64,000 bases of DNA. It comes from Thermogemmata fonticola. GTDB taxonomy: Bacteria; Planctomycetota; Planctomycetia; Gemmatales; Gemmataceae. Made by a program: the position numbers and the translations under genes. The number at the start of each line of letters is the position of its first letter. The first letter of the stretch is position 1. The notes under the pieces were generated by a model, which made no database searches, was not told where the DNA came from, and saw only the letters and a list, made by a program, of their open reading frames with translations. This document shows positions 1 through 64,000 of this stretch, piece by piece. The stretch lies in assembly GCF_013694095.1 (NCBI RefSeq), contig NZ_JACEFB010000013.1:1-64000 (forward strand), read 5' to 3'.

Positions 1-182
1 AGCGAGTCATACAGCACCTCACGAGAAAGAGATGGGAAGTGGACCACAGACCGTGGTGCTTCACGGTCGATTCCAGGGTACCTAACCTCTTATCTCTCCG
101 CAAGAGGGAAGCCGAAGAAATTGCGACTCGCCGGGAGCACGATAGATTTTTCCTGCATTCCCCGTGGTGTGCCTCACCCTGT

Positions 183-1289
183 TTATTTGTCAAGAGGCCG
201 CAGGAAGACGTTCATGATTTCCAAGCCGGGAATCGGATGGAAAATGATGAGGCCGGCGGCAGACGAGCGAAGGGTTTCCCTCCGCCAGGCGTCCGGTTTG
301 CCAGTAGCGGGTACGCTGAGCGTGGTCTTGTTGCCTGCCACGTCGATCTGCCACTGGCGTTGCTTGGCGGCTGCGGGGAGGCGCCAATCGAAGAGTAGCT
401 CGCACGGGCCGTATTCCTTCCCGCTGGCCAGGGGGGCGTTCCCTTGAGCGACGAGTCGTCCGCCGCTCGTCTTCCAGGTGCCGGCCTCCGCTTTCCAGCC
501 CTCCAAGGTCAGGCCGTTGAAAATGCTGACATGGCCTTGCCAGGATTGGGCCACCTCCTCTGCCTTCGGCTGAGAGCTGGGCAGTTCCTTGATGCGGATA
601 TTCTTGAAGTGGCACTCGGCCCCTTCGCTTTCTAGCGCGAGATACCCCTTGCGCGGGACGCATTGGCTGACCCCAGAGACTTCCTTGCCGTTGACATGCA
701 GCTTGATAGCGCCGTCCTTGGCGATGATCCGGTAGTGATTCCACTCGCCTCCTCCTTTGACCCGTTCCTCGCTCGGTAGGCAACGCATGTAGCCCCGCGG
801 GTGAGGGCGATCCGGCACGCACTTGGCTCCATGAATGGCGAAAACGTCCCCGTGATTCGTCGCCCAATCCACCTTCGGGTAATTGATCAGCACCTGGACT
901 TCGATGCCCCGCGTGTAAGGTGTCCCGACGGCTGGCAGAGGATCGCCCCAGACGAAAATGCCGGAATTGGCAATCTCCTTCTTGTTGACATGCATCCACT
1001 CCACCTCCAGGATGAAGTTCTCATACATGCGTTCGGTCCGCAGAAAGCCGGTCGGCTGGCCTGTGGTGATGATTTCGCCGTTCTTGACATAAAACGTGTC
1101 CGGATGGCAGTTGACGTTGACCCACCCCTGGAGATTTTGGCCGTTGAAGAGCGGGACGAACCCCTCTTCCTCTTGGGAATTCCCTGTCGGGTCCGCTGAG
1201 TTATTTCCCGAAGCCGAAAGGCCCGACGCGAGAAGTGCTGCTAGCAGTGCTGTAAATGCCATCCAACGGATCGAGTGGACTGTGCTCAT
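183..1289 (-). CDS. Secreted DUF1080 (3-keto-disaccharide hydrolase-like) protein
   Basis: A protein of about 368 residues with an N-terminal signal peptide (hydrophobic stretch at about residues 10-25). The phrase FVPLFNGQNLQGW begins the first DUF1080 jelly-roll domain, and FNGLTLEGW at about residue 255 begins a second, shorter half, so two lectin/glucanase-like folds are probably present. DUF1080 proteins are abundant in planctomycetes and are linked to glycan or 3-keto-sugar hydrolysis outside the cytoplasm; the substrate here is unknown. The start was set at the ATG at 1289, which has GAGG seven bases upstream; an in-frame GTG lies two codons earlier. It is divergent from the sulfatase gene that follows, which fits a polysaccharide-degradation theme. 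Confidence 0.85.
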   Translation of the reverse strand: MSTVHSIRWMAFTALLAALLASGLSASGNNSADPTGNSQEEEGFVPLFNGQNLQGWVNVNCHPDTFYVKNGEIITTGQPTGFLRTERMYENFILEVEWMHVNKKEIANSGIFVWGDPLPAVGTPYTRGIEVQVLINYPKVDWATNHGDVFAIHGAKCVPDRPHPRGYMRCLPSEERVKGGGEWNHYRIIAKDGAIKLHVNGKEVSGVSQCVPRKGYLALESEGAECHFKNIRIKELPSSQPKAEEVAQSWQGHVSIFNGLTLEGWKAEAGTWKTSGGRLVAQGNAPLASGKEYGPCELLFDWRLPAAAKQRQWQIDVAGNKTTLSVPATGKPDAWRRETLRSSAAGLIIFHPIPGLEIMNVFLRPLDK

Positions 1290-1395
1290 AATCACGCCTC
1301 AGCAAAGGTGAAAGGGAGGTTTCGATTTTTTCTGGTATCGTCGGGGAAGGATGATAGGATTGTAGCAGGAGGTAAAGGAGGAAGCGAGGGAAAAA

Positions 1396-2904
1396 ATGGC
1401 CAGACAGAAGATGATCCAGTGGGCTGCGGTTTTCGGGCTGTGGGTCTGCACTGGTGCCGAGCTGTCTGCCGCGGAGAGGGAACCACAGGCAGCCGCCCAG
1501 CGCCCGAACGTGCTGTTTATCGCCATCGATGATTTGAATGATTGGGTCGGGCCGTTGGCAGGCCACCCCCAGGTTCAGACTCCCCATCTGGACGCCTTGG
1601 CCCGGCGAGGAGTGACTTTCACCAACGCCCATTGTCAAAGTCCTTTGTGCAATCCAAGCCGTACCAGTGTGTTGACAGGTTTGCGTCCGAGCACGACCGG
1701 GGTTTACGCCCTGGCACCTTGGTTCCGCAGCGACGGCCGCTTCCGAGATCATCCCACCCTTTTCCAGTGGTTCCGGCGGCATGGCTACTGGACGGCTAGC
1801 ACCGGCAAGGTCTTCCATGGAGGTTATCCCCCGCGCGCGGAGCGCCCCCAGGAGGCCGATGAATGGGGGCCGGATGGACGCTTGGCTTCACGGCCCCCGA
1901 AGAAATTCGTCCAGACGCCAGACCCTCACCCCCTCGTCGATTGGGGTATTTTCCCGGAAAAGGACGAAGATTGCTTTGATCATGACATTGCGACCTGGGC
2001 GGCGGACTGGCTGCGTAAGGCGCCCCAGGATAAGCCCTGGTTTCTCGCCGTCGGCTTCCAGCATCCCCACGTTCCCTGCTACGCCCCCAAGAAGTGGTTT
2101 GATCTGTATCCCGAGGATCGCCTGGTCCTGCCGCCTGTGCGGGAGGACGACCGTGCCGACTTGCCCCGGTTCGCCTCCTACTTGCACTGGAAACTGCCGG
2201 AGCCGCGCTGGAAGTGGCTCCAGCAGGCCGGCCAGTGGAAGCCGCTGGTGCGGGCGTATCTGGCGAGTGTCAGTTTCGTCGATCATCAAGTGGGACGGGT
2301 GCTTCAAGCCTTGCAGCAGAGCGGTCAAGCGGAACGAACCCTCGTCGTGCTTTGGAGCGACCACGGCTGGCACTTGGGAGAAAAAGGCATCACCGGCAAA
2401 AACACCCTCTGGGAGCGTTCCACGCGGGTGCCCCTGATTCTGGCAGGACCGGGAGTGGCGGCGGGAGGTCGATGCCAGCGTCCCGTCGAGCTGCTGGATT
2501 TGTATCCGACACTGGCCGAGTCCTGCGGCCTTCCCGTTCCCTCCGCCTTGGAAGGTGTCAGCCTCGTGCCGTTGTTGAAGGACCCCCGCGCTCCGCGGCA
2601 GCGCCCGGCGATCACCACCCACAACCCCGGCAATCATGCTGTGCGCACAGAACGCTGGCGCTACATCCGTTATGCCGATGGCAGCGAGGAATTGTACGAC
2701 GTGCAGGCGGACCCCCACGAATGGCACAACCTCGCCGCCCAGGAACGCTACGAGCCGATCAAGAAGGAATTGGCCCGCTGGCTCCCTCGCAACGATGCCC
2801 CGCCCATGCGGGGAAGTGCCGGCCGGTTGCTCATCGTGGAAAACGGCGTGCCCATTTGGGAAGGACGGCCCATCCGCCCGGACGACCCCTTCCCGGACCA
2901 GTGA
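1396..2904 (+). CDS. Secreted type I sulfatase (iduronate-2-sulfatase-like)
   Basis: A 502-residue protein with a signal peptide at about residues 5-25. The alkaline-phosphatase-like sulfatase fold opens with RPNVLFIAIDDLNDW, whose Asp pair would bind the metal. The core motif C-N-P-S-R at residues 85-89 is the CxPSR signature whose Cys is converted to formylglycine. Later WSDHGWHLGEKG supplies further metal and sulfate-binding residues, and the C-terminal YDVQADPHEWHNLA is typical of this family. The length is usual for iduronate-2-sulfatase-like planctomycete sulfatases. It probably removes sulfate from sulfated polysaccharides in the periplasm or outside the cell. A purine-rich AAAGGAGGAAG lies upstream of the start. 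Confidence 0.93.
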   Translation: MARQKMIQWAAVFGLWVCTGAELSAAEREPQAAAQRPNVLFIAIDDLNDWVGPLAGHPQVQTPHLDALARRGVTFTNAHCQSPLCNPSRTSVLTGLRPSTTGVYALAPWFRSDGRFRDHPTLFQWFRRHGYWTASTGKVFHGGYPPRAERPQEADEWGPDGRLASRPPKKFVQTPDPHPLVDWGIFPEKDEDCFDHDIATWAADWLRKAPQDKPWFLAVGFQHPHVPCYAPKKWFDLYPEDRLVLPPVREDDRADLPRFASYLHWKLPEPRWKWLQQAGQWKPLVRAYLASVSFVDHQVGRVLQALQQSGQAERTLVVLWSDHGWHLGEKGITGKNTLWERSTRVPLILAGPGVAAGGRCQRPVELLDLYPTLAESCGLPVPSALEGVSLVPLLKDPRAPRQRPAITTHNPGNHAVRTERWRYIRYADGSEELYDVQADPHEWHNLAAQERYEPIKKELARWLPRNDAPPMRGSAGRLLIVENGVPIWEGRPIRPDDPFPDQ

Positions 2905-3009
2905 TGCCCAGGAATGCCCCCCGCCCACTGCCCTGGCGGCAGGTGCTCCGCATGACTCATCCTTGGTCCGATGCCTGTCCTTTGTCCGTAAGAAACTGGG
3001 TGGAGACCG

Positions 3010-4014
3010 TCATCCCGGTTTCACCGCGGAAACCTTGACACTGGCGGCGTATTCGTTGACGTCATAGCGGCGGATCAAGGATGCCAGTTCCTTATGAAGT
3101 GACTCGGTGTTGTCAGCCGATAGGCTCTCCTGCCTCTGTTCCGGCCACGTTCCCCCGCAGCAACTCTGACTGGCGGCTATCCAGTCCTCCTCCGTGATGG
3201 ACAACGAGCGTGTTGTGGAAGTACTCTCCCCCGTGGAGGAGCCAGTTGGTGCCGGGGGCTTCTCCGCAGACATAGCCGGCGAGCAGCAGCCGCTTTGACC
3301 CTCCACGAGGGCGTAAGCGTTGAGGTCAGCGCCGCTGTCGAGCACTTGAACCTGGACAAATCCCGCATCTTGCAAAAGCCGGATGTATTCCTCGAAGGTC
3401 AAGGCTCCGGCGATGCAGCCGACCAGGGCGGCAACACTTCGAGCGAGTTCCGGGGGCAGCGGCCGCTTCAGGGCGATGTCGGAGACGGCAATCCGGCCGC
3501 CCGGCTTGAGCACGCGATACATCTCCCGGAAAGCCGCCGCTTTGTCCGGCACCAGGTTGATGACGCAATTGGAGATGAGGCAATCCGCGGAGGCGTCGGG
3601 CAAGGGCAGGGCATCCAGGGTGGCCTGATAGAAGGCCACGTTTTCTAGTCCCACCCGAGCGGCATTGCGCCGGGCACGCTCGATCATCTCCGGGGTCATG
3701 TCAATCCCGATGGCCTTCCCCGTCGGTCCGACTTTGCGAGCCGCCAGGAGCACATCAATGCCGCCGCCGCAGCCCAAATCGACCACCACCTCTCCTGCCT
3801 TCAGATTGGCCAAGGCGGTTGGGTTGCCGCAGCCCAGCGCCATGTTCGCCTCCGCCGGCAGTTGCGCCAATTCCTCTGCGGAATAGCCGAACGCTTGGGC
3901 GGCTTCCTTCACCCCCGCTGTCTCTTGAGTGATGCCGCTGCTCGCCACAGCCGCATACTTTTGCCGCACGATGTCGGTGAGAGAGGTTTCGGACACGACA
4001 ATGCACCTCGCCAC
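3010..4014 (-). CDS. arsM: Arsenite methyltransferase, ArsM type
   Basis: A SAM-dependent class I methyltransferase of about 334 residues. The SAM motif [16 protein letters not shown] is followed by [13 protein letters not shown]. Cysteines match the As(III)-binding set of the family: C in [10 protein letters not shown] in [11 protein letters not shown] and C in VGCIAGAL. The tail carries two CC pairs (GCCSP and SCCGG) and ends with the family-typical NEYAASVKV. The enzyme methylates trivalent arsenic to volatile or less retained species. Annotated from a GTG at 4014; a second GTG at 3996 with a closer SD-like GCGAGGTG is equally possible. No ArsR, arsenate reductase or arsenic pump lies next to it. 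Confidence 0.9.
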
Positions 4015-4238
4015 GATAGCCCTTTGACTAGCAACACAACCTTCATTCTATGTTCCGAGGTTCAGGGATACGAGCGTTGCGGCATGAATCCGGCGCCATC
4101 CAGGTGGTCGACCTGGTACGATGGGATGGCTTTGCAGCACTGCTTCCCGGATGCGAACGTGTGCCCATCCCGTTGGACTGCCTCCCCTGGGGTAACCTGA
4201 GGCGATAGGCCGGCGTGCGATCTGCCGCAGGCAGCATG

Positions 4239-7200
4239 TCAGAAGGCGTGCTGAATGCCGAACCAGATTTGCCACGGCGTTGCGGCATTGAGGGTCTTGG
4301 CCACATCCAGGCGCAATAAGGCCCGTTCGATGAAACTGAAGACGGCCAGATCGAGGCGCAAGCCCACCCCAAGAGCGTGAGCCACATTCCCGATTCGCCG
4401 CCCATCGACGTAAATGGCTCCCACATCATAAAAGGTGGCAAGCCACAAGTTGCGGCCCCCGAAGATATGATCCAGAATATCCCACTCCACCTCTCGGACC
4501 AAGGGCAGGCGTAGCTCGACATTGGCTACCCAAGCCGCGCTGCCTTGCCGTTCAGCTAGATCGAAGCCGCGGAACAACGTTCCCCCGCCCAGTGCGAAGA
4601 AACGCCCTTCATCGGGGAAGGCACCGAGCAAGACCAGGCGTGTGGCGAACCGGGTGTGTCCCAGGGGTCCCCAATCGTCACGCCCCAAAGAGCGCACGGC
4701 GGCCAATTCCAGGCGTCCTTGAGTCGTGCCGCGCCAGCCTTGAACATCGGCCGAACCGCCCCCTGCGAGCAGGTCCACCCAGATACCGCCCTCTGGGTCC
4801 CAATAGGGAGTGTACATGTTCCACCGGTAATGATAGCCACCCAGGATCATATGATTCCAACGGATGCCATCCGAAGAACGTGAATAAGGGAGGAAGTTAT
4901 CCTGATAAGTTGTAAATACTTCCTGATACATCATGGGAGGTAAATAGAGACTGGAAGTGGGCAGAAGGACGTGGCGAACATAAAGCACGCCGCGATGGGG
5001 GCCGCCTGCTCCGGCGAGCCGATCCCAAGGTGCGACGACTTGGTCGCGGAGCCGTCCCCACGGTCCGGCAATCCGCCACTCCCAATTCCCGCCGATTTGC
5101 CAGTGATTTCCAAGAACTGCGGCATCGGCACCGAGAACGACATCCTGAAAATCCGAGCGGTAGGCCAAATAGGTACCGGCTTGGTAGTGCTCTGGGCGGT
5201 TCAGGCCAGCCCGCAGCCCGACCATCGTCGTACGCGTGTACCACGGATCATTGTAGGATGGTCCCCACACCCATGGGCCAATAATAATGTTGAGACGATC
5301 GTAATTCATTGTGAAGTTGGTCTCGTCCAATATCGTGTAAAGTGGTGTGAGGCGAATGTGCGGTTGGGATTTCCACACATTATTTGCTGGCTCGGCATCG
5401 AGCAGCACGCGATCCGGGTCCAGGACGGCTTGTACCGGAGCGGAAGGGGCCAAAATCTCCACCTGCCAGCGCTTATCTCCCAGGTAATGGACAGTCGCTT
5501 GACATTCCGGGAGCTGGATCGGCTCGGTGGTAAAACCGACGGGGATGCGGTGTTGAGAGCCGTCGGCGAAGAGCACCGCGAGGAGCGTGGGTTCGGTGAT
5601 CTCCCGATTTTGCCGGACGATGATGCGCACGGGCGGATGGGCACTCGTTCGAGGCCGAAAAATCCGCGGTATAGCCGCCGGGTGCTCAACGCCCTCAATC
5701 TGCCAGTCGGTCAGTTCCGTGCCGTAGACCCAGCGCTGGAAGAACTCGCCCCAGTCCCGGCCCGTGTATTGTTCCAGCTCCCGCCGCAGGTCCCGCACTT
5801 GAAGAATGCGCCAGCGATATTTGAGGGCCAAGTGTCGGATGAAGTCGTGGAAGGCCGGCTCGCCCAGGCGGGCTTCGATCATGCTGAAGACTTTCGAGCC
5901 GCGGTCGTAGGCGCCGGTGAATAGGCCGAACAGATTCTCGTAAGCAGGCAAGTTTTGGGCCGCCGGGTGCATCTCGCCATTACGGATGGCATAGTACAGT
6001 CCGCTGTAGCGGTAGTTTTCCCGGTGGATATTCGGCAGCCAGCGGAACCCCCGCGGCCATTCCAGCATCGGATTATTCCGGCCATGCTTGTGATCGAGCA
6101 AGCGGTGGGTGAAGTGCACCGCCGCCCCCTCATCCATAAATGGTTCTGCGTAACCGTTGGTGCCGATCAGGTTATACCACCACTGGTGGCAGGTCTCGTG
6201 AGAAACCAGGTATTCGACGTATCCGCGGGCCAGATGCGGCATGGCGAAAACCCGCTCATCGATCATGATCAGCCCTGCACATTCGTTGCCATTCCAGCCG
6301 AAGTAGGACTCCACAATCGTGAACTGGTCATATGGGTAATCCCCAAACCAGCGGGAAAAGATGGGCAGGGCTTCGGCGGCGATACGGAGGATTTCTAAGG
6401 CGTAAAATTCGTGCTCCGGGAAGGCATAGCAGCGCAGTTGCACGGTGCGCCCCGATGGGAGGGCCGTTGTGGCGGTGAATTCCCGAAAGCGGCGTGAGCA
6501 GAGGATGGCAAAATCCCGGCCGACGAACGGATGGAGGTGGACACGGCGGCGGCCATCGCCGAGCCGCTCGTCCCGCAGCACAGACGCTGGGACGGCCAGG
6601 ACTTCTTCCTCCGGCAATGTGATCGTGGCGTGAAAGATGCCCGCTTCGTTGAACCACGGTTGATGCCAGGGGACAAACGGCATCGGCTTCCAGCCATCGC
6701 TGTCGCAGTAAGCTAGGAGCGGCAGGGCGTTGGTCAAATAGGCCACCCCTTTCCAGTGACCCAAGCGCCCCTGTTTGTTCGGCAGATAATACGAGCAGTG
6801 GAGAACGACCGTGACTGACTCGCCCGGTGCGAGGGGGCGGGGGAGGAACACCCGCAGAGCTGTCACATTATCGGCATCGAAGCGGAAAGAGAGAGGTTGA
6901 TCATAGACGTCCTTGCCCTGTTGCAGGAGCCGCACGGATTGGACGACGCCAAAGCGCCCGCAGCGGTCGATTCCCAGTGATGGTTGCAAGCGGAGCATCT
7001 CCAGCGTCTTGGCCAAATGGATATAGTCTCCCTGGGGGACGCGATAGTGCGGATAGAAATTGAATGCCAGATGATCGAGGGGGAAGGGGGTGGTGTTGCT
7101 CCACGTCACGTGCAGGGTCAGTTGGGCCGTGTGCTTGTGGGTATCCAGAACGAGATCGAAGCGATAACGGGGGAGATGAGCGGGCAGAGGCGGCGAGGCG

Positions 7201-7370
7201 GACGCGGGGGCCTTTTCTTCGGCTGACAAGGCCTGTTTTGGGGCCAACAGGCAGGGGTAGAAGGCGGGCGATAGCCAAGCCGCGAAGGAGCCAAGGAAGA
7301 TAGCCAGCCAGCCCCACCGTTTACCGCAAACATTGCGGGATGACCCGGTGTCCGGCGTCAGCCAACGCAT
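4239..7370 (-). CDS. M1-type zinc metallopeptidase fused to an Omp85-like outer-membrane barrel
   Basis: About 1043 residues from the ATG at 7370, which puts a hydrophobic export segment near the N-terminus; the reading frame is open to 7493. The N-terminal two-thirds resembles M1 aminopeptidases. The zinc site H-E-T-C-H is at residues 391-395, with the third ligand Glu in DEGAA 19 residues later. The usual GAMEN exopeptidase motif is replaced by NGNECAGL. The last third (about residues 700-1043) is rich in alternating aromatic beta-strands, contains GGGTLFRGF, which resembles the Omp85 RGF/Y loop motif, and ends in Phe, as proteins assembled by BAM often do. This suggests a peptidase anchored in the outer membrane through its own barrel. 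It lies downstream of the Trm112-like gene. The peptidase call is firm; the barrel is inferred. Confidence 0.82.
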   Translation of the reverse strand: MRWLTPDTGSSRNVCGKRWGWLAIFLGSFAAWLSPAFYPCLLAPKQALSAEEKAPASASPPLPAHLPRYRFDLVLDTHKHTAQLTLHVTWSNTTPFPLDHLAFNFYPHYRVPQGDYIHLAKTLEMLRLQPSLGIDRCGRFGVVQSVRLLQQGKDVYDQPLSFRFDADNVTALRVFLPRPLAPGESVTVVLHCSYYLPNKQGRLGHWKGVAYLTNALPLLAYCDSDGWKPMPFVPWHQPWFNEAGIFHATITLPEEEVLAVPASVLRDERLGDGRRRVHLHPFVGRDFAILCSRRFREFTATTALPSGRTVQLRCYAFPEHEFYALEILRIAAEALPIFSRWFGDYPYDQFTIVESYFGWNGNECAGLIMIDERVFAMPHLARGYVEYLVSHETCHQWWYNLIGTNGYAEPFMDEGAAVHFTHRLLDHKHGRNNPMLEWPRGFRWLPNIHRENYRYSGLYYAIRNGEMHPAAQNLPAYENLFGLFTGAYDRGSKVFSMIEARLGEPAFHDFIRHLALKYRWRILQVRDLRRELEQYTGRDWGEFFQRWVYGTELTDWQIEGVEHPAAIPRIFRPRTSAHPPVRIIVRQNREITEPTLLAVLFADGSQHRIPVGFTTEPIQLPECQATVHYLGDKRWQVEILAPSAPVQAVLDPDRVLLDAEPANNVWKSQPHIRLTPLYTILDETNFTMNYDRLNIIIGPWVWGPSYNDPWYTRTTMVGLRAGLNRPEHYQAGTYLAYRSDFQDVVLGADAAVLGNHWQIGGNWEWRIAGPWGRLRDQVVAPWDRLAGAGGPHRGVLYVRHVLLPTSSLYLPPMMYQEVFTTYQDNFLPYSRSSDGIRWNHMILGGYHYRWNMYTPYWDPEGGIWVDLLAGGGSADVQGWRGTTQGRLELAAVRSLGRDDWGPLGHTRFATRLVLLGAFPDEGRFFALGGGTLFRGFDLAERQGSAAWVANVELRLPLVREVEWDILDHIFGGRNLWLATFYDVGAIYVDGRRIGNVAHALGVGLRLDLAVFSFIERALLRLDVAKTLNAATPWQIWFGIQHAF

Positions 7371-7615
7371 ATCTGTTCCCGCAGGAGGCATAGTACCAGG
7401 GTCTCGGGGGTTCAGGTCCGAGGCACCGTGTGGTTCCGAGAGTTTTCCCCCGGCGGAGGGCATAGCAAGGGTGCATCGCCAATGCCAGAGCAATTGCGGG
7501 AAGCGCTGCTAAGAACAGGGGAGGGACCCGATAGGTCACGCGAGGAAAGGGGGGTAGACGGTTATCCGACGGGCCGGCGGATGGGGAGGATGACGGGGAA
7601 AGAGGCACGTTACAT

Positions 7616-7855
7616 TCAGGAAGGCATCGGTGACGGCGGGGACGACGGGGGCAGGTGGCGAGGGGGGAGTTGATCGGGATGGCGGACGCCTTCGGGCAGG
7701 ATGGCGTCGCGGGGCACCAGGACAGGAATCCCATTACGGATGGGGAAGCGTGCGGCACAGGCGGGGCAGAGGAGGGCGTCCTCCGCGCGCTGAAGAGGGG
7801 TTTGGCGGTGGGGGTCGAAAGGACAGCGAAGGTAGGGGAGAATCTGGTCGATCAT
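7616..7855 (-). CDS. Trm112-like small zinc-binding protein
   Basis: A 79-residue protein resembling the Trm112/UPF0434 family. It begins with LPYLRCPFD and has LLCPACAARFPIRNGIPVLVP, where the second Cys pair and the RNGIPVL stretch match the family closely. The first pair is reduced to one Cys (C-P-F-D), so only three of the four usual zinc ligands are visible. The C-terminal tail is rich in Pro and Ser and probably disordered. Trm112 proteins stabilise SAM methyltransferases acting on tRNA, rRNA or release factors. It lies downstream of the 16S terminator on the same strand, with the peptidase-barrel gene after it. Confidence 0.72.
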   Translation of the reverse strand: MIDQILPYLRCPFDPHRQTPLQRAEDALLCPACAARFPIRNGIPVLVPRDAILPEGVRHPDQLPPRHLPPSSPPSPMPS

Positions 7856-7956
7856 GGGGCATTTCCCGTGAAGTAGGGAGAATGTTTGCTCTCGGTGGCG
7901 GAGGTAGAGGGAGATTTAGGGGGGGAGGTGGGATGTAACAAGGGACGCGTGGAAAG

Positions 7957-7988
7957 AAAAAAGCCCCTGATGGGTGAGCATCAGGGGC
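7957..7988 (-). terminator. Intrinsic terminator of the 16S rRNA unit
   Basis: On the minus strand a perfect 9-bp stem (GCCCCTGAT paired with ATCAGGGGC, eight-base loop) is followed directly by six T residues. It lies about 75 bases beyond the 16S 3' end, so transcription of the rRNA unit should stop before the Trm112-like gene. Confidence 0.88.
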
Positions 7989-8061
7989 GGGAATATCTTT
8001 GCAAGGTGGTGAGGCCCTGTGGGGGTTGGGTGACATGATTTGGAGTGGTCAACATCCTTAG

Positions 8062-9569
<1,508 letters not shown>

Positions 9570-9758
9570 TTTTTTCGCTCCGCCTTGCAGCGGATCACTT
9601 TTGAGAGTTTGGCCGTTGTTCGGCTTGACTCATCCGCTTGGCCTAGTCTGCCCCGGCAACCCTTACGGATTGCAGGCGGCTTCCGAGGGCCGAGGTTTGG
9701 GTCACGCCTGAACAATCGGCGATGAACCCAACCTCCTCATTCAGGGCATCTCACCAAC

Positions 9759-9771
9759 TTGTCAAAGATCA
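9759..9771 (-). promoter_or_regulatory. boxA-like antitermination element in the 16S leader
   Basis: The minus strand reads TGATCTTTGACAA inside the transcribed leader, about 55 bases after the predicted start and 190 bases before mature 16S. It resembles rrn boxA elements (TGCTCTTTAACAA in E. coli), which load NusB/NusE and protect rRNA transcription from Rho. Confidence 0.6.
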
Positions 9772-9831
9772 CACGATGACCTCATTGGTCCCGTCATCGT
9801 TCGCGGCCTGCTCGCCGCTTTGGGTGAAGAA

Positions 9832-9860
9832 ATACTAATCATGACCGCGGTGCGTGTCAA
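9832..9860 (-). promoter_or_regulatory. Strong sigma-70-type promoter of the 16S gene
   Basis: The minus strand has a perfect -35 TTGACA (9855-9860), a 17-base spacer and a -10 TAGTAT (9832-9837). The predicted start near 9825 gives a leader of about 255 bases before mature 16S. Confidence 0.8.
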
Positions 9861-10268
9861 CTCTCCTGCCCCATTTTTTTCGGCAGCACTGCGTAATCTC
9901 TTGAAAAATAAACGTTTGCAGTGTGAAAAAAATTTGGAGGCCGGAGGAACGGACAGCTCTTTTTCCCGCGGGGTAGGCTGACTTGGAGGTCTTTTTCGCC
10001 GGATTTTAGCCGGGTACACCTGCCGGATTCGATTTGCCATTATCCAACTTTTTCCCCGGATCAATGAGCAGTGCCCAGCCATCGTAGGAAAGGCCCCAGG
10101 ACAGGTTGGGCTTGGCTTACGCGCTTCGATGAAGACACGTAGGCAGGCGGTGAGCGACCCCTCGTGGAGGAGGAAAGTCACTTTGGCGGAGTAAGGAAAA
10201 AGCTCGTGGGTCCATTTCGGTGTGGAGTGATACAATAAGCCTAATCGCCGGTGGAGAGGATGGCGGTC

Positions 10269-11045
10269 ATGGCGAAACCAGCAGCACTCATTTTGCGCGC
10301 TCCTGGAACCAATTGCGATTGCGAGGTTCAGACGGCATTTGAGCTTCTGGGCGTGCGCGCGGATCGGGTCCACCTCAATGCCCTGTGCGAGCAGCCCCGC
10401 CTGTTGCGGCGCTACCACATTTTGGTGCTTCCCGGCGGCTTTTCGTATGGGGATGACATCGGTGCGGGGAAAGTCCAGGCTCTGTATTTCCAGCATTACT
10501 TGAGCGACGCCTTACGGCAATTCCGGGATGAGGAAAAGCTGATCTTAGGGATTTGCAACGGCTTTCAGGTGTTGCTCAAGGCGGGACTTTTGGTGCCGCC
10601 GGATGAGGAAGGCCCCTTGGCGACGCTGACCCTCAACGATTCGGGGCATTACGAGGATCGCTGGGTCCATTTACAGGTGACCTCCCGCAAGTGTCCGTTT
10701 TTGGAGGGGATCGAGCGGCTTTATGTCCCTGTTGGTCATGCGGAGGGGAAGTTCCTCTGCCGGCAGGAGTGGATCGCTCGCGGTCTGGAGCAGGCGGGGC
10801 AAGTGGTGCTGCGGTATGTGGATGCCGCGGGACAGCGGGGCGGTTACCCGATCAATCCCAACGGTTCCCAGAACGACATTGCCGGACTGTGCGATGCCAC
10901 GGGCCGAGTGCTGGGAATGATGCCCCATCCAGATCGGCATCTCTTCCCGACTCAGCATCCGCAATGGACGCGGCGCGGGTTGGCAGAAGAGGGGGAAGGA
11001 TTGAGCATCTTTCGCAACGCCGTCCGGTTCTTCGAGCGGAATTGA
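10269..11045 (+). CDS. purQ: Phosphoribosylformylglycinamidine synthase, glutaminase subunit
   Basis: A 258-residue class I glutamine amidotransferase. The N-terminus LILRAPGTNCDCE matches PurQ. GGFSYGDDIGAGKV precedes the nucleophile Cys96 in GICNGFQVLLKAG. GHAEGKF and MMPHPDRHLFP, containing the catalytic His region, close the active site. PurQ supplies ammonia to PurL (with PurS) for the fourth step of purine synthesis in the cytoplasm. The start is the ATG at 10269 because GGAGAGG lies nine bases upstream; in-frame GTG and ATG codons at 10251 and 10260 overlap that SD. No purL or purS is adjacent. Confidence 0.95.
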   Translation: MAKPAALILRAPGTNCDCEVQTAFELLGVRADRVHLNALCEQPRLLRRYHILVLPGGFSYGDDIGAGKVQALYFQHYLSDALRQFRDEEKLILGICNGFQVLLKAGLLVPPDEEGPLATLTLNDSGHYEDRWVHLQVTSRKCPFLEGIERLYVPVGHAEGKFLCRQEWIARGLEQAGQVVLRYVDAAGQRGGYPINPNGSQNDIAGLCDATGRVLGMMPHPDRHLFPTQHPQWTRRGLAEEGEGLSIFRNAVRFFERN

Positions 11046-11109
11046 AAACGATGAGCACTCCGAACAGCCTGATTCCTCTCTGAAGGGTTTCTACGGAAAT
11101 CGGGGCGGC

Positions 11110-12762
11110 TCAGAGGCGGTTGCGGTAGCGGCGCGGCAGCCGACGGGCCGACGAAACGGCTGAACGATCCCCAGGGGGACTGGACCACTCCGAGGACGGC
11201 ATCGGAAATGGCGGCTCTTCCTCCTCCTTCCACCAGCCCTCCTCGTCCCGTGGTAACTGGTCGAGAGGATTCGGGAGGAAAGGTTCCGCGGAGATCACAA
11301 GCCGCGGGGTGAACCACTCCCCTTCCACTTCCTCCTTATCCAGCAGCCGATTGATCGTCATTTCGATTCGTGTCAGCAGCTCGCCTTGTTCCGGGGTGAC
11401 GAAGGAGATGGCGACCCCATCTCGGCCCAACCGGCCCGTGCGTCCGATGCGGTGGATGTAGTTATCGGCATCTTCCGGCAAGTCGTAGTTGATGACATGG
11501 GAAATGCCTTCCACGTCGATGCCGCGGCTCATGACGTCGGTGGCGATGAGGAAGCGAATGTCGCCGCTGCGGAAGGCGGCCATGATCCTTTCCCGCTGGC
11601 GTTGAGTCAAATCGCCGTGAATGACGGCAGTCTCCGCAAAGCGGGGCTTGAGCTGGCGGTATAACTCGTCCGCGCCCTGCTTGCGTGCCACAAAAATCAG
11701 GCATTGCCGGGGCGATTCCCGCTCCAGCAGATAGCAGAGCAACTCGAACTTTTTCTCGGCATCGACCGTGATGTAGCTCTGGCGGATCGTGGCGACGGTG
11801 GATTGCTCCGGCATCAGGTTGACATGCTGGGGATCGGTCATGTAGCGGTGGACCAGGCGGAGTACGGCTTCAGGCACCGTGGCGGACATCAAGAGCGTTT
11901 GCCGCTGGCTCGGACAGTGGCGCAAGATACGCTCAATATCCGGGCGGAAGCCGATGTCGAGCATGCGGTCGGCCTCATCGAGCACGACATAACGGACATC
12001 CCGGAGTTGCAATGTGCCGCGCCGCAGATGATCGAGAAGGCGTCCGGGCGTTCCGACCACGAGGTCCGTCGAGTGTTTCAGAAGGCGGGTCTGCCGTTCG
12101 AGAGGAACGCCGCCGTAGAGGGTGACGACGCGGAAGCGACGACACGGAGCCAGCTTGTGGGCTTCCGCGCTGACTTGCAGGGCCAGTTCCCGCGTGGGGA
12201 CCATCACCAGGCCAATTGGCCCGCGGAAGCGGTGGGGACGCCAGCGAGTGAGAAAAGGAAGAAGGTAAGCGGCGGTCTTGCCCGTTCCGGTTTGGGATTG
12301 GCCAATGACATCCCGGCCGCGCAATGCCAGGGGAATGATCGCCTCTTGTATCGGCGTGGGATGACGGTAGCCGGCATGCTCCAGGGCGTCCAGAACCGCC
12401 CGGCTGATACGCAATTCTGCGAAACTACGAGTAGTGACCAGGGGCACAGGTGGCCTGCATTCCCTCTCTTCCCCAGCCGCCCCGCTATCCGGGGTCGAGG
12501 AGGGGGAAGAACAACCCTCTTGGCTATCACCGTTCCCCTCACCGTCACCCGCAACGCGATCATCGAAGCCAGAACAGCTTTCCCCCCCTCCGTCGTCGCT
12601 CGATCCCTCTACAGTGCCTTCCAAATATGATTGCTCTGACGGTTGGGAATCCTCACCGGCGGCCTGATTAGCCACCCCACCTGAACTCTCTGGCGGACAA
12701 TGGTCTGAACTCTCACCCGGACAGAGGGGTTGACTCATCGGTGATGCTTCAGTCTGCGTCAT
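11110..12762 (-). CDS. DEAD-box ATP-dependent RNA helicase
   Basis: About 550 residues from the ATG at 12762; the frame is open to 12975 and the ATG at 12789 is an alternative. The first ~105 residues are acidic, Ser/Gly-rich and probably disordered. The helicase core follows in order: Q motif GYRHPTPIQ, motif I QTGTGKTAA at about 157-165, PTRELALQ, motif II DEAD at about 262, SAT, and motif VI HRIGRTGR. After the core comes a short Pro/Glu-rich tail with a basic end. Such helicases unwind structured RNA during ribosome assembly or mRNA decay. Neither start has a clear SD. Confidence 0.93.
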   Translation of the reverse strand: MTQTEASPMSQPLCPGESSDHCPPESSGGVANQAAGEDSQPSEQSYLEGTVEGSSDDGGGESCSGFDDRVAGDGEGNGDSQEGCSSPSSTPDSGAAGEERECRPPVPLVTTRSFAELRISRAVLDALEHAGYRHPTPIQEAIIPLALRGRDVIGQSQTGTGKTAAYLLPFLTRWRPHRFRGPIGLVMVPTRELALQVSAEAHKLAPCRRFRVVTLYGGVPLERQTRLLKHSTDLVVGTPGRLLDHLRRGTLQLRDVRYVVLDEADRMLDIGFRPDIERILRHCPSQRQTLLMSATVPEAVLRLVHRYMTDPQHVNLMPEQSTVATIRQSYITVDAEKKFELLCYLLERESPRQCLIFVARKQGADELYRQLKPRFAETAVIHGDLTQRQRERIMAAFRSGDIRFLIATDVMSRGIDVEGISHVINYDLPEDADNYIHRIGRTGRLGRDGVAISFVTPEQGELLTRIEMTINRLLDKEEVEGEWFTPRLVISAEPFLPNPLDQLPRDEEGWWKEEEEPPFPMPSSEWSSPPGDRSAVSSARRLPRRYRNRL

Positions 12763-13128
12763 GGAGAGGCCAGAATCGCCATTCCTCATGTTGCTGTGTG
12801 GGACCTCGCTATTCAGGTGCGCTCCTAGGGGGGGCAAACATCCGTTTCCGGAGCATAGTCGAGGCAAGATTGATCTGGACGTAATAATTGTAAGAATGTC
12901 ACCGCAGGGTCGTCCAGAGGCAGGCTGCCTCCCGAAAACCGGGTACGCGTTGCACAGGAAGTGTCGCTCCATCAAGCTCTAGCTCAGTCGATGGAGGAAT
13001 AGGCCCGACGAGGAGCCGGTAGCCGGGAAAGGAAAAGGAGTTCCGGGACACCGCGGCCCGACAGCAAAGTCTTCTCCATGCCGGGGATCGATCCCATCAA
13101 TTCCAAGAGGACGGCGGGAAAGGTTGGC
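12763..13128. other. Intergenic region upstream of the helicase gene
   Basis: Between the helicase start and the 3' end of the small membrane protein gene, both on the minus strand. The helicase frame is open through part of it (to 12975), but that stretch does not look protein-like. I see no clear promoter hexamer pair, hairpin or RNA gene. Confidence 0.4.
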
Positions 13129-13596
13129 TCAGGGGAGTTTGATGGGGGGACGTTTAGTATCCGGTTCATCCGCGGGCTGATTTTTTGCCGGGGAGTGAGG
13201 GGGCGCCGCCGGAGGAGATTTCCGCAGATGCTGGAGCACCGGCGGATTGGACGCCTCCGTCAGGGGCAGCATGGAATTACCCCCGCGGCCAGACGCAGGG
13301 TTTGGGAGGTGGGAAACGATGGCGGTGTGTCGTTCGATGAGGAACCAGCCGAGAGCGAGAAGGGCGATCGCCGAAGCCGCGAGAACATAACGGGGCCGGC
13401 GCAGGGTATCGGAAGGTGGACGGGATGATGCAGGGGGGGCAATCTGAGCCTGAAGCGCCGAGGGGGTTGCCGTCGCCTCCGGCGCAGGAGCCGGGGGCCA
13501 AACAGCGGGAATTTGAGAACGGAAATAGGCTCGCAGCAGATGATCCAATTCGTCATCTGGGGGAAGGGCCGGGAGAGGAGTATGTGGCTCTGTCAT
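13129..13596 (-). CDS. Small single-pass membrane protein, probable partner of the ECF sigma factor
   Basis: A 155-residue protein with an N-terminal cytoplasmic part beginning near DDELDHLLRAYFRSQ, a Pro/Ala-rich linker, one membrane segment (YVLAASAIALLALGWFLI, about residues 69-86) and a Pro-rich periplasmic tail. It has no zinc-binding HxxxCxxC anti-sigma motif. It directly follows an ECF sigma gene on the same strand with a gap of about 150 bases. That arrangement suggests a membrane anti-sigma or accessory protein, but this is inference from context. Confidence 0.65.
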   Translation of the reverse strand: MTEPHTPLPALPPDDELDHLLRAYFRSQIPAVWPPAPAPEATATPSALQAQIAPPASSRPPSDTLRRPRYVLAASAIALLALGWFLIERHTAIVSHLPNPASGRGGNSMLPLTEASNPPVLQHLRKSPPAAPPHSPAKNQPADEPDTKRPPIKLP

Positions 13597-13743
13597 GGCT
13601 TTGCGTCCAAAGTTTTCTTACAGGTTAGCTGTTTCCGGTCCAAGCTTGAGTTTTGGAACGTAGTCCGTCCTGTGATGCCAGAGAACCTTCTGCACGGTGC
13701 TCGGCAGGCAATCGCTGTGCCAGGAACCGCCCAGGGGTTGGGG

Positions 13744-14346
13744 TCATAGTTCCGACTCCTGCGGGGCAGCCAGCGGTGTGCCAGTTTGGGGGCGGCGGCA
13801 TTGCTCTTTCTGTTTGACCAGAGCAGCCAATCGCTGGCGGGCACGAGTCAGGCGCATATGGACAGCCGCAACCGCGATGTTCAAATACTCGGCAATGCGG
13901 TGGGTGTCGTAATCCCAAGCATAACGGAGGGTCAGGATTTCGCGGTCTGCGGGGGCGAGTTCCTGGAGCAAGCTCCGAAGCCGGGCAAATTGCTCGGTGT
14001 GTTCGAACCGCTCGACCGGTGAAGGCTGGGGGGCGACCACTCCGTTGAGGACCTCCATGCTTTGGGTACCGTGGCGGCGGAAAGCGCTTTTGGCCATATC
14101 TTCGGCCAAGTTGCGGGCCACGCGGAGGAGCCACGCCCGCGGGTTTTCGATGGTTTCTCCTGCTTCCCACTGCCGCCACAAGCGCAGGAATGTTTCCTGC
14201 ATAATGTCTAAGGCCAGGTGGCTATCCATCCAACGGGCATAGGCAATCGCCCAAATCTCCCGGCTATAGGCCGCATAGAGGCGCTCAAACTCCCGCCGTC
14301 GGGCGGAGTCCCTAGGGGAATCCGGCAGCGAATGGTGACCACCCAT
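13744..14346 (-). CDS. ECF-family RNA polymerase sigma factor
   Basis: About 200 residues. Region 2 spans about residues 20-95 (FERLYAAYSREIWAIAYARW, DIMQETFLRLW, NPRAWLLRVARNLAEDMAK). Region 4 spans about 120-180 (LLQELAPADREILTLRYAWDYDTHRIAEYLNI, then VHMRLTRARQRL as recognition helix). No region 3 or long extension is present. It would direct RNA polymerase to a small regulon, probably under control of the adjacent membrane protein. No ECF-type promoter could be identified upstream. Confidence 0.93.
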   Translation of the reverse strand: MGGHHSLPDSPRDSARRREFERLYAAYSREIWAIAYARWMDSHLALDIMQETFLRLWRQWEAGETIENPRAWLLRVARNLAEDMAKSAFRRHGTQSMEVLNGVVAPQPSPVERFEHTEQFARLRSLLQELAPADREILTLRYAWDYDTHRIAEYLNIAVAAVHMRLTRARQRLAALVKQKEQCRRPQTGTPLAAPQESEL

Positions 14347-14421
14347 CCCAGCGTTGCGCCCGCCTCATCGAGCGAGGGCCTTGTTGCCTGGCGCCTATAT
14401 GACGATGAACCTGCTGTCATC

Positions 14422-15579
14422 CTAACCGATGATGACCAAGTTGTCGCGGTGGACGATTTCGGCATAAGGGAGCTGCCCGAAGCGTTCCCGGATTTGGGTA
14501 CTGGTCAGGCCGCGGATGCGTTGGGCTTCCGCCGCGGAATAGTTGCTCAGTCCCCGTGCGATTTCCTGCCCCTCTGGCCCGCAGATGGCCACGAGGTCTC
14601 CCTTGGTAAAGTTTCCGTCGATCCGGACGACGCCGACAGGTAAAAGGCTTTTCCGCTGCTCCAGCAAGGCGCGTTGGGCCCCGGCGTCGATGTGCAAGGT
14701 GCCTTTGGGTCGAACGGTGAATCCGAGCCACCGTTTCCAGGCCGGTAGGTCTTCGCCGTGGGGTAGAAACAGCGTGCCCAGCGGTTCCGCCGCAAAGAGC
14801 CGGTCCAGCACGTGATCCCACCGGCCATTGGCAATCACCACCGCTTCCCCCGCCGCCGTGACCAATTGAGCCGCCTTGAGCTTGCTCCGCATGCCGCCCG
14901 TGCCGAGGCTGCTGCGCGTCGAAGCTGCCAGAGCGAGAATCCGGGAGTCGATCTTCTCCACCGTGGGTAAGAGGGAAGCATCGGGGTTGAGGCGGGGATC
15001 ATCGGAATACAGGCCATCCACGTTGGTCAGGAGCACCAAAAGGGGTGCCCGGAGCAGGTTGGTCACCAAGGCGGCCAAGTGGTCGTTATCCCCGAATTTG
15101 ATCTCCGCGACCGAGACAGTATCGTTCTCGTTGATGATGGGCAGGGCGCCGTACTCGAACAGGGCGTGGATGGTATTGCGGACGTTGAGGTAACGGACGC
15201 GGTGCTCGAAATCTCCCGCCGTGAGGAGGATTTGAGCCACAGCCCGCCCGTGGGGCGCAAAGCATTCCTGATACAATTGCATCAGCCGCGATTGTCCCAC
15301 GGCCGCACAGGCTTGAAGCTGGGGCAATTCCCCCGGCCGCTGCGGCAACCCCAACAGCCCCACCCCAGCGCCAATCGCTCCCGAACTGACCAAGACCACC
15401 CGCCGACCGGAGCGGTGTAAACGCTCGATCTGATCAGCCAGGGATTGCATCCGTTCCCGGTCGATCTGCCCACGGCTATCGGCCAGGACGTTTGTACCCA
15501 CCTTGATGACAACGAGGCGGGCTGGAATTACCCACTGCTCGCGTAATGGATCCGGCATAGGTCGATCCGTCATAGCCAT
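14422..15579 (-). CDS. proB: Glutamate 5-kinase with PUA domain
   Basis: About 385 residues. The amino-acid kinase domain begins with LVVIKVGTNVLAD and has VLVSSGAIGAGVGLLG, then INENDTVSVAEIKFGDNDHLAALV, LLTNVDGLY and GTGGMRSKLKAA. A PUA domain follows from about residue 290 (GTLHIDAGAQRALL to EIVHRDNLVI). It phosphorylates glutamate in the first step of proline synthesis. The start is set at the ATG at 15579 (an ATG at 15573 is also possible), since the upstream extension to 15651 is not protein-like. proA is not in the window. Confidence 0.94.
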   Translation of the reverse strand: MAMTDRPMPDPLREQWVIPARLVVIKVGTNVLADSRGQIDRERMQSLADQIERLHRSGRRVVLVSSGAIGAGVGLLGLPQRPGELPQLQACAAVGQSRLMQLYQECFAPHGRAVAQILLTAGDFEHRVRYLNVRNTIHALFEYGALPIINENDTVSVAEIKFGDNDHLAALVTNLLRAPLLVLLTNVDGLYSDDPRLNPDASLLPTVEKIDSRILALAASTRSSLGTGGMRSKLKAAQLVTAAGEAVVIANGRWDHVLDRLFAAEPLGTLFLPHGEDLPAWKRWLGFTVRPKGTLHIDAGAQRALLEQRKSLLPVGVVRIDGNFTKGDLVAICGPEGQEIARGLSNYSAAEAQRIRGLTSTQIRERFGQLPYAEIVHRDNLVIIG

Positions 15580-15738
15580 CTCATTTGGGCGGAAGCTGCT
15601 GGAGAAGGGTTTATACGGCCAGACGCCGAGAACGCAAATGCCACTTCCCACTTGTCCACCCCTAGGTCAGGCAGAAACCGCCAGGGTTGGGCGTCCTAGG
15701 AACACTGGGCTGATCGAGGGAAATGCCTAGCCTGGAAG

Positions 15739-16890
15739 TCAACGCTGCAGAATCGGCAGGTAGTTGTTGGGCAGTTGCAGGATGATCAAGGCCATGGCCG
15801 TGGCATACACCGCGCCATGGTAGGGGTCGAGCCACAGGCCGCCGCTGGTGCGGGCCTTGTGGAGCAACTCCTGACGGATGGCGGGAAACCAGGTGTTCCA
15901 ATATCGTTCCCGTGCCGTCCACATGGCCAGAGCGGCGTAATAGTGGCCGTACCAGTAATGCTGGGGTGGAATGTCCCGCAGCGATAGGGGCCGGCCCGGC
16001 AGGAATTGGAGCAGGTATTTCAACCCGCGCTCGATTTCGCCTCCCTGGTACAGCCCGGCGCTATACAAGCCGACGATGGCAGCCGCTGAGCGCGCAAAGG
16101 CCGAATGCCCTTGTCCTTTCCAATAGCTGAAGCCGCCATCGGCGACCTGGCACGCCTTGATATAAGCGACACCGGCATCAATCACGCTTTTGCGGATAAA
16201 CAGGCCGGCATTTTTGGCGGCTCGAAGGGCCATCATGTGGGCCACAGTCACGGATACGTCGGCAAAAGCAGCCCGCGGTTCGTAGCGCCAGCCCCCCTCC
16301 TTGTTCTGAGCGGCGATGGTGAAAGCGACCGCTTTTTCCAAGGCCGCACGCACGGTTTGGTCCTGGCGGGGGGTGGGCATCATGCCGCAGACCTCCGCTA
16401 GGAACAGGGTGCCGAAGCCGTGGCTATACATGGGGCTGGGTTGCGTCGCCAGCCGCCCGCTGCCTTGGCTCTCAGGAGTGGTCAGGAAACCGGGATAGGG
16501 GCCATCCGCCATCGAGGCGACATATTCGGCCGCCCGCAACACTTCATTGCCGAATCGACCCCGCCCAGGTTGATGCCCCCCCGCCATCAACGCCAGGGCC
16601 GCCAGTGAGGTAATACCCACGGCAGAGCCGCTCCGATGATCCACAAAGGAACCCTCGGCATTCTGATTGCGGGCCAGGAACTCCAAACCGCGATCGATCG
16701 CCTCTTGCACCTCGGAGGTGATCTCCTGGGCTGCGTCCCGGCGATCCTCTCCCCCCCCAGCGACGCCAGACCGCGGCGGCTGAGCATGGCTGAGCCAAGC
16801 GCCTGTACTGCCTGCCAGCGCGCCTGCTGTCACCTTCAGCCACTGCCGCCGACTGATGCCTATCGCGGTTGTCCTTTCGGGTTCAGACAC
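15739..16890 (-). CDS. Secreted squalene-cyclase/prenyltransferase-like repeat protein with twin-arginine signal
   Basis: A 383-residue protein with a GTG start preceded by GGAG. The N-terminus has a twin-arginine motif (SRRQWLKV) and a hydrophobic stretch, suggesting Tat export. The rest is an alpha/alpha-toroid of terpene-cyclase-like repeats: LEFLARNQNAEGSFVDH, VAFTIAAQNKEGGWRYEP and YIKACQVADGGFSYW show the repeated Q-x-x-x-GG/GS-W/F pattern. Catalytic DxDD is not seen, so it is probably not a true cyclase. Proteins of this type recur beside BatA/VWA and DUF4175-like genes in planctomycetes, as here. The precise role is unknown. Confidence 0.82.
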   Translation of the reverse strand: MSEPERTTAIGISRRQWLKVTAGALAGSTGAWLSHAQPPRSGVAGGGEDRRDAAQEITSEVQEAIDRGLEFLARNQNAEGSFVDHRSGSAVGITSLAALALMAGGHQPGRGRFGNEVLRAAEYVASMADGPYPGFLTTPESQGSGRLATQPSPMYSHGFGTLFLAEVCGMMPTPRQDQTVRAALEKAVAFTIAAQNKEGGWRYEPRAAFADVSVTVAHMMALRAAKNAGLFIRKSVIDAGVAYIKACQVADGGFSYWKGQGHSAFARSAAAIVGLYSAGLYQGGEIERGLKYLLQFLPGRPLSLRDIPPQHYWYGHYYAALAMWTARERYWNTWFPAIRQELLHKARTSGGLWLDPYHGAVYATAMALIILQLPNNYLPILQR

Positions 16891-17008
16891 GGCGTCGTCT
16901 CCACTTCTCCACGCATGATATACTTAAGCCCTATTCAAGCACGGTGCATCTTCCAATCTTGCCTCGCGTCGTTCACCTTGGATTCACCTTTTCCTGAACC
17001 GTGAGGAA

Positions 17009-20000
17009 TCACTTTTTCTGAAGCCGGGAGGAATAATATTGTTCCAGCAGTTTGGTGTATTTCGGGATCAATTCCTGGCGGTAGTATTCGCTTGCCTGCC
17101 GGCGTAAGGTGTCCGGTAAATGGCCCCAGACATTGCGAACCCAATCCTGCTCCCAATTCGGAGGTGCGGTGCGGGAGGGAGCAAGGGGTTTTTTCTGGGG
17201 GTCAGGGCGGGCGATTCCGCCCGGGGCTTTCGGTTCGGCGTCGATTTTCTGAGCCGCTGGCATGGGGTTTTTGCCTCCGGTCGGTGAGGAGGGGGTGCGG
17301 GAGGTCTGCGTGTCAGGCCGTGGGGAAGATGCTCCCTGGCGGGGGCGACGTGTGAAGGAGGGGGGCGTTCCCGGCTGCTCCTGACCGGAGGCGGAAGAAC
17401 CCTTTCCTCCGGAGCCTGAAGGCGAGGGAGAATTGGACTTGCTCCCCAAGGGCGGAGCGTTGCCTCCTTTGGGCATTGGAGTTGAGGAGGAATTATTTCC
17501 CGAAGGATTGTCCTTCCCCATGGGCGGATGTTGCGGTTCCTTATTGCCCCCCTTGGGAGAGTCTTGAGGGGAATCCTGGGGCGGCTTCGGGGGCGGTTCC
17601 ATGGGGGACTGCTTCTGATTCTTTTGGCTTTGGTCCTTGGGTGGCGGAGGCGGCGGGGGATGCAGGAGGGCATCGATATCCTTGAGGATATCGCGTTGGG
17701 TTTGCTGGGTTTGAGGGCCGGGGTTGGCCTGAGCCAGCTCCTGGGAAGCTTTTTGGGCATTGCGAATGATGCGCTGGAGGATCTCCCGCGGATCTTCCGG
17801 AGCCTCAGCGGGGGTCGGAGTCTCAGCGGCGGGTTGTGATTCCGGGGAACCATCAGGTCCGGCAGGGCGTGGGGGCGGGGCGACGTCCACCTGATCTAAG
17901 GCATCGCTGTCCGATTCCAGGGAAGTGCCTTCCTCCAAGGCGGCGGCTTCGAGCGCAGCGGCTTCGCGTAGATGGTATGCGCCCAAGGTTTCGATCCGGC
18001 TGTGATACCATCGGGTTATCATGGTTATCAGATGATGGCCGCGTGCCGTCACGCGTCGCTCCGGGCGCAGGAGGGAGGAAGGCGGATCATCCGCAGTGCC
18101 TTGGGGGATATTGGTGGGATCGGGCGGCTGGAGCCGGGGCATAGGAGGCGGTGCCGGTCGGGGTGGCGGAGCCACGGGAAGGGCAGGAGGAGCCTCCTCC
18201 GGTTGAGCTGTGGATTCGTCCAAGAGTGCGGCGAGCTTTTGGAAAAGGGCCGCGATTGTCCGTTGGGCAGCCTCTAGCTCCTGAAGTTCTTCACGATCGG
18301 CATCGGAAAGGCGGGACAGGTCCGGATGGTGCTGGGCGAAGGCGGCCGTGCGCTGGTGAATCTCGGCTTGCCAAGCGCGCAGGGCCTTGAGCTGAGCTAG
18401 GGGGGGAATCATTTCTCCCCGGAAGGCGGCAGGATCGGAGGATGCCGAGGGGGGGCGGGGAGAAGCGGAACGATCCGGGGCCGGCGGTGTCAGGCTGCCG
18501 CTATCGTCTTGCAGGGCGAGCAACAGTTGCTCCAGCCGGCGAGCGGCTTGTTCCATCGGTTGCACCAGACGTTGCTGGGCGGCTGTCTCCGCTTGGTCGC
18601 TCCAGGGAAGATCGGGATCGAGATCGTCGAGGCGTTGGTGGATACGCCCGGCGGCCCGCTCCAGCAGTTCGGCGGTGTCGCGAATGAGATGTTGGAGAAC
18701 CGGCCAGTGGCTCAGTTCCTCCGCGAAGGGCCGGACATCTTCGGCGAGTTGTTTCTGGTCCTCGGCCAAAGCGGCGTAGCCTTGCTGAAGGGTGCGGGTC
18801 CAGCGTTTTTGGGCGAGAAGCTGGTGATGCAGGCGCTGGGCTTCGGCGATGCGGGAACGCTGGCGTTCCAGGAGGGCCTGGAGGCGATCGCGGAGTTGAC
18901 GGCGTTTTTCATCCGCGAGCCGCTCGGCGGGGGAATGAGCAGCCACAGTGGCATCGAGGCGGTCGCGGGCTTCGTCCAAGCGCTCGATGGCCTGGACTTG
19001 TTCGGCCCAGGCAGCTTGGCCCTGCTGGAGCGCTTGCTGGGCGGCTGCCATCTGATCAATCGCCTCCTGGAGGGCTTGGAGGACTTCGGGCTGCCCCTGA
19101 CGTTGGAGGCGTTGGAGCAATTGTTGGGCGTGTTCCTGGAGCTGACCCTGTTGGCGGGCCAGGCGTTGCAATTCCGCGGTGCGCTGGGCGGGATCGCTCT
19201 GTTGAGCGGCTTTTTGGGTGCGCCGCCGCAACTCATCCTGGGCGGTCCCCAGGGCGTCGAGACTATCCGCAGCCGCCCGCAGACGGGTCAGTTCTGGAAT
19301 GGGGTCGGGGGTTTGTTCCTTCAGAGCGGTGATGAGGCGTTCCAGCCGTTCGGCTGCCTGGCGAGTTTGGCGAGCGGCCTGGGCCTGGAGATTGTTCCGC
19401 AGAGCGCTAGCGGCCTGCCGGAGGTCTTCGGCGGTGGTTTGGCCTTGGGCGGCCTGGATGGCCTGGCGTAAAGCGGCAGCTTCCTGAGCGGCTAGCTCGG
19501 CCTGGCGGAGCCGCTCCTGGGCGAGGGTTTGTTCCACGGCGGCTTGAGCTTGGAGGAAGGATCGCTGGGGGGAGTCCGGGGGAAGTTGTTGGGCTTGTTG
19601 CAGGATGTCGGCAGCACGCTGGCGGGCGGCAGCCGCCGCCGAGCGGGCTTGCTCGGCCTCCGTTTCCTTAGTCTGGGCCAAACTGGCGGCGCGGCTCAGA
19701 AGCGCTTCCGCTTGCTCCGCTGCCGCATCGAGCCGGGTAGCTCGGCGTTGCAACTCGGCTTGCTGCTCAGCGGGTAACTGGCCAGGCGTCTGGCCGGCGG
19801 GAATCTGTTCTCCCAGACGTTGCAACTCCGAGGCTTGTTGCAGAAGTTGCTGCTGGAGCAGCCGGGCAGCACTGCGCACATCGGCGGCCCCGCTCCACTC
19901 CGTGAGCAATTCGGCCAAAGCCTGCAACTGCTCTTGCACCACCCGCTGCTGTTGCCGCAGGGCCAGGAGGCGCTCTTCCACGAGAGGGGATGGCTGAAGT

Positions 20001-22213
20001 TTCCCGCCCGCGGCTTCCCGCAATTCCCGCAGCCGATTCTCCAGGGATGGCAACTCCTGCTCGGCGAGCCGTTGCAACAGGTCCGCGGCGGCTTGCAAGC
20101 GCTGGGTAGTCGGGGAGGGCGGCAGAGCGTTGGTTTGAACCAAAGTTTGCAAGCGGAGAACCCGGCTGCGCAGACCTTCCTGCGGGTCCTCCAGCCGCCC
20201 GCGTAGGAGGTGCTGCCCTTGTTCTACGCGCAGGAGCCGCTCGCGGTTGCTCGCTTCCTGCGCTTCATCCCTGGGCTGTGCTACGTACCCCTGCATCTGT
20301 TCCTGGGCTTCCTTATGCTGTTCGCGCAGGCGGAGGCTTTCCGGAAGCAGGGCGGTGAGTTCCCGCTGTACGATGGCCAGGAGGGTATCTTCTGTGACGA
20401 TCATCAGCGTAAAGTCCCACGCGGGAGGGGGAATGCCGGACGGCATTTCCGAAGTCGGCGAGGGGGTCTCCCCCGTGGCGGCGGATGGCTTATGGCGGCC
20501 AGGTGGTTTGCAGGGCGAGATGTCGTCCCCATCCCAAGCGACGACCCGCAGATGCAGAATGTCTCCCGGTTGCGGAGGGCGGCCATCGGCATGCCGGAAT
20601 TGCTGCAAAGGCAGCAGTTGTTCGCAGTGGTAGGTCCGCCAGGGGCGGGCGAAGGGGAGCGGGCTGCATAGCGCCGGGCTAACCTGCTGCAAACGGCCTA
20701 AGTCGAGCACATCCCACGTGTGAAGGACGTTTTCCCCTTCCCAGGAGTATTCCAAAGCGATGCGTCGCAGGCCGTAACGCGGGTCCGCCGCTGTCACATG
20801 GAGGGGCAGATGGGCCGTGGGGACGTACCATTGGGAATCCGATTCGGCATGGGGTCGGAGGAGGACGACGTGGGGAGGGGGGTCCGGGAGGAGGCGGATT
20901 TCCAGCAGGCGCGTGCTGGTTAGCCCGGTCGTGTCGGTCAGCTTCCAGGCGTAGGTGCCTGAGAAGGCGGGCTGAAAGCGCCCTTGAATGACCGTCCCTT
21001 CCTCGTCCAGTTGCAAGGGGATGTCGTCGGCGAGGGAAGCATGGAGGGAGAACACTGGAGGCAGAAGCGCAGGAGTTCCGACCTGTAAACCCCGCAACGG
21101 GGTCAAAAGGGATTGGTGAGTCAGATCGCCCAGGTACACCAACCGGGCCTCGGCTAGCGGAGTGTCCACCCGTGCCCGCAGGTGCAGAATGGAACCAGCA
21201 GGGATTTCGAGCACGGCAGCGGCATCCGGCAGATACCCTTCCGGCAGGCCCGTATAGGCGGGAGGTACGAGGCGGAATTGCGGGGAAGGTCGGCCTCCCA
21301 TGGCCACAAATTGGGGAGGCGGGACGATGGTGACAGTATGCCAGGGCGTGGTGCTATCATTGGCCCGAATGCGGAATTGGTAGGTCTGGCTGAAACGCTG
21401 GGCCTGCCAAGCAACGGAAACGGGGGCGGCTGTTCCACGCACCGGGTCGCGTGTCAGGGGATAGCTTTCCAGCCATTGCTCTCCCGACGGCAGGCGGATT
21501 TCCACCTCGGCTTGTTCCGGGAGGACGCCGTGTACGACGAACACCAGCGTCCAGGATTCGCCACGGGCCAGGCGGGTGGGGAGGACTTGGGGTTCCACAA
21601 TCTCGATGCGGGTCTGCGCGGGCCAGGGATGCACCCCGTAAGGATCGACGAAACGCAGAAGGGCTACCGCTGCTCGCTGGCTGTCCAGGAGTGCCCCAAG
21701 CGCGGTGGTGGCGAGCACCAACATGACGAGCCAAATCTCGCGCCAGGCAGCTCCGCTGGGGATCCAGGACTGCGAGTCATAACGTTCGTACCATCGCCGG
21801 GCGGCGCGAATGACCGCGGTGGCAAAGCGCTGGGGGACTTCCGGCTTTTCGGGATCCTGGCTTTGCAAGAAAGTCACAGCGGAAGCCAGGGTGTCCTGTA
21901 ACTGCGGATTTTGCTCTTCCAGAGCGAGTGCGACGGCCAGGGGATCGGTGCGCAATCGCCAGGCGGCCAGCCACTCCCACCGGAAGACCGCAGCGGCGGC
22001 CAGGAGTGTCAGCACAAGCCCTACGGCCCGCACCACGTTAGGCAGGTGCCACAACACATCGGCCAGGGTGAACAGCAGCATCGGCAGCAGCAGAACCAGG
22101 GCCAAGCGGGCTGTGGCGCGCGCCAGATGAGCCATGCGGCGCGCACGCCCCAGGATTTCCAGGCTGTCCGTGAGGGATTCCCGGCTCCGGGGAGGATGCA
22201 GAATGATGCTCAT
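17009..22213 (-). CDS. Giant DUF4175-like membrane protein with long coiled coil
   Basis: A 1734-residue protein. Three membrane segments lie at about residues 35-53, 58-78 and 155-172, followed by beta-rich periplasmic regions to about residue 580. A very long Gln/Ala/Arg/Leu-rich coiled coil spans about 610-1280. A disordered Pro/Ser/Lys-rich region follows, and a short conserved-looking C-terminus (VWGHLPDTLRRQASEYYRQE) ends the protein. The topology resembles DUF4175-family proteins found beside BatA/VWA genes. It probably acts at the cell envelope; function unknown. The start ATG has AGAGGAG upstream. About 270 bases separate it from the upstream BatA/VWA gene on the same strand. Confidence 0.85.
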   Translation of the reverse strand: MSIILHPPRSRESLTDSLEILGRARRMAHLARATARLALVLLLPMLLFTLADVLWHLPNVVRAVGLVLTLLAAAAVFRWEWLAAWRLRTDPLAVALALEEQNPQLQDTLASAVTFLQSQDPEKPEVPQRFATAVIRAARRWYERYDSQSWIPSGAAWREIWLVMLVLATTALGALLDSQRAAVALLRFVDPYGVHPWPAQTRIEIVEPQVLPTRLARGESWTLVFVVHGVLPEQAEVEIRLPSGEQWLESYPLTRDPVRGTAAPVSVAWQAQRFSQTYQFRIRANDSTTPWHTVTIVPPPQFVAMGGRPSPQFRLVPPAYTGLPEGYLPDAAAVLEIPAGSILHLRARVDTPLAEARLVYLGDLTHQSLLTPLRGLQVGTPALLPPVFSLHASLADDIPLQLDEEGTVIQGRFQPAFSGTYAWKLTDTTGLTSTRLLEIRLLPDPPPHVVLLRPHAESDSQWYVPTAHLPLHVTAADPRYGLRRIALEYSWEGENVLHTWDVLDLGRLQQVSPALCSPLPFARPWRTYHCEQLLPLQQFRHADGRPPQPGDILHLRVVAWDGDDISPCKPPGRHKPSAATGETPSPTSEMPSGIPPPAWDFTLMIVTEDTLLAIVQRELTALLPESLRLREQHKEAQEQMQGYVAQPRDEAQEASNRERLLRVEQGQHLLRGRLEDPQEGLRSRVLRLQTLVQTNALPPSPTTQRLQAAADLLQRLAEQELPSLENRLRELREAAGGKLQPSPLVEERLLALRQQQRVVQEQLQALAELLTEWSGAADVRSAARLLQQQLLQQASELQRLGEQIPAGQTPGQLPAEQQAELQRRATRLDAAAEQAEALLSRAASLAQTKETEAEQARSAAAAARQRAADILQQAQQLPPDSPQRSFLQAQAAVEQTLAQERLRQAELAAQEAAALRQAIQAAQGQTTAEDLRQAASALRNNLQAQAARQTRQAAERLERLITALKEQTPDPIPELTRLRAAADSLDALGTAQDELRRRTQKAAQQSDPAQRTAELQRLARQQGQLQEHAQQLLQRLQRQGQPEVLQALQEAIDQMAAAQQALQQGQAAWAEQVQAIERLDEARDRLDATVAAHSPAERLADEKRRQLRDRLQALLERQRSRIAEAQRLHHQLLAQKRWTRTLQQGYAALAEDQKQLAEDVRPFAEELSHWPVLQHLIRDTAELLERAAGRIHQRLDDLDPDLPWSDQAETAAQQRLVQPMEQAARRLEQLLLALQDDSGSLTPPAPDRSASPRPPSASSDPAAFRGEMIPPLAQLKALRAWQAEIHQRTAAFAQHHPDLSRLSDADREELQELEAAQRTIAALFQKLAALLDESTAQPEEAPPALPVAPPPRPAPPPMPRLQPPDPTNIPQGTADDPPSSLLRPERRVTARGHHLITMITRWYHSRIETLGAYHLREAAALEAAALEEGTSLESDSDALDQVDVAPPPRPAGPDGSPESQPAAETPTPAEAPEDPREILQRIIRNAQKASQELAQANPGPQTQQTQRDILKDIDALLHPPPPPPPKDQSQKNQKQSPMEPPPKPPQDSPQDSPKGGNKEPQHPPMGKDNPSGNNSSSTPMPKGGNAPPLGSKSNSPSPSGSGGKGSSASGQEQPGTPPSFTRRPRQGASSPRPDTQTSRTPSSPTGGKNPMPAAQKIDAEPKAPGGIARPDPQKKPLAPSRTAPPNWEQDWVRNVWGHLPDTLRRQASEYYRQELIPKYTKLLEQYYSSRLQKK

Positions 22214-22485
22214 CGCTGCCGTCTCCTCTGCGGCGAGTATTTGGACTGCTCAACTTGGGGCAACGGCCTGCCTCCTTTGGGCCAGTGGCTTGTTCTCACG
22301 TGGCTGGTGGCTTGCCTCGTGCGGTTTCCCAGAGCCTCGTACCGGCGGAACCAACGGGACTGCGCCCGTGAGCGACATTCCGCGCGCTCATTTGTCAGCA
22401 CTCTTGCCCTAAGCGGACCGGCTTGGGGTTTGCGGGTGTTCTGGGCCACGGTAGCTTGTGCTGGCTTCGCCCCCTGCCACCCTCA

Positions 22486-25400
22486 TCATAACAGGCGGGC
22501 CCGCTTTCGCAAAAGCCACTCGCTGCCGACGATTCCGATCAAGATCAGGTACACCCAAGGCAAGTTCCACAAGGGCCACAGCGGCTCCGCCTGGCTGAGC
22601 GGCACGCGGGGCGGGGGGGGAAGGTCCGTCCACAAACGGTCCACCTCGGCGAGGCTGAAGAACTGGCCGCCGCTGCGGGCCGCAGCTTCCACCATTTCCT
22701 TGCGGTTCAAGTCGATCCGGTCGAGTTCGGCCCACGGAGGAAGCACTCGTGCCGAAGCAGTGGGTGGCTGCTGGCCGGGCGGCGCTTCCGGATGGATCAG
22801 TGTGAACTGGTAGTCGCCCTCGGAAACACGGGTGAGTACGGTTTCGTACTGTGGGATGGGGCCGGGGACGCGGGCCAGCGTAAGCGTGGCGGTCTCGCCG
22901 GTTTCCGGTGTGCTCGACCCATGTGGGGAGTTCAAAGGGCGGCGCTGCACGGTGACGCGGACGGCTTGCTGGGCTGCCGGCGGCGGGGCATCCACTGGAA
23001 ATCGCACCACGACTTTCATCGTTTCATCCCGGCGGAACTCGGCTTTGGGGGTGACCTTCAACTCTGGGCGGCGTACGCGGAAGCGGGCCAAAAAGCGGAT
23101 CGCCTGCAACCAGAAGCGATCGAAGTATTCCTCCTGTTGCCGCCAGCGCCACCGCCAGGTGTCATCGAAACCGAAAAACAGCACCATGCCGGAACCCGCA
23201 AACATCTGCAACACCAGCGGGTGAGGTTCGCTTTCGTTGGGATGGGATGGCGGCAGTGTGGCCAGCACGCTAGTCTGCGGCTTGCGCTGGTAACCCCGTG
23301 CGTACCAGTACAAGGGGGGCAGTTGTTCCCACACGCGTAGCGACTCGCCCAGGTCCGGATGGAAGCGAAAGATGGGATGCTGCTGACCCAACTCGGTCAG
23401 CCGGGGCCGGTATCCCTGGATCGCCTCGGGAGTCGGATTGGACTCTCCTGAGGAAGGGGCACGCACCGTCACGGGCAGGATGGCCGCTAAGGGGGTGTCC
23501 GCCCACGCCGCGGGTGTGAAATGGGCCCCGCAAAGGAACAACAGCCCGCCTCCCTTGACGGTGACAAACTCGCTCAGGTCCTGGAGGGTGCGGGAAACAT
23601 GCGGCAAGCGGCGGGGGTCGATGTCTCCCAACAGGATCACATCGTAGCCGAAGAGCTGCTCGCGGGTCGGAAAGTCGCTGCGGAAGGCCGAGCGGTCCGT
23701 CTCCGCCCAGCCCGGCGAAGCGTTGAGCAGAATGGTATCCACGGAGATGTGTCGGCCGCCAAGGGAATGCTCCGATTCCCGCTCCAGCAGCACCTTGATA
23801 AAACGGAAGTCGTAGCGCGGGCGGCCTTCGATCATGAGCACGCGCACACGTCGGGCTTCAGTGACCCAAACCGTCCGTTCCAGGCGGTTATTGCTCGTCA
23901 GCGTTTCACCGGGCACAGGAGGAACTTGCACGATGAAGACCTTCTCGCCCGGCTCCGTCGGGGTGTAGCTGATCGTGACGGGAACGGGAGCGCCGCCTAG
24001 CGGCGGGGCGGCTGCCACCCGGCTGCGTTCGATCAACTGGCCGCTTGCCTTGTCTTTCTCGTAGAGGACCACGGGTACTGTGCCCGCCGATTCTGTTCCC
24101 CGGTAACTAAGGCGAACATCGAAGACCAGCCGGTCGCCGACCATGACCGTCTCTTCCACCTGCAAATCGGACAGGATCAGATCGGGGGCTTCCCAGACAT
24201 CGCCGATCCCAACGAGGTAGAGGGGAACCCCAGCGCGGGCTGCCTCCGCCGCCACGGCGGACCATTCCTCACCCTCTGTTACGACCCCGTCGGTAAAAAC
24301 GATGATCCCGGCCAGCGGCGATCCCCGGAAGGCCTTCAAGACGGCATGCACCCCGTCCCCCAAACGGGAGGCGTTCCCCTCAGCACGCAACTGCTCAACA
24401 GCTTGCCGGGCAGGGTCCAATCCCCCTTCTTCTTCCACCGTGGCGACGGGCCGGAGAGTCTCGTCCACACAGTAGATGTGCAGCTTGACTTTGTAGCGTC
24501 GCAACAGCCGGGCGAGGCCATCTTGACGCGAATCGGCGAGCAGGTGCTGCACCAACTGCCAGCGTGCGGCCGAGGAGGAACCCAACTCCCGCAACAGCGC
24601 ATCGACTCGTGCCCGCACCGCTGCATCCCGGTAATTGTCGCTATGATTCATGCTCCGGCTGACATCGAGGAGGATGACCAGGTCCGGCCAGCCTTCCCGA
24701 TCATAAACGGTACGCCACTGCGGCAGAATGAGCAGAACCAGCCAAGCCCAGCAGACGGCCCGCAGCAGGGCGGGAAGCCAGAGCGCACCCCACGAGGCGG
24801 CCAGGCGTTCCCGGCGGTAAATCCACACCGTTCCCAGGATCAAAAAGAAAACTAAGGCCAACAGCCCCCACCCTTCCTGGGACGGATGAGGGGTGAAAAC
24901 GGGGGCGCGTTCCAGCCGAAGCGTGGAGGTCTCCCCTTGGGGGGCATCGGGTACCGCCAAAATCCGGTGGGCGAACTCCCGCCACGCCGGCGGCATCCCC
25001 TCGGCAAGGGTCCCGCGCATGTCGGAGATCCACAGGACAGCAACCAGGCCGACGATGGCCAAGGTCAGCGGAACGATGGCGCCGCCCAAAATGGCCGTCA
25101 CTCCCCGATGGAGTCGCGGAGCGGAAGTCAGGGCGCCGCGTGGGGAAGCGCCCGCCGCCGGTCCCCAGCGCCAGGCTAAGACCATTTCGGCCAGCAATAC
25201 CAGCAAGCCAGCAAGGATCAGCCCACGGGCCACACGCGGACCTTGGGGGTGGGGCAAAATGGTGATTTCCGCACCGCTGTCCGAAGAGGGCACGATTTCG
25301 GAAGCATCCCCGACCACTTGGACCGGCTGAAGCATAGCCAGTTCGGCGGGATTGAGCCGCTTCAAATTGGACTCCGTCGGTTGGCCAGGGACGGCCGGTG

Positions 25401-27471
25401 GCGTGTTGACCCAGAAGATGCGCCGCTCGCCCGACTCACGCACCACTTGGTGCAAACCGCTCCGCGAGACGCCGGGTATGCGTACCACCGCAGCCTGCTC
25501 TTCTGCTACCAGAAGAACCGATCGCCCCGACTCCCCTTCTGGCGGCTGATACTGGACCGCCAGACCGGCATGCGGCAAGGGGTAAAACTCCTCCAACGTA
25601 TCCCCGACCTCCAGCGTATGCCGATCGGCTGGCACTGCGGCATAGCGCAGCAACTCCTGATGGAAGGGCAGGTAGGTGGGCAAGGGGGGCCAATCGTTCC
25701 AGTCTTCGTTGAAGGAACTGGTGAAGAGGAAAACCCGGCCCTTGTGCCAGCGCCACTCCAGGAGGGCGGGATCGGTGGCTCCAACGGTAGATGTCCCTCG
25801 CGCCGGTACGAAGTCCAGCCAACGTTTGACTCCGCTTTCTGGAGTGGGCCGGACCCGGACGTAGCGGCGGAATGGCACATTGATCAGCCCTCCGCGGACC
25901 CGTTCATCCCGGAACAGGGCCAGCAACGGCTGGCGGAAGGCGTCTTCCTCCGCGGCGAGACGATAGCTTGCACCTTCGGTCGAATTTAGACCGACCACTT
26001 CTTCCAAAGGGAAGGGGAGCAGGCCGCGCCCCGCCTTGTGCAGCACCCGATTGTAGTCCTGGAGATGTTGGCCCGCTTGCGGACCTAGACCCAACAGAAT
26101 GCTGCCCCCTTTGCGGGCGAAGGCTTCCAAGCGGGGCACCCATTCCGGACTGGGCAGTGGCAGGTCGCAGAGATAGACCGCTTCATATTCATCGAGCGCT
26201 CCCAGAGCCGGATCGAGGAATTCGGTCACAGTCACCATCCGCGGACGGGCAGGGGTCCATTCCGCGGCGGCGCTATCGGGTAGCAACGCCCGTTGCAGAT
26301 CGCCCGCTGTGCGGCGTTGCAGGCTGGCTTCCGGTCGCCCCTCCACCAACAGCACCGGGATCGCGGCACGGACCGAAACCACGACGCCCCGCCGGTCGTC
26401 CGCTGCCAGAGCATCCCCGCTGGATACCTGAACCAACACGAGATGCTGGCCGGTTTCTGTGAAGCGCAGAGGGTTCTGTTGGCCGAAGGTGACGGTCACA
26501 CGCCCGCCGGGGGGAAGATGCGCAATCAATACTTGCTCCCGCGCCGCGGGACGTTCGTAATCCGATCCCGGACGGCCGACCAGCAGTTGCACGACCAGAT
26601 TGCGGTATTCCCGCTGGCCATAGTTCGCCACCACCGCGGTCGCCGAAACCGCACCTTGGACCAGCGGCGCCGGCTCGGAGATACTCAGGTCCGCCACGCA
26701 GAGATTGTCTGTGTCGTGTTGGGCGACATCCAGCAGGACGATCTCGGCTCGGTCCGCCAGACGCTGCCAGGACTCCGCCACGGGATGCTGATCTGTCCCG
26801 GACCGCAGGATGCCCTGCCAGGCGCTTTGCTGCAAGTCCGTGATGAATGTTACCTGCTTGCGGGGGTAGGATGCCGGGGAGCGGTCCAAGGCCTCGTGTA
26901 TCAGCGGTAAAGCAGCGGTGAGGGGTGTGTTGCCGTGGCTCGGCGGCAGAGCATCGATTTCCCGGATCACCCGTTCGATCTCTTGAGCCGGTCCTGGTAC
27001 AATCGTCTCGGCTCCCTCTCCCACGGCCACGACGGTAAAACTGTCACCGGCTCCCGCTTGCTCGAGGAGTTTGGCCGCCTGGCGTTTCACCGCTTCCCAC
27101 CGGCTCGACGCCGCCCCTTCCGGCTGTGCCGTGAGGCTCAGAGAGCGATCCAGGATGATCACGTGGTGGGTTCGCGGTGCGCGGATGAGAGTCTGCCCGG
27201 CGTTGGGCCAAAGGTGTTGCCACAGAGGCTCGGCCCAGTCCGTCGCCGCCACCATCGCGCCCAGGGGCAAAGCCAGAACCAGGATGCGCAGGAGCAGTAA
27301 CAGCCATTGTTCCAAGCGGCGGTGGTGCCGCCGTTCCGCTACCAGCAAAAAGCGGATGGCAGCCCACGGTACGATCCGATACCGGCGCCGGAATAAAAGG
27401 TGAATGAGTAGGGGAACGCCCACGGCGGCCAAAACACCTGCAACAGCCAGCCCGGGCGTGAACATGGTCAT
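22486..27471 (-). CDS. Giant BatA/VWA protein with two VWA and two amidotransferase-like regions
   Basis: A 1661-residue protein. Residues 1-75 are a BatA-type N-terminus with two membrane helices (LLIHLLFRRRYRIVPW is characteristic). The first VWA domain (about 100-225) keeps the metal-site DRSLS. A CARDB-like region and a Rossmann-like stretch starting VLLVEGRPEA follow. Membrane helices around 780-910 separate the halves. The second VWA domain has DVSRS and FTDG, followed by another VLMIEGRPRYDF stretch with GGGLLFLCG. A final helix with a basic end (WLLRKRARLL) closes the protein. Bat-type VWA proteins are envelope-stress or complex-assembly factors working with MoxR ATPases; none is in the window. 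The two halves look like an internal duplication. Confidence 0.87.
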   Translation of the reverse strand: MTMFTPGLAVAGVLAAVGVPLLIHLLFRRRYRIVPWAAIRFLLVAERRHHRRLEQWLLLLLRILVLALPLGAMVAATDWAEPLWQHLWPNAGQTLIRAPRTHHVIILDRSLSLTAQPEGAASSRWEAVKRQAAKLLEQAGAGDSFTVVAVGEGAETIVPGPAQEIERVIREIDALPPSHGNTPLTAALPLIHEALDRSPASYPRKQVTFITDLQQSAWQGILRSGTDQHPVAESWQRLADRAEIVLLDVAQHDTDNLCVADLSISEPAPLVQGAVSATAVVANYGQREYRNLVVQLLVGRPGSDYERPAAREQVLIAHLPPGGRVTVTFGQQNPLRFTETGQHLVLVQVSSGDALAADDRRGVVVSVRAAIPVLLVEGRPEASLQRRTAGDLQRALLPDSAAAEWTPARPRMVTVTEFLDPALGALDEYEAVYLCDLPLPSPEWVPRLEAFARKGGSILLGLGPQAGQHLQDYNRVLHKAGRGLLPFPLEEVVGLNSTEGASYRLAAEEDAFRQPLLALFRDERVRGGLINVPFRRYVRVRPTPESGVKRWLDFVPARGTSTVGATDPALLEWRWHKGRVFLFTSSFNEDWNDWPPLPTYLPFHQELLRYAAVPADRHTLEVGDTLEEFYPLPHAGLAVQYQPPEGESGRSVLLVAEEQAAVVRIPGVSRSGLHQVVRESGERRIFWVNTPPAVPGQPTESNLKRLNPAELAMLQPVQVVGDASEIVPSSDSGAEITILPHPQGPRVARGLILAGLLVLLAEMVLAWRWGPAAGASPRGALTSAPRLHRGVTAILGGAIVPLTLAIVGLVAVLWISDMRGTLAEGMPPAWREFAHRILAVPDAPQGETSTLRLERAPVFTPHPSQEGWGLLALVFFLILGTVWIYRRERLAASWGALWLPALLRAVCWAWLVLLILPQWRTVYDREGWPDLVILLDVSRSMNHSDNYRDAAVRARVDALLRELGSSSAARWQLVQHLLADSRQDGLARLLRRYKVKLHIYCVDETLRPVATVEEEGGLDPARQAVEQLRAEGNASRLGDGVHAVLKAFRGSPLAGIIVFTDGVVTEGEEWSAVAAEAARAGVPLYLVGIGDVWEAPDLILSDLQVEETVMVGDRLVFDVRLSYRGTESAGTVPVVLYEKDKASGQLIERSRVAAAPPLGGAPVPVTISYTPTEPGEKVFIVQVPPVPGETLTSNNRLERTVWVTEARRVRVLMIEGRPRYDFRFIKVLLERESEHSLGGRHISVDTILLNASPGWAETDRSAFRSDFPTREQLFGYDVILLGDIDPRRLPHVSRTLQDLSEFVTVKGGGLLFLCGAHFTPAAWADTPLAAILPVTVRAPSSGESNPTPEAIQGYRPRLTELGQQHPIFRFHPDLGESLRVWEQLPPLYWYARGYQRKPQTSVLATLPPSHPNESEPHPLVLQMFAGSGMVLFFGFDDTWRWRWRQQEEYFDRFWLQAIRFLARFRVRRPELKVTPKAEFRRDETMKVVVRFPVDAPPPAAQQAVRVTVQRRPLNSPHGSSTPETGETATLTLARVPGPIPQYETVLTRVSEGDYQFTLIHPEAPPGQQPPTASARVLPPWAELDRIDLNRKEMVEAAARSGGQFFSLAEVDRLWTDLPPPPRVPLSQAEPLWPLWNLPWVYLILIGIVGSEWLLRKRARLL

Positions 27472-27711
27472 TCCGCTCTCTCACTCCGCCAAAGGGGGCC
27501 GCTAACTTCCCCGCTGTCCAGTATCGCAGCCGCCGCTCACCCTGGCAACCACGCTTTCTTCATCCCCGCTTCAACAACATACTCCTCCCGGAACCATTAC
27601 TACTCATATATGAACCCAAACTTCCACCTGCGACGGCGGCAGACGCCCTGGTGCGCGACGCCTTCCCCAATACCCGCGCTTCCTTTCTCCCCGCTCTTCT
27701 CCCCCGACCGA
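27472..27711. other. Intergenic gap with no feature seen
   Basis: Between the caspase-fold gene and the BatA/VWA gene, both on the minus strand. C-rich on the plus strand, with no recognisable promoter pair, hairpin or RNA gene. Confidence 0.4.
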
Positions 27712-29178
27712 TTATTCCCTCTGGGACTTGTTGGACGCTAGATATTTACCGAGGAAGGCGAGGAATTGCTCCAGAAGCGTCGTCGGGTCTCCTGGCCGCC
27801 CGAAGATGGTGACGCTGGTGGCAGTGACGCAGATACGTCCGGCAACGCCGCTGAGCGTAATCTCCGCCTGCGTCGCTTCGCTGTTGACGCGCACCTTGGT
27901 CCCCGGCGGCGCTTCTGACTCCCAGCGGTCCACATAAGCGGCGACATCCAAAGGCTCGCGAAACTCGAAGACTAAGCGATCCAGCACCGCCCCAAAAACC
28001 TGGCGAAACGCCGCTTGGCGAACCAACTCCACGCTGCTCAATTGCCCGACTTCCCGCCGCCAAATGACCTGAGATGGATTGGACTCATCCAATTCCAGGA
28101 GTACCGTGTATTCAAAATCCGGGGTGCGGATCGTGCCGGAGCCGGTGGTCTCACAAACGGCCTCCATCTCTTTGCGTTTGTAGCCGAACTGTTCGCGGAT
28201 GCGTTCGTACATTTGGTCCAGGTCGGCCTTGAGGTCCGAGTGGCCGATGCGCTGGACAAACTTCCGGGCTGACTCGTTAGCCCGTTCGGGAACTGTGTAG
28301 CTCTTGCGGAAACCGGAGAGGTCCTTGAGCCGCCCGGCGATTTCGGATCGAAAAATGACGCGTTGGAGGCGGCTAGGACTGAGCCATTCCGCGGGATTGG
28401 CCTGGCCTGGAGTGAAAGCGGCTAGGACGTGTTGGGACAGCACCGCTTCCCCTTCTGGCGTCAGAGGGGGGAAGCACAACGGGGTTTGTTGTCGGTCGGC
28501 CTCGTGGGTTTTGCGCAAGGTCCGCGGGACGGCATAGGCCAAGTAGCGGTGCAAACCCGCAGCCGTCAACCGGCCGGCGGAATCGAGCGCTTCCGCGGCC
28601 CGGCCCTCGAAGGCCTCCCGCAGATGGTGCCGCCAGATGCCTTGTTGCAGGGACACCGAAGTCCAGGACTCCTCCTCTTCTGCCGCCGCCGTCAAGATGA
28701 CGTGCTTGCCGGTAGCGATGCGGGCCAACTCGCGTTCGCTCCAGCCGCCCTGGCCGTGAGCTTTCGGGATCGGCAGCGGACTGAAGTCGCAAAGCCAGGT
28801 GAGGCGGCGTGCGTTGGGGGCGGCTTGTTCCACCAGGCGGAAGACCTCGGCGAAGGGCAGTGCGGTCGCGGCAGGATCGTCTCGCAGAGTGTCCGCGCAG
28901 GCCAGAAATGTTTTCCCGGAAGATGTCCACGTGCGGGTGATCCAGAGAATCACAATCTCCTCGACATTTTCCCAAGAAGTGCCCAAACGGCGCAGATGGG
29001 AAGCCAGCGCAGCACAGGTGGTGTGATGAGCGGTCCAGAGGCGGGTGTGACTCGAAGGATAGCCGCACTTCGATAGGGTGCGCAGGAAGGCTTGGGCATC
29101 GGAAGTAGCCCAAGGCAGCGCTGGCCCGGCCTCGTAAAACGTTTCCACCGCTACCGCTAAGGCTGCACGCTTGGACAC
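27712..29178 (-). CDS. Caspase-fold (C14-like) protein, apparently catalytically inactive
   Basis: A 488-residue protein from the GTG at 29178, chosen because GGGAGAGGG lies seven bases upstream. The N-terminus AALAVAVETFYEAG...ATSDAQAFLRTLSKCGY follows the caspase/metacaspase p20 pattern (strand, then D-A-x-x-h helix). Where active enzymes have SGHG the sequence is ITRTW, and where they have D-x-C it reads CDFSP, so both catalytic residues seem lost. Residues from about 280 on form a second domain I do not recognise. No signal peptide is seen, so it is probably cytoplasmic. It precedes the BatA/VWA gene on the same strand. The fold call comes from pattern only. Confidence 0.6.
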   Translation of the reverse strand: MSKRAALAVAVETFYEAGPALPWATSDAQAFLRTLSKCGYPSSHTRLWTAHHTTCAALASHLRRLGTSWENVEEIVILWITRTWTSSGKTFLACADTLRDDPAATALPFAEVFRLVEQAAPNARRLTWLCDFSPLPIPKAHGQGGWSERELARIATGKHVILTAAAEEEESWTSVSLQQGIWRHHLREAFEGRAAEALDSAGRLTAAGLHRYLAYAVPRTLRKTHEADRQQTPLCFPPLTPEGEAVLSQHVLAAFTPGQANPAEWLSPSRLQRVIFRSEIAGRLKDLSGFRKSYTVPERANESARKFVQRIGHSDLKADLDQMYERIREQFGYKRKEMEAVCETTGSGTIRTPDFEYTVLLELDESNPSQVIWRREVGQLSSVELVRQAAFRQVFGAVLDRLVFEFREPLDVAAYVDRWESEAPPGTKVRVNSEATQAEITLSGVAGRICVTATSVTIFGRPGDPTTLLEQFLAFLGKYLASNKSQRE

Positions 29179-29418
29179 CACAATTCCCTCTCCCACGTTT
29201 GCGAGTCACCAGCGCCCCATCCCCGTGGGCTGCTCCCGGCTCGCATGGTATTGTACCTTGAGTCAGCCTGGGCAGTTCTTCGGAGGCTGCGGGGCAACCC
29301 ACGACGTGCCGCTCTGAGAGGGAACAACGGAGCTTGGCCCGGCGTGGCGTACCGGCTTGCTGTAGAGTAAGAGGCTGGAGCCGTCCATCAGCTTGGGCAA
29401 GCATTAGGTAGCCAACCC

Positions 29419-30759
29419 ATGGTCGGTCCGTTGCGTGCTGTTGATGTCATTCGCAAAAAGCGGGATGGGGGAAAATTGACCCCTGAGGAAATCGCCTTTT
29501 TTGTCCAGGGGGCGGTTTCGGGAACGGGGTGGATGCCTTATCAGGTGTCCGCCCTGTTGATGGCCATCTACTTCCGGGGGATGGACCTGGAGGAAACCGC
29601 CTGCTTGACCCAGGCCATGGCCGCCTCTGGGCAGCGCTGGGACTGGTCGGACCTGCCGGGTCCGGTGGTGGACAAGCACAGTACCGGCGGCGTGGGTGAC
29701 AAAACTTCCCTGATCCTGGCTCCCCTGGCGGCGGCCTGTGGTGTGTATGTGCCCATGATGTCGGGGCGCGGCTTGGGCCATACGGGCGGAACCCTCGACA
29801 AACTGGAAGCAATCCCCGGTTTCCGGGTCGAGTGGGAGCCGGAGCAAATCCGCTCGATCCTGCGTGATGTGGGGCTAATCATGATGGGACCGACGGCGGC
29901 TATGGCACCCGCGGATCGCATCCTCTACGCCCTGCGCGACGTGACTGCCACGGTCGAAAGCATCCCGCTCATCACCGCCTCGATCCTGAGCAAAAAAATC
30001 GCGGAAGGGATTGCCGCTTTGGTTCTCGACGTCAAATGCGGCCGGGGAGCCTTCATGAAACATCGTCCGGATGCCGAGGCCCTGGCTCTGTCCTTGCAAC
30101 AGGTCGGCACAGCAGCGGGCTTGCGTCTCGTGACGCTTTTGACAGCGATGGATGCTCCCCTAGGCTGTTGCATCGGCAACGCCCTGGAGGTGAAGGAAGC
30201 CATCGAAACCCTCCAGGGCCGGGGACCGGAGGATATCACCGCCTTGTCCGTCCGATTGGCAGCCCATATGGTCCTTTTGGGTGGATTAGCCGACTCGCTG
30301 GCTCAAGCGGAGGCCAGGGTTCGCCAGGCCCTCCAAAGCGGCCAAGGGTTGGAGCGGTTCCGCCGCTGTGTGATGCAGCAAGGAGGCGATCCGCGCGTTC
30401 TAGACAGGCCGGAGCTTCTCCCCCAGGCTCCGCATGTGGAAGCCTGGCGTGCTCCGCGAGCCGGTTACGTGGCGGCGCTGCACGCCGATCGCCTGGGTCA
30501 AGCCTCTATGCTCCTCGGAGCGGGGCGTGCCCGTTTGGAGGACACGGTGGACCCGGCCGTCGGAATCGTCTGCCGCGTTCGCCCCGGCCAGAAGGTCTCC
30601 CCAGGAGAGTGCCTCCTGGAGGTCCATTATCGCCAGGACCAATCTCTGAAGGCGGCATTACCGCTCTTGGAACAAGCCGTTATACTGGAAGACGGTCCGC
30701 CGGCGGCCTTGCCCAATGAACCCTTGGTGCTGCACACTTGGGGAGCAGGGACGGCATGA
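29419..30759 (+). CDS. deoA: Thymidine/pyrimidine-nucleoside phosphorylase
   Basis: A 446-residue enzyme of nucleoside phosphorylase class II. The helical N-terminus (VDVIRKKRDGGKLTPEEIAFFV) is followed by the phosphate-binding VDKHSTGGVGDKTSLILAP and the signature SGRGLGHTGGTLDKLEAIPG. A pyrimidine-binding region (ALRDVTATVESIPLITASILSKK) and a C-terminal alpha/beta domain follow. It splits thymidine or uridine with phosphate into base and (deoxy)ribose-1-phosphate. cdd and upp follow on the same strand, making a pyrimidine-salvage run. Whether it prefers thymidine (DeoA) or several nucleosides (Pdp) cannot be told. Confidence 0.94.
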   Translation: MVGPLRAVDVIRKKRDGGKLTPEEIAFFVQGAVSGTGWMPYQVSALLMAIYFRGMDLEETACLTQAMAASGQRWDWSDLPGPVVDKHSTGGVGDKTSLILAPLAAACGVYVPMMSGRGLGHTGGTLDKLEAIPGFRVEWEPEQIRSILRDVGLIMMGPTAAMAPADRILYALRDVTATVESIPLITASILSKKIAEGIAALVLDVKCGRGAFMKHRPDAEALALSLQQVGTAAGLRLVTLLTAMDAPLGCCIGNALEVKEAIETLQGRGPEDITALSVRLAAHMVLLGGLADSLAQAEARVRQALQSGQGLERFRRCVMQQGGDPRVLDRPELLPQAPHVEAWRAPRAGYVAALHADRLGQASMLLGAGRARLEDTVDPAVGIVCRVRPGQKVSPGECLLEVHYRQDQSLKAALPLLEQAVILEDGPPAALPNEPLVLHTWGAGTA

Positions 30760-30818
30760 ATCGGAGGCATGAAACGCTCAGGGGTCCTAGCAGCGGATGA
30801 AGCGGCACATGAACCGCG

Positions 30819-30891
30819 GGAACGGACAGCTTCGCACCGCAGTTGAGCCGGGCCGGAACGGACAGTTTCACGCCGGTAGTTGAGCCGGGCC
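30819..30891. repeat. Two tandem copies of a 36/37-bp unit upstream of cdd
   Basis: Units at 30819-30854 and 30855-30891 both begin GGAACGGACAG and end AGTTGAGCCGGGCC, differing at a few middle positions. A third partial start (GGAACAGAG) follows. It lies between deoA and cdd and looks like a local duplication in untranslated DNA. Confidence 0.8.
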
Positions 30892-30918
30892 GGAACAGAG
30901 CCAGAGGAGAGATTGCCG

Positions 30919-31374
30919 ATGAAAATGGAGGCGGACCCCTTAGTCCAAGCCGCCTGGAGGGCCTGGGCCAACGCCTATGCGCCCTATTCCCACTTTGCGG
31001 TTGGCGCGGCGGTGGAGTGCGAGTCAGGACGCATCTTTGCCGGTTGCAATGTGGAAAACGCCAGTTACGGTTTAACTCTCTGCGCAGAGCGGAACGCCTT
31101 GGCTCAAGCTCTAGCCACGGGAGAGCGGCGCTTCCGCCGCCTGGCCGTTGTCACCGATACTTCCGTGCTTACCCCGCCCTGCGGTGCCTGCCGGCAGTGG
31201 CTTTGGGAGCTGGCCCCGGCTGCGGAGGTCATCTTGGTGAATCGCCAAGGAGTTTACCGAATACTTCCCGTGGCTGAGTTGTTGCCCCACGCCTTCGATG
31301 CCCGGCAACTGCGGACGCCCTCGCCTTCTCCGCCAGGGGAAAATGCAGGCGGCCCAACTTCGCCGGAATCCTGA
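30919..31374 (+). CDS. cdd: Cytidine deaminase
   Basis: About 151 residues from the ATG at 30919, chosen because GAGGAGAG lies seven bases upstream; an earlier in-frame start at 30880 falls inside repeat DNA. Zinc-deaminase motifs are complete: CAERNAL (ligand Cys and proton-shuttling Glu) and PPCGACRQ (two ligand Cys). AYAPYSHFAVGAAV and GCNVENASYG are typical of homotetrameric Cdd. It converts cytidine and deoxycytidine to uridine and deoxyuridine, feeding the phosphorylase encoded upstream. The Pro/Ser-rich tail is longer than usual. Confidence 0.95.
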   Translation: MKMEADPLVQAAWRAWANAYAPYSHFAVGAAVECESGRIFAGCNVENASYGLTLCAERNALAQALATGERRFRRLAVVTDTSVLTPPCGACRQWLWELAPAAEVILVNRQGVYRILPVAELLPHAFDARQLRTPSPSPPGENAGGPTSPES

Positions 31375-31397
31375 TTTCGACCCCATATGAGGAATGC

Positions 31398-32030
31398 ATG
31401 CCTATGGCTGCTCCCGTCCTTGTTCTGGACCATCCGCTGCTCCAGCATCATCTGGGTCAATTGCGCGCTGTGCAAACCGAGCCGCCGGCGTTCCGTGCTT
31501 TGGTCGCCATTTTGTCCCAAGCACTCTTCGTGGAAGCCACCCGTGATGTGCGCGCCGTCCCCGCAGAAGTCACAACACCGCTGGGAACCGCGCCGAGTTG
31601 CCAAGTCCAGGAACGATTGGCCTTTGTTCCGGTCCTGCGAGCTGGTTTAGGGATGGCGGAAGCCCTGCTGGACTTCTGGCCGAAGGCAAGCGTTTGGCAT
31701 CTGGGATTATACCGGGATCATGACACATTACAGCCCATCACCTATTACAACAAACTGCCGCCCCGTGTCGATGCGGACCTGGCCCTGGTCCTGGATCCGA
31801 TGCTTGCCACCGGCGGCAGTGCCATGGCGGCCATTGACATCCTCAAACGCCATCACGTCCGCCGGATCAAATACCTGGGTCTGATCGCCGCCCCGGAAGG
31901 GATCCGTGCCTTGCAAAAGGCCCACCCGGATGTTCCCTTGTATCTGATGGCTATCGACGATCACCTCAATGAGCACGGCTACATTGTGCCGGGCTTAGGG
32001 GATGCCGGCGACCGCCAGTTTGCCACGTGA
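31398..32030 (+). CDS. upp: Uracil phosphoribosyltransferase
   Basis: A 210-residue type I phosphoribosyltransferase. VPVLRAGLGMAEALLDFWP, the PRPP-binding VLDPMLATGGSAMAAI and the C-terminal uracil-binding GYIVPGLGDAGDRQF are all intact. It makes UMP from uracil and PRPP. It begins 23 bases after cdd, so the two are probably co-transcribed, and it completes a route from cytidine via uridine and uracil to UMP with cdd and the phosphorylase. Confidence 0.96.
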   Translation: MPMAAPVLVLDHPLLQHHLGQLRAVQTEPPAFRALVAILSQALFVEATRDVRAVPAEVTTPLGTAPSCQVQERLAFVPVLRAGLGMAEALLDFWPKASVWHLGLYRDHDTLQPITYYNKLPPRVDADLALVLDPMLATGGSAMAAIDILKRHHVRRIKYLGLIAAPEGIRALQKAHPDVPLYLMAIDDHLNEHGYIVPGLGDAGDRQFAT

Positions 32031-32151
32031 AGGTTGGCCCTGGTGAGCAGGGAACTCGAAAGAATCAGCCTTGGGCTGTCTTCGGATCGCTAGCGGGGCG
32101 GTCGAGAGGCGAGGTTGGAGAAGGGGATGAACTTTGAAGGTGGCGGACGGA

Positions 32152-32553
32152 TCATGATCGCCTGGAGCGCCCGCGAGAAGACGTGACGGGCGCCTCGCCG
32201 AAAGTTACCGCCTGCCCGGTGCGCGTGCAGATGAGGGTCACGGTGCCGTTGCGGTCGATGTTCAAATCCTCGCCCCGCAAGCCTTGCCAGGTGGCGAGAT
32301 ACTCCAGCGTGCCGTTCAGCGGCTTGTCATCCTGGCGTTTCTTTTCGACGCCCCCTTTCCACGCCAGCAGGGGCAATTCGCCTCGCTCCGCTTGGCTGGC
32401 CAATTCCGGTTCATCGCTCCGCTTCTGCCGTCCCCGTTCCCAGCACCAAATCAAGCCGCCATCCGGACCCAGCCACAGCTCCTCCCAACTGAGTCCCTCA
32501 CGAATCGGCTGGCGGATCGAACGCTGCACGTGCGACAGTCTCGAAGCTGTCAT
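32152..32553 (-). CDS. Conserved-looking hypothetical protein, 133 residues
   Basis: The start at 32553 has a strong SD (GGGAGAGG about nine bases upstream), although the frame stays open to 33114 through DNA that overlaps the AtuA-like gene. The protein begins MTASRLSHVQRSIRQPI and has two beta-rich stretches (LWLGPDGGLIWCWERG and GTVTLICTRTGQAVTFGE), ending in a basic tail. No signal peptide or membrane segment. I do not recognise the family. It is convergent with upp and divergent from the AtuA-like gene. Confidence 0.6.
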   Translation of the reverse strand: MTASRLSHVQRSIRQPIREGLSWEELWLGPDGGLIWCWERGRQKRSDEPELASQAERGELPLLAWKGGVEKKRQDDKPLNGTLEYLATWQGLRGEDLNIDRNGTVTLICTRTGQAVTFGEAPVTSSRGRSRRS

Positions 32554-32825
32554 TGATGGGAACCTCTCCCGGAGCCGTCGCCGGATTCTGCTCCCCTGGC
32601 ATCCACGCGAAGTAAGCGGCAGGAGCCGCGTTGGGGGCGGATCGCCCAGTGCCGGGAATACCTCCATCCTCTTATCCTGCCTGCGAAATTGTATGATACC
32701 CATGTCTCCGAAGGGGAGATAGGAGAAGGGGGGAGGAAAGCGGCACGAGCGGGGGTAGCTGATTGAGCGGGGGAAGCAGCGGGCGGGCCGATCCTTTCCA
32801 GCGGAAGCCAGAATCAGGAGCGTCC

Positions 32826-34187
32826 ATGAAGCGGATTCGCATCGGCAACGGCTGTGGTTTCTGGGGGGACAATCTGGATGCTCCCGCCCGCCTTGTGCGG
32901 GAGGGCCGATTGGATTATCTGACGCTGGAGTATCTGGCCGAACTGACGATGTCGATTCTGGCGATCCAGAAGCAAAAAAATCCGGCCCTGGGTTATGCCA
33001 CAGATTTTCTGGATGTGCTCCGTTCCCTGGCGCCTCTTTTGCGGCAGCAACCTCAGTTGAGGATTGTGACCAACGCGGGGGGAATGAATCCACACGGCTG
33101 CGCACACGCCGCACGGGACATTCTCCGGCAGCACGACTTGGACGATTGGCGCATAGCGGTCGTCCGTGGGGATGACCTGATGCCGCGGCTGGATGAATTG
33201 TTGGCAGAGGGGCACCTCTTGCACCATCTCGATACGGGCGAGCCGTTGACTACGCTCCGGGAGCGGGTGGTGAGCGCCAACGTCTATCTGGGGGCGAAAC
33301 CGATTGTGGAGGCGCTCAAACAAGGGGCGCGATTGGTGATCACGGGGCGGGTGGCGGATGTGTCGCTGACCGTGGGACCGGCAGTTTATGAGTTCGGCTG
33401 GGGATTCGGAGCGGCGGACCTGGATCGTTTGGCAGCGGCCACAGTCGCAGGCCATCTCATCGAATGCGGGGCGCAAGTCACCGGCGGGCTGTGGATCAAC
33501 GCGACGGAACAGACCCGGTTGGCCGAGGTGGGCTACCCCATCGCCGAGATAGCGGAAGATGGCACCTTTGTCATCACGAAACCGGCGGGCAGCGGCGGGG
33601 CCGTCAATTGGGAAACCGTCTCCGAACAACTGCTTTACGAAGTGGGCGACCCGCGAGCCTACTACACGCCGGATGTCGTGGCCGATTTCACCGCGGTAAC
33701 TCTGGAAGAGCGGGAACCGGATGTCGTGGCCCTTCGTGGAGCCTGTGGCGTGACCGTGACGGACACCTACAAAGTGTCGGTGGCTTACCGGGATGGTTAC
33801 ATGGCCGCCGGGACGCTGGTAATCGTTGGCCCTGATGCCATCTCTAAGGCCCGAATGTCGGGTCAGATTCTTCTGGAGCGTTTACGCCACGCCGGCTGGA
33901 CCTACGAGCGGAGTTACGTGGAAGTTTTGGGAGCAGGGGACGCGGTGCCCGGCGTCGGGGTCAGAAGCGGAGAGCCGCCAGAGGTGGTTCTGCGGGTCGC
34001 TGTTCATGACTCACGCCGGGAAGCGGTGGAGCGGTTCACCCGCGAGTTTGCCCCGCTGGTGACTTCCGGCTTCGCCGGGACGACGGGTTACACCACGGGC
34101 CGGCCTCCCGTGCGAGAAGTCCTGAGCTTCTGGCCCGCCCTCATCGCTAAATCGGCCGTGACCCCCCAAGTGGAGCTTCTGCCATGA
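32826..34187 (+). CDS. AtuA-family (DUF1446) large subunit
   Basis: About 453 residues from the ATG at 32826, with CAGGAGC a few bases upstream. The opening IRIGNGCGFWGDNLDAPARLV, then LDYLTLEYLAELTMSIL, TNAGGMNPHGCA and LVITGRVADVSLTVGPAVYEFGW match the acyclic terpene utilisation AtuA family. AtuA is required for citronellol/geraniol breakdown in Pseudomonas, but its reaction is unknown. The next gene overlaps by four bases (ATGA) and encodes the matching small domain, and an enoyl-CoA hydratase follows, so a role in branched acyl-CoA catabolism is likely. Confidence 0.88.
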   Translation: MKRIRIGNGCGFWGDNLDAPARLVREGRLDYLTLEYLAELTMSILAIQKQKNPALGYATDFLDVLRSLAPLLRQQPQLRIVTNAGGMNPHGCAHAARDILRQHDLDDWRIAVVRGDDLMPRLDELLAEGHLLHHLDTGEPLTTLRERVVSANVYLGAKPIVEALKQGARLVITGRVADVSLTVGPAVYEFGWGFGAADLDRLAAATVAGHLIECGAQVTGGLWINATEQTRLAEVGYPIAEIAEDGTFVITKPAGSGGAVNWETVSEQLLYEVGDPRAYYTPDVVADFTAVTLEEREPDVVALRGACGVTVTDTYKVSVAYRDGYMAAGTLVIVGPDAISKARMSGQILLERLRHAGWTYERSYVEVLGAGDAVPGVGVRSGEPPEVVLRVAVHDSRREAVERFTREFAPLVTSGFAGTTGYTTGRPPVREVLSFWPALIAKSAVTPQVELLP

Positions 34188-34591
34188 CAGCACCAGTCAC
34201 GCCCGCCGACCGCCCCCAGGTTCCCCGCCATTCGATCCACTTGGCCGACTTAGCGCACGCCCGCAGCGGGGACAAAGGCAATCATGCGAACATCGCCGTT
34301 TTGGCCTATACCGAGGAAGGGTATGCCTTCCTGCGCGAGTTTCTCACCGCCGAGCGGGTGGCTCAGTTCTTCGCATCCCTCCAGCCGAGCAAAGTCGAAC
34401 GCTACGAGGCCCCCAACGTGCGCGGCCTCAACTTTGTGCTCTACGATGTCCTCGATGGCGGAGCAAGCCGATCCCTGCGCTCCGATAGCCAGGGAAAAGC
34501 GCTCGCCGTGGCGCTCTTGCAGATGCCTTTGACGCTGCCCTCCCATGTGGACTTGGAACGCTGCCGCCGGCAAAACCGGGCGAACTCTTGA
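34184..34591 (+). CDS. AtuA-like ferredoxin-fold small protein
   Basis: A 135-residue protein whose core LADLAHARSGDKGNHANIAVLAY is the hallmark of the domain found at the C-terminus of some AtuA proteins. Here it is a separate gene overlapping the large subunit gene by four bases, which implies translational coupling and a complex. The later part PNVRGLNFVLYDVLDGG also fits. No cofactor ligands are evident. Confidence 0.85.
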   Translation: MTAPVTPADRPQVPRHSIHLADLAHARSGDKGNHANIAVLAYTEEGYAFLREFLTAERVAQFFASLQPSKVERYEAPNVRGLNFVLYDVLDGGASRSLRSDSQGKALAVALLQMPLTLPSHVDLERCRRQNRANS

Positions 34592-34756
34592 GGGTTTCCG
34601 CAATTGCTCTCTCAGCTTCCCGCAGTCGCTGCTGGATGCTGGAAACGTGCCGAGAGAACGATGGCCCGAACTGATCAAGGACTGCCTTTGCCGTCTCAGG
34701 TGTGGGGATGCAGGTTTGGCAAATCTGTCGGGAGCTATCGGCCAGGAGAGTGACGC

Positions 34757-35548
34757 ATGACGGGGGTAGTGCTTTACGAACTCCGGGGAGCCGCGGCGTG
34801 GATCACCCTCAATCGCCCGGACCGGCGCAACGCCCTGTCCCGCGAGTTGATCGAGGGCTTGGATCGGGCCGTGCGCCAGGCCGCCCAGGAGAGCAGGGTC
34901 CGCTGCGTGGTACTTACGGGAGCGGGATCGGCATTTTGTGCCGGGATGGACCTGGAGGAATTGCGCCAGTCCCTCAGTGCGGAAGCGGCCTTGATTTGGC
35001 AGGATGCGCAACGCTTAGCCGCTCTATATGACTTCCTCTACCGCCTGCCAAAGCCGACCATTGCCGCGGTCAACGGCCCTGCCGTGGCCGGTGGGGCGGG
35101 CCTGGTCAGTGTCTGCGATTTGGCCGTGGCGGTGGCCTCCGCCCGGTTCGGTTATCCCGAAGTCCGCCGGGGCCTGGTAGCGGCGATGGTCATGCCGCAT
35201 CTTCTCCGTCATGTGGGGGAACGGGCGGCCCGCTGGCTCCTCTTGACCGGCGAACTCCTCGACGCCAGGGAGGCTTTTCGCATCGGCCTGATCAACGCCG
35301 TCGCCGAGGACCTCCCCCAGCTCTTCCAGACCGTCGAAGAGTGGATCGGCTATCTCATCCAGGGGGGACCGGAAGCCCTGGCGCGAACCAAAGAACTGCT
35401 GGCCCGGTGTACTCCCCAGGCTCTGCCGGTGGAGGAGCTGGCCCGCGGCAGTGCCGAACCGCGGCTCGGAGAAGAATGCCGGCAGGGTTTGGCCGCCTTC
35501 TTCGAGAAACGGTTACCCCCCTGGGCCGTGCCGTCGGACGCCGGGTGA
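34757..35548 (+). CDS. Enoyl-CoA hydratase/isomerase family protein
   Basis: A 263-residue crotonase. ITLNRPDRRNALSRELI starts the fold, GSAFCAGMDLEEL forms the first oxyanion-hole strand and AAVNGPAVAGGAGLVSVCDLAVA the second. FGYPEVRRGLVAAMV contains the usual catalytic Glu position. AGGAG lies eight bases upstream of the ATG. With the AtuA pair immediately upstream it may hydrate a branched enoyl-CoA (for example methylglutaconyl- or isohexenylglutaconyl-CoA), but substrate specificity cannot be read from the sequence. Confidence 0.92.
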   Translation: MTGVVLYELRGAAAWITLNRPDRRNALSRELIEGLDRAVRQAAQESRVRCVVLTGAGSAFCAGMDLEELRQSLSAEAALIWQDAQRLAALYDFLYRLPKPTIAAVNGPAVAGGAGLVSVCDLAVAVASARFGYPEVRRGLVAAMVMPHLLRHVGERAARWLLLTGELLDAREAFRIGLINAVAEDLPQLFQTVEEWIGYLIQGGPEALARTKELLARCTPQALPVEELARGSAEPRLGEECRQGLAAFFEKRLPPWAVPSDAG

Positions 35549-35677
35549 TTCCTTGCGGGTAGCTTCTCGGCATGCTATTTCTGGGGTCCAGGGGGGCGGT
35601 AGCCGGTAGCCGGGTACAACTTTTCCACGGGGAACCCCCAGCGGCGAGAGCAAACGGCGGCCAACGATGGAAGACAC

Positions 35678-36328
35678 ATGAGCAAACCATTGTTCATTTC
35701 TCTGGACGGGATCGATGGAACCGGCAAAACGACCCAGCTCCAGCGGCTGGCGCAATGGCTGCGGGAGCAGCATGTCCCGGTGGTGACCAGCGCAGACCCC
35801 GGCGGCACCCTCCTGGGAGAGGAACTGCGAAGGCTATTATTGCACCGCTCGGATTTAAGCTTGACGCCCGTGGCGGAAGCTCTGCTCTTCATGGCGGCCC
35901 GCGCGCAGTTGGTCGTAGAAGTCATCCGTCCCGCCTTGAGCGCCGGCCAGTGCGTCCTGTGTGACCGCTTCCTCTTGGCCAATGTGGTCTATCAGGGATA
36001 TGCGGGAGGGCTAGACCCGGAGGAACTCTGGCGGATCGGCCGTTGGTCCGCTTCGGGTGTCGAGCCAGACTTGACCCTCGTGCTGGACCTGGAAGATGTA
36101 TCCCTAGCCCGGCGGCGGAAAGGCCGCTTTCCCCCCGGTGATCGCTTTGAGCAACGGGATGAAGACTATCAGCGGCAGCTTCGCGACGGTTTCCGCCGGG
36201 AAGCCCAACGCCTGCCGCAACGCATTGCCTTGGTGCCGGCCGACGGGGATGTCGAAGAGGTGCAGCGACATTTGCGGAAACTCCTTCTTCCCTTGTTCCA
36301 CACACACGGTTGGAATCTCACCGCTTAA
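35678..36328 (+). CDS. tmk: Thymidylate kinase
   Basis: A 216-residue P-loop kinase. The Walker A reads GIDGTGKTTQ at about residues 11-20. SADPGGTLLGEELR is the dTMP-side DPG loop, CDRFLLANVVYQGYAGG holds the DR motif, and RFEQRDEDYQ lies in the lid/C-terminal region. It phosphorylates dTMP to dTDP. The usual glutamate before the P-loop (EGxDG) is Asp here (LDGIDG). Confidence 0.92.
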   Translation: MSKPLFISLDGIDGTGKTTQLQRLAQWLREQHVPVVTSADPGGTLLGEELRRLLLHRSDLSLTPVAEALLFMAARAQLVVEVIRPALSAGQCVLCDRFLLANVVYQGYAGGLDPEELWRIGRWSASGVEPDLTLVLDLEDVSLARRRKGRFPPGDRFEQRDEDYQRQLRDGFRREAQRLPQRIALVPADGDVEEVQRHLRKLLLPLFHTHGWNLTA

Positions 36329-36406
36329 TTCTGCCGCCGCTTATTCGGACTCCATACCCGCGCCTGTTTGAGAGGAGGGCGATCAGGAGGACAGGTCAGG
36401 TGGGGA

Positions 36407-37807
36407 TCAGTATGCGTGCTTTTGCCGTCCGAAGAGCATCCGCCAGATGGTGAGGAAGAGGATGCGCAGATCAAAGAGCGGGTTCCAGTGGGTGATGTAG
36501 TACAGGTCGAATTGCACCCGCCGGCGCAGGGAGGAGTTGCCGCGCCAGCCGTTGATTTGGGCCCAACCAGTCATGCCGGCTTTGACCGCGTGCCGGGCCA
36601 TGTAGTTCGGGATGGTTTTCTGGAACTGCTGCACGAAGACGGGCCGTTCCGGACGCGGGCCGACGAGGCTCATGTCGCCCCGAAGGACGTTGAACAGTTG
36701 CGGCAATTCGTCCAGGTTGGTGGCGCGGAGGAAGGCCCCCAAGCGGGTGCGGCGCGGGTCGTTGGGCCGGGTCATCTGGGGGCCGTCTTTTTCTGCATCG
36801 ACATGCATCGTGCGGAACTTGAGCATCTGGAAGGGCCGCCCGTTGAGGCCGCAGCGCTCCTGGCGATAGAGCACCGGACCCGGACTCGTGATCTTAATGA
36901 GCAAGGCTATCACCGCCATGAGCGGAGCTAACAAAATGATGGCAATTAGGGATAAAACGATATCCATCGAACGCTTGATGACAATGTTAAGTCCATAATG
37001 TGGATTCTCGCGCAAGCTGATGATGGTCATGCCATGGAGATGGGTTGTATGAAAAGACAAACTCGCGAATTCCGGAATATCGGCCACCAGTTGGACATCG
37101 ACGGTGGTTTGTCCGAGTAGGGCAAAGACGCGGCGGGCATCGCCGTAGCGGTTGAGAGGCAAAGCGACAAAGACATGTTCAATGTGGTGCTGGTGGACAA
37201 GTTCCGGCAACTGGGCGATGGCTCCGAGAATCGGCAAGTCAGTCGTTTTGCGCCAGGGTTCATCTTCGACATAGCCGACCGGCTGAATCCCGGACCAGGG
37301 CACGGCACGCAGGGTGGCTACGGTGCGCCGGGCTAGCCGTCCTGAACCGACGATGAGGGCGTGGCTTTGGTTGACGCCCCGCGCGCGCAGCGTTCGCACC
37401 GCCATCCAGGACAGCCGCCGCAGGATCAGGAGGGACAGGCCTGATTGTGCCACGAAAACGGCCATGGCCAGACGGGATTCGTAATGGTGCCGCTGGGCGA
37501 AGCTGGCCGCCATGACCGCTAAGGCCATCAGAGCGACACCGCGGCCCACGGCCAAAATTTCCTCACGGAACCGCCAGAGCCGGTGCACATCGTACATCCC
37601 GGCGAACTTGTAAGCGACTGCTGCCAAAAGAACGATCAGCGGCAGGGATTGCCAATAGAGAGCGGCGTCGGGCGTGGGTTGATCCGAGGGGGCAAGCCAA
37701 CCGCTCTCAAAACGGAGCCAGTAGGAAGCCAACCAGGCCGCTGCGGTGGCAAGCAGATCCCAAAACCCGAACCAGAAAGCCAGCTCTTGTCGTGTCCGTC
37801 GTACCAT
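36407..37807 (-). CDS. Undecaprenyl-phosphate sugar-phosphate transferase (WcaJ-like)
   Basis: About 466 residues from the ATG at 37807. Four N-terminal membrane helices (about 10-120) precede a Rossmann-like CoA-binding-type domain ([14 protein letters not shown]). The C-terminal bacterial sugar-transferase domain begins [20 protein letters not shown], then [47 protein letters not shown] and [14 protein letters not shown]. It transfers hexose-1-phosphate to undecaprenyl phosphate, starting exopolysaccharide or O-antigen-like repeat units at the inner membrane. No other glycan genes flank it. The stretch upstream to 37873 in the same frame is not protein-like. Confidence 0.93.
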
Positions 37808-37980
37808 GATTGCAGACCTGCTTGCGGTCCCTTCCGGCGGCGGACAGTAACATGAAGGCGTCCAAATAGTCAAGAGCAGCCTTGGGACTGCGAGCTGCGA
37901 TTCAGGCTTTTTCCTAACAGAATGATGGCTTGGTTTAGGTCAACGACGGGACCGAATGCGACTTGGCTCCCCGCCCGGCT

Positions 37981-37986
37981 TATAAT
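37981..37986 (+). promoter_or_regulatory. Candidate -10 box upstream of the 61-residue protein gene
   Basis: A perfect TATAAT followed by a T-run lies 95 bases before the small gene at 38081. No good -35 is present at the right distance, so this is only a candidate. Confidence 0.4.
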
Positions 37987-38080
37987 TTTTCCAGGAGCCT
38001 CACGGACCGTGGACATTCCCGGATTGGGCCGTCCAATCATCCGCTGGCCGCCGTCATGACTACCATGAGGGGTAACACGT

Positions 38081-38266
38081 ATGCTCAATGCCGATCAACT
38101 ATTGGCGCGGTTGTATGCCTTGCGTAAAGAGTACGAGGATGATCCAGAGGACCCGACATATCAAGCCTTGCATCACGCGTTTATGTTCATTTCGTACCAC
38201 ATGTCCCAGTTCAAGGAATATGTGCAACAGCAGGCGGCGCAGGAACAGGAACAGAAGGAGGAATGA
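38081..38266 (+). CDS. Small conserved-looking acidic protein, 61 residues
   Basis: The protein (LNADQLLARLYALRKEYEDDPEDPTYQ...) is mostly helical, acidic at the C-terminus (QQQAAQEQEQKEE) and lacks a signal or membrane segment. GAGGGG lies about nine bases upstream of the ATG. I cannot assign a function. It is divergent from the sugar-transferase gene and convergent with the lipoprotein gene. Confidence 0.68.
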   Translation: MLNADQLLARLYALRKEYEDDPEDPTYQALHHAFMFISYHMSQFKEYVQQQAAQEQEQKEE

Positions 38267-38304
38267 GCCGCATTCTCTTGGCCCGCTATCGCCAGACTCC
38301 TGAA

Positions 38305-40668
38305 TCAGCGGGGAGTGATGGTGGTTGTCTGCTCTTCGATCAGGGGCCGTTGCAGATGCTGGGCGCGGACCTGGGCTTGGATGCGGGCATCACCGGCTCG
38401 CACGGCCTGGACCTCGAGGCGGTAGATGGCGGCCTCTCCGGTTTTCAGTTCGGCCAACGGTGGGAAGAGCACCTGGCCTTCCCCTTCGAGAGAGGCGGCC
38501 ATTTGCGGTTGGGGACCACGCCCCATGAGGAAGCGGAGATGCTCCGACAAATGCAAGCGCACGGAGAGATCGCGGGCCGTCAGGGAACCGCTGTTGCGGA
38601 CCCTCACGTGGTAGCTGAGCCGATCCCCTGCGGAGAACACCCCCGTCGGAGCTATCAGTTCCAGGCTGAGGACCGGAACACCAATCACGGCGATCGCCGC
38701 TTCTGACCGGACCTGCAACGGTTCGGCATGGGTTCGCTGGCCTAGGCCGAATTCGGCGAGCACCACAGCGGTAAGGACAGCGCGTTCGCTCAGCCGTGCC
38801 CCACGGAGGCGCACCGCCAGGGTTCTCTGCTCGTTGGGGGCCAGCGCGGCCAGGTTCCATTCCACTCCGGCAGCTCCGGCACGCCCAGCGTGATCCACCG
38901 CGGCGACCTGCAACTCCGGCGGGACGAGCAGGCGCAGCGTCGCCCGGTCGATAGCCACTTCTCCGCGATTACTCAGCGTGATGGTCGCCACGCATTCTTG
39001 GTGAAGGTAGACCATGGCCGGGCTGTGGATGCTCACGGTGAGGTTGGCCTGGCGGACTTCGATCGTCGCGGGGGGGGCTGAGCAACTCAACTGGCCATCC
39101 GCTGTCACGGCGGCTCGGACCTGCCACTGTCCCGTTTGCTGGGCGATGAGGGACACATCGAGGGTGCGGGTCTGGCCGGGGTCCAGATGGCCGACCGGGA
39201 TTTCCAGGGGTCGGTCCGGTGTGGGATGAGCCAAGCCAGCCTCGTAATGCAGCCAGGCGGTGGCATTTTCGATGGGGGTGGGGCCGGCGTTGGTCACGGC
39301 GAGGCGCACGGGCAACCGCTCCCCCAGAATGGCCAGAGCGGGCGCTTCGATGACGGCATGCAGCCGCCCGGTTTCCAGCACGATGTTCTTCCTCTGGCGG
39401 GCTTCCAGTCCCTCGCCGCTGCGGGCATAGACCTCCAGGCTGGCTGAGCCGCTCTGTTTGCCCTGGAGCTGAAGTTGCAACTGCTGCTGGCCGCGGGCCG
39501 GTATCTTGTCCCAGGCGAAGGCCAACGTACCATCCGGTTCGACTCGCAGAGGCGGCGGCTCGCTGCGGAGGAGGGAAAGCCCCGGCGACAGACGCACCTG
39601 AACCGTGATGTTCTGGCTGTCCACGGCCGCGGCGTTGTCCAGGACCACCGTGGCGGCAAACGGTACTTGCACGCCGGCTGTGGCTGGGGTCCGCACCGTC
39701 AAGCCCAAGTCTGGAGCCGCCCACTCCACAATCGTTTCCCGGCGGGCGACCACTTTGCCGCTGCCCTGGCCATCGCTGGGCAGTTGCACGATCTCGATAG
39801 CGATGCGGCTCTTGCCTGGCTGCGGTTGCATCTGCACAAGTCGAACTGCGGCTCGACCCTCGGCGTCGGTGAAGACCTCGGCTTCCCGGCTGCCAGAACC
39901 GGTCCGACTCGCCGTGGTGCCGCTGCCGCTGCGTGCCACCAACTCGGCGGGCGGGCCATCGAGCAAGCGATAGCGGACGCGATAACCTCCGCCAGCAGCC
40001 GCCTCTGCCTCGGGCAGGACCCGCGTGGTCAAGGTCCATTCCCCGCCGGAGCGCACCACCGCCGCGGAGGGGAACTGAAAGCGGCCATCCCCCCACTGGA
40101 TGCGCACCACCGCCCGGCTGTTCGACCAGGCGAACACTTCAGGAGCGTAGGCCGTCACCACCGTCTCGCCAGGGATCGACGAGCTGACCACACACCAGGT
40201 TTGGCCCGGCGCGATCACGACATCGTCGGAAGGATCATCGTTGCCGCGAGTGATCGTGTGGGTCCGATAGTTCGTGTACGTGACGGCGTAACGGCTATCG
40301 ACCTTGTAACCGCGGCCCGGATAAATCCCCGACTCGTCCGCTTCCACGATCGTGCCGACCCCTTCCAGCAGCCACTCGATCCTCCGGGACCGGCGGGGTT
40401 GACCCTCCTTGTCGAACACCGTGCCGACCAGCACGATGGCGGCACCCAAAGGCGCCTGAATCTGGTCGCTCGGCGTCACCTCCACCTTGTACGCCTTCGG
40501 ATCGAAATTGTGGTAATAGCCCCAGCCAGCGGGTTTGGCATGATTGTGGATGATCGGACCGCCCGGCAGGATGTGGGGAAAGTAGCCGGGATTGTATGAG
40601 CAGCCGAGCACTGCTGCCAGCAGCAATACCAGGCCGCCGATGTGTCGCCGGATGGCTCTCGCGATCAT
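38305..40668 (-). CDS. Large lipoprotein with CARDB/DUF11-like repeats
   Basis: A 787-residue protein from the ATG at 40668, with GGTGGAGG upstream. The signal peptide ends in the lipobox LAAVLGC, and mature SYNPGYFPHILPGG follows. The first half includes an Ig-like opening (VEVTPSDQIQAPLGAAIVLVGTVFDKEGQP). The second half holds at least four beta-sandwich repeats of the CARDB/DUF11 type, seen as repeated V-x-N-x-G phrases such as RLAVTNAGPTPIENATA, ATITLSNRGEVAIDRATL and HVRVRNSGSLTARDLSV. It is probably attached to the cell surface or outer membrane and involved in adhesion or wall structure. Its 5' end overlaps another ORF (see 41212). Confidence 0.85.
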   Translation of the reverse strand: MIARAIRRHIGGLVLLLAAVLGCSYNPGYFPHILPGGPIIHNHAKPAGWGYYHNFDPKAYKVEVTPSDQIQAPLGAAIVLVGTVFDKEGQPRRSRRIEWLLEGVGTIVEADESGIYPGRGYKVDSRYAVTYTNYRTHTITRGNDDPSDDVVIAPGQTWCVVSSSIPGETVVTAYAPEVFAWSNSRAVVRIQWGDGRFQFPSAAVVRSGGEWTLTTRVLPEAEAAAGGGYRVRYRLLDGPPAELVARSGSGTTASRTGSGSREAEVFTDAEGRAAVRLVQMQPQPGKSRIAIEIVQLPSDGQGSGKVVARRETIVEWAAPDLGLTVRTPATAGVQVPFAATVVLDNAAAVDSQNITVQVRLSPGLSLLRSEPPPLRVEPDGTLAFAWDKIPARGQQQLQLQLQGKQSGSASLEVYARSGEGLEARQRKNIVLETGRLHAVIEAPALAILGERLPVRLAVTNAGPTPIENATAWLHYEAGLAHPTPDRPLEIPVGHLDPGQTRTLDVSLIAQQTGQWQVRAAVTADGQLSCSAPPATIEVRQANLTVSIHSPAMVYLHQECVATITLSNRGEVAIDRATLRLLVPPELQVAAVDHAGRAGAAGVEWNLAALAPNEQRTLAVRLRGARLSERAVLTAVVLAEFGLGQRTHAEPLQVRSEAAIAVIGVPVLSLELIAPTGVFSAGDRLSYHVRVRNSGSLTARDLSVRLHLSEHLRFLMGRGPQPQMAASLEGEGQVLFPPLAELKTGEAAIYRLEVQAVRAGDARIQAQVRAQHLQRPLIEEQTTTITPR

Positions 40669-41212
40669 CTCGGCCTCCACCTGTTCGCCATTCTCCGCGG
40701 CTCCCCTCGTCCCATACATCCTGGTTGGCCCCCATACCCCCGGTTGGTAAAAATGACAAGCCGACTTCCGCCGCCGAGGCCCAGCGCTGTGCCAGACTCA
40801 GGCTTTCCGCCCAAGGGCGAGCGGTCCCCACGCGGGTTTCCCGGACTGGCACTTGCGGTGTCATCGGTAGCGGCGGCTGGAACGGGACGGTTGGCGGTGC
40901 ACGCGGCGGAAGACTGGCCGGAGCCAGAGAATCATCCTTCCAGATGCGCGCATCCGATCGCGGGCGGCGCCGCACCATCGAGACAAGGCGGACGGCCTTT
41001 TCGGGATCCGCCGCGGGAAACTTCCGGCTCAGGAAACGCCGGAGGATGCGCAGCCAGCGCTGCCGACCGCTCAGCGGTTGTTCCCAATGCCGGGTCATCC
41101 AAGGTCGGGCCAGGGATGGTTTGTCCCCGGCGGGCGCTGCGCAGGCCGGAGAGCGATACGGCGTAGCAGCGGGGGAACCTTTCGAGCATTCCTCGTGTTG
41201 AAGCGTTTTCAT
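40295..41212 (-). CDS. Uncertain ORF with strong promoter and SD, overlapping the lipoprotein gene
   Basis: The ATG at 41212 has a near-perfect SD (GAGGAGG, seven bases upstream) and a strong promoter about 60 bases further up. The first ~170 codons (to about 40700) have GC-rich third positions and encode a basic, Pro/Arg-rich protein (for example RWLRILRRFLSRKFPAADPEKAV). The frame then continues about 370 bases into the lipoprotein gene in a different frame, where the reading looks like shadow. Either this is a real gene with a natural overlap, or a frameshift ends it early. I do not recognise the product. Confidence 0.4.
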   Translation of the reverse strand: MKTLQHEECSKGSPAATPYRSPACAAPAGDKPSLARPWMTRHWEQPLSGRQRWLRILRRFLSRKFPAADPEKAVRLVSMVRRRPRSDARIWKDDSLAPASLPPRAPPTVPFQPPLPMTPQVPVRETRVGTARPWAESLSLAQRWASAAEVGLSFLPTGGMGANQDVWDEGSRGEWRTGGGRDDRESHPATHRRPGIAAGSSARLLIQSRLLSPHPAGRSDHPQSCQTRWLGLLPQFRSEGVQGGGDAERPDSGAFGCRHRAGRHGVRQGGSTPPVPEDRVAAGRGRHDRGSGRVGDLSGPRLQGR

Positions 41213-41703
41213 GGCTTGGCCTCCTCACTGAGGGTAACGGTTCATTTGTCCAGATCACGCGTTCAATGTAAATATGTACCATAAAATCCGCCGTGTCAAA
41301 TCGATTTTGCAAAATTTTCCAAAAAAAAGTTTCCTGAACCGGGGAAAGGCCCGGCAGCCGGGCGAATTCCCAATCTTCAGCAGGGGCTGCCGAAGGATGA
41401 ACCCGCAGCCTCGTAGAGGATACATGGGGAGAGAAGCGGTGGGAGAAAGGCGGCGGGCAGCGGTTTTCCAGGTCAAGGCAGGGGGATTGGGGCGGAAATA
41501 TAGGCGCTGGGTGGCCGGGCGATGAATCCTCTTCCTCCTCGGAAGGGCGTAGTGCCGACAGAGAGGGGAACAGGGCGGAGGGAAGCAGGGGATCGGCTCG
41601 ATAGTTTCGGCTGGTGGGGGACGTATAAAGGGAAGGAGGCGAGGGGAAACGGTCCTGCCGCGGGTGTGGCTGAGTGCTGGCACGGGAGAGTTGAGGCGAG
41701 CCG
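41213..41703. other. Divergent intergenic region
   Basis: Holds the strong minus-strand promoter above and its A/T-rich upstream element. The part nearer the RlmL-like gene (about 41400-41700) is purine-rich on the plus strand and shows no gene or hairpin I can support; ORFs in it have shadow-like composition. Confidence 0.5.
41271..41299 (-). promoter_or_regulatory. Strong sigma-70-type promoter with A/T-rich upstream element
   Basis: The minus strand has a perfect TTGACA (41294-41299), a 17-base spacer and CATATT (41271-41276). Just upstream lie T- and A-tracts (about 41301-41335) like an UP element. The predicted start near 41264 gives a leader of about 50 bases to the ATG at 41212; the lipoprotein gene is further downstream on the same strand. 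Confidence 0.7.
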
Positions 41704-42837
41704 ATGGTACAGTATTTTGCCACCTGCGCGCGGGGTTTGGAGCCGCTATTGGCGGAGGAGCTGCGTCAGTTGGGGGCCAAGGGGGTGGCGGCAGGCCGGG
41801 GCGGCGTGCACTTCCAGGGAGATCGTTTGCTCCTGTATCGGGCCAACTTGTGGCTGCGGACGGCCATCCGCGTCCTGGAGCCGATCGTGACGGCCACGGT
41901 AGACAGCTACGACGCCCTGTATGCGGCGGTCCGTCAAGTCGATTGGCGGCCGTATCTGGATGTGGAGCAGACGCTGGCGGTGGATGCCCACGTCCGGGAC
42001 TCGCCGCTGACGCATTCGCAGTATGCTGCTCGGCGGGTCAAGGATGCCATCTGTGACCAATTCCGGGACAGGACGGGTCGGCGTCCGAGCGTGGATGCCG
42101 AGTATCCCATGCTGGGTCTGAATCTCCATGTCCACGGGCGGCAGATGGTGCTGAGCCGGGATAGCTCTTGGCAGTCGCTCCATAAGCGGGGTTACCGGCC
42201 GATTCAGACGAAGGCGCCCCTCAACGAGGCCCTGGCGGCGGGGCTGTTGCTGCATCTGGGCTGGCGCGGGGACGAACCTTTGGTGGATTTGATGTGTGGC
42301 TCTGGGACGTTGTGCATCGAGGGGGCGTGGCTGGCCCTGGAACGAGCGCCAGGTTTGACGCGGAAATGGTTCGGTTTCCAGGGCTGGCGGGATTACGAGG
42401 CGGGAACCTGGGCCTTGGTGCGGGAGGAAGCCCGGCAGCGGATGCGGAAGCAATTGCCCTTTCCGATTTGGGGGAGCGATCGTCACAGCGGGGCGGTGGC
42501 TTTGGCCCAGCGGAATGCCCGCTCCGCCGGGGTGGGACAGTGGCTGCGCTTCTACCAGGAGGATATGCGGGAGGCTCGCCCGGCGCCCGGCTGCCCACCG
42601 GGACTCATCCTCTGCAATCCCCCGTATGGCAGCCGGCTGGAAGGGTCGCGCGCGTCGGTCCTGGCCCTGTATGCCGCGCTGGGAGACACAGTCCGGCGGT
42701 ACTGGCCGCGCTGGCGCCTCGCCGTCTTTGCCGAGGGGAAGGATTGGCTGGAGGCGGTGGGATTGCCGCTCCGCAGGACGGCGGTGTTTTTCAACGGTCC
42801 CCTCCGCTGCACCCTGGCCGAGTTCTCGCCCGCATAG
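41704..42837 (+). CDS. THUMP-domain rRNA (guanine-N2) methyltransferase, RlmL-like
   Basis: A 377-residue protein. The N-terminal FATCARGLEPLLAEELRQLGA and following region form the ferredoxin-like plus THUMP RNA-binding part (to about 165). The methyltransferase domain has APLNEALAAGLL, SAM motif LVDLMCGSGTLCIEGAWLA and the catalytic LILCNPPYG. This matches the N-terminal half of E. coli RlmL, which methylates G2445 of 23S rRNA; the RlmK half is absent. The TrmN/Trm14 tRNA enzymes are a less likely alternative. Confidence 0.9.
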   Translation: MVQYFATCARGLEPLLAEELRQLGAKGVAAGRGGVHFQGDRLLLYRANLWLRTAIRVLEPIVTATVDSYDALYAAVRQVDWRPYLDVEQTLAVDAHVRDSPLTHSQYAARRVKDAICDQFRDRTGRRPSVDAEYPMLGLNLHVHGRQMVLSRDSSWQSLHKRGYRPIQTKAPLNEALAAGLLLHLGWRGDEPLVDLMCGSGTLCIEGAWLALERAPGLTRKWFGFQGWRDYEAGTWALVREEARQRMRKQLPFPIWGSDRHSGAVALAQRNARSAGVGQWLRFYQEDMREARPAPGCPPGLILCNPPYGSRLEGSRASVLALYAALGDTVRRYWPRWRLAVFAEGKDWLEAVGLPLRRTAVFFNGPLRCTLAEFSPA

Positions 42838-43022
42838 GACTAGGAGTTGAGTTCTCAACCTTCGAGAAACCGAGTTTTCATCCACCGGGAACAGCGGGAG
42901 GCATGAGGAGGCCCACCTTCAGCCCGGGTTTGACCAGGCGAATTTTTTACGGTGGTCGGGAGTCATCAGGATTAATCTGATTTGGCTCCGCTGCGGGAAA
43001 CCCGGCCCATCTGGGCTGGACA

Positions 43023-43053
43023 GAGGGGGGAGAACCCCGCCTCCGATTTTTTT
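43023..43053 (+). terminator. Intrinsic terminator after the RlmL-like gene
   Basis: GAGGGGGG pairs with CCCCGCCTC (one bulge, four-base loop AGAA), followed by seven T residues at 43047-43053. It lies about 185 bases beyond the RlmL-like stop codon. Confidence 0.6.
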
Positions 43054-43064
43054 CATTTTTTCTG

Positions 43065-43093
43065 TTGACAAGCGGGCGGAGGAATGCGAAGAT
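43065..43093 (+). promoter_or_regulatory. Candidate promoter of the DUF1501/DUF1549 pair
   Basis: A perfect -35 TTGACA (43065-43070), with a T-rich stretch before it, is followed after 17 bases by a weak -10 GAAGAT. The predicted leader to the ATG at 43230 is about 130 bases. The good -35 and poor -10 make this tentative. Confidence 0.4.
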
Positions 43094-43229
43094 CATAGAG
43101 GATGTCGGGAAGTAAGACGGTAAGCCCTTGAGTCTCTGTGGAATGGTCTTTCCGCCTGAGCCGCCCGGCATCTGCCTGCCTTGAGTTTCCGTCCCACCCC
43201 AAACAGTCACTTTTTCGCGAGGGCTGACC

Positions 43230-44519
43230 ATGCTACGGATCTATGGCTCGTCCCACCGGTTCTGTGATGGTGTGACTCGGCGTGATTTTCTCCAGATCGG
43301 GGCCTTTGGTGCAGGTCTGACGCTGGCGGACCTCTTGCGGTTGCGCCAGGCGTCGGCAGCGAGCACGCGGCAGTCCCCACGGTCGCACAAAGCGGCCATT
43401 ATGATTTACCTGCCGGGCGGTCCGTCCCACATGGACATGTACGACTTGAAGCCGAATGCGCCGGCGGAGTATCGCGGCGAGTTCAAGCCGATTCCCACGA
43501 ATGTGCCGGGAGTGCAGATTTGCGAGCACTTCCCCTTGCAGGCCAAGATGTGGGACAAGTTGGCTGCCATTCGTTCGATCGTGTCGGTCGATGAGCACAG
43601 CGACTCCCTGGTGATGACGGGCTATCCGGAGCGGGTCAACATGGTGGCGAACCATCCCAGCTTCGGGTCGGTGATTTCCAAGCTGCGGAGTGCGACGAGC
43701 GCCAATGTGCCGCCGTTTGTGAGCTTGCGGGGGATGAGCCGCGGAACGGAGCCGGGGTATTTGGGCATCGCCCACCGTCCGTTTACACCAGGCGGGCCGG
43801 GCAACGCCAATTTGCGCTTGGCTAACGGGGTGACCCTGGATCGGCTGCACGACCGCCGGACGTTGCTGGCCAGCTTCGACACCCTCCGCCGTGATATTGA
43901 TGCGTCCGGCACCATGAGCGGCATGGACAGCTACACGGAGAAGGCCATCGAGATGGTCACCTCCGGCGTAGTCCGCGATGCTTTGGACCTGAGCAAGGAA
44001 GACCCCAAGGTGCGGGAACGGTACAAGGGAGTCGAGCAATTCCTCACCGCCCGCCGGCTCATCGAAGCGGGGGTCGGCTGCGTGACGCTGTCGATCGGCG
44101 GCTGGGACACCCACGGCAAGAACTTTGAGACTCTCAAGCGGCAGTTGCCCAAAGTGGACCAGGGCATCGCCAACCTGATCCAGGACCTGCATGATCGCGG
44201 TTTGGACCAGGACGTGGTAACGATCATGTGGGGCGAGTTTGGCCGTACGCCGCGGATCAACCGGGATGCGGGCCGCGATCACTGGGCGCCGGTCATGAGC
44301 GCCTTGATTGCTGGCGGCGGCCTGAAGATGGGCCAAATGGTCGGCAGCAGCACCGAGAAAGGGGAACGGCCCAAGGATCGCCCCTGCACGGTGCAACAGG
44401 TGCTCGCCACTATCTACCTGGCCCTGGGAATCGACCCGGCCATGACCTTCCCGAATGGCTCCGGCCGCCCCGTGCACCTGCTCGATGATCGGGAACCGAT
44501 CCGCGAGTTGCTCGGCTAA
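43230..44519 (+). CDS. DUF1501 protein with twin-arginine signal
   Basis: A 429-residue protein with a Tat-type leader (VTRRDFLQIGAFGAGLTLADLL). The alkaline-phosphatase-like core includes AAIMIYLPGGPSHMDMYDLKP, CVTLSIGGWDTHGKNF and TIMWGEFGRTPRINRDAGRDHW, all typical of DUF1501. These proteins are very abundant in planctomycetes and are nearly always paired with DUF1549/DUF1553 proteins, as here with the next gene. They are thought to act in the periplasm on sulfated glycans or other polymers, but the biochemical role is not established. GAGGG lies about seven bases upstream of the ATG. Confidence 0.94.
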   Translation: MLRIYGSSHRFCDGVTRRDFLQIGAFGAGLTLADLLRLRQASAASTRQSPRSHKAAIMIYLPGGPSHMDMYDLKPNAPAEYRGEFKPIPTNVPGVQICEHFPLQAKMWDKLAAIRSIVSVDEHSDSLVMTGYPERVNMVANHPSFGSVISKLRSATSANVPPFVSLRGMSRGTEPGYLGIAHRPFTPGGPGNANLRLANGVTLDRLHDRRTLLASFDTLRRDIDASGTMSGMDSYTEKAIEMVTSGVVRDALDLSKEDPKVRERYKGVEQFLTARRLIEAGVGCVTLSIGGWDTHGKNFETLKRQLPKVDQGIANLIQDLHDRGLDQDVVTIMWGEFGRTPRINRDAGRDHWAPVMSALIAGGGLKMGQMVGSSTEKGERPKDRPCTVQQVLATIYLALGIDPAMTFPNGSGRPVHLLDDREPIRELLG

Positions 44520-44669
44520 TCCGGCAGAGCTATAATGAGCCGTGCGTGAGTCCTCGCCCGCCTTGACAGTGTGGAATAGCCTACCTGGCCTACGGGTTGT
44601 CCGACGTGGAGGTCGGGCAACCCGTTCCCACCCGAACCAGGCACATCCAGCATGATGAAGGTGAAAGCC

Positions 44670-47141
44670 ATGACCCGATACCTGTGGATTGTTGGGTTTG
44701 TCTGTGTTGGCGCCTCGGCGGCCGCGGCGCAGTCTCCGCCAGCGGTGACGGCCCTAAACGCCTATCCTGCCCAGTTGAAACTGGTGGGGGTCGACGATGC
44801 CCCGCAATTGCTCATCACCGGCCGGCGCGCCGACGGGCGTGAGATCGACCTGACCCGCGCTGTGACTTACACCGTGTCTAATCCGTCGGTCCTCCGCGTC
44901 CAGAATGACGGCCGGGTGATTCCTCTGGCCAATGGCAGCGCAGAGATCACAGCCACCTTCAACAATCTCAGCGTTAAGGTGCCGGTGGTGGCGGAGAAGA
45001 TGGAAGCGCCGCTGCCGATCAACTTCGCCAACGATGTGGTGCCGATCTTCACCAAGCTGGGCTGTGCCTCCGGCGGCTGCCACGGCAAAATCCAGGGGCA
45101 GAACGGTTTCCGCCTGTCCCTGTTAGGCCACGATCCGCGGTTCGACTATGACAATCTGCTCAAGGAATCCCGCGGCCGCCGGGTGATGCCCGCCGCTCCT
45201 GATGCCAGCCTCCTGTTGACCAAGGCGACCGGGCGTGTCCCCCACGGTGGCGGCCGGAAGATGGAACCGGACAGCGAGGAATACAAGATCGTCCGCCGCT
45301 GGATCGCTTCCGGCTTGCCCTACGGCCAGCCCAATGACCCCGTGGTCACTGGCATCAGCGTCTATCCCACCCAGCGAATCGTGGACCGCAAAGGGCAGCA
45401 GCAGCTTGTGGTCCTGGCCCATTACTCCAACGGCACGACGCAGGATGTCACCCGTCGTGCCCAGTACGAGAGCAACGACACGGAGCTGGCCACGGTCAGC
45501 GAATCCGGCCTGGTCACAGCGCAATCTCTGACGGGGCAAGCCGCCATCATGGTGCGCTTCAGCGGCTATGTCACGGTCTTCCAGGCGGTCATTCCGCGGC
45601 CCGGTCCGCCGGTGTCCTTCAGCTTCCCGGAAAACAACCCGATTGACAAAGCCACGGCCCGGAAATGGCGCGAGCTGAACATCGCCCCCAGTGAGCTGTG
45701 CTCCGACGAAGTGTTCATCCGCCGCGTCTATCTGGACATCACCGGAACGCTGCCGGATGTGGAAGCCATCCTCCAGTTCGTGGCGGATAAGGACCCCAAC
45801 AAGCGGGCTAAGCTGGTCGATCGCCTGCTGGAAACCCCGGAGTACGCCTACTACTTCGCCAACAAGTGGGCGGACATCCTGCGGGTGAAGCGGCGGGGCC
45901 AGACGGAGCGGGCCTTCGGTACCTTTGCCTTCCACGCCTGGATTCGGGACTCCCTGGCTGCGGATAAACCGTATGACCAGTTCGTCCGCGAATTGCTCAC
46001 TGCCGTGGGGGATGAGAACACCAGTCCGCCGACCGTCTGGTACAAGGAAGTCCGCACGCCGGAGAACTTCGTCGATGATGTCTCCCAGGTTTTCCTCGGC
46101 CAGCGCCTCGCCTGTGCCAACTGCCACCATCACCCCTACGAGAAGTGGTCGCAGGACGATTACTGGGGCCTGGCGGCCTTCTTCGGACGCGTCGGCACCA
46201 AGAACCTGCCCATCCCCGGCGTGCAGAATCAACAGGCGCAACGGCAGATCGTCTTCGTGCGGCCCAACGGCAGTGTGACCAACAAACGGACCGGCCAAGC
46301 GGCGGTCTACAAGCCGCTGGAGGCGGAACCGGTCTCCATCACCGTGGGGCAAGACCCGCGGGAACAGTTCGCCCAGTGGCTCACGAGTCCCAGCAACCCC
46401 TTCTTCGCTAAGGCCCTGGTGAACCGATATTGGGCGCACTTCTTTGGCCGCGGCATCGTCGATCCGCCGGATGACATGCGCGTGACCAATCCGCCGAGCA
46501 ATCCGGAATTGCTCGAAGCCCTGGCTCAATCCTTCGTGCAAAACAAGTACAGCCTCAAGGCGCTCATCCGCCTGATTTGCACGAGCCGGACCTATCAGCT
46601 CTCGGCCATTCCGAACGAGTTCAACGCCTCGGACAAGCAGTCATTCGCTCGCTACTATCCGCGGCGGTTGCAGGCGGAGGTGCTCTACGACGCGGTCAGC
46701 AAACTGACGGGAACGCCAGCGAGCTTCCCCGGTCTGCCCAACGACCGCTTCGCCCCCAATCGGGCGATCATGCTGCCGGATGAATCGTTCACTTCGTACT
46801 TCCTCGATGTGGCGGGGCGGCCCCAGCGCATCAGCGCCTGCGAATGCGAACGGGTCAACGAGGCGAGCCTGGCCATGACCCTGCACCTGCTCAACAGCCA
46901 GGAAGTCCAGGACAAGATCGCTCGGCCCGGCGGACGCGCCGACCTGTTGGCCCGCGACCCTCGCCCCGACGCCGAGAAGGTCACCGAGCTGTTCCTCCTG
47001 GCCACGGCAACCCGGCCCACCCCCGAACAGCTCCAGAAAGCCCTGGAGCACATCGCCCGCCATGAGAAAAACAAAAAGCTGGCCTACGAAAACATCATCT
47101 GGGCCTTGATCAACAGCAAAGCCTTCCTGTTCAATCAGTGA
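44670..47141 (+). CDS. Secreted DUF1549/DUF1553 protein with Ig-like and cytochrome-like parts
   Basis: About 823 residues from the ATG at 44670, which gives a clean signal peptide; ATG codons at 44652 and 44655 are alternatives. Domain order: Ig-like BIG2 domain (about 25-110); haem-type or Cys-rich segment with KLGCASGGCHGKIQG; second BIG2-like domain (about 225-310); DUF1549 (RRVYLDITGTLPDVEAI, LACANCHHHPYEKWSQDDY); DUF1553 (VNRYWAHFFGRGIVDPPDDM, then YPRRLQAEVLYDAVS). The CxxCH-like sites suggest a c-type cytochrome-like redox part. It follows the DUF1501 gene by about 150 bases and is probably co-transcribed. Confidence 0.92.
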   Translation: MTRYLWIVGFVCVGASAAAAQSPPAVTALNAYPAQLKLVGVDDAPQLLITGRRADGREIDLTRAVTYTVSNPSVLRVQNDGRVIPLANGSAEITATFNNLSVKVPVVAEKMEAPLPINFANDVVPIFTKLGCASGGCHGKIQGQNGFRLSLLGHDPRFDYDNLLKESRGRRVMPAAPDASLLLTKATGRVPHGGGRKMEPDSEEYKIVRRWIASGLPYGQPNDPVVTGISVYPTQRIVDRKGQQQLVVLAHYSNGTTQDVTRRAQYESNDTELATVSESGLVTAQSLTGQAAIMVRFSGYVTVFQAVIPRPGPPVSFSFPENNPIDKATARKWRELNIAPSELCSDEVFIRRVYLDITGTLPDVEAILQFVADKDPNKRAKLVDRLLETPEYAYYFANKWADILRVKRRGQTERAFGTFAFHAWIRDSLAADKPYDQFVRELLTAVGDENTSPPTVWYKEVRTPENFVDDVSQVFLGQRLACANCHHHPYEKWSQDDYWGLAAFFGRVGTKNLPIPGVQNQQAQRQIVFVRPNGSVTNKRTGQAAVYKPLEAEPVSITVGQDPREQFAQWLTSPSNPFFAKALVNRYWAHFFGRGIVDPPDDMRVTNPPSNPELLEALAQSFVQNKYSLKALIRLICTSRTYQLSAIPNEFNASDKQSFARYYPRRLQAEVLYDAVSKLTGTPASFPGLPNDRFAPNRAIMLPDESFTSYFLDVAGRPQRISACECERVNEASLAMTLHLLNSQEVQDKIARPGGRADLLARDPRPDAEKVTELFLLATATRPTPEQLQKALEHIARHEKNKKLAYENIIWALINSKAFLFNQ

Positions 47142-47180
47142 CGCCTGACTGTCGCTGGGAACCAGGCTGGCCGACGTGTG

Positions 47181-47217
47181 GACCGCTGGCTCTATCCCCA
47201 GCGGTCTTTTCTTTTTT
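47181..47217 (+). terminator. Intrinsic terminator after the DUF1549/1553 gene
   Basis: A perfect 9-bp stem (GACCGCTGG with CCAGCGGTC, eight-base loop) is followed by TTTTCTTTTTT, starting 39 bases after the stop codon. A textbook Rho-independent terminator for the DUF1501-DUF1549 pair. Confidence 0.92.
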
Positions 47218-47231
47218 CCGTCCTCTGCCCC

Positions 47232-47425
47232 CGGCGGAAGGAAGCCGATAGGGGAGGGGAGGCGTGAAGTCGGCGGAAGGAAGCCGATAGGGTAGGGGGG
47301 GCGTGAAGTCGGCGGAAGGAAGCCGATAGGGTAGGGGGGCGTGAAGTCGGCGGAAGGAAGCCGATAGGGGAGGGGAGGTGTGAAGCCGGCGGAAGGAAGC
47401 CGATAGGGTAGGGGAGGCGTGAAGC
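47232..47425. repeat. Five tandem copies of a 39-bp G-rich unit
   Basis: Units start at 47232, 47271, 47310, 47348 and 47387; four are 39 bp and the third is 38 bp. Each begins CGGCGGAAGGAAGCCG, a short interrupted palindrome, then runs GATAGGGG/TAGGGG with four-G tracts and ends GTGAAG. Copies differ at a few positions. No spacers are present, so it is not CRISPR. It sits just after the terminator and before the glycosidase gene. Confidence 0.93.
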
Positions 47426-47634
47426 CGGCCGTAGAGGAGGAATCTGACAAACGCACCGCGCAGACATAGCCGCGGCGCGCCAGCCAAGCCTACTTTACCC
47501 TGGGGAACGCTTCGTGACGGTCGAGAACTCACGCGTGGGCGATGGCCGCTGTGACAGTGCCTTTGTCCCCACGGCTTAGGGCCTCGCAGAGGAGCGACAG
47601 CCATAACCAGAGGAAAAGGGAGAAGGAGAGGATC

Positions 47635-48885
47635 ATGCTGTGCTGGAGCAAAAACGCCGGGGGATGCCGGGCGCTCGTAGCCGGACTGGTTATGCTAGCG
47701 GCCATCCCAGGAGGGGTGGCAGAATGGCCCCTGCGCGGGGAGCAGGCCGAGACCGGTTACACCGAGGCCGGAGATTCCCTGACGGGGTGCCGTGGGGAGA
47801 ACGAGCAGAGCGGGAATAGCTCCGCCGCCGAGGCGCCTCAGGGCTTGATGGAGCATATCCAGCTTGCGGAAGGTGCGCGGGGTTTCGTTTTGTCGGAGAG
47901 CCAGCGAGCCTTTCGTCCCTGGGGCTTCAACTACGATCACGACGAACGCGGGCGGTTGCTCGAAGATTATTGGGAGAAGGAATGGGACAAAGTCGAGCAA
48001 GATTTCGCGGAGATGCGGGGCTTGGGCGCCAACTGCGTGCGAATTCACCTGCAATTCGGCAAGTTCATGGAGAGTGTCGACAAGCCCAACCCGGCAGCTT
48101 TGCGCCAACTGGAACGGCTGCTGCGCTTAGCCGAGCGGCAGCAGCTATACCTCGATCTGACCGGCCTGGGCTGTTACCACAAAAAAGATGTCCCGGCCTG
48201 GTACGACGCCCTGGATGAAGCAGAGCGGTGGCAAGCCCAATGCCGCTTTTGGACCGCGGTGGCCGAACGGGCAGCCCGCAGTCCCGCGGTATTCTGCTAT
48301 GACCTGATGAACGAACCGGTCGTACCGGGCGGCCAACGGGAACGCGGCGGTTGGCTCGCGCCTCCCTTCGGAGACAAGCACTTCGTTCAGTTCATCACGC
48401 TCGATCAGCGCCAGCGTCCCCGGCCGGACATCGCCCGCGCCTGGGTCCGCCAATTGGTGCAAGCCATCCGGCGGGTTGATCGCCGCCATCTCATCACCGT
48501 GGGATTGGTCGATTGGAGTCTGGATCGCCCCGGCCTGACATCCGGCTTCGTCCCGCAGAAAGTGGTCTCGGAGCTGGATTTTCTCGCCGTGCATCTGTAC
48601 CCCCACCAAGGAAAGCTCGATCAGGCGGCAGAAACCCTGCGGGGCTTTGCTGTGGGCAAGCCGGTGGTGGTGGAGGAATCCTTCCCGCTCTGGTGTTCCG
48701 CGGAGGAGCTGGAACAATTCGTGGAGAAATCTGAGCCGCTGGCGGCCGGCTGGTTCTTCTTCTACTGGGGGCGGACGCTGGAGGAATTGGCCCAGGACAA
48801 GGACCTCGGCTCCGCTCTGCTTCGGGCCTGGCTGGAACGCTTCCGCAAACGTGCCCGGCTCTACGCCCTGACGCCGAACTCCTAG
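47635..48885 (+). CDS. Secreted glycoside hydrolase, GH5/cellulase-like
   Basis: About 416 residues from the ATG at 47635, chosen for the SD AAGGAGAG just upstream; the frame is open to 47542. A signal peptide covers about residues 1-30. The TIM-barrel reads FRPWGFNYDHD, LGANCVRIHLQFGKFM, CYDLMNEPVV (acid/base Glu in NEP) and KPVVVEESFPLW (nucleophile Glu), the usual clan GH-A arrangement. LDFLAVHLYPH carries the conserved His/Tyr pair. The substrate could be a beta-glucan or beta-mannan; it cannot be fixed. It is a single gene after the DUF1549 terminator. Confidence 0.86.
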   Translation: MLCWSKNAGGCRALVAGLVMLAAIPGGVAEWPLRGEQAETGYTEAGDSLTGCRGENEQSGNSSAAEAPQGLMEHIQLAEGARGFVLSESQRAFRPWGFNYDHDERGRLLEDYWEKEWDKVEQDFAEMRGLGANCVRIHLQFGKFMESVDKPNPAALRQLERLLRLAERQQLYLDLTGLGCYHKKDVPAWYDALDEAERWQAQCRFWTAVAERAARSPAVFCYDLMNEPVVPGGQRERGGWLAPPFGDKHFVQFITLDQRQRPRPDIARAWVRQLVQAIRRVDRRHLITVGLVDWSLDRPGLTSGFVPQKVVSELDFLAVHLYPHQGKLDQAAETLRGFAVGKPVVVEESFPLWCSAEELEQFVEKSEPLAAGWFFFYWGRTLEELAQDKDLGSALLRAWLERFRKRARLYALTPNS

Positions 48886-48933
48886 CGCTGCGCTCGCTGC
48901 TCGTTCCATCCCCTGGGGGCTTCGCGTTGCGGG

Positions 48934-50811
48934 TCAAGTGGGGTCAGAGGGGGGGTGGTCCCCGCCCCTTGCCGGGTCGGACGGCAGAGGCTGCGGTGGG
49001 GAGAGGGGGGCGGCGGCGGGAGGGGCGGCGTTTGATTCGCTGGCGGGGGCTGGGGCCAAGGGGAGGCGGAGGCGGAAGAGGCTGCCTTGCAAAGGGGCCG
49101 ACTCAATATCGATACTGCCGCCGTGATGGTCCATGACCATGGCGACGAAAGATAATCCCAGCCCCATGCCGGCGGAATAGCCTTCGTAGAGGGCGTTATC
49201 CCGTTTGGTGGAGAAGTAGGTTTGCAGGCATTGGGCGCGGATGTCTTCGGTCATGCCGATGCCATTGTCGGCGACTTCCAGGATGGCTTCCGAGGCTTGG
49301 CGGCGGAGGCGCAGATGGACCTGCCCTTTCCAGGAGGCAGCGGCGAGGAGACGTTGGCGGCGGCGGAGAGGGTCGGCGTCGCGCCGGGCTTCGTTCCGCA
49401 GGTAATTCCGCATCTCGAAGGTGGCATCCCGGGCGTTGAACAAGAGGTTCTCCACCGCCTGCTGGAGATGGGAGAGGTCCCCGCGCACGTAGAGAGGTTC
49501 CTCCGGCAGATGCAGGTGCAGCTCCACCTTCCATTTATCCCGTGCCGTTTCTAACCAGGTATGACAAGTGTCTTCCAGAAGGTGGGCCAAATTGACGAGG
49601 GTCGGGGCCAACTGCTTCGGATCCCGGCGGACGGTGCGGAGGATTTGCTGCAAGCGCTCGGTGACGGTTCCGAGGGTCGCTCGGACTTCCTGGAGCATTT
49701 GTTTTTGTTCTCCGGGCAAGGCGGGGGCGTCGAGGCAGCGGGCGAGTAGATCGTTGGGGCGGACGAGGAGGTTTTTGATGTTGTGGGCATAACTGCCGGC
49801 GAGGATGCCGATGCTGGCGTAGAGTTGGGAGCGCAGCTCCAGGGCTTGGCGTTCGGCCTGGGCGGCCCGCTGTTCCAATTGGGCGGCTTCCAGTTGTTGT
49901 TCCAGCATGCGGCGGCGCAGCTCCTCCCCGGCCCGTTCCGCCTCCTGTTGCTTGATCCGGGCTTGCAGGACCTGCTGTTCCATCTGAGCAGCGGCCACTT
50001 GGGCTTGCAGAAGTTCACGCTCCCGATGTTCCGCAGCGATGGCTTGCCGCCACTTTTCCTGCTCGACTCGCTGCTCCCGCCGCCAGAAGCGGACCGTCTG
50101 ATAGAAAGCAAGCAAGGTGCTGAGGATGAGCACGGCAGCGGCGACGGATTGCCAGAGGCGGTATTCTTCCTGTTGCAGTTGCAGCCGGTTATAAGTGTGC
50201 AGGCGGTAATCGACGCGCACCACGGGGTAAACCTCCGCTCCTTCTCCGACGGCGGCGGGAATCCACAAAGTTCGCCAGAGGGAGCCGGCGGCAGCGGGCG
50301 GGAAGGCTTTGGGAGATTCCCAGAGGATCGGGGTAAGACCCAGCCGCCAGGCTGCGGGACCCTCGAAACGGACCTCGATGCGGGCCACTTCGGGGAATAG
50401 CGGGAGTTGGGCCGAGTGCAACCGCAGCGGTTCCACCATCGCCCGGAGATGTTCCGCGATTTCATCCCGCTTATTGCGGCGGCGGACCTCCCAGGCTGTC
50501 TCGTCTTCCGAGTTCCCTTCCTGCCGGTGCAGGTCGATGTATTCGTATGCCAGCTCGGTGAGTGTTTTGCGGAAGATGCGGGTGTTTTCCACCCATTCCC
50601 GGATGTTGGCCTGGTCCGAGACTTCGCTCCAGTGGGCGCGGCTGTAGAGGAGCCAGCCCAGGAGGGCGGCAGTGCCCAGCCAGAGCAGGATCAAGGGGGA
50701 AAGGCGCAGCAGGAAGCGGCCCAGGGGCACCACGGGCCCCTCCGGTTCGATTCCCGGCGGCGGGACGACAGGAGGAGGAGAGGCACGGCTCGTGTCAGGG
50801 TGTGCGCTCAT
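48934..50811 (-). CDS. Membrane sensor histidine kinase
   Basis: About 625 residues from the ATG at 50811. One membrane segment is at about 33-57 and a second at about 212-234, with a periplasmic sensor region between. A coiled coil (Glu/Gln-rich, about 245-335) links to the dimerisation region, where H343 in GSYAHNIKNLLV is the predicted phosphorylated His. The ATPase domain has ENLLFNARDA (N box), EVADNGIGM (G1) and GMGLGLSFVAMV (G2). The usual HE after Ala is HN here. The gene overlaps the 3' end of the upstream binding-protein-like gene by 17 bases. No response regulator is adjacent. The Pro/Ser-rich tail is probably disordered. Confidence 0.88.
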   Translation of the reverse strand: MSAHPDTSRASPPPVVPPPGIEPEGPVVPLGRFLLRLSPLILLWLGTAALLGWLLYSRAHWSEVSDQANIREWVENTRIFRKTLTELAYEYIDLHRQEGNSEDETAWEVRRRNKRDEIAEHLRAMVEPLRLHSAQLPLFPEVARIEVRFEGPAAWRLGLTPILWESPKAFPPAAAGSLWRTLWIPAAVGEGAEVYPVVRVDYRLHTYNRLQLQQEEYRLWQSVAAAVLILSTLLAFYQTVRFWRREQRVEQEKWRQAIAAEHRERELLQAQVAAAQMEQQVLQARIKQQEAERAGEELRRRMLEQQLEAAQLEQRAAQAERQALELRSQLYASIGILAGSYAHNIKNLLVRPNDLLARCLDAPALPGEQKQMLQEVRATLGTVTERLQQILRTVRRDPKQLAPTLVNLAHLLEDTCHTWLETARDKWKVELHLHLPEEPLYVRGDLSHLQQAVENLLFNARDATFEMRNYLRNEARRDADPLRRRQRLLAAASWKGQVHLRLRRQASEAILEVADNGIGMTEDIRAQCLQTYFSTKRDNALYEGYSAGMGLGLSFVAMVMDHHGGSIDIESAPLQGSLFRLRLPLAPAPASESNAAPPAAAPLSPPQPLPSDPARGGDHPPSDPT

Positions 50812-52396
50812 GGTAGAAGCGGTAAAGCAGTCGGCGGTGGAGGCAGAACCAGGCGCCGGGAGGGGGCCGGCGGGTGTAAACTTCGAGCACGGCTTCGGCA
50901 AGCGGGTCCTCGGCACCGGGCGGGGAGGGCCGTAACACGACGATGTGTTCGCCGCTGCCGCCGCGGCGGTTCCCGGAGGTGTCAAAAAACGGCGGTTCCA
51001 GCTTCTGAAGCGCCTGGCCCAACTCTCGCGGACTGTCGAGCAAAACGGGGGGTTCCGTCCGGTACGCGGCGGCGAGAAGCACTTCGACGAGGCGGCGAAA
51101 ATGCTCGACATCCTCGGTGGTGGAACAGACTCGTCCAGGCGGCGGAGCAGCGAGGGCGTAGCCGTCCGGGAGGCGTTCCCGTTCCTCCGGCTCATCCCAG
51201 GCGAAGGGGTCGGCGTGGGCGAACAGGACGAGCGGGATGGGCAGGGTGCGGATCGGCCAGGCCACCTCGCGATCGCGGAAGAGGGTATTGACGGAGATGC
51301 CGTCGCCGGTGACTGCCACCAGGCGCTGGCCGACCTCGGACTCTTCCTGAACCAGGGCCTGGAGCACCCGACGTGCCGGTACGGTGACCGTGGGCACCAG
51401 CAGCAAGGTCCGTTGCGGCGGAGGGGGCAGGTGCTGCAACAGGTGGCGAATGGCATCCAGCTCCGCGGCGTTGGGCTGATGGACCGGACCCGTGCTGAAG
51501 GGGATCTGCGAGCGGATCAGGACCAATCGCGGCCCGTCCGCGAGTGCCGAGCAGCGGCGGGTCAGCTCCCGGCGGAGATGCAGGCTCAGGTCCAGAGAGA
51601 ACGGGTCGTCCTGCCAGTCGATGGCGAACGCCGGGATTTCCGAGGCGAGCAGCGTGGCCGCGGCAGCCCAGGGATTGCACCAGGCCGTGCCGGCGGCCAG
51701 CAGCCAGGGGTCGGCTCCCGCATGCGGCCGCAACGACGGTTCTGACAGGAGGAAGTCACTCAGGGCTTCGGCCATCTGCCGGTTGGAAAAGCAGAAGCGG
51801 AAGGTGCGGTCATACAGGGACAGCAGGGTAGGTCCTGCGGGGCCGGTCATGGCGGCATCGGCGGCCACTTGCTCCGCGGTCGCTGCGGTCAGGAGCAGCA
51901 CGGGCTTGTCCGGGTGGGGCGCATCGCGTAAGGCTTCAGCCAGTTCCGCGGCTCGATCGCTGGACCAGCCGGCGATGATGGCCAACGGTGCGGGGGAACG
52001 TTGCAGCAATAATTCCACCCAACGGCTTTGCGGTACGGCTTCGGTCACCTTGTACCAGCGGACATGCAGCCGTCCGAGGCGATCCGAGCGGCCGATGACC
52101 ACCTCGGGCACGGTCGTCGTCCGGTGGGGGTAGGCGTGGGCGTCGTCGGCGAAGAAATGGGGGATGGTTCCCCGGCGTTCAATCCGCTTGAGCGCCCGGA
52201 CAAAGTGATCCCAGGCTTCGTAGGCGGTGGGGGTGTGGAGCCAGGCAATCTCCTGGTCGCCATCCGGTACGGGACGGGGGTGGGCCGGCGGAGTATAGCC
52301 GCGGTTCCACCACGCCAGGGCCACACCCACGCAGACCGCTGCCGCTACAAGCAGCAGCCCTGCCACGACGACGTGCCGAGTATAACCGGCTTGCAT
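50795..52396 (-). CDS. Periplasmic-binding-protein-like anchored protein, probable sensor partner
   Basis: A 533-residue protein with an N-terminal anchor or signal (VVVAGLLLVAAAVCVGVALAWW). The remainder alternates hydrophobic strands and helices like a two-lobed type I periplasmic binding fold (PLAIIAGWSSDRAAELAEALRDA, KPVLLLTAATAEQVAAD, EIPAFAIDWQDDPF, RTLLLVPTVTVPARRVLQ, RLVAVTGDGISVNTLF), but no specific family signature is recognised. The 17-base overlap with the histidine kinase gene implies coupled expression and a shared signalling role. GGGGAGAGG lies directly upstream of the ATG. Confidence 0.65.
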   Translation of the reverse strand: MQAGYTRHVVVAGLLLVAAAVCVGVALAWWNRGYTPPAHPRPVPDGDQEIAWLHTPTAYEAWDHFVRALKRIERRGTIPHFFADDAHAYPHRTTTVPEVVIGRSDRLGRLHVRWYKVTEAVPQSRWVELLLQRSPAPLAIIAGWSSDRAAELAEALRDAPHPDKPVLLLTAATAEQVAADAAMTGPAGPTLLSLYDRTFRFCFSNRQMAEALSDFLLSEPSLRPHAGADPWLLAAGTAWCNPWAAAATLLASEIPAFAIDWQDDPFSLDLSLHLRRELTRRCSALADGPRLVLIRSQIPFSTGPVHQPNAAELDAIRHLLQHLPPPPQRTLLLVPTVTVPARRVLQALVQEESEVGQRLVAVTGDGISVNTLFRDREVAWPIRTLPIPLVLFAHADPFAWDEPEERERLPDGYALAAPPPGRVCSTTEDVEHFRRLVEVLLAAAYRTEPPVLLDSPRELGQALQKLEPPFFDTSGNRRGGSGEHIVVLRPSPPGAEDPLAEAVLEVYTRRPPPGAWFCLHRRLLYRFYHERTP

Positions 52397-52750
52397 GTCC
52401 TCTCCCCAGAGCTTTCCTCATTTCACTATAGCAATATCCTGATGATGTCGCCGAAGGGGGAGGCTAACCGGCTACGATCGTTTCCCCCGTTCTGCCCCAA
52501 CAGTCTGCCCAGCCAAAGCAGGACCGAAGGTGCGGATTGTTGCGGTTGAACCAGGATGACCGGGGGGACTGCCCCGCCTGGAAGCCGTTCCAGCGGTTGC
52601 GAGGCCGCAGGGATGGATTACAATGGGCCACATACGAACCTAATCCCTCGGAGGCGAATCCGCCGAGGCTGATCGGCAGGAAACGATCGGCGGGAGGGAG
52701 GGTGTGCAGTCATGGCAGTTATCACCGCGGCGTCTAGGAAAGGCCCTGCA
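52397..52750. other. Intergenic region between the sensor pair and a small membrane protein
   Basis: A candidate plus-strand promoter sits at 52597-52624 (TTGCGA, 16-base spacer, TACAAT), giving a leader of about 120 bases to the ATG at 52751. Nothing else is seen. Confidence 0.4.
52597..52624 (+). promoter_or_regulatory. Candidate promoter of the small membrane protein gene
   Basis: TTGCGA (-35, four of six matches), 16-base spacer and TACAAT (-10, five of six). Confidence 0.35.
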
Positions 52751-52936
52751 ATGGAAAAGATCCTCTGCTATAGCTCGCTGGCAGTGGCCATCCTTGTGCT
52801 GTTGATGTTTCTGCTGGATTTGGTTTTGGGCATCCCCTTCGGAGGCGGCCCCTTCGTGACGGTGGACATCCTCGGCATCTTGGCCGCCGGCATCGTCGTG
52901 TATTTGGCCGTCAACGTCATGAAAGACCTCAAGTAA
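52751..52936 (+). CDS. Small two-helix membrane protein, 61 residues
   Basis: The protein MEKILCYSSLAVAILVLLMF... has a membrane helix at about residues 8-27, a short Gly-rich loop (GIPFGGGPF) and a second helix at about 36-55 (VDILGILAAGIVVYLAVN), ending in MKDLK. The frame starts at 52712, but the first 13 codons are not helix-like. Function unknown; the hairpin topology with a Gly-rich turn resembles small planctomycete membrane proteins of unknown role. Confidence 0.7.
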   Translation: MEKILCYSSLAVAILVLLMFLLDLVLGIPFGGGPFVTVDILGILAAGIVVYLAVNVMKDLK

Positions 52937-53056
52937 GCCTGCGGAAGGGCTTTGACGGCGGATGAAGCGGTGTTACGCTTTCTATCAGCGTTGGACGCTG
53001 CGGGTCAGCGTTTCTACCCCTCCTGTCAGCGTTCTCCGCTTCGTGCCAGCGTCCTG

Positions 53057-54661
53057 TCATTCCTCTTCCTTCGGTGCATTTTCCACCTTCGGTTCAGTGG
53101 GCACGGCCTTGGGGGAATCGGCGGGAATACCGCGGTGCTTTCGGACGCAGTCGATTAGGGCGGCGATCAATCCCTCTTCGGTGTAAACCTCGGCTTCCGC
53201 AGCTACGGGCAGGCCGGCGGCGCGCACGACGCTTCCCGTCTCTGGACTGATCGCCACCAAGCCAATCTCCCCCTGCCGGATGCGCTGCCGGATGGGGGAA
53301 TCACAAAACGCCAGCACACGGCGGGCGATGTTGCTGCTGGTCAGGGTGATCCAGCGGATGTTCCCTTGACGCAAGGCCTGGAGCAACTGGGGGGAGGGCG
53401 GTTCATCGTCCGTTTGCCGGTAGACGGTGACTTGCCGGACCTCAGCGGCGGAGCGAAGAAGTTCCTCACGCAGGAGTTCCCGGCCTCGATCAGCACGGGC
53501 GAGAAGCACGCGTTGCCCTGCAACTCGCGGGCCTAAAGCCGCGGCTAGCCCCTCCGAGGAGAACGTCTGCTCCGGCACCAGGTCCGCTCGGAGATGATAC
53601 TCGTGCAGGGCGTCTGCCGTTTTCGGTCCGATGGCGGCGAGTTGGACTTTGCTGAGAGTGCGGAGGTCCCCGCCTTTGTGCCAGAGCCGGCGCAGGAGGC
53701 CGTGCACGCCATTGACACTGGTGAAGACCAGCCAGTCCCAGCGTCCCTGGGCCAGAGCGTCCAGGGCGGCGTCAAGTTCGCTGAAGTCCTCCGGTTCTCG
53801 GATGGCCACGGCCGGCCAGTGATGGACGATCGCTCCGAGCTGTTCCAGGCGGCGGATGAGGCCGGCGGCTTGATGGCGCGGGCGCGTCACCAGCACCGAT
53901 TGGCCGAAGAGGGGGCGCTGCTCCGACCAGGGTTGGGGCGTCCGTTGTCCGACCGCTGGCCCGATGAGGATGACGGCGGGGGATTCGAGACCGGCCTGCC
54001 GCCGGGCCTGATCCAGGTCCGCCAGACGCGCGAAGACGCAGCGCTGGTCCCCCCAACTGGCGCGGCTGACGACCGCGGCGGGTGTGTCCGGCGATAGGCC
54101 ATGCTCCAGCAGGGCGGCTACGATCTGGGGCAGGCGGCACAAGCCCATGTAGATCGCCAAGGTGCCGGGGAACTGGGCCAGGGCACGCCAGTTGATCGGC
54201 GGCTCCGCCTTGTCAGGGGCTTCGTGTCCCGTGACGAAAGCCAAGGCGCTGGCAAAATGGCGGTGCGTCAGCGGGATTTCCAGGTAGGCTCCCGCGGCGA
54301 GCGCAGCGGTGACGCCGGGCACCACTTCGTAAGGCACTCCTGCCGCACGCAAAGCCGCAATTTCCTCACCGCCGCGGCCAAAAACCAGGGGATCGCCCCC
54401 TTTGAGACGCAGCACGCGCTTCCCCTGACGGGCGGCTGCCACCATCCGCTGCTGAATCTGGCTGGCCTTCTCCGCATGCTTGCCGGGAAGGTCCCCCACG
54501 CAGATTCTTTCCGCCTGCGGATTGGCCCAATCGAGAATCCGCACCGGCACGAGTTGATCGTACAGGATCACATCCGCCTGTTGCAGCAGCTCCGCCGCCC
54601 GCAACGTCAGCAAGTCCGGACTGCCCGGTCCCGCACCGACGAGATAAACACGCCCTTCCAA
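53057..54661 (-). CDS. cobA-hemD: Fused uroporphyrinogen-III C-methyltransferase / uroporphyrinogen-III synthase
   Basis: A 534-residue fusion with a TTG start preceded by TAGGAG. Residues 1-245 are CobA/SUMT: VYLVGAGPGSPDLLTLRA, VGDLPGKHA, VLRLKGGDPLVFGRGGEE and VVPGVTAALAAGAYLEIPLTHR match the family motifs. Residues about 255-510 are HemD: SVLVTRPRHQAAGLIRRLEQLGA and DWLVFTSVNGVHGLL. The enzyme closes hydroxymethylbilane to uroporphyrinogen III and methylates it to precorrin-2, the branch point to sirohaem and cobalamin. Such fusions are known in several bacterial phyla. A Pro/Glu tail ends the protein. Confidence 0.95.
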   Translation of the reverse strand: MEGRVYLVGAGPGSPDLLTLRAAELLQQADVILYDQLVPVRILDWANPQAERICVGDLPGKHAEKASQIQQRMVAAARQGKRVLRLKGGDPLVFGRGGEEIAALRAAGVPYEVVPGVTAALAAGAYLEIPLTHRHFASALAFVTGHEAPDKAEPPINWRALAQFPGTLAIYMGLCRLPQIVAALLEHGLSPDTPAAVVSRASWGDQRCVFARLADLDQARRQAGLESPAVILIGPAVGQRTPQPWSEQRPLFGQSVLVTRPRHQAAGLIRRLEQLGAIVHHWPAVAIREPEDFSELDAALDALAQGRWDWLVFTSVNGVHGLLRRLWHKGGDLRTLSKVQLAAIGPKTADALHEYHLRADLVPEQTFSSEGLAAALGPRVAGQRVLLARADRGRELLREELLRSAAEVRQVTVYRQTDDEPPSPQLLQALRQGNIRWITLTSSNIARRVLAFCDSPIRQRIRQGEIGLVAISPETGSVVRAAGLPVAAEAEVYTEEGLIAALIDCVRKHRGIPADSPKAVPTEPKVENAPKEEE

Positions 54662-54846
54662 GCCTGCTGCACTCCTACCGGTGATTCGGTCTCACGTCGG
54701 GTGTCGGCTTCACGCCGGGGGCGTCGCTGACTGCCTGCGCAGGCGCCGCCTCTGGCCCTGGAGAGCTATCCTCAGCCAAACTGTTCTCCCGCCCCTCGCA
54801 ACGCCTCCCATTATACCGGCCTTTCACATTGGCCTGGACTGTCCGT

Positions 54847-56028
54847 TCACACGGCCACTTCCTCGGCCTCTTCCCACTCTTCCTCATCGCTACCGACCGG
54901 GAACAGGCGGCAGATCAGAATCCCCAACAGGTACAAAGCGAACATCGGCACGAAAAGATAGAGCATGGTGACGGCGTCGGGCGTCGGGGTGATCATCGCC
55001 GAGAACACCGCCAGGAGCATGCAGGCATGCCGCCACTTCGACCAATAGTCCTCCACCGAGAATACCCCCAGACGGTAAAGGAAGACCATGACCAGCGGCG
55101 TTTGGAACGAGACGCCGAACACCAGCGGCAGGATGATGGCCAAGCTGAACCAGTCACTCAGGCGGATGTCCGGGTCCAACCCCAGCCATTCGTTGAACAT
55201 CAACAGGGCCTTCACCGCTCCGGGCAACACCAGGAACTGGCACATGATGATGCCCGCCAAAAATAGCGACAAGCTCGGCCCCAGCATCCAGTAGACATAC
55301 CGCTTCTCGTGCGGATATAGACCTGCTGCCACAAAGGCCCAGAACTGATACAGGATAAAGGGGCTACCCAGCACGAAACCACAGAGGATCTGCACCTTGA
55401 AGTAAACGACAAACCCTTCCTGTACGCTGAGGGTCGTCAGATACTGCCGCGTTTCCAGCAGGCTTTGCCCTTTCTCGTTGAGATAGTTAATAAAGCCCGG
55501 ATAGACACGCAGGTGGAGAACCACCGTCGGCGGAGTGTCAGGCTTAGGCGGCCCGAAGATGGGCGCCAGCTCCTGGGCGTCGATCTCGACCGGCATGGTT
55601 TCCGGCGAACCCAACAGAAGCTGCCGTTCCTGTTCCGTCAAGGCACTGAGCGCATTGCCGTTGGCCTGGAGCTTCTTCTTGATCCGCTCGATTTCCGCAT
55701 TATCCGTCCGCTCCAGCGGTTCCAGCTTGTCCGTTCGCGCCCGTTCGATCCGGCGGTTGTAAAAGTCGTTGACCTGTTCCTTGACCGGTTCGGTGATGGC
55801 GACCATGACCGGCTTGCCAATGCCGATCCGTGGGTTGCCCACGAGCGAACCGACCCCGTCCAGCACAAAACCGACGACCATGAAAAAGATGAGCCATTTG
55901 AGGGCGATGATCATCCGTTGCCGCAATTCTTCGAGGTGATCCCCGAAGGACATGCGGGTGTCAGCGAAAATGTCGTCGGGATATTCCTCGTAGGGGTTTT
56001 TCCGTCGCTTCTTCTTCGGTGCCACCAT
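54847..56028 (-). CDS. tatC: Twin-arginine translocase subunit TatC with a large insert
   Basis: About 393 residues, well above the usual ~250. The cytoplasmic N-terminus carries FGDHLEELRQRMI, then helix 1 (about 40-62). Between helix 1 and helix 2 (from about 205) lies a charged insert of about 140 residues (NDFYNRRIERARTDKLEPLE, ALTEQERQLLLGSPETM), where typical TatC has a short periplasmic loop. Helices 2-6 follow with GVSFQTPLVMVFLYRLGV and SAMITPTPDAVTMLYLFVPM. TatC recognises twin-arginine signals such as those in the DUF1501 and cyclase-like proteins here. The acidic tail EEEWEEAEEVAV is also unusual. tatA/B are not in the window. Confidence 0.93.
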   Translation of the reverse strand: MVAPKKKRRKNPYEEYPDDIFADTRMSFGDHLEELRQRMIIALKWLIFFMVVGFVLDGVGSLVGNPRIGIGKPVMVAITEPVKEQVNDFYNRRIERARTDKLEPLERTDNAEIERIKKKLQANGNALSALTEQERQLLLGSPETMPVEIDAQELAPIFGPPKPDTPPTVVLHLRVYPGFINYLNEKGQSLLETRQYLTTLSVQEGFVVYFKVQILCGFVLGSPFILYQFWAFVAAGLYPHEKRYVYWMLGPSLSLFLAGIIMCQFLVLPGAVKALLMFNEWLGLDPDIRLSDWFSLAIILPLVFGVSFQTPLVMVFLYRLGVFSVEDYWSKWRHACMLLAVFSAMITPTPDAVTMLYLFVPMFALYLLGILICRLFPVGSDEEEWEEAEEVAV

Positions 56029-56412
56029 AATCCACAACCCCGCGGATGGGGAGAACAGCCCAACCCCGAGGCGGAGATGCCCGAACGGTTGGCGGATCGG
56101 CTCACTGGCGAGGAAGGTCTATTTTACCTTATGGATTCGCTCGGCCAGTCACAAGGCCGCAGTCCCTACGCTTTTGATCCCCATCCAGAGGGGGATCTTC
56201 GGATTAGCACCCTGCACAAGGCCGGAACAAGCTATGCTAAGGGTATCCCTGCTCGGCTGGGAAACCGAGGGCGGATGGCTCTGCCGACCTGATGGCACCG
56301 CTGCCGTTGGCAAGAGGAGGCCCGATAGCATCCGGAGGCGCCGGGGCCGTGAAGGCACAGGGCGGCGGGAAGCCGGAGGGCAGTCGGCGAGCGTGGGACA
56401 AAAATCAAAAGG
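56029..56412. other. Divergent intergenic region between tatC and a membrane protein gene
   Basis: No gene or clear promoter pair is seen. The DNA is GC-rich without hairpins followed by T-tracts. Confidence 0.4.
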
Positions 56413-58194
56413 ATGGCCAATCTGTGTGACGAAGGGGTCGCGCATATGCCAAACGACAAAGGTGGCGAGGCCGCAGCGGAGCAAGAGCCAGGTCCGTATT
56501 ATGGCGGGCCGTTGGGTGCCGGAATTGATTGGGCGGACCCCAACTCTCCCTTAGCCCGGTGGTATTTCTCCTCCGCCGGCGTGGCCGCCGCTGGGCTGCT
56601 GGGGATCGCCCTTTACCTCTTGAGCGCCATGCCGCTGATGCACACCGACTTCTGGTCCCATCTGAAGTATGGCGAATGGATCGTGAGCCATCGGACACTG
56701 CCCGCGGTCGAACCGCTCTGTCCTTTCACGGACAAGGAGCGCCCCTTTTTCGATGCGATGTGGCTGTCCCAGGTCGTTTATTACAGCGTTTTTCGAGCAG
56801 GCGCCTCGCTCGCAGGTCAGTCGGACTTACGGCGTTTGGAAGGCGGAGTGGAAGCGATTCGCTTGCTGCATGCTGTCGTGGGCGTGATCGTCCTGGGTCT
56901 GTTCGCCTGGTCGGTGCGGCAAGGAAGCGGCTCGGCGGCGTGGGGAACCGGAGCCGTGATCTATGGCCTGGTCATGCTGCTGCCCCTGCTTGTGGTCCAG
57001 CGCCCGCAGACCTTGGCGTTTCTACCCTTCATGAGCAGCTTAGTCCTCCTGCGGCCCTGGATCGGAGAGGAAAAAACCGCATCGGCACGAGTCTTATGGC
57101 TCTTCCCTCTCCTGATGGTGGTGTGGGCCAATCTCCACGGCTCTTTTGTTATCGGCCTGCTCCTGGCCGCGATGGCAGTGGTGAGCGGATGGCTGCGGGA
57201 AATTGGACACAAACGCGGATCGCTATCCCGATGGTGGTCCCATCGGCCCCTTCGCTCCTGGACTCTGAGCCTCATGATTTCGGTTGGAGCCATTGCCTTG
57301 TTGAATCCCTATGGTCCGCGGTTGTATCTCCACGTCCTGGAATTTGGAGCGCATCCGAACCTCCGGACGATGGCCGAATGGCAGCCGCTGGAGTGGACGT
57401 GGGGGCCGGGCGGGCATTGGAGTTATGTGCTCCTGGCAGCCATGCTGCTCGTCACGCTGGGGATCACGCGGCGGCTAGGGGGAATCTTCCCCGTGTTGCT
57501 GCTTTTGACCTTCGGCCTTTGGCCTCTGTTCCAACAGCGGATGATGGCCTGGTGGGCGCCGCTGGCGTTCTGGATCATGGCCCCCGTGTGGACCGCCTGG
57601 GCCCAGGAGCGGTCATGGTCCTGGAAGGCGGGCATCCCCAGTTTTCGCAAGACAGCCCTGGCGGGCTTGATTGTGATCGTGGCCTTTATCGCCGCGCCGG
57701 CGAGTTTTTGGCTGAAGGCCGGGCGGCCGCGGCCCTTTGCCTCCGCCCTGTATCCGGCGACACCCTACGGTGTGGCTCGTGCAATCCGAGGAGAAGACCC
57801 TGGAGATTCCGGCCGCGCTCGGATGCTGGCTCAAGCATTGAAAACGGCCGGCATCGCCTCTCCCCCCGGACCTGTCTTCTGCAGCGAACGCCAGGGGGAG
57901 TACCTCCTTTGGGCTTTGCCTGCCGATAGGCCCGTGATGATGTTCAATCACGCCCAATTGTTCACGACCGAGCACTGGTCCCGCTGCCTCGCCGTCAAAG
58001 AGGGTGAGCCAGGCGGGGAGGCCATTCTCCAGCAATACGGGGCGGTGTGGATTGTGGTGGAAACCCACTATCACCCGCAGTTGTGTTCGCTGATACGCCA
58101 GCACCCCCAGTGGAAGGTCGTGCTGGACGAAGAAGGCGTCCGCGAGCTGCCGCCCGATGCCCGCTTGTTCGTCGCTGTGCGGCAGTCCAGGTGA
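56413..58194 (+). CDS. Polytopic membrane protein of unknown function
   Basis: A 593-residue protein (ATG at 56446 is an alternative start with GAAGGGG upstream). About ten membrane segments lie between residues 55 and 440. MHTDFWSHLKYGEWI, with acidic residues just after the first helix, resembles the first periplasmic loop of GT-C glycosyltransferases (DxD/E-type sites), and a soluble domain of about 130 residues ends the protein (FCSERQGEYLLWALPADRPVMMFNHAQLFTTEHW). Closest in overall shape to planctomycete glycosyltransferase-39-like proteins. The function is not certain. Confidence 0.72.
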   Translation: MANLCDEGVAHMPNDKGGEAAAEQEPGPYYGGPLGAGIDWADPNSPLARWYFSSAGVAAAGLLGIALYLLSAMPLMHTDFWSHLKYGEWIVSHRTLPAVEPLCPFTDKERPFFDAMWLSQVVYYSVFRAGASLAGQSDLRRLEGGVEAIRLLHAVVGVIVLGLFAWSVRQGSGSAAWGTGAVIYGLVMLLPLLVVQRPQTLAFLPFMSSLVLLRPWIGEEKTASARVLWLFPLLMVVWANLHGSFVIGLLLAAMAVVSGWLREIGHKRGSLSRWWSHRPLRSWTLSLMISVGAIALLNPYGPRLYLHVLEFGAHPNLRTMAEWQPLEWTWGPGGHWSYVLLAAMLLVTLGITRRLGGIFPVLLLLTFGLWPLFQQRMMAWWAPLAFWIMAPVWTAWAQERSWSWKAGIPSFRKTALAGLIVIVAFIAAPASFWLKAGRPRPFASALYPATPYGVARAIRGEDPGDSGRARMLAQALKTAGIASPPGPVFCSERQGEYLLWALPADRPVMMFNHAQLFTTEHWSRCLAVKEGEPGGEAILQQYGAVWIVVETHYHPQLCSLIRQHPQWKVVLDEEGVRELPPDARLFVAVRQSR

Positions 58195-58232
58195 AGTGAC
58201 GGCGGCCAAGTTGCACTTCGGAACAAAAACAA

Positions 58233-58311
58233 CACTCCACGACGGGGAAACGAGGGAGACTGAACCCGGGTGCGTCCGTCGTGGAGTGCTCCGCCGCGCC
58301 GTAAAGCGCGG
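58233..58311. repeat. Two inverted repeats in a convergent intergenic gap
   Basis: A perfect 13-bp inverted repeat (CACTCCACGACGG at 58233-58245, complement at 58276-58288, 30-base loop) is followed by a short hairpin (CCGCGC-CGTAAA-GCGCGG, 58294-58311). They lie between the convergent membrane-protein and pilin-like genes. No T-tract follows, so a terminator is possible but not proven. Confidence 0.7.
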
Positions 58312-58327
58312 TGTATGGCGCCGCAGA

Positions 58328-58654
58328 TCAAGGGGTGAGGTGGGGTACGGCAAAGTGGACTGTCGGGGCGGGATCATTTCCATCGACTTGCGGCAGAGGA
58401 TAGTAGGGTGAAGCCGTCCGGGCAGCCGCCCGCTTCTTCCCCGACATGTACTTCAACGCCTCTTGCGTATAGGCTTGCCGGACTTCCCGTGTCGTCTGTC
58501 CGAATTCTTTGAACTCTTCGATCATCGCATCGCGCATGGCGACCATTCCGCCCACGCCACCGGCAGCCACGATGGAGCCGAGCATCAGGTATTCGGTGGC
58601 TACGATCGCTCCACATTCATCATGCCAGAGTTGCAGTAACAGCCGCTTGATCAT
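58328..58654 (-). CDS. Flp-type IVb pilin-like small protein
   Basis: About 108 residues from the ATG at 58654, which has GGGAGG seven bases upstream; an ATG two codons earlier overlaps the SD. The N-terminus LLLQLWHDECGAIVATEYLMLGSIVAAGGVGG resembles Flp prepilins: a short basic leader, then A|IVATEY with Glu at mature position 5 and Tyr beside it, and a hydrophobic helix. The soluble remainder (about 70 residues) is longer than typical Flp. No tad secretion genes are nearby, so it may be an orphan pilin-like protein. Confidence 0.6.
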   Translation of the reverse strand: MIKRLLLQLWHDECGAIVATEYLMLGSIVAAGGVGGMVAMRDAMIEEFKEFGQTTREVRQAYTQEALKYMSGKKRAAARTASPYYPLPQVDGNDPAPTVHFAVPHLTP

Positions 58655-59223
58655 GTGCATTCCTCCCTGGTGAGATATAGGTTTCAAGCGTTTGACAACA
58701 TTTTTTTGTCAATTCCTGTAAGGCCAAATCATTCCGCGAAAATTACGATGTTGAGCTTTCCCATCCTCTCCGGCACAAAAACTCCCCGTGGCACGCCGGG
58801 CGTGCTTTGCGGCACAGGTCTGGACTGTGGTTAGGAACCTGACAGCGTGGCGAGTTGAGGGGGGAACCGCAATTTCAGGGTCGGGCGATAGCCCCTGACT
58901 GGTTGATTCTCGCGCACACTCACTTGTTACTCGAATCTAGGCCACGATTGGCGGGAAGTCAAAAAACGTGGGGATTTTTTTCGGGCACGCGGTTCACATC
59001 GCGGCCACAGAACTGATGCCGGCGGTGAAGTGGGCGGAATGCTCAGGGCCGCTGTGTTTGGCACAACGGCTGCGGCAGCTCCGGTTGATGCCTCTGGTGC
59101 GAGAGGAAGAAATCCGTTCCTGCATGGAGGCCGCAAATCCGAACCCCTGGGAGGCGATGCCGAGCGGGCCGGTTCGCATGAAAGCGGACTTGACAACGGC
59201 GGAGTTCACTGGGCCCAGAGTGG
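58655..59223. other. Intergenic region between the pilin-like gene and icd
   Basis: Near 58692-58712 there is an inverted repeat (TTGACA, nine bases, TGTCAA) close upstream of the pilin-like start, which could be an operator or a -35 region. The part 58900-59220 contains short ORFs on both strands, none with an SD or family-like sequence. Confidence 0.45.
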
Positions 59224-60441
59224 CTATACTTTCAGCCGCTGGTGCAGTTCCTGGGTCACGGCGTGGAGGTATTCGTCCGTTGTCAAATAGGGGGTGGAGT
59301 CGCTGATGAGAACGGCGAGGTCTTTGGTCATTTGACCCCGCTCGACCAGGTCCACGCAGACCTTTTCCAGTGTCTCGGCGAAGTGGATGACCTCCGGGGT
59401 GTTGTCCATTTTGCCCCGATAGTAGAGGCCCCGCGTCCAGGCGTAAATGGAAGCGATGGGATTGGTACTCGTGGGTTTGCCTTGCTGGTAGAGGCGGTAG
59501 TGGCGGGTGACGGTGCCGTGGGCGGCCTCGGCTTCCACTGTTTTCCCGTCGGGACTCATCAGGACCGACGTCATCAGGCCAAGGGAGCCGAAGCCCTGAG
59601 CGATGGCATCGGACTGAACGTCGCCGTCGTAGTTTTTGCAGGCCCAGAGGTAGCCGCCGGTCCATTTCAAGCTGGCCGCGACCATGTCGTCAATGAGCCG
59701 GTGTTCGTAGGTCAAACCCGCGGCCTCGAATTGAGAGCGGAACTCCTGGTCATAAATTTCCTGGAAGATATTTTTGAATCGGCCGTCATAAACTTTGAGG
59801 ATGGTATTTTTTGTCGACAGGTACACAGGCAGACGCCGTCCCAGGGCATAGTGAAAGCAGGCGCGGGCAAAACCGCGGATCGATTCGTCCAAGTTGTACA
59901 TGGCCAGGGCGACACCGGCTCCGGGAGCCTGGAACACTTCCTTTTCGATGGCCGCCCCTCCATCGGCGGGAGTAAACGTCAGCTTGAGAGTGCCGGCTCC
60001 GCTGAACGCCAGTTCCGTGGCCTTGTATTGATCACCGAAACCATGACGCGCGACCACCACGGGTTTGTCCCAATGCTTGACCAGACGCGGAACGTTGCGG
60101 CAGATGATCGGCTCGCGGAAGATCGTCCCATTGAGGATGTTGCGGATCGTGCCATTGGGCGAGGGATACATCCGCTTCAAGCCAAATTCCTTGACCCGCG
60201 CTTCGTCAGGAGTGATGGTGGCACACTTGACCGCCACCCCGTATTTTTTCGTCGCTTCCGCTGCTTCCACCGTGACCCGATCGTCCGTGGCATCGCGGTT
60301 CTGGATGCCGAGATCGAAATACTTCAGCTCAATATCCAGAAAAGGGAGGATCAACTGCTCCCGGATTTTGTGCCAAATGATGCGGGTCATTTCGTCGCCG
60401 TCCATTTCCACAATCGGATTCTTGACGCGGATTTTGGCCAT
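59224..60441 (-). CDS. icd: NADP-dependent isocitrate dehydrogenase (eukaryote-like type)
   Basis: About 405 residues from the ATG at 60441, with GAGGAG eight bases upstream. The sequence is of the mitochondrial/cytosolic IDP class: [21 protein letters not shown] at the N-terminus, [21 protein letters not shown] (isocitrate-binding Ser/Asn/Arg), [23 protein letters not shown] (metal Asp residues) and [12 protein letters not shown] (NADP-binding). It catalyses oxidative decarboxylation of isocitrate to 2-oxoglutarate in the TCA cycle. It is a single gene here. Confidence 0.96.
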
Positions 60442-60688
60442 TGGAAACTCCTCGCTGCTGAGGCAGAACAACTCCTGCAATATCGGCCAAAATAGCAGCC
60501 GGAAGCCCGAACGGACACCCTTCCCCTCTGATCCTCGACAGGGGATTCATGACGGAGGCGGGCATGTGGATCGCTTTTCAGGCATGCCGGACTTACACGC
60601 CAAGCGGAAGGCTGGCTCCGTGCGACACCCACCGCCTGGACCTCAAAGGTGCTCAGGAAACGATGGGGAAGCGCAAGATGTCCGCCGA

Positions 60689-61501
60689 CTAGGGAGCAGG
60701 AGGCCGGGGGGGCGGAACACTGTCCGGGCGGCGGCCCGGTTCCAACGGAGGGGAAAGCTGAGGCCGGATTTGCTCCCCGAGTACCTGGGGATCAGGGATT
60801 TCGGTTTTCTCGAAGGGCACGGGAGGGAGTGGCACCCCGAGTCGCGGTGAGAGCAGGAAACTGTGGTGATTGTCTGCCGTGGGGTCCTCGAAGCCGACAC
60901 GTTCTGAAGAAAAGCGGCTCAGCGAAGGAAGCGGAGGAGGAATGGCCGGGTCCGGCGCCCGCGTGGTGATGCCGGGACCAGCAGGAAGCGTCGTCTTCGG
61001 CGGTTGAGCAGCGGTGAGCAGAGCCGCGGGAGAGAAGCGCTCGGCGGGATACGGCGGGCGAATGTCAGACTTGGCCCCGCGCAAGGCGGGGGAGGCAGGC
61101 CGGAGGGAAGGAGCCGGGTCCCACCGCGCCGCCGGGAGTGGTCCGGCCTTCGGCTGGGGTTGATGCGCTTGCCGTACCGCAGGGGGCAGGGCGGGAGTTT
61201 CGGGGGCGAGGATGCGTATCAGGTACGGTGCCATGTCCGCGGGATAGTCAAAGCCGGGGGATGGCGGCGCGGATGTTTCCGCCTCCGCTGTCGCGGATAA
61301 ATCCCCAGGAGCGAGAGGGGCCGTCTGCATCGCTGACGCCAGACCGTCATCGGGGCGACCGGCGGCATCCCGGCTGTTGGACCCCGGAGAAGACGAGCAG
61401 GCCGTTAGACTGAACCAACAGACAACAGGCCAGAGGCCGGAAACCAGCCGCTGCGCCAACCTGAGGGGCATCGTCTTAGCCGACCGCTGAGTCAACAACA
61501 T
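60689..61501 (-). CDS. Proline-rich lipoprotein of unknown function
   Basis: About 270 residues from the ATG at 61501, preceded by AGGAG. A signal peptide with lipobox SLTAC (about residue 35) indicates membrane anchoring. The rest is Pro/Ala/Ser-rich and low in hydrophobic residues, probably disordered. YPADMAPYLIRILAPE stands out as an ordered patch. No family was recognised. The frame is open to 61702, but that part is not signal-like. Confidence 0.6.
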   Translation of the reverse strand: MLLTQRSAKTMPLRLAQRLVSGLWPVVCWFSLTACSSSPGSNSRDAAGRPDDGLASAMQTAPLAPGDLSATAEAETSAPPSPGFDYPADMAPYLIRILAPETPALPPAVRQAHQPQPKAGPLPAARWDPAPSLRPASPALRGAKSDIRPPYPAERFSPAALLTAAQPPKTTLPAGPGITTRAPDPAIPPPLPSLSRFSSERVGFEDPTADNHHSFLLSPRLGVPLPPVPFEKTEIPDPQVLGEQIRPQLSPPLEPGRRPDSVPPPRPPAP

Positions 61502-61739
61502 CGAGGGACTCCTGGAGGATGAACGGGAGGACGGAGAAGGTGACGGCAAGAAAGACCGAGGATGCGGAGGGCGAAGAGACTCGCTCGCCGCAGGAGCAGC
61601 CGCTGCCGGCGTCCCAGGAGCAGCCACTGCGGCCAGCACCCTGCCGGGCCACGGATTGCCGGGAAATTGCCGGGAATGAGCTACGGGATGCAGCATCAGC
61701 ATGAGTCTCCCGGTGAGAGGTTCGCCGGTGAAGAATCCA

Positions 61740-62414
61740 TCAAGGGGAAGGAACTTCCAGGATCAGGCGGACCGCAGTGCCCACTTTCGGGAGGGCATCG
61801 GGGTTCACGTCGAGTTTGAGGAATTTTTCCTCTTTCATGGTCCAGGTGGTTTGCAGGACGACTTCATCGGTGACGGGGAAAAGGCAAATGAGGGAGCCGG
61901 TCAAGTCCGCGCCGTAAACCTTGTCCTCCGGTTTGTTCGGGTCGCGGGGACTGAGGACGGAGCCGGTAAAGAGGAAGGTCATTTTCGGGGGAGCTTTGCG
62001 GGTTTTCGGGTCCCAGAGGACTTTTTCCAGGGGCACGCGTTTGTATTCTCCGGCGGCATCAGGAACTTCTAGGTACACCTGCACGATTGGCCCTTCGGCT
62101 TTAGCGCCTTCCCCTTTGGCCGGTTTTCCCGGCTTGAGGCCCAATTGCTCCAGGGCTTTGTGCACCTGGGAAGGCATCACATCCACGCTGACCACGATTT
62201 CGTGGGCCTTTTTCCCCTTGGGGTGGGGCCAGCCGGCAATCAGTTCGATGGGATAGACCTTATCCAGGTGAGGAAGCTGCCGAGGGGCCACCTTGGCCTC
62301 GATGATCACCTGCCGCTTTTTCGGATCGACGGTGATCCCTCCGGATTTCGACTCCTGGGCGATCACGGTGTGCATTCCGAAGAGCAAAGCGAAGATGAGC
62401 AGAAAGCGTTTCAT
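61740..62414 (-). CDS. Secreted YdjY-like protein
   Basis: About 224 residues from the ATG at 62414, with AAAGGA upstream. Signal peptide MKRFLLIFALLFGMHTVIAQ. The beta-rich body begins GGITVDPKKRQVIIEAKVAP and continues YPIELIAGWPHPKGKKAHEIVVSVDVMPSQVHKALEQLGL, which resembles the YdjY domain found in secreted planctomycete proteins. ITVD...VIIEAKVA and PSQVHKAL suit that domain. The function is unknown. It lies 238 bases upstream of the lipoprotein gene on the same strand. Confidence 0.7.
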   Translation of the reverse strand: MKRFLLIFALLFGMHTVIAQESKSGGITVDPKKRQVIIEAKVAPRQLPHLDKVYPIELIAGWPHPKGKKAHEIVVSVDVMPSQVHKALEQLGLKPGKPAKGEGAKAEGPIVQVYLEVPDAAGEYKRVPLEKVLWDPKTRKAPPKMTFLFTGSVLSPRDPNKPEDKVYGADLTGSLICLFPVTDEVVLQTTWTMKEEKFLKLDVNPDALPKVGTAVRLILEVPSP

Positions 62415-62557
62415 GGCAATCCGTCCTTTCCTCGTCATTCCGTTTTCCGACCGCGAAAATTGTGCCTGTGATCCAGACTCCGCTAGCGGCATGGTTATCG
62501 ACTTTTTCCGGGGAACGATCCTCGCTGGAGTCCGCTCCCCGCTGCCGGGGTCAAAGC

Positions 62558-64000
62558 TCAGCGGCTCCCCAAACAGACGACAGCGGTGGGTTTGCCCAGA
62601 TAAGGGCCTTCCAGGTTGCAGGTGGCGACAATGAGCTTACCCCCGTGAACCGTGACACCGCCGTAAACCATGCCGGGATTGCCGATATCTTTCGCCAAGG
62701 GGTAGGTCCAGAGCGGCCGACCAGTTTTGAGATCGAGCGCATGCACCGTGGCTGTGAGGTCGGCGACGTACACTGCTTCTCCTGCGATGGCGGGCGGAGC
62801 AAAGAGCGGGGCCTTGCAGTCGTAGAGCCAGGCGCGTTCGCCGTCTGTGACGGAGAAGGCGCGGACTTTGCCATCGGTGGCGGCGGCGATCGCCAGGCCA
62901 TTGTGAACGGCCACGCAACTGACGATGCCGCCGGTGGGGATTTCCTTACGCCAGCGGACCTGGCCCGTTTTGCGATCCAGAGCTGTCAGATCGCCTTTGG
63001 CCGCCCGCAGTTCCTTGTAGTAGTAGCCGATGGAGCTGCCAGGCACGAGGATCGTTTCGCCCGCCACTGTGGCTCCGCCCCACGGGTTGTATTCGAGCCG
63101 GGCTTTCCAGACAATCTCTCCGTTATCCGCACGGAGGGCCAGGAGGCCGCGCTCGCCCACTTTTTCCTTGTCCAGAAACGCCGATGGTACCAAAAGAAGT
63201 TCGCCGCTCACGTTGAGGGGTGCGTCCACGTGCCACTGGTTCTGGCCTTTCTGCCAAAGTTTTTTGGGGGTGAACTTCAGCAGTTGGCTGTCGTCAGGGG
63301 GAATGGCGAAGTCCGGGTCTTTTTTCTTGTCTTCCTCATAACGGGCGAGCAGTTCTTTCCAGCGCTGCTGTTGCCGCTGGCGGACGGCGGCAAGATCGTA
63401 TTCCTTTCCTTCGAGCACGGCAGTGTTCCATTGGATGGCCAGCACACCCGCAGCACCGGCTCCCATGTAAGCCCGTTGTCCCACCACGAGCGGTGCGCCT
63501 TCGAGATGGATCAAGTCCCCCGGCAGAGGCAATTGCCAAAGCGGCAGGCCGCTGCGGGCATCCACGCAGTGCCAGGTGCCGCCGGAGTCCTGATGCATTC
63601 CATCTCCAAAGAGGAGGCAGTCCTCCGCCACAGCAGGGGAGCTGACGCTGGGGAGCTTCAGATACGGGGCGGATTTGCTCCAGCGCAGGGGAGGAGGATT
63701 CCCTCCGGCCAGGGCGAACAGATGGAGGGAAGGCCGATTGAAAGCACCGATCCCGGACACATAGACGGCATCACCCACGGGCACCGGGGCAGCCACAAAG
63801 TGCTCCTGGGACTTGTGTATCCACAGAACCGTCGGCTGGCGCGGGCCGGGTCGCTGGTCGGTGTTGCCCGTCCGCTGGGGGTTGCCCCGGTAGGTGCCCC
63901 AGGGAGGCGGGACGGAGGCCGAGGCTGGCTGGGGGGACCCCGAAACTGACTCCTGATACCCTGCTACCGGTTGGCGGCCTGGCCAGACCAGCGGTAGCGC
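62558..64000 (-). CDS. PQQ-type beta-propeller protein, 5' end beyond the window
   Basis: The reading frame is open from the stop at 62558 to the right edge, so the start lies outside; about 480 residues are visible. Upstream of the first in-window start codon the frame reads WGTYRGNPQRTGN, which is the usual opening of planctomycete PQQ-repeat proteins. Repeats are seen as LTALDRKTGQVRWRKEIPTGG, VRAFSVTDGERAWLYDCKA, VHALDLKTGRPLWTYPL and LLALRADNGEIVWKARL. An insert of charged residues (RQRQQQRWKELLARYEEDKKK) interrupts the propeller. It is probably a secreted or periplasmic protein; no quinone dependence can be inferred. Confidence 0.85.
   Translation of the reverse strand, partial: ALPLVWPGRQPVAGYQESVSGSPQPASASVPPPWGTYRGNPQRTGNTDQRPGPRQPTVLWIHKSQEHFVAAPVPVGDAVYVSGIGAFNRPSLHLFALAGGNPPPLRWSKSAPYLKLPSVSSPAVAEDCLLFGDGMHQDSGGTWHCVDARSGLPLWQLPLPGDLIHLEGAPLVVGQRAYMGAGAAGVLAIQWNTAVLEGKEYDLAAVRQRQQQRWKELLARYEEDKKKDPDFAIPPDDSQLLKFTPKKLWQKGQNQWHVDAPLNVSGELLLVPSAFLDKEKVGERGLLALRADNGEIVWKARLEYNPWGGATVAGETILVPGSSIGYYYKELRAAKGDLTALDRKTGQVRWRKEIPTGGIVSCVAVHNGLAIAAATDGKVRAFSVTDGERAWLYDCKAPLFAPPAIAGEAVYVADLTATVHALDLKTGRPLWTYPLAKDIGNPGMVYGGVTVHGGKLIVATCNLEGPYLGKPTAVVCLGSR

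Follow-up and report, generated by a model that had tools for sequence, protein, structure and literature searches.

A predicted M1 zinc peptidase joined to an Omp85-type barrel in Thermogemmata fonticola and other Planctomycetia

The window analysed here, a 64,000-nucleotide stretch of the Thermogemmata fonticola genome, encodes a protein of 1043 aa in which a peptidase of the M1 family is followed by a C-terminal barrel of the Omp85 type. The initial annotation, made from the sequence alone, had located this gene correctly; the plus strand of the interval is full of stops and the open reading frame lies on the minus strand, where an in-frame TTG at 7493 offers an alternative start that would add 41 aa to the protein. 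A complete 16S rRNA gene is found just upstream on the same strand (8062–9569), and nothing else in the window, 23S and 5S included, matches Rfam above cut-off. The lone 16S gene would fit an unlinked arrangement of rRNA genes in planctomycetes. The fusion gene and its parts are as follows.

4239..7370, minus strand (read 7370 to 4239): M1-Omp85 fusion gene, 1043 aa; ATG at 7370, full-length homologues
7221..7370, minus strand: probable Sec signal peptide, residues 1–50; basic N-region, hydrophobic stretch LAIFLGSFAAWLSPA, ALSA-EE
6420..7175, minus strand: M1 domain I (beta), residues 66–317; AlphaFold2 strands, Foldseek matches to ERAP/IRAP/APN
5706..6419, minus strand: M1 catalytic domain II (thermolysin-like), residues 318–555; Pfam PF01433 at 330–547, AlphaFold2 helices
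6279..6293, minus strand: NGNEC (360–364) at the GAMEN position, Glu363 kept; phmmer alignment, Glu in 68/69
6186..6200, minus strand: HETCH zinc motif (391–395); sequence and homologue alignment
6129..6131, minus strand: Glu414, third zinc ligand at x18 spacing; 69/69
5907..5909, minus strand: Tyr488 in YDRGS, position of the M1 transition-state Tyr; 69/69
5421..5705, minus strand: M1 domain III beta-sandwich, residues 556–650; AlphaFold2 strands, 501–595 of the model
5292..5420, minus strand: conserved linker DPDxxLLD..NNxW..TPLYT.LDET, residues 651–693; alignment, Pfam, AlphaFold2
4242..5291, minus strand: predicted 16-strand Omp85-type barrel, residues 694–1043; AlphaFold2 models, Foldseek
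4791..4811, minus strand: TPYWDPE (854–860), long, highly conserved periplasmic-side turn between strands 8 and 9; alignment and AlphaFold2 position
4539..4616, minus strand: loop 6 (919–944), LGGGTLFRGF, with the invariant Arg934 that is an Omp85 hallmark; 69/69, hhalign to the BamA RGF
4242..4244, minus strand: C-terminal Phe1043, end of a BAM-type beta-signal; Phe in 68/68 homologues

Residues 1–50, whose hydropathy peaks at 1.61, are probably a Sec signal peptide. The catalytic domain matches Peptidase_M1 (residues 330–547) with a score of 57.6 bits, where 27.7 is the cut-off, and the zinc site HExxHx18E is intact, as had been noticed at the outset, being formed by H391, E392, H395 and E414 and accompanied by Tyr488. 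All five residues are present in each of the 69 sequences of our alignment (the window protein and its homologues), although the complete conservation of HExxH in the all-species set is biased because this motif was part of the search pattern; E414 and Y488 lay outside it. Domains I–III of the full model match the ERAP/IRAP/APN fold with E about 1e-23 (Foldseek). The protein thus carries all the core features of the M1 family and is filed there, and on the strength of its conserved residues the peptidase is very probably catalytically active. It is the only M1 gene found in the T. fonticola genome.

Two departures from typical M1 enzymes might bear on substrate choice. The GAMEN motif had been described as missing, and most of it has indeed changed, but in the phmmer alignment with puromycin-sensitive aminopeptidase its place is taken by NGNEC, which keeps the functional Glu (E363, retained in 68 of the 69 sequences). 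The altered substrate choice that had been deduced from the loss of GAMEN is therefore weakly argued, since the Glu is retained, and the absence of the helical domain IV is the bigger change. This domain occurs in four-domain M1 members rather than in all of the family and does not define it. In the AlphaFold2 model the chain passes from the beta-sandwich straight to the barrel, which occupies the place of domain IV, and an active site lacking that domain may be open to larger substrates.

The model, built from the alignment of 69 sequences and spanning 988 residues, has a mean pLDDT of 92.3 and a pTM of 0.90; the latter indicates that peptidase and barrel have a defined mutual placement. After M1 domains I, II and III come the conserved linker and then exactly 16 barrel strands, a number obtained again when the barrel was folded alone (mean pLDDT 89.8). 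The initial annotation had expected 12–16 strands, and the C-terminal third is indeed predicted with high confidence to be a barrel, not a soluble beta-sandwich. GGGTLFRGF (928–936) and the terminal Phe were likewise recognised correctly, and the RGF motif falls between strands 11 and 12, in the sixth outer loop, as in loop 6 of BamA. Most outer-side loops are short; the periplasmic side has several long, conserved turns, above all TPYWDPE, in which P855, Y856 and W857 are invariant in the homologue alignment and which, from its position in the model, may contact the peptidase.

Foldseek comparison of the barrel with the PDB returned almost only BamA, TamA, FhaC and CdiB, the top 28 matches all being BamA, TamA or FhaC and a porin appearing at rank 29. 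Profile matches of the window protein alone are weak: 13.6 bits to Pfam Omp85 PF01103 at 925–1028, below the cut-off of 24 (a cut-off exceeded in 15 full-length homologues), and 30 bits to NCBIfam NF047779 Omp85_fam at 922–1043 (E 3.6e-7, cut-off 200). Alignment of profiles by hhalign paired the barrel with those of planctomycete BamA proteins (96.5%, E 1e-9, RGF aligned on RGF) and, better still, with PD40-Omp85 barrels (98.8%, E 1e-16). The covalent union of an M1 peptidase with an Omp85-type barrel, the principal claim of the initial annotation, is supported. No POTRA domain was found by Pfam or in the AlphaFold2 model. What defines the superfamily is the barrel, and some of its subfamilies are non-POTRA (PMC4104836); with a predicted Omp85 barrel and no POTRA domain, the window protein is classed as a non-POTRA Omp85. 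A tblastn search of plasmids gave no match to the barrel alone, and to the whole protein no match beyond M1 relatives, none of which spans more than 57% of the query.

The fusion is not peculiar to T. fonticola. Among 59 related genomes searched at the protein level, most of those from the same family and order have it, as do genomes of other families in the class, in single frames of about 1000–1100 aa; altogether about 95 genomes carry it full-length in single frames, complete assemblies, for example those of Limnoglobus roseus and Singulisphaera acidiphila, among them. Of 170 relatives in an all-species scan, the best 80, of which 68 could be used as complete genes, all appear to be planctomycetes. 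Public metagenome-assembled genome records at five loci (L055, L084, L100, L114, L115), one named Bacteroidales and a few Candidatus Kuenenia, hold Gemmatales- or Planctomycetia-like genes; these labels look wrong. The barrel profile was detected in 102 of 398 genomes of class Planctomycetia: 63 of 68 in the window's own family (Gemmataceae), which bears out the prospect of finding the fusion in relatives of Gemmata, all 5 of the sister family, with the remainder spread over a small number of other families. Roughly three quarters of the sampled Planctomycetia therefore do without the fusion, which cannot be generally essential; carriers usually have one copy.

Nearly all matches to the barrel profile sit in frames of peptidase length. 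The short-frame exceptions examined lie at contig ends or contain an artefact, except in G686, where the N-terminal part continues in another frame. An apparently split gene in G558 (L212, 3640–3662) was rejected as a natural split, the in-frame stop lying inside a loxP-like sequence; we take this sequence to be part of the 454 paired-end linker, probably left in the assembly. In the genomes sampled from the rest of the phylum, the matches were weak and C-terminal throughout (E 2e-12 or worse), those examined being PD40-Omp85, BamA-like and TpsB-like proteins and one short Omp85 protein. The nearest M1 relatives checked beyond the class lack such a barrel.

A tree of 49 proteins follows taxonomy, with families separated as expected. 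The fusion is thus old and vertically inherited, and on this tree it probably dates back to the common ancestor of the carrier families, with later losses. Against an orthologue of 79% identity the gene has a pN of 0.135 and a pS of 0.76; by domain, pN is 0.124 for the peptidase and 0.104 for the barrel (pS about 0.76), so that the constraint on the barrel is no weaker than that on the enzyme. There is no conserved gene neighbourhood overall, no neighbour being common beyond close relatives. In one lineage an HtrA-like trypsin and PDZ gene lies upstream on the opposite strand (L071, L074, L082, L085, L117), and in one lineage a secretin-domain protein of about 1790 aa lies directly downstream on the same strand (L075, L079, L083, L084, L090, L098 and two more loci).

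Searches without HExxH in the pattern revealed copies that have lost the zinc site. Four genomes of one genus (G017, G534, G580, G593) each have two fusion copies, one with HExCH and one with QATCH (L205, L207, L209, L211). The QATCH copies form one clade with mutual identities of 73–94%, and their pN/pS of roughly 0.1–0.3, also inside the peptidase domain, indicates that they are kept under purifying selection. In L037 (G036) the zinc motif is replaced by VVEQVAQQ, giving at least two independent losses. Since dead copies have been retained, part of the function of the fusion seems not to need zinc. The retention of a dead paralogue is reminiscent of the dual roles reported for BepA (PMC8423444). 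Genera with pairs of live and zinc-dead copies provide natural controls.

The two ends of an Omp85 barrel lie in the periplasm, as do the N-terminal domains of Omp85 proteins. In PlpD, the one enzyme-Omp85 fusion for which a study was found, the enzyme domain has been shown to be periplasmic (PMC11116518). On these two grounds we locate the peptidase beneath the outer membrane; by this analogy and by the model it very probably faces the periplasm, and of the earlier wording, 'on or under' the outer membrane, the first alternative appears unlikely and the second apt. We propose that the fusion protein would be exported by Sec and its C-terminal barrel inserted into the outer membrane by BAM, leaving the three-domain M1 peptidase, in which the barrel replaces helical domain IV, on the periplasmic side. 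There it would cut or trim failed outer-membrane or periplasmic polypeptides, together with peptides reaching the mouth of the barrel. Our preferred reading, held with reasonable though far from complete confidence, is that the protein is an outer-membrane-anchored periplasmic zinc peptidase, most likely engaged in envelope housekeeping. Its presence, usually as one copy, in 63 of 68 genomes of the family and 5 of 5 of the sister family speaks for such a role, as do its standing as the sole M1 gene found in the T. fonticola genome and, within the one lineage to which it is confined, the HtrA-like neighbour (5 loci).

It is difficult to separate such quality control from a role in nutrition. 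The barrel might serve chiefly as an anchor, perhaps as a pore, while the M1 domain trims incoming periplasmic peptides to amino acids for uptake, a reading to which we give roughly one chance in three in our own estimation. M1 enzymes are mostly aminopeptidases, the GAMEN Glu is kept, and the fusion is the sole M1 gene found in the genome, all of which would suit peptide scavenging. However, the barrel is conserved like the enzyme, whereas a mere anchor would tolerate drift, zinc-dead copies are retained, and no transporter is conserved among the neighbours. Its usual occurrence as one copy, its vertical inheritance, the constraint on its barrel and the retention of dead copies incline us weakly towards clean-up, to which by itself we would give slightly less than an even chance, over feeding.

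A further reading, which we regard as unlikely, is that the barrel itself folds other outer-membrane proteins or inserts them, and that those that stall are removed by the M1 domain, making a covalent analogue of BamA and BepA. If this were true, insertase and editor would be united in one polypeptide, the zinc-dead copies would be chaperone-only versions, and the outer membrane would, to our knowledge, have its first example of a covalent protease-insertase. Loop 6 with its invariant Arg934, the 16 strands, a fold nearest to BamA and TamA, the strong constraint on the barrel and the precedent of BepA (PMC8423444) are in keeping with it, but POTRA domains are absent, the genome has its own BamA, the extracellular loops are mostly short and there is no sign of lateral opening.

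Display of the peptidase on the cell surface, with the barrel as exporter, had been suggested in the initial annotation and recalls the older model in which the PlpD enzyme is exported to the surface (as cited in the main text of PMC4104836). We set it aside as quite improbable on Omp85 topology and the demonstrated location of the PlpD enzyme; moreover the pTM of 0.90 suggests that the peptidase is folded and docked against the barrel and is not a passenger, and the long, conserved turns are on the periplasmic side, the extracellular loops being mostly short. That the fusion is an assembly artefact, frameshift or pseudogene is scarcely credible, for although the genome is a draft of 61 contigs, the same gene occurs in single frames in about 95 genomes, complete ones among them, and is under purifying selection.

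The envelope peptidase proposed here resembles several known systems in part. M1 aminopeptidases (ERAP, APN, PSA) share domains I–III, HExxHx18E, the Tyr and the GAMEN Glu, but differ in having GAMEN where the fusion has NGNEC and domain IV where it has a barrel. BamA and TamA share the barrel fold with 16 strands, the RGF of loop 6 and the C-terminal aromatic residue; they differ in carrying POTRA domains and are only about 10–15% identical to the fusion barrel in fold alignments. BepA of E. coli may offer a functional analogy, and only that, as a metallopeptidase of the periplasm that works at an Omp85 barrel; it is a separate M48 protein with TPR, from another peptidase family. One further known group is named for PF00149, which we take to be the calcineurin-like phosphoesterase family. 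This 'Metallo' subfamily (Heinz and Lithgow 2014), called a metalloprotease in the main text of PMC4104836, is also a non-POTRA enzyme-Omp85 fusion but is without an M1 domain.

By profile, the closest barrel in the phylum is that of the WD40(PD40)-Omp85 proteins (Heinz and Lithgow 2014). At least one member, L185 (1498–4437, G199), resembles the fusion in having an N-terminal Peptidase_MA-like domain with HEFTH intact, but these proteins have a beta-propeller in between, the peptidase domain is different and smaller, and most of those examined lack HExxH. L184 and L186–L190 are PD40-propeller Omp85 proteins in which HEFTH is missing, and some of L184–L190 have an N-terminal Peptidase_MA-like region. 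L185 suggests that clan-MA-type peptidases may have been attached to Omp85 barrels more than once, or that these barrels may share an ancestor. The closest architecture is that of PlpD and the patatin-Omp85 proteins (type Vd; PMC11116518 and the main text of PMC4104836), in which a periplasmic enzyme precedes an Omp85 barrel of 16 strands, although PlpD is a patatin lipase with one POTRA and the fusion an M1 peptidase with none. Heinz and Lithgow (PMC4104836) recognise ten Omp85 subfamilies, their N-terminal sets being POTRA, patatin, WD40, PF00149, lipoprotein or none; no subfamily described there carries M1, the main text has no word beginning with 'peptidase' and no mention of planctomycetes, and the N-terminal domain of the fusion, M1 only by Pfam, matches none of these sets. 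No report of M1- or aminopeptidase-Omp85 fusions, in general or in planctomycetes, was found in the open-licence literature, and the fusion looks like a peptidase-bearing non-POTRA subfamily not described there. It would add such a subfamily to a superfamily in which the members without POTRA domains have hardly been studied, bears on how planctomycetes handle their unusual envelope, and is a clean system for the behaviour of an Omp85 barrel in which an enzyme replaces the POTRA domains.
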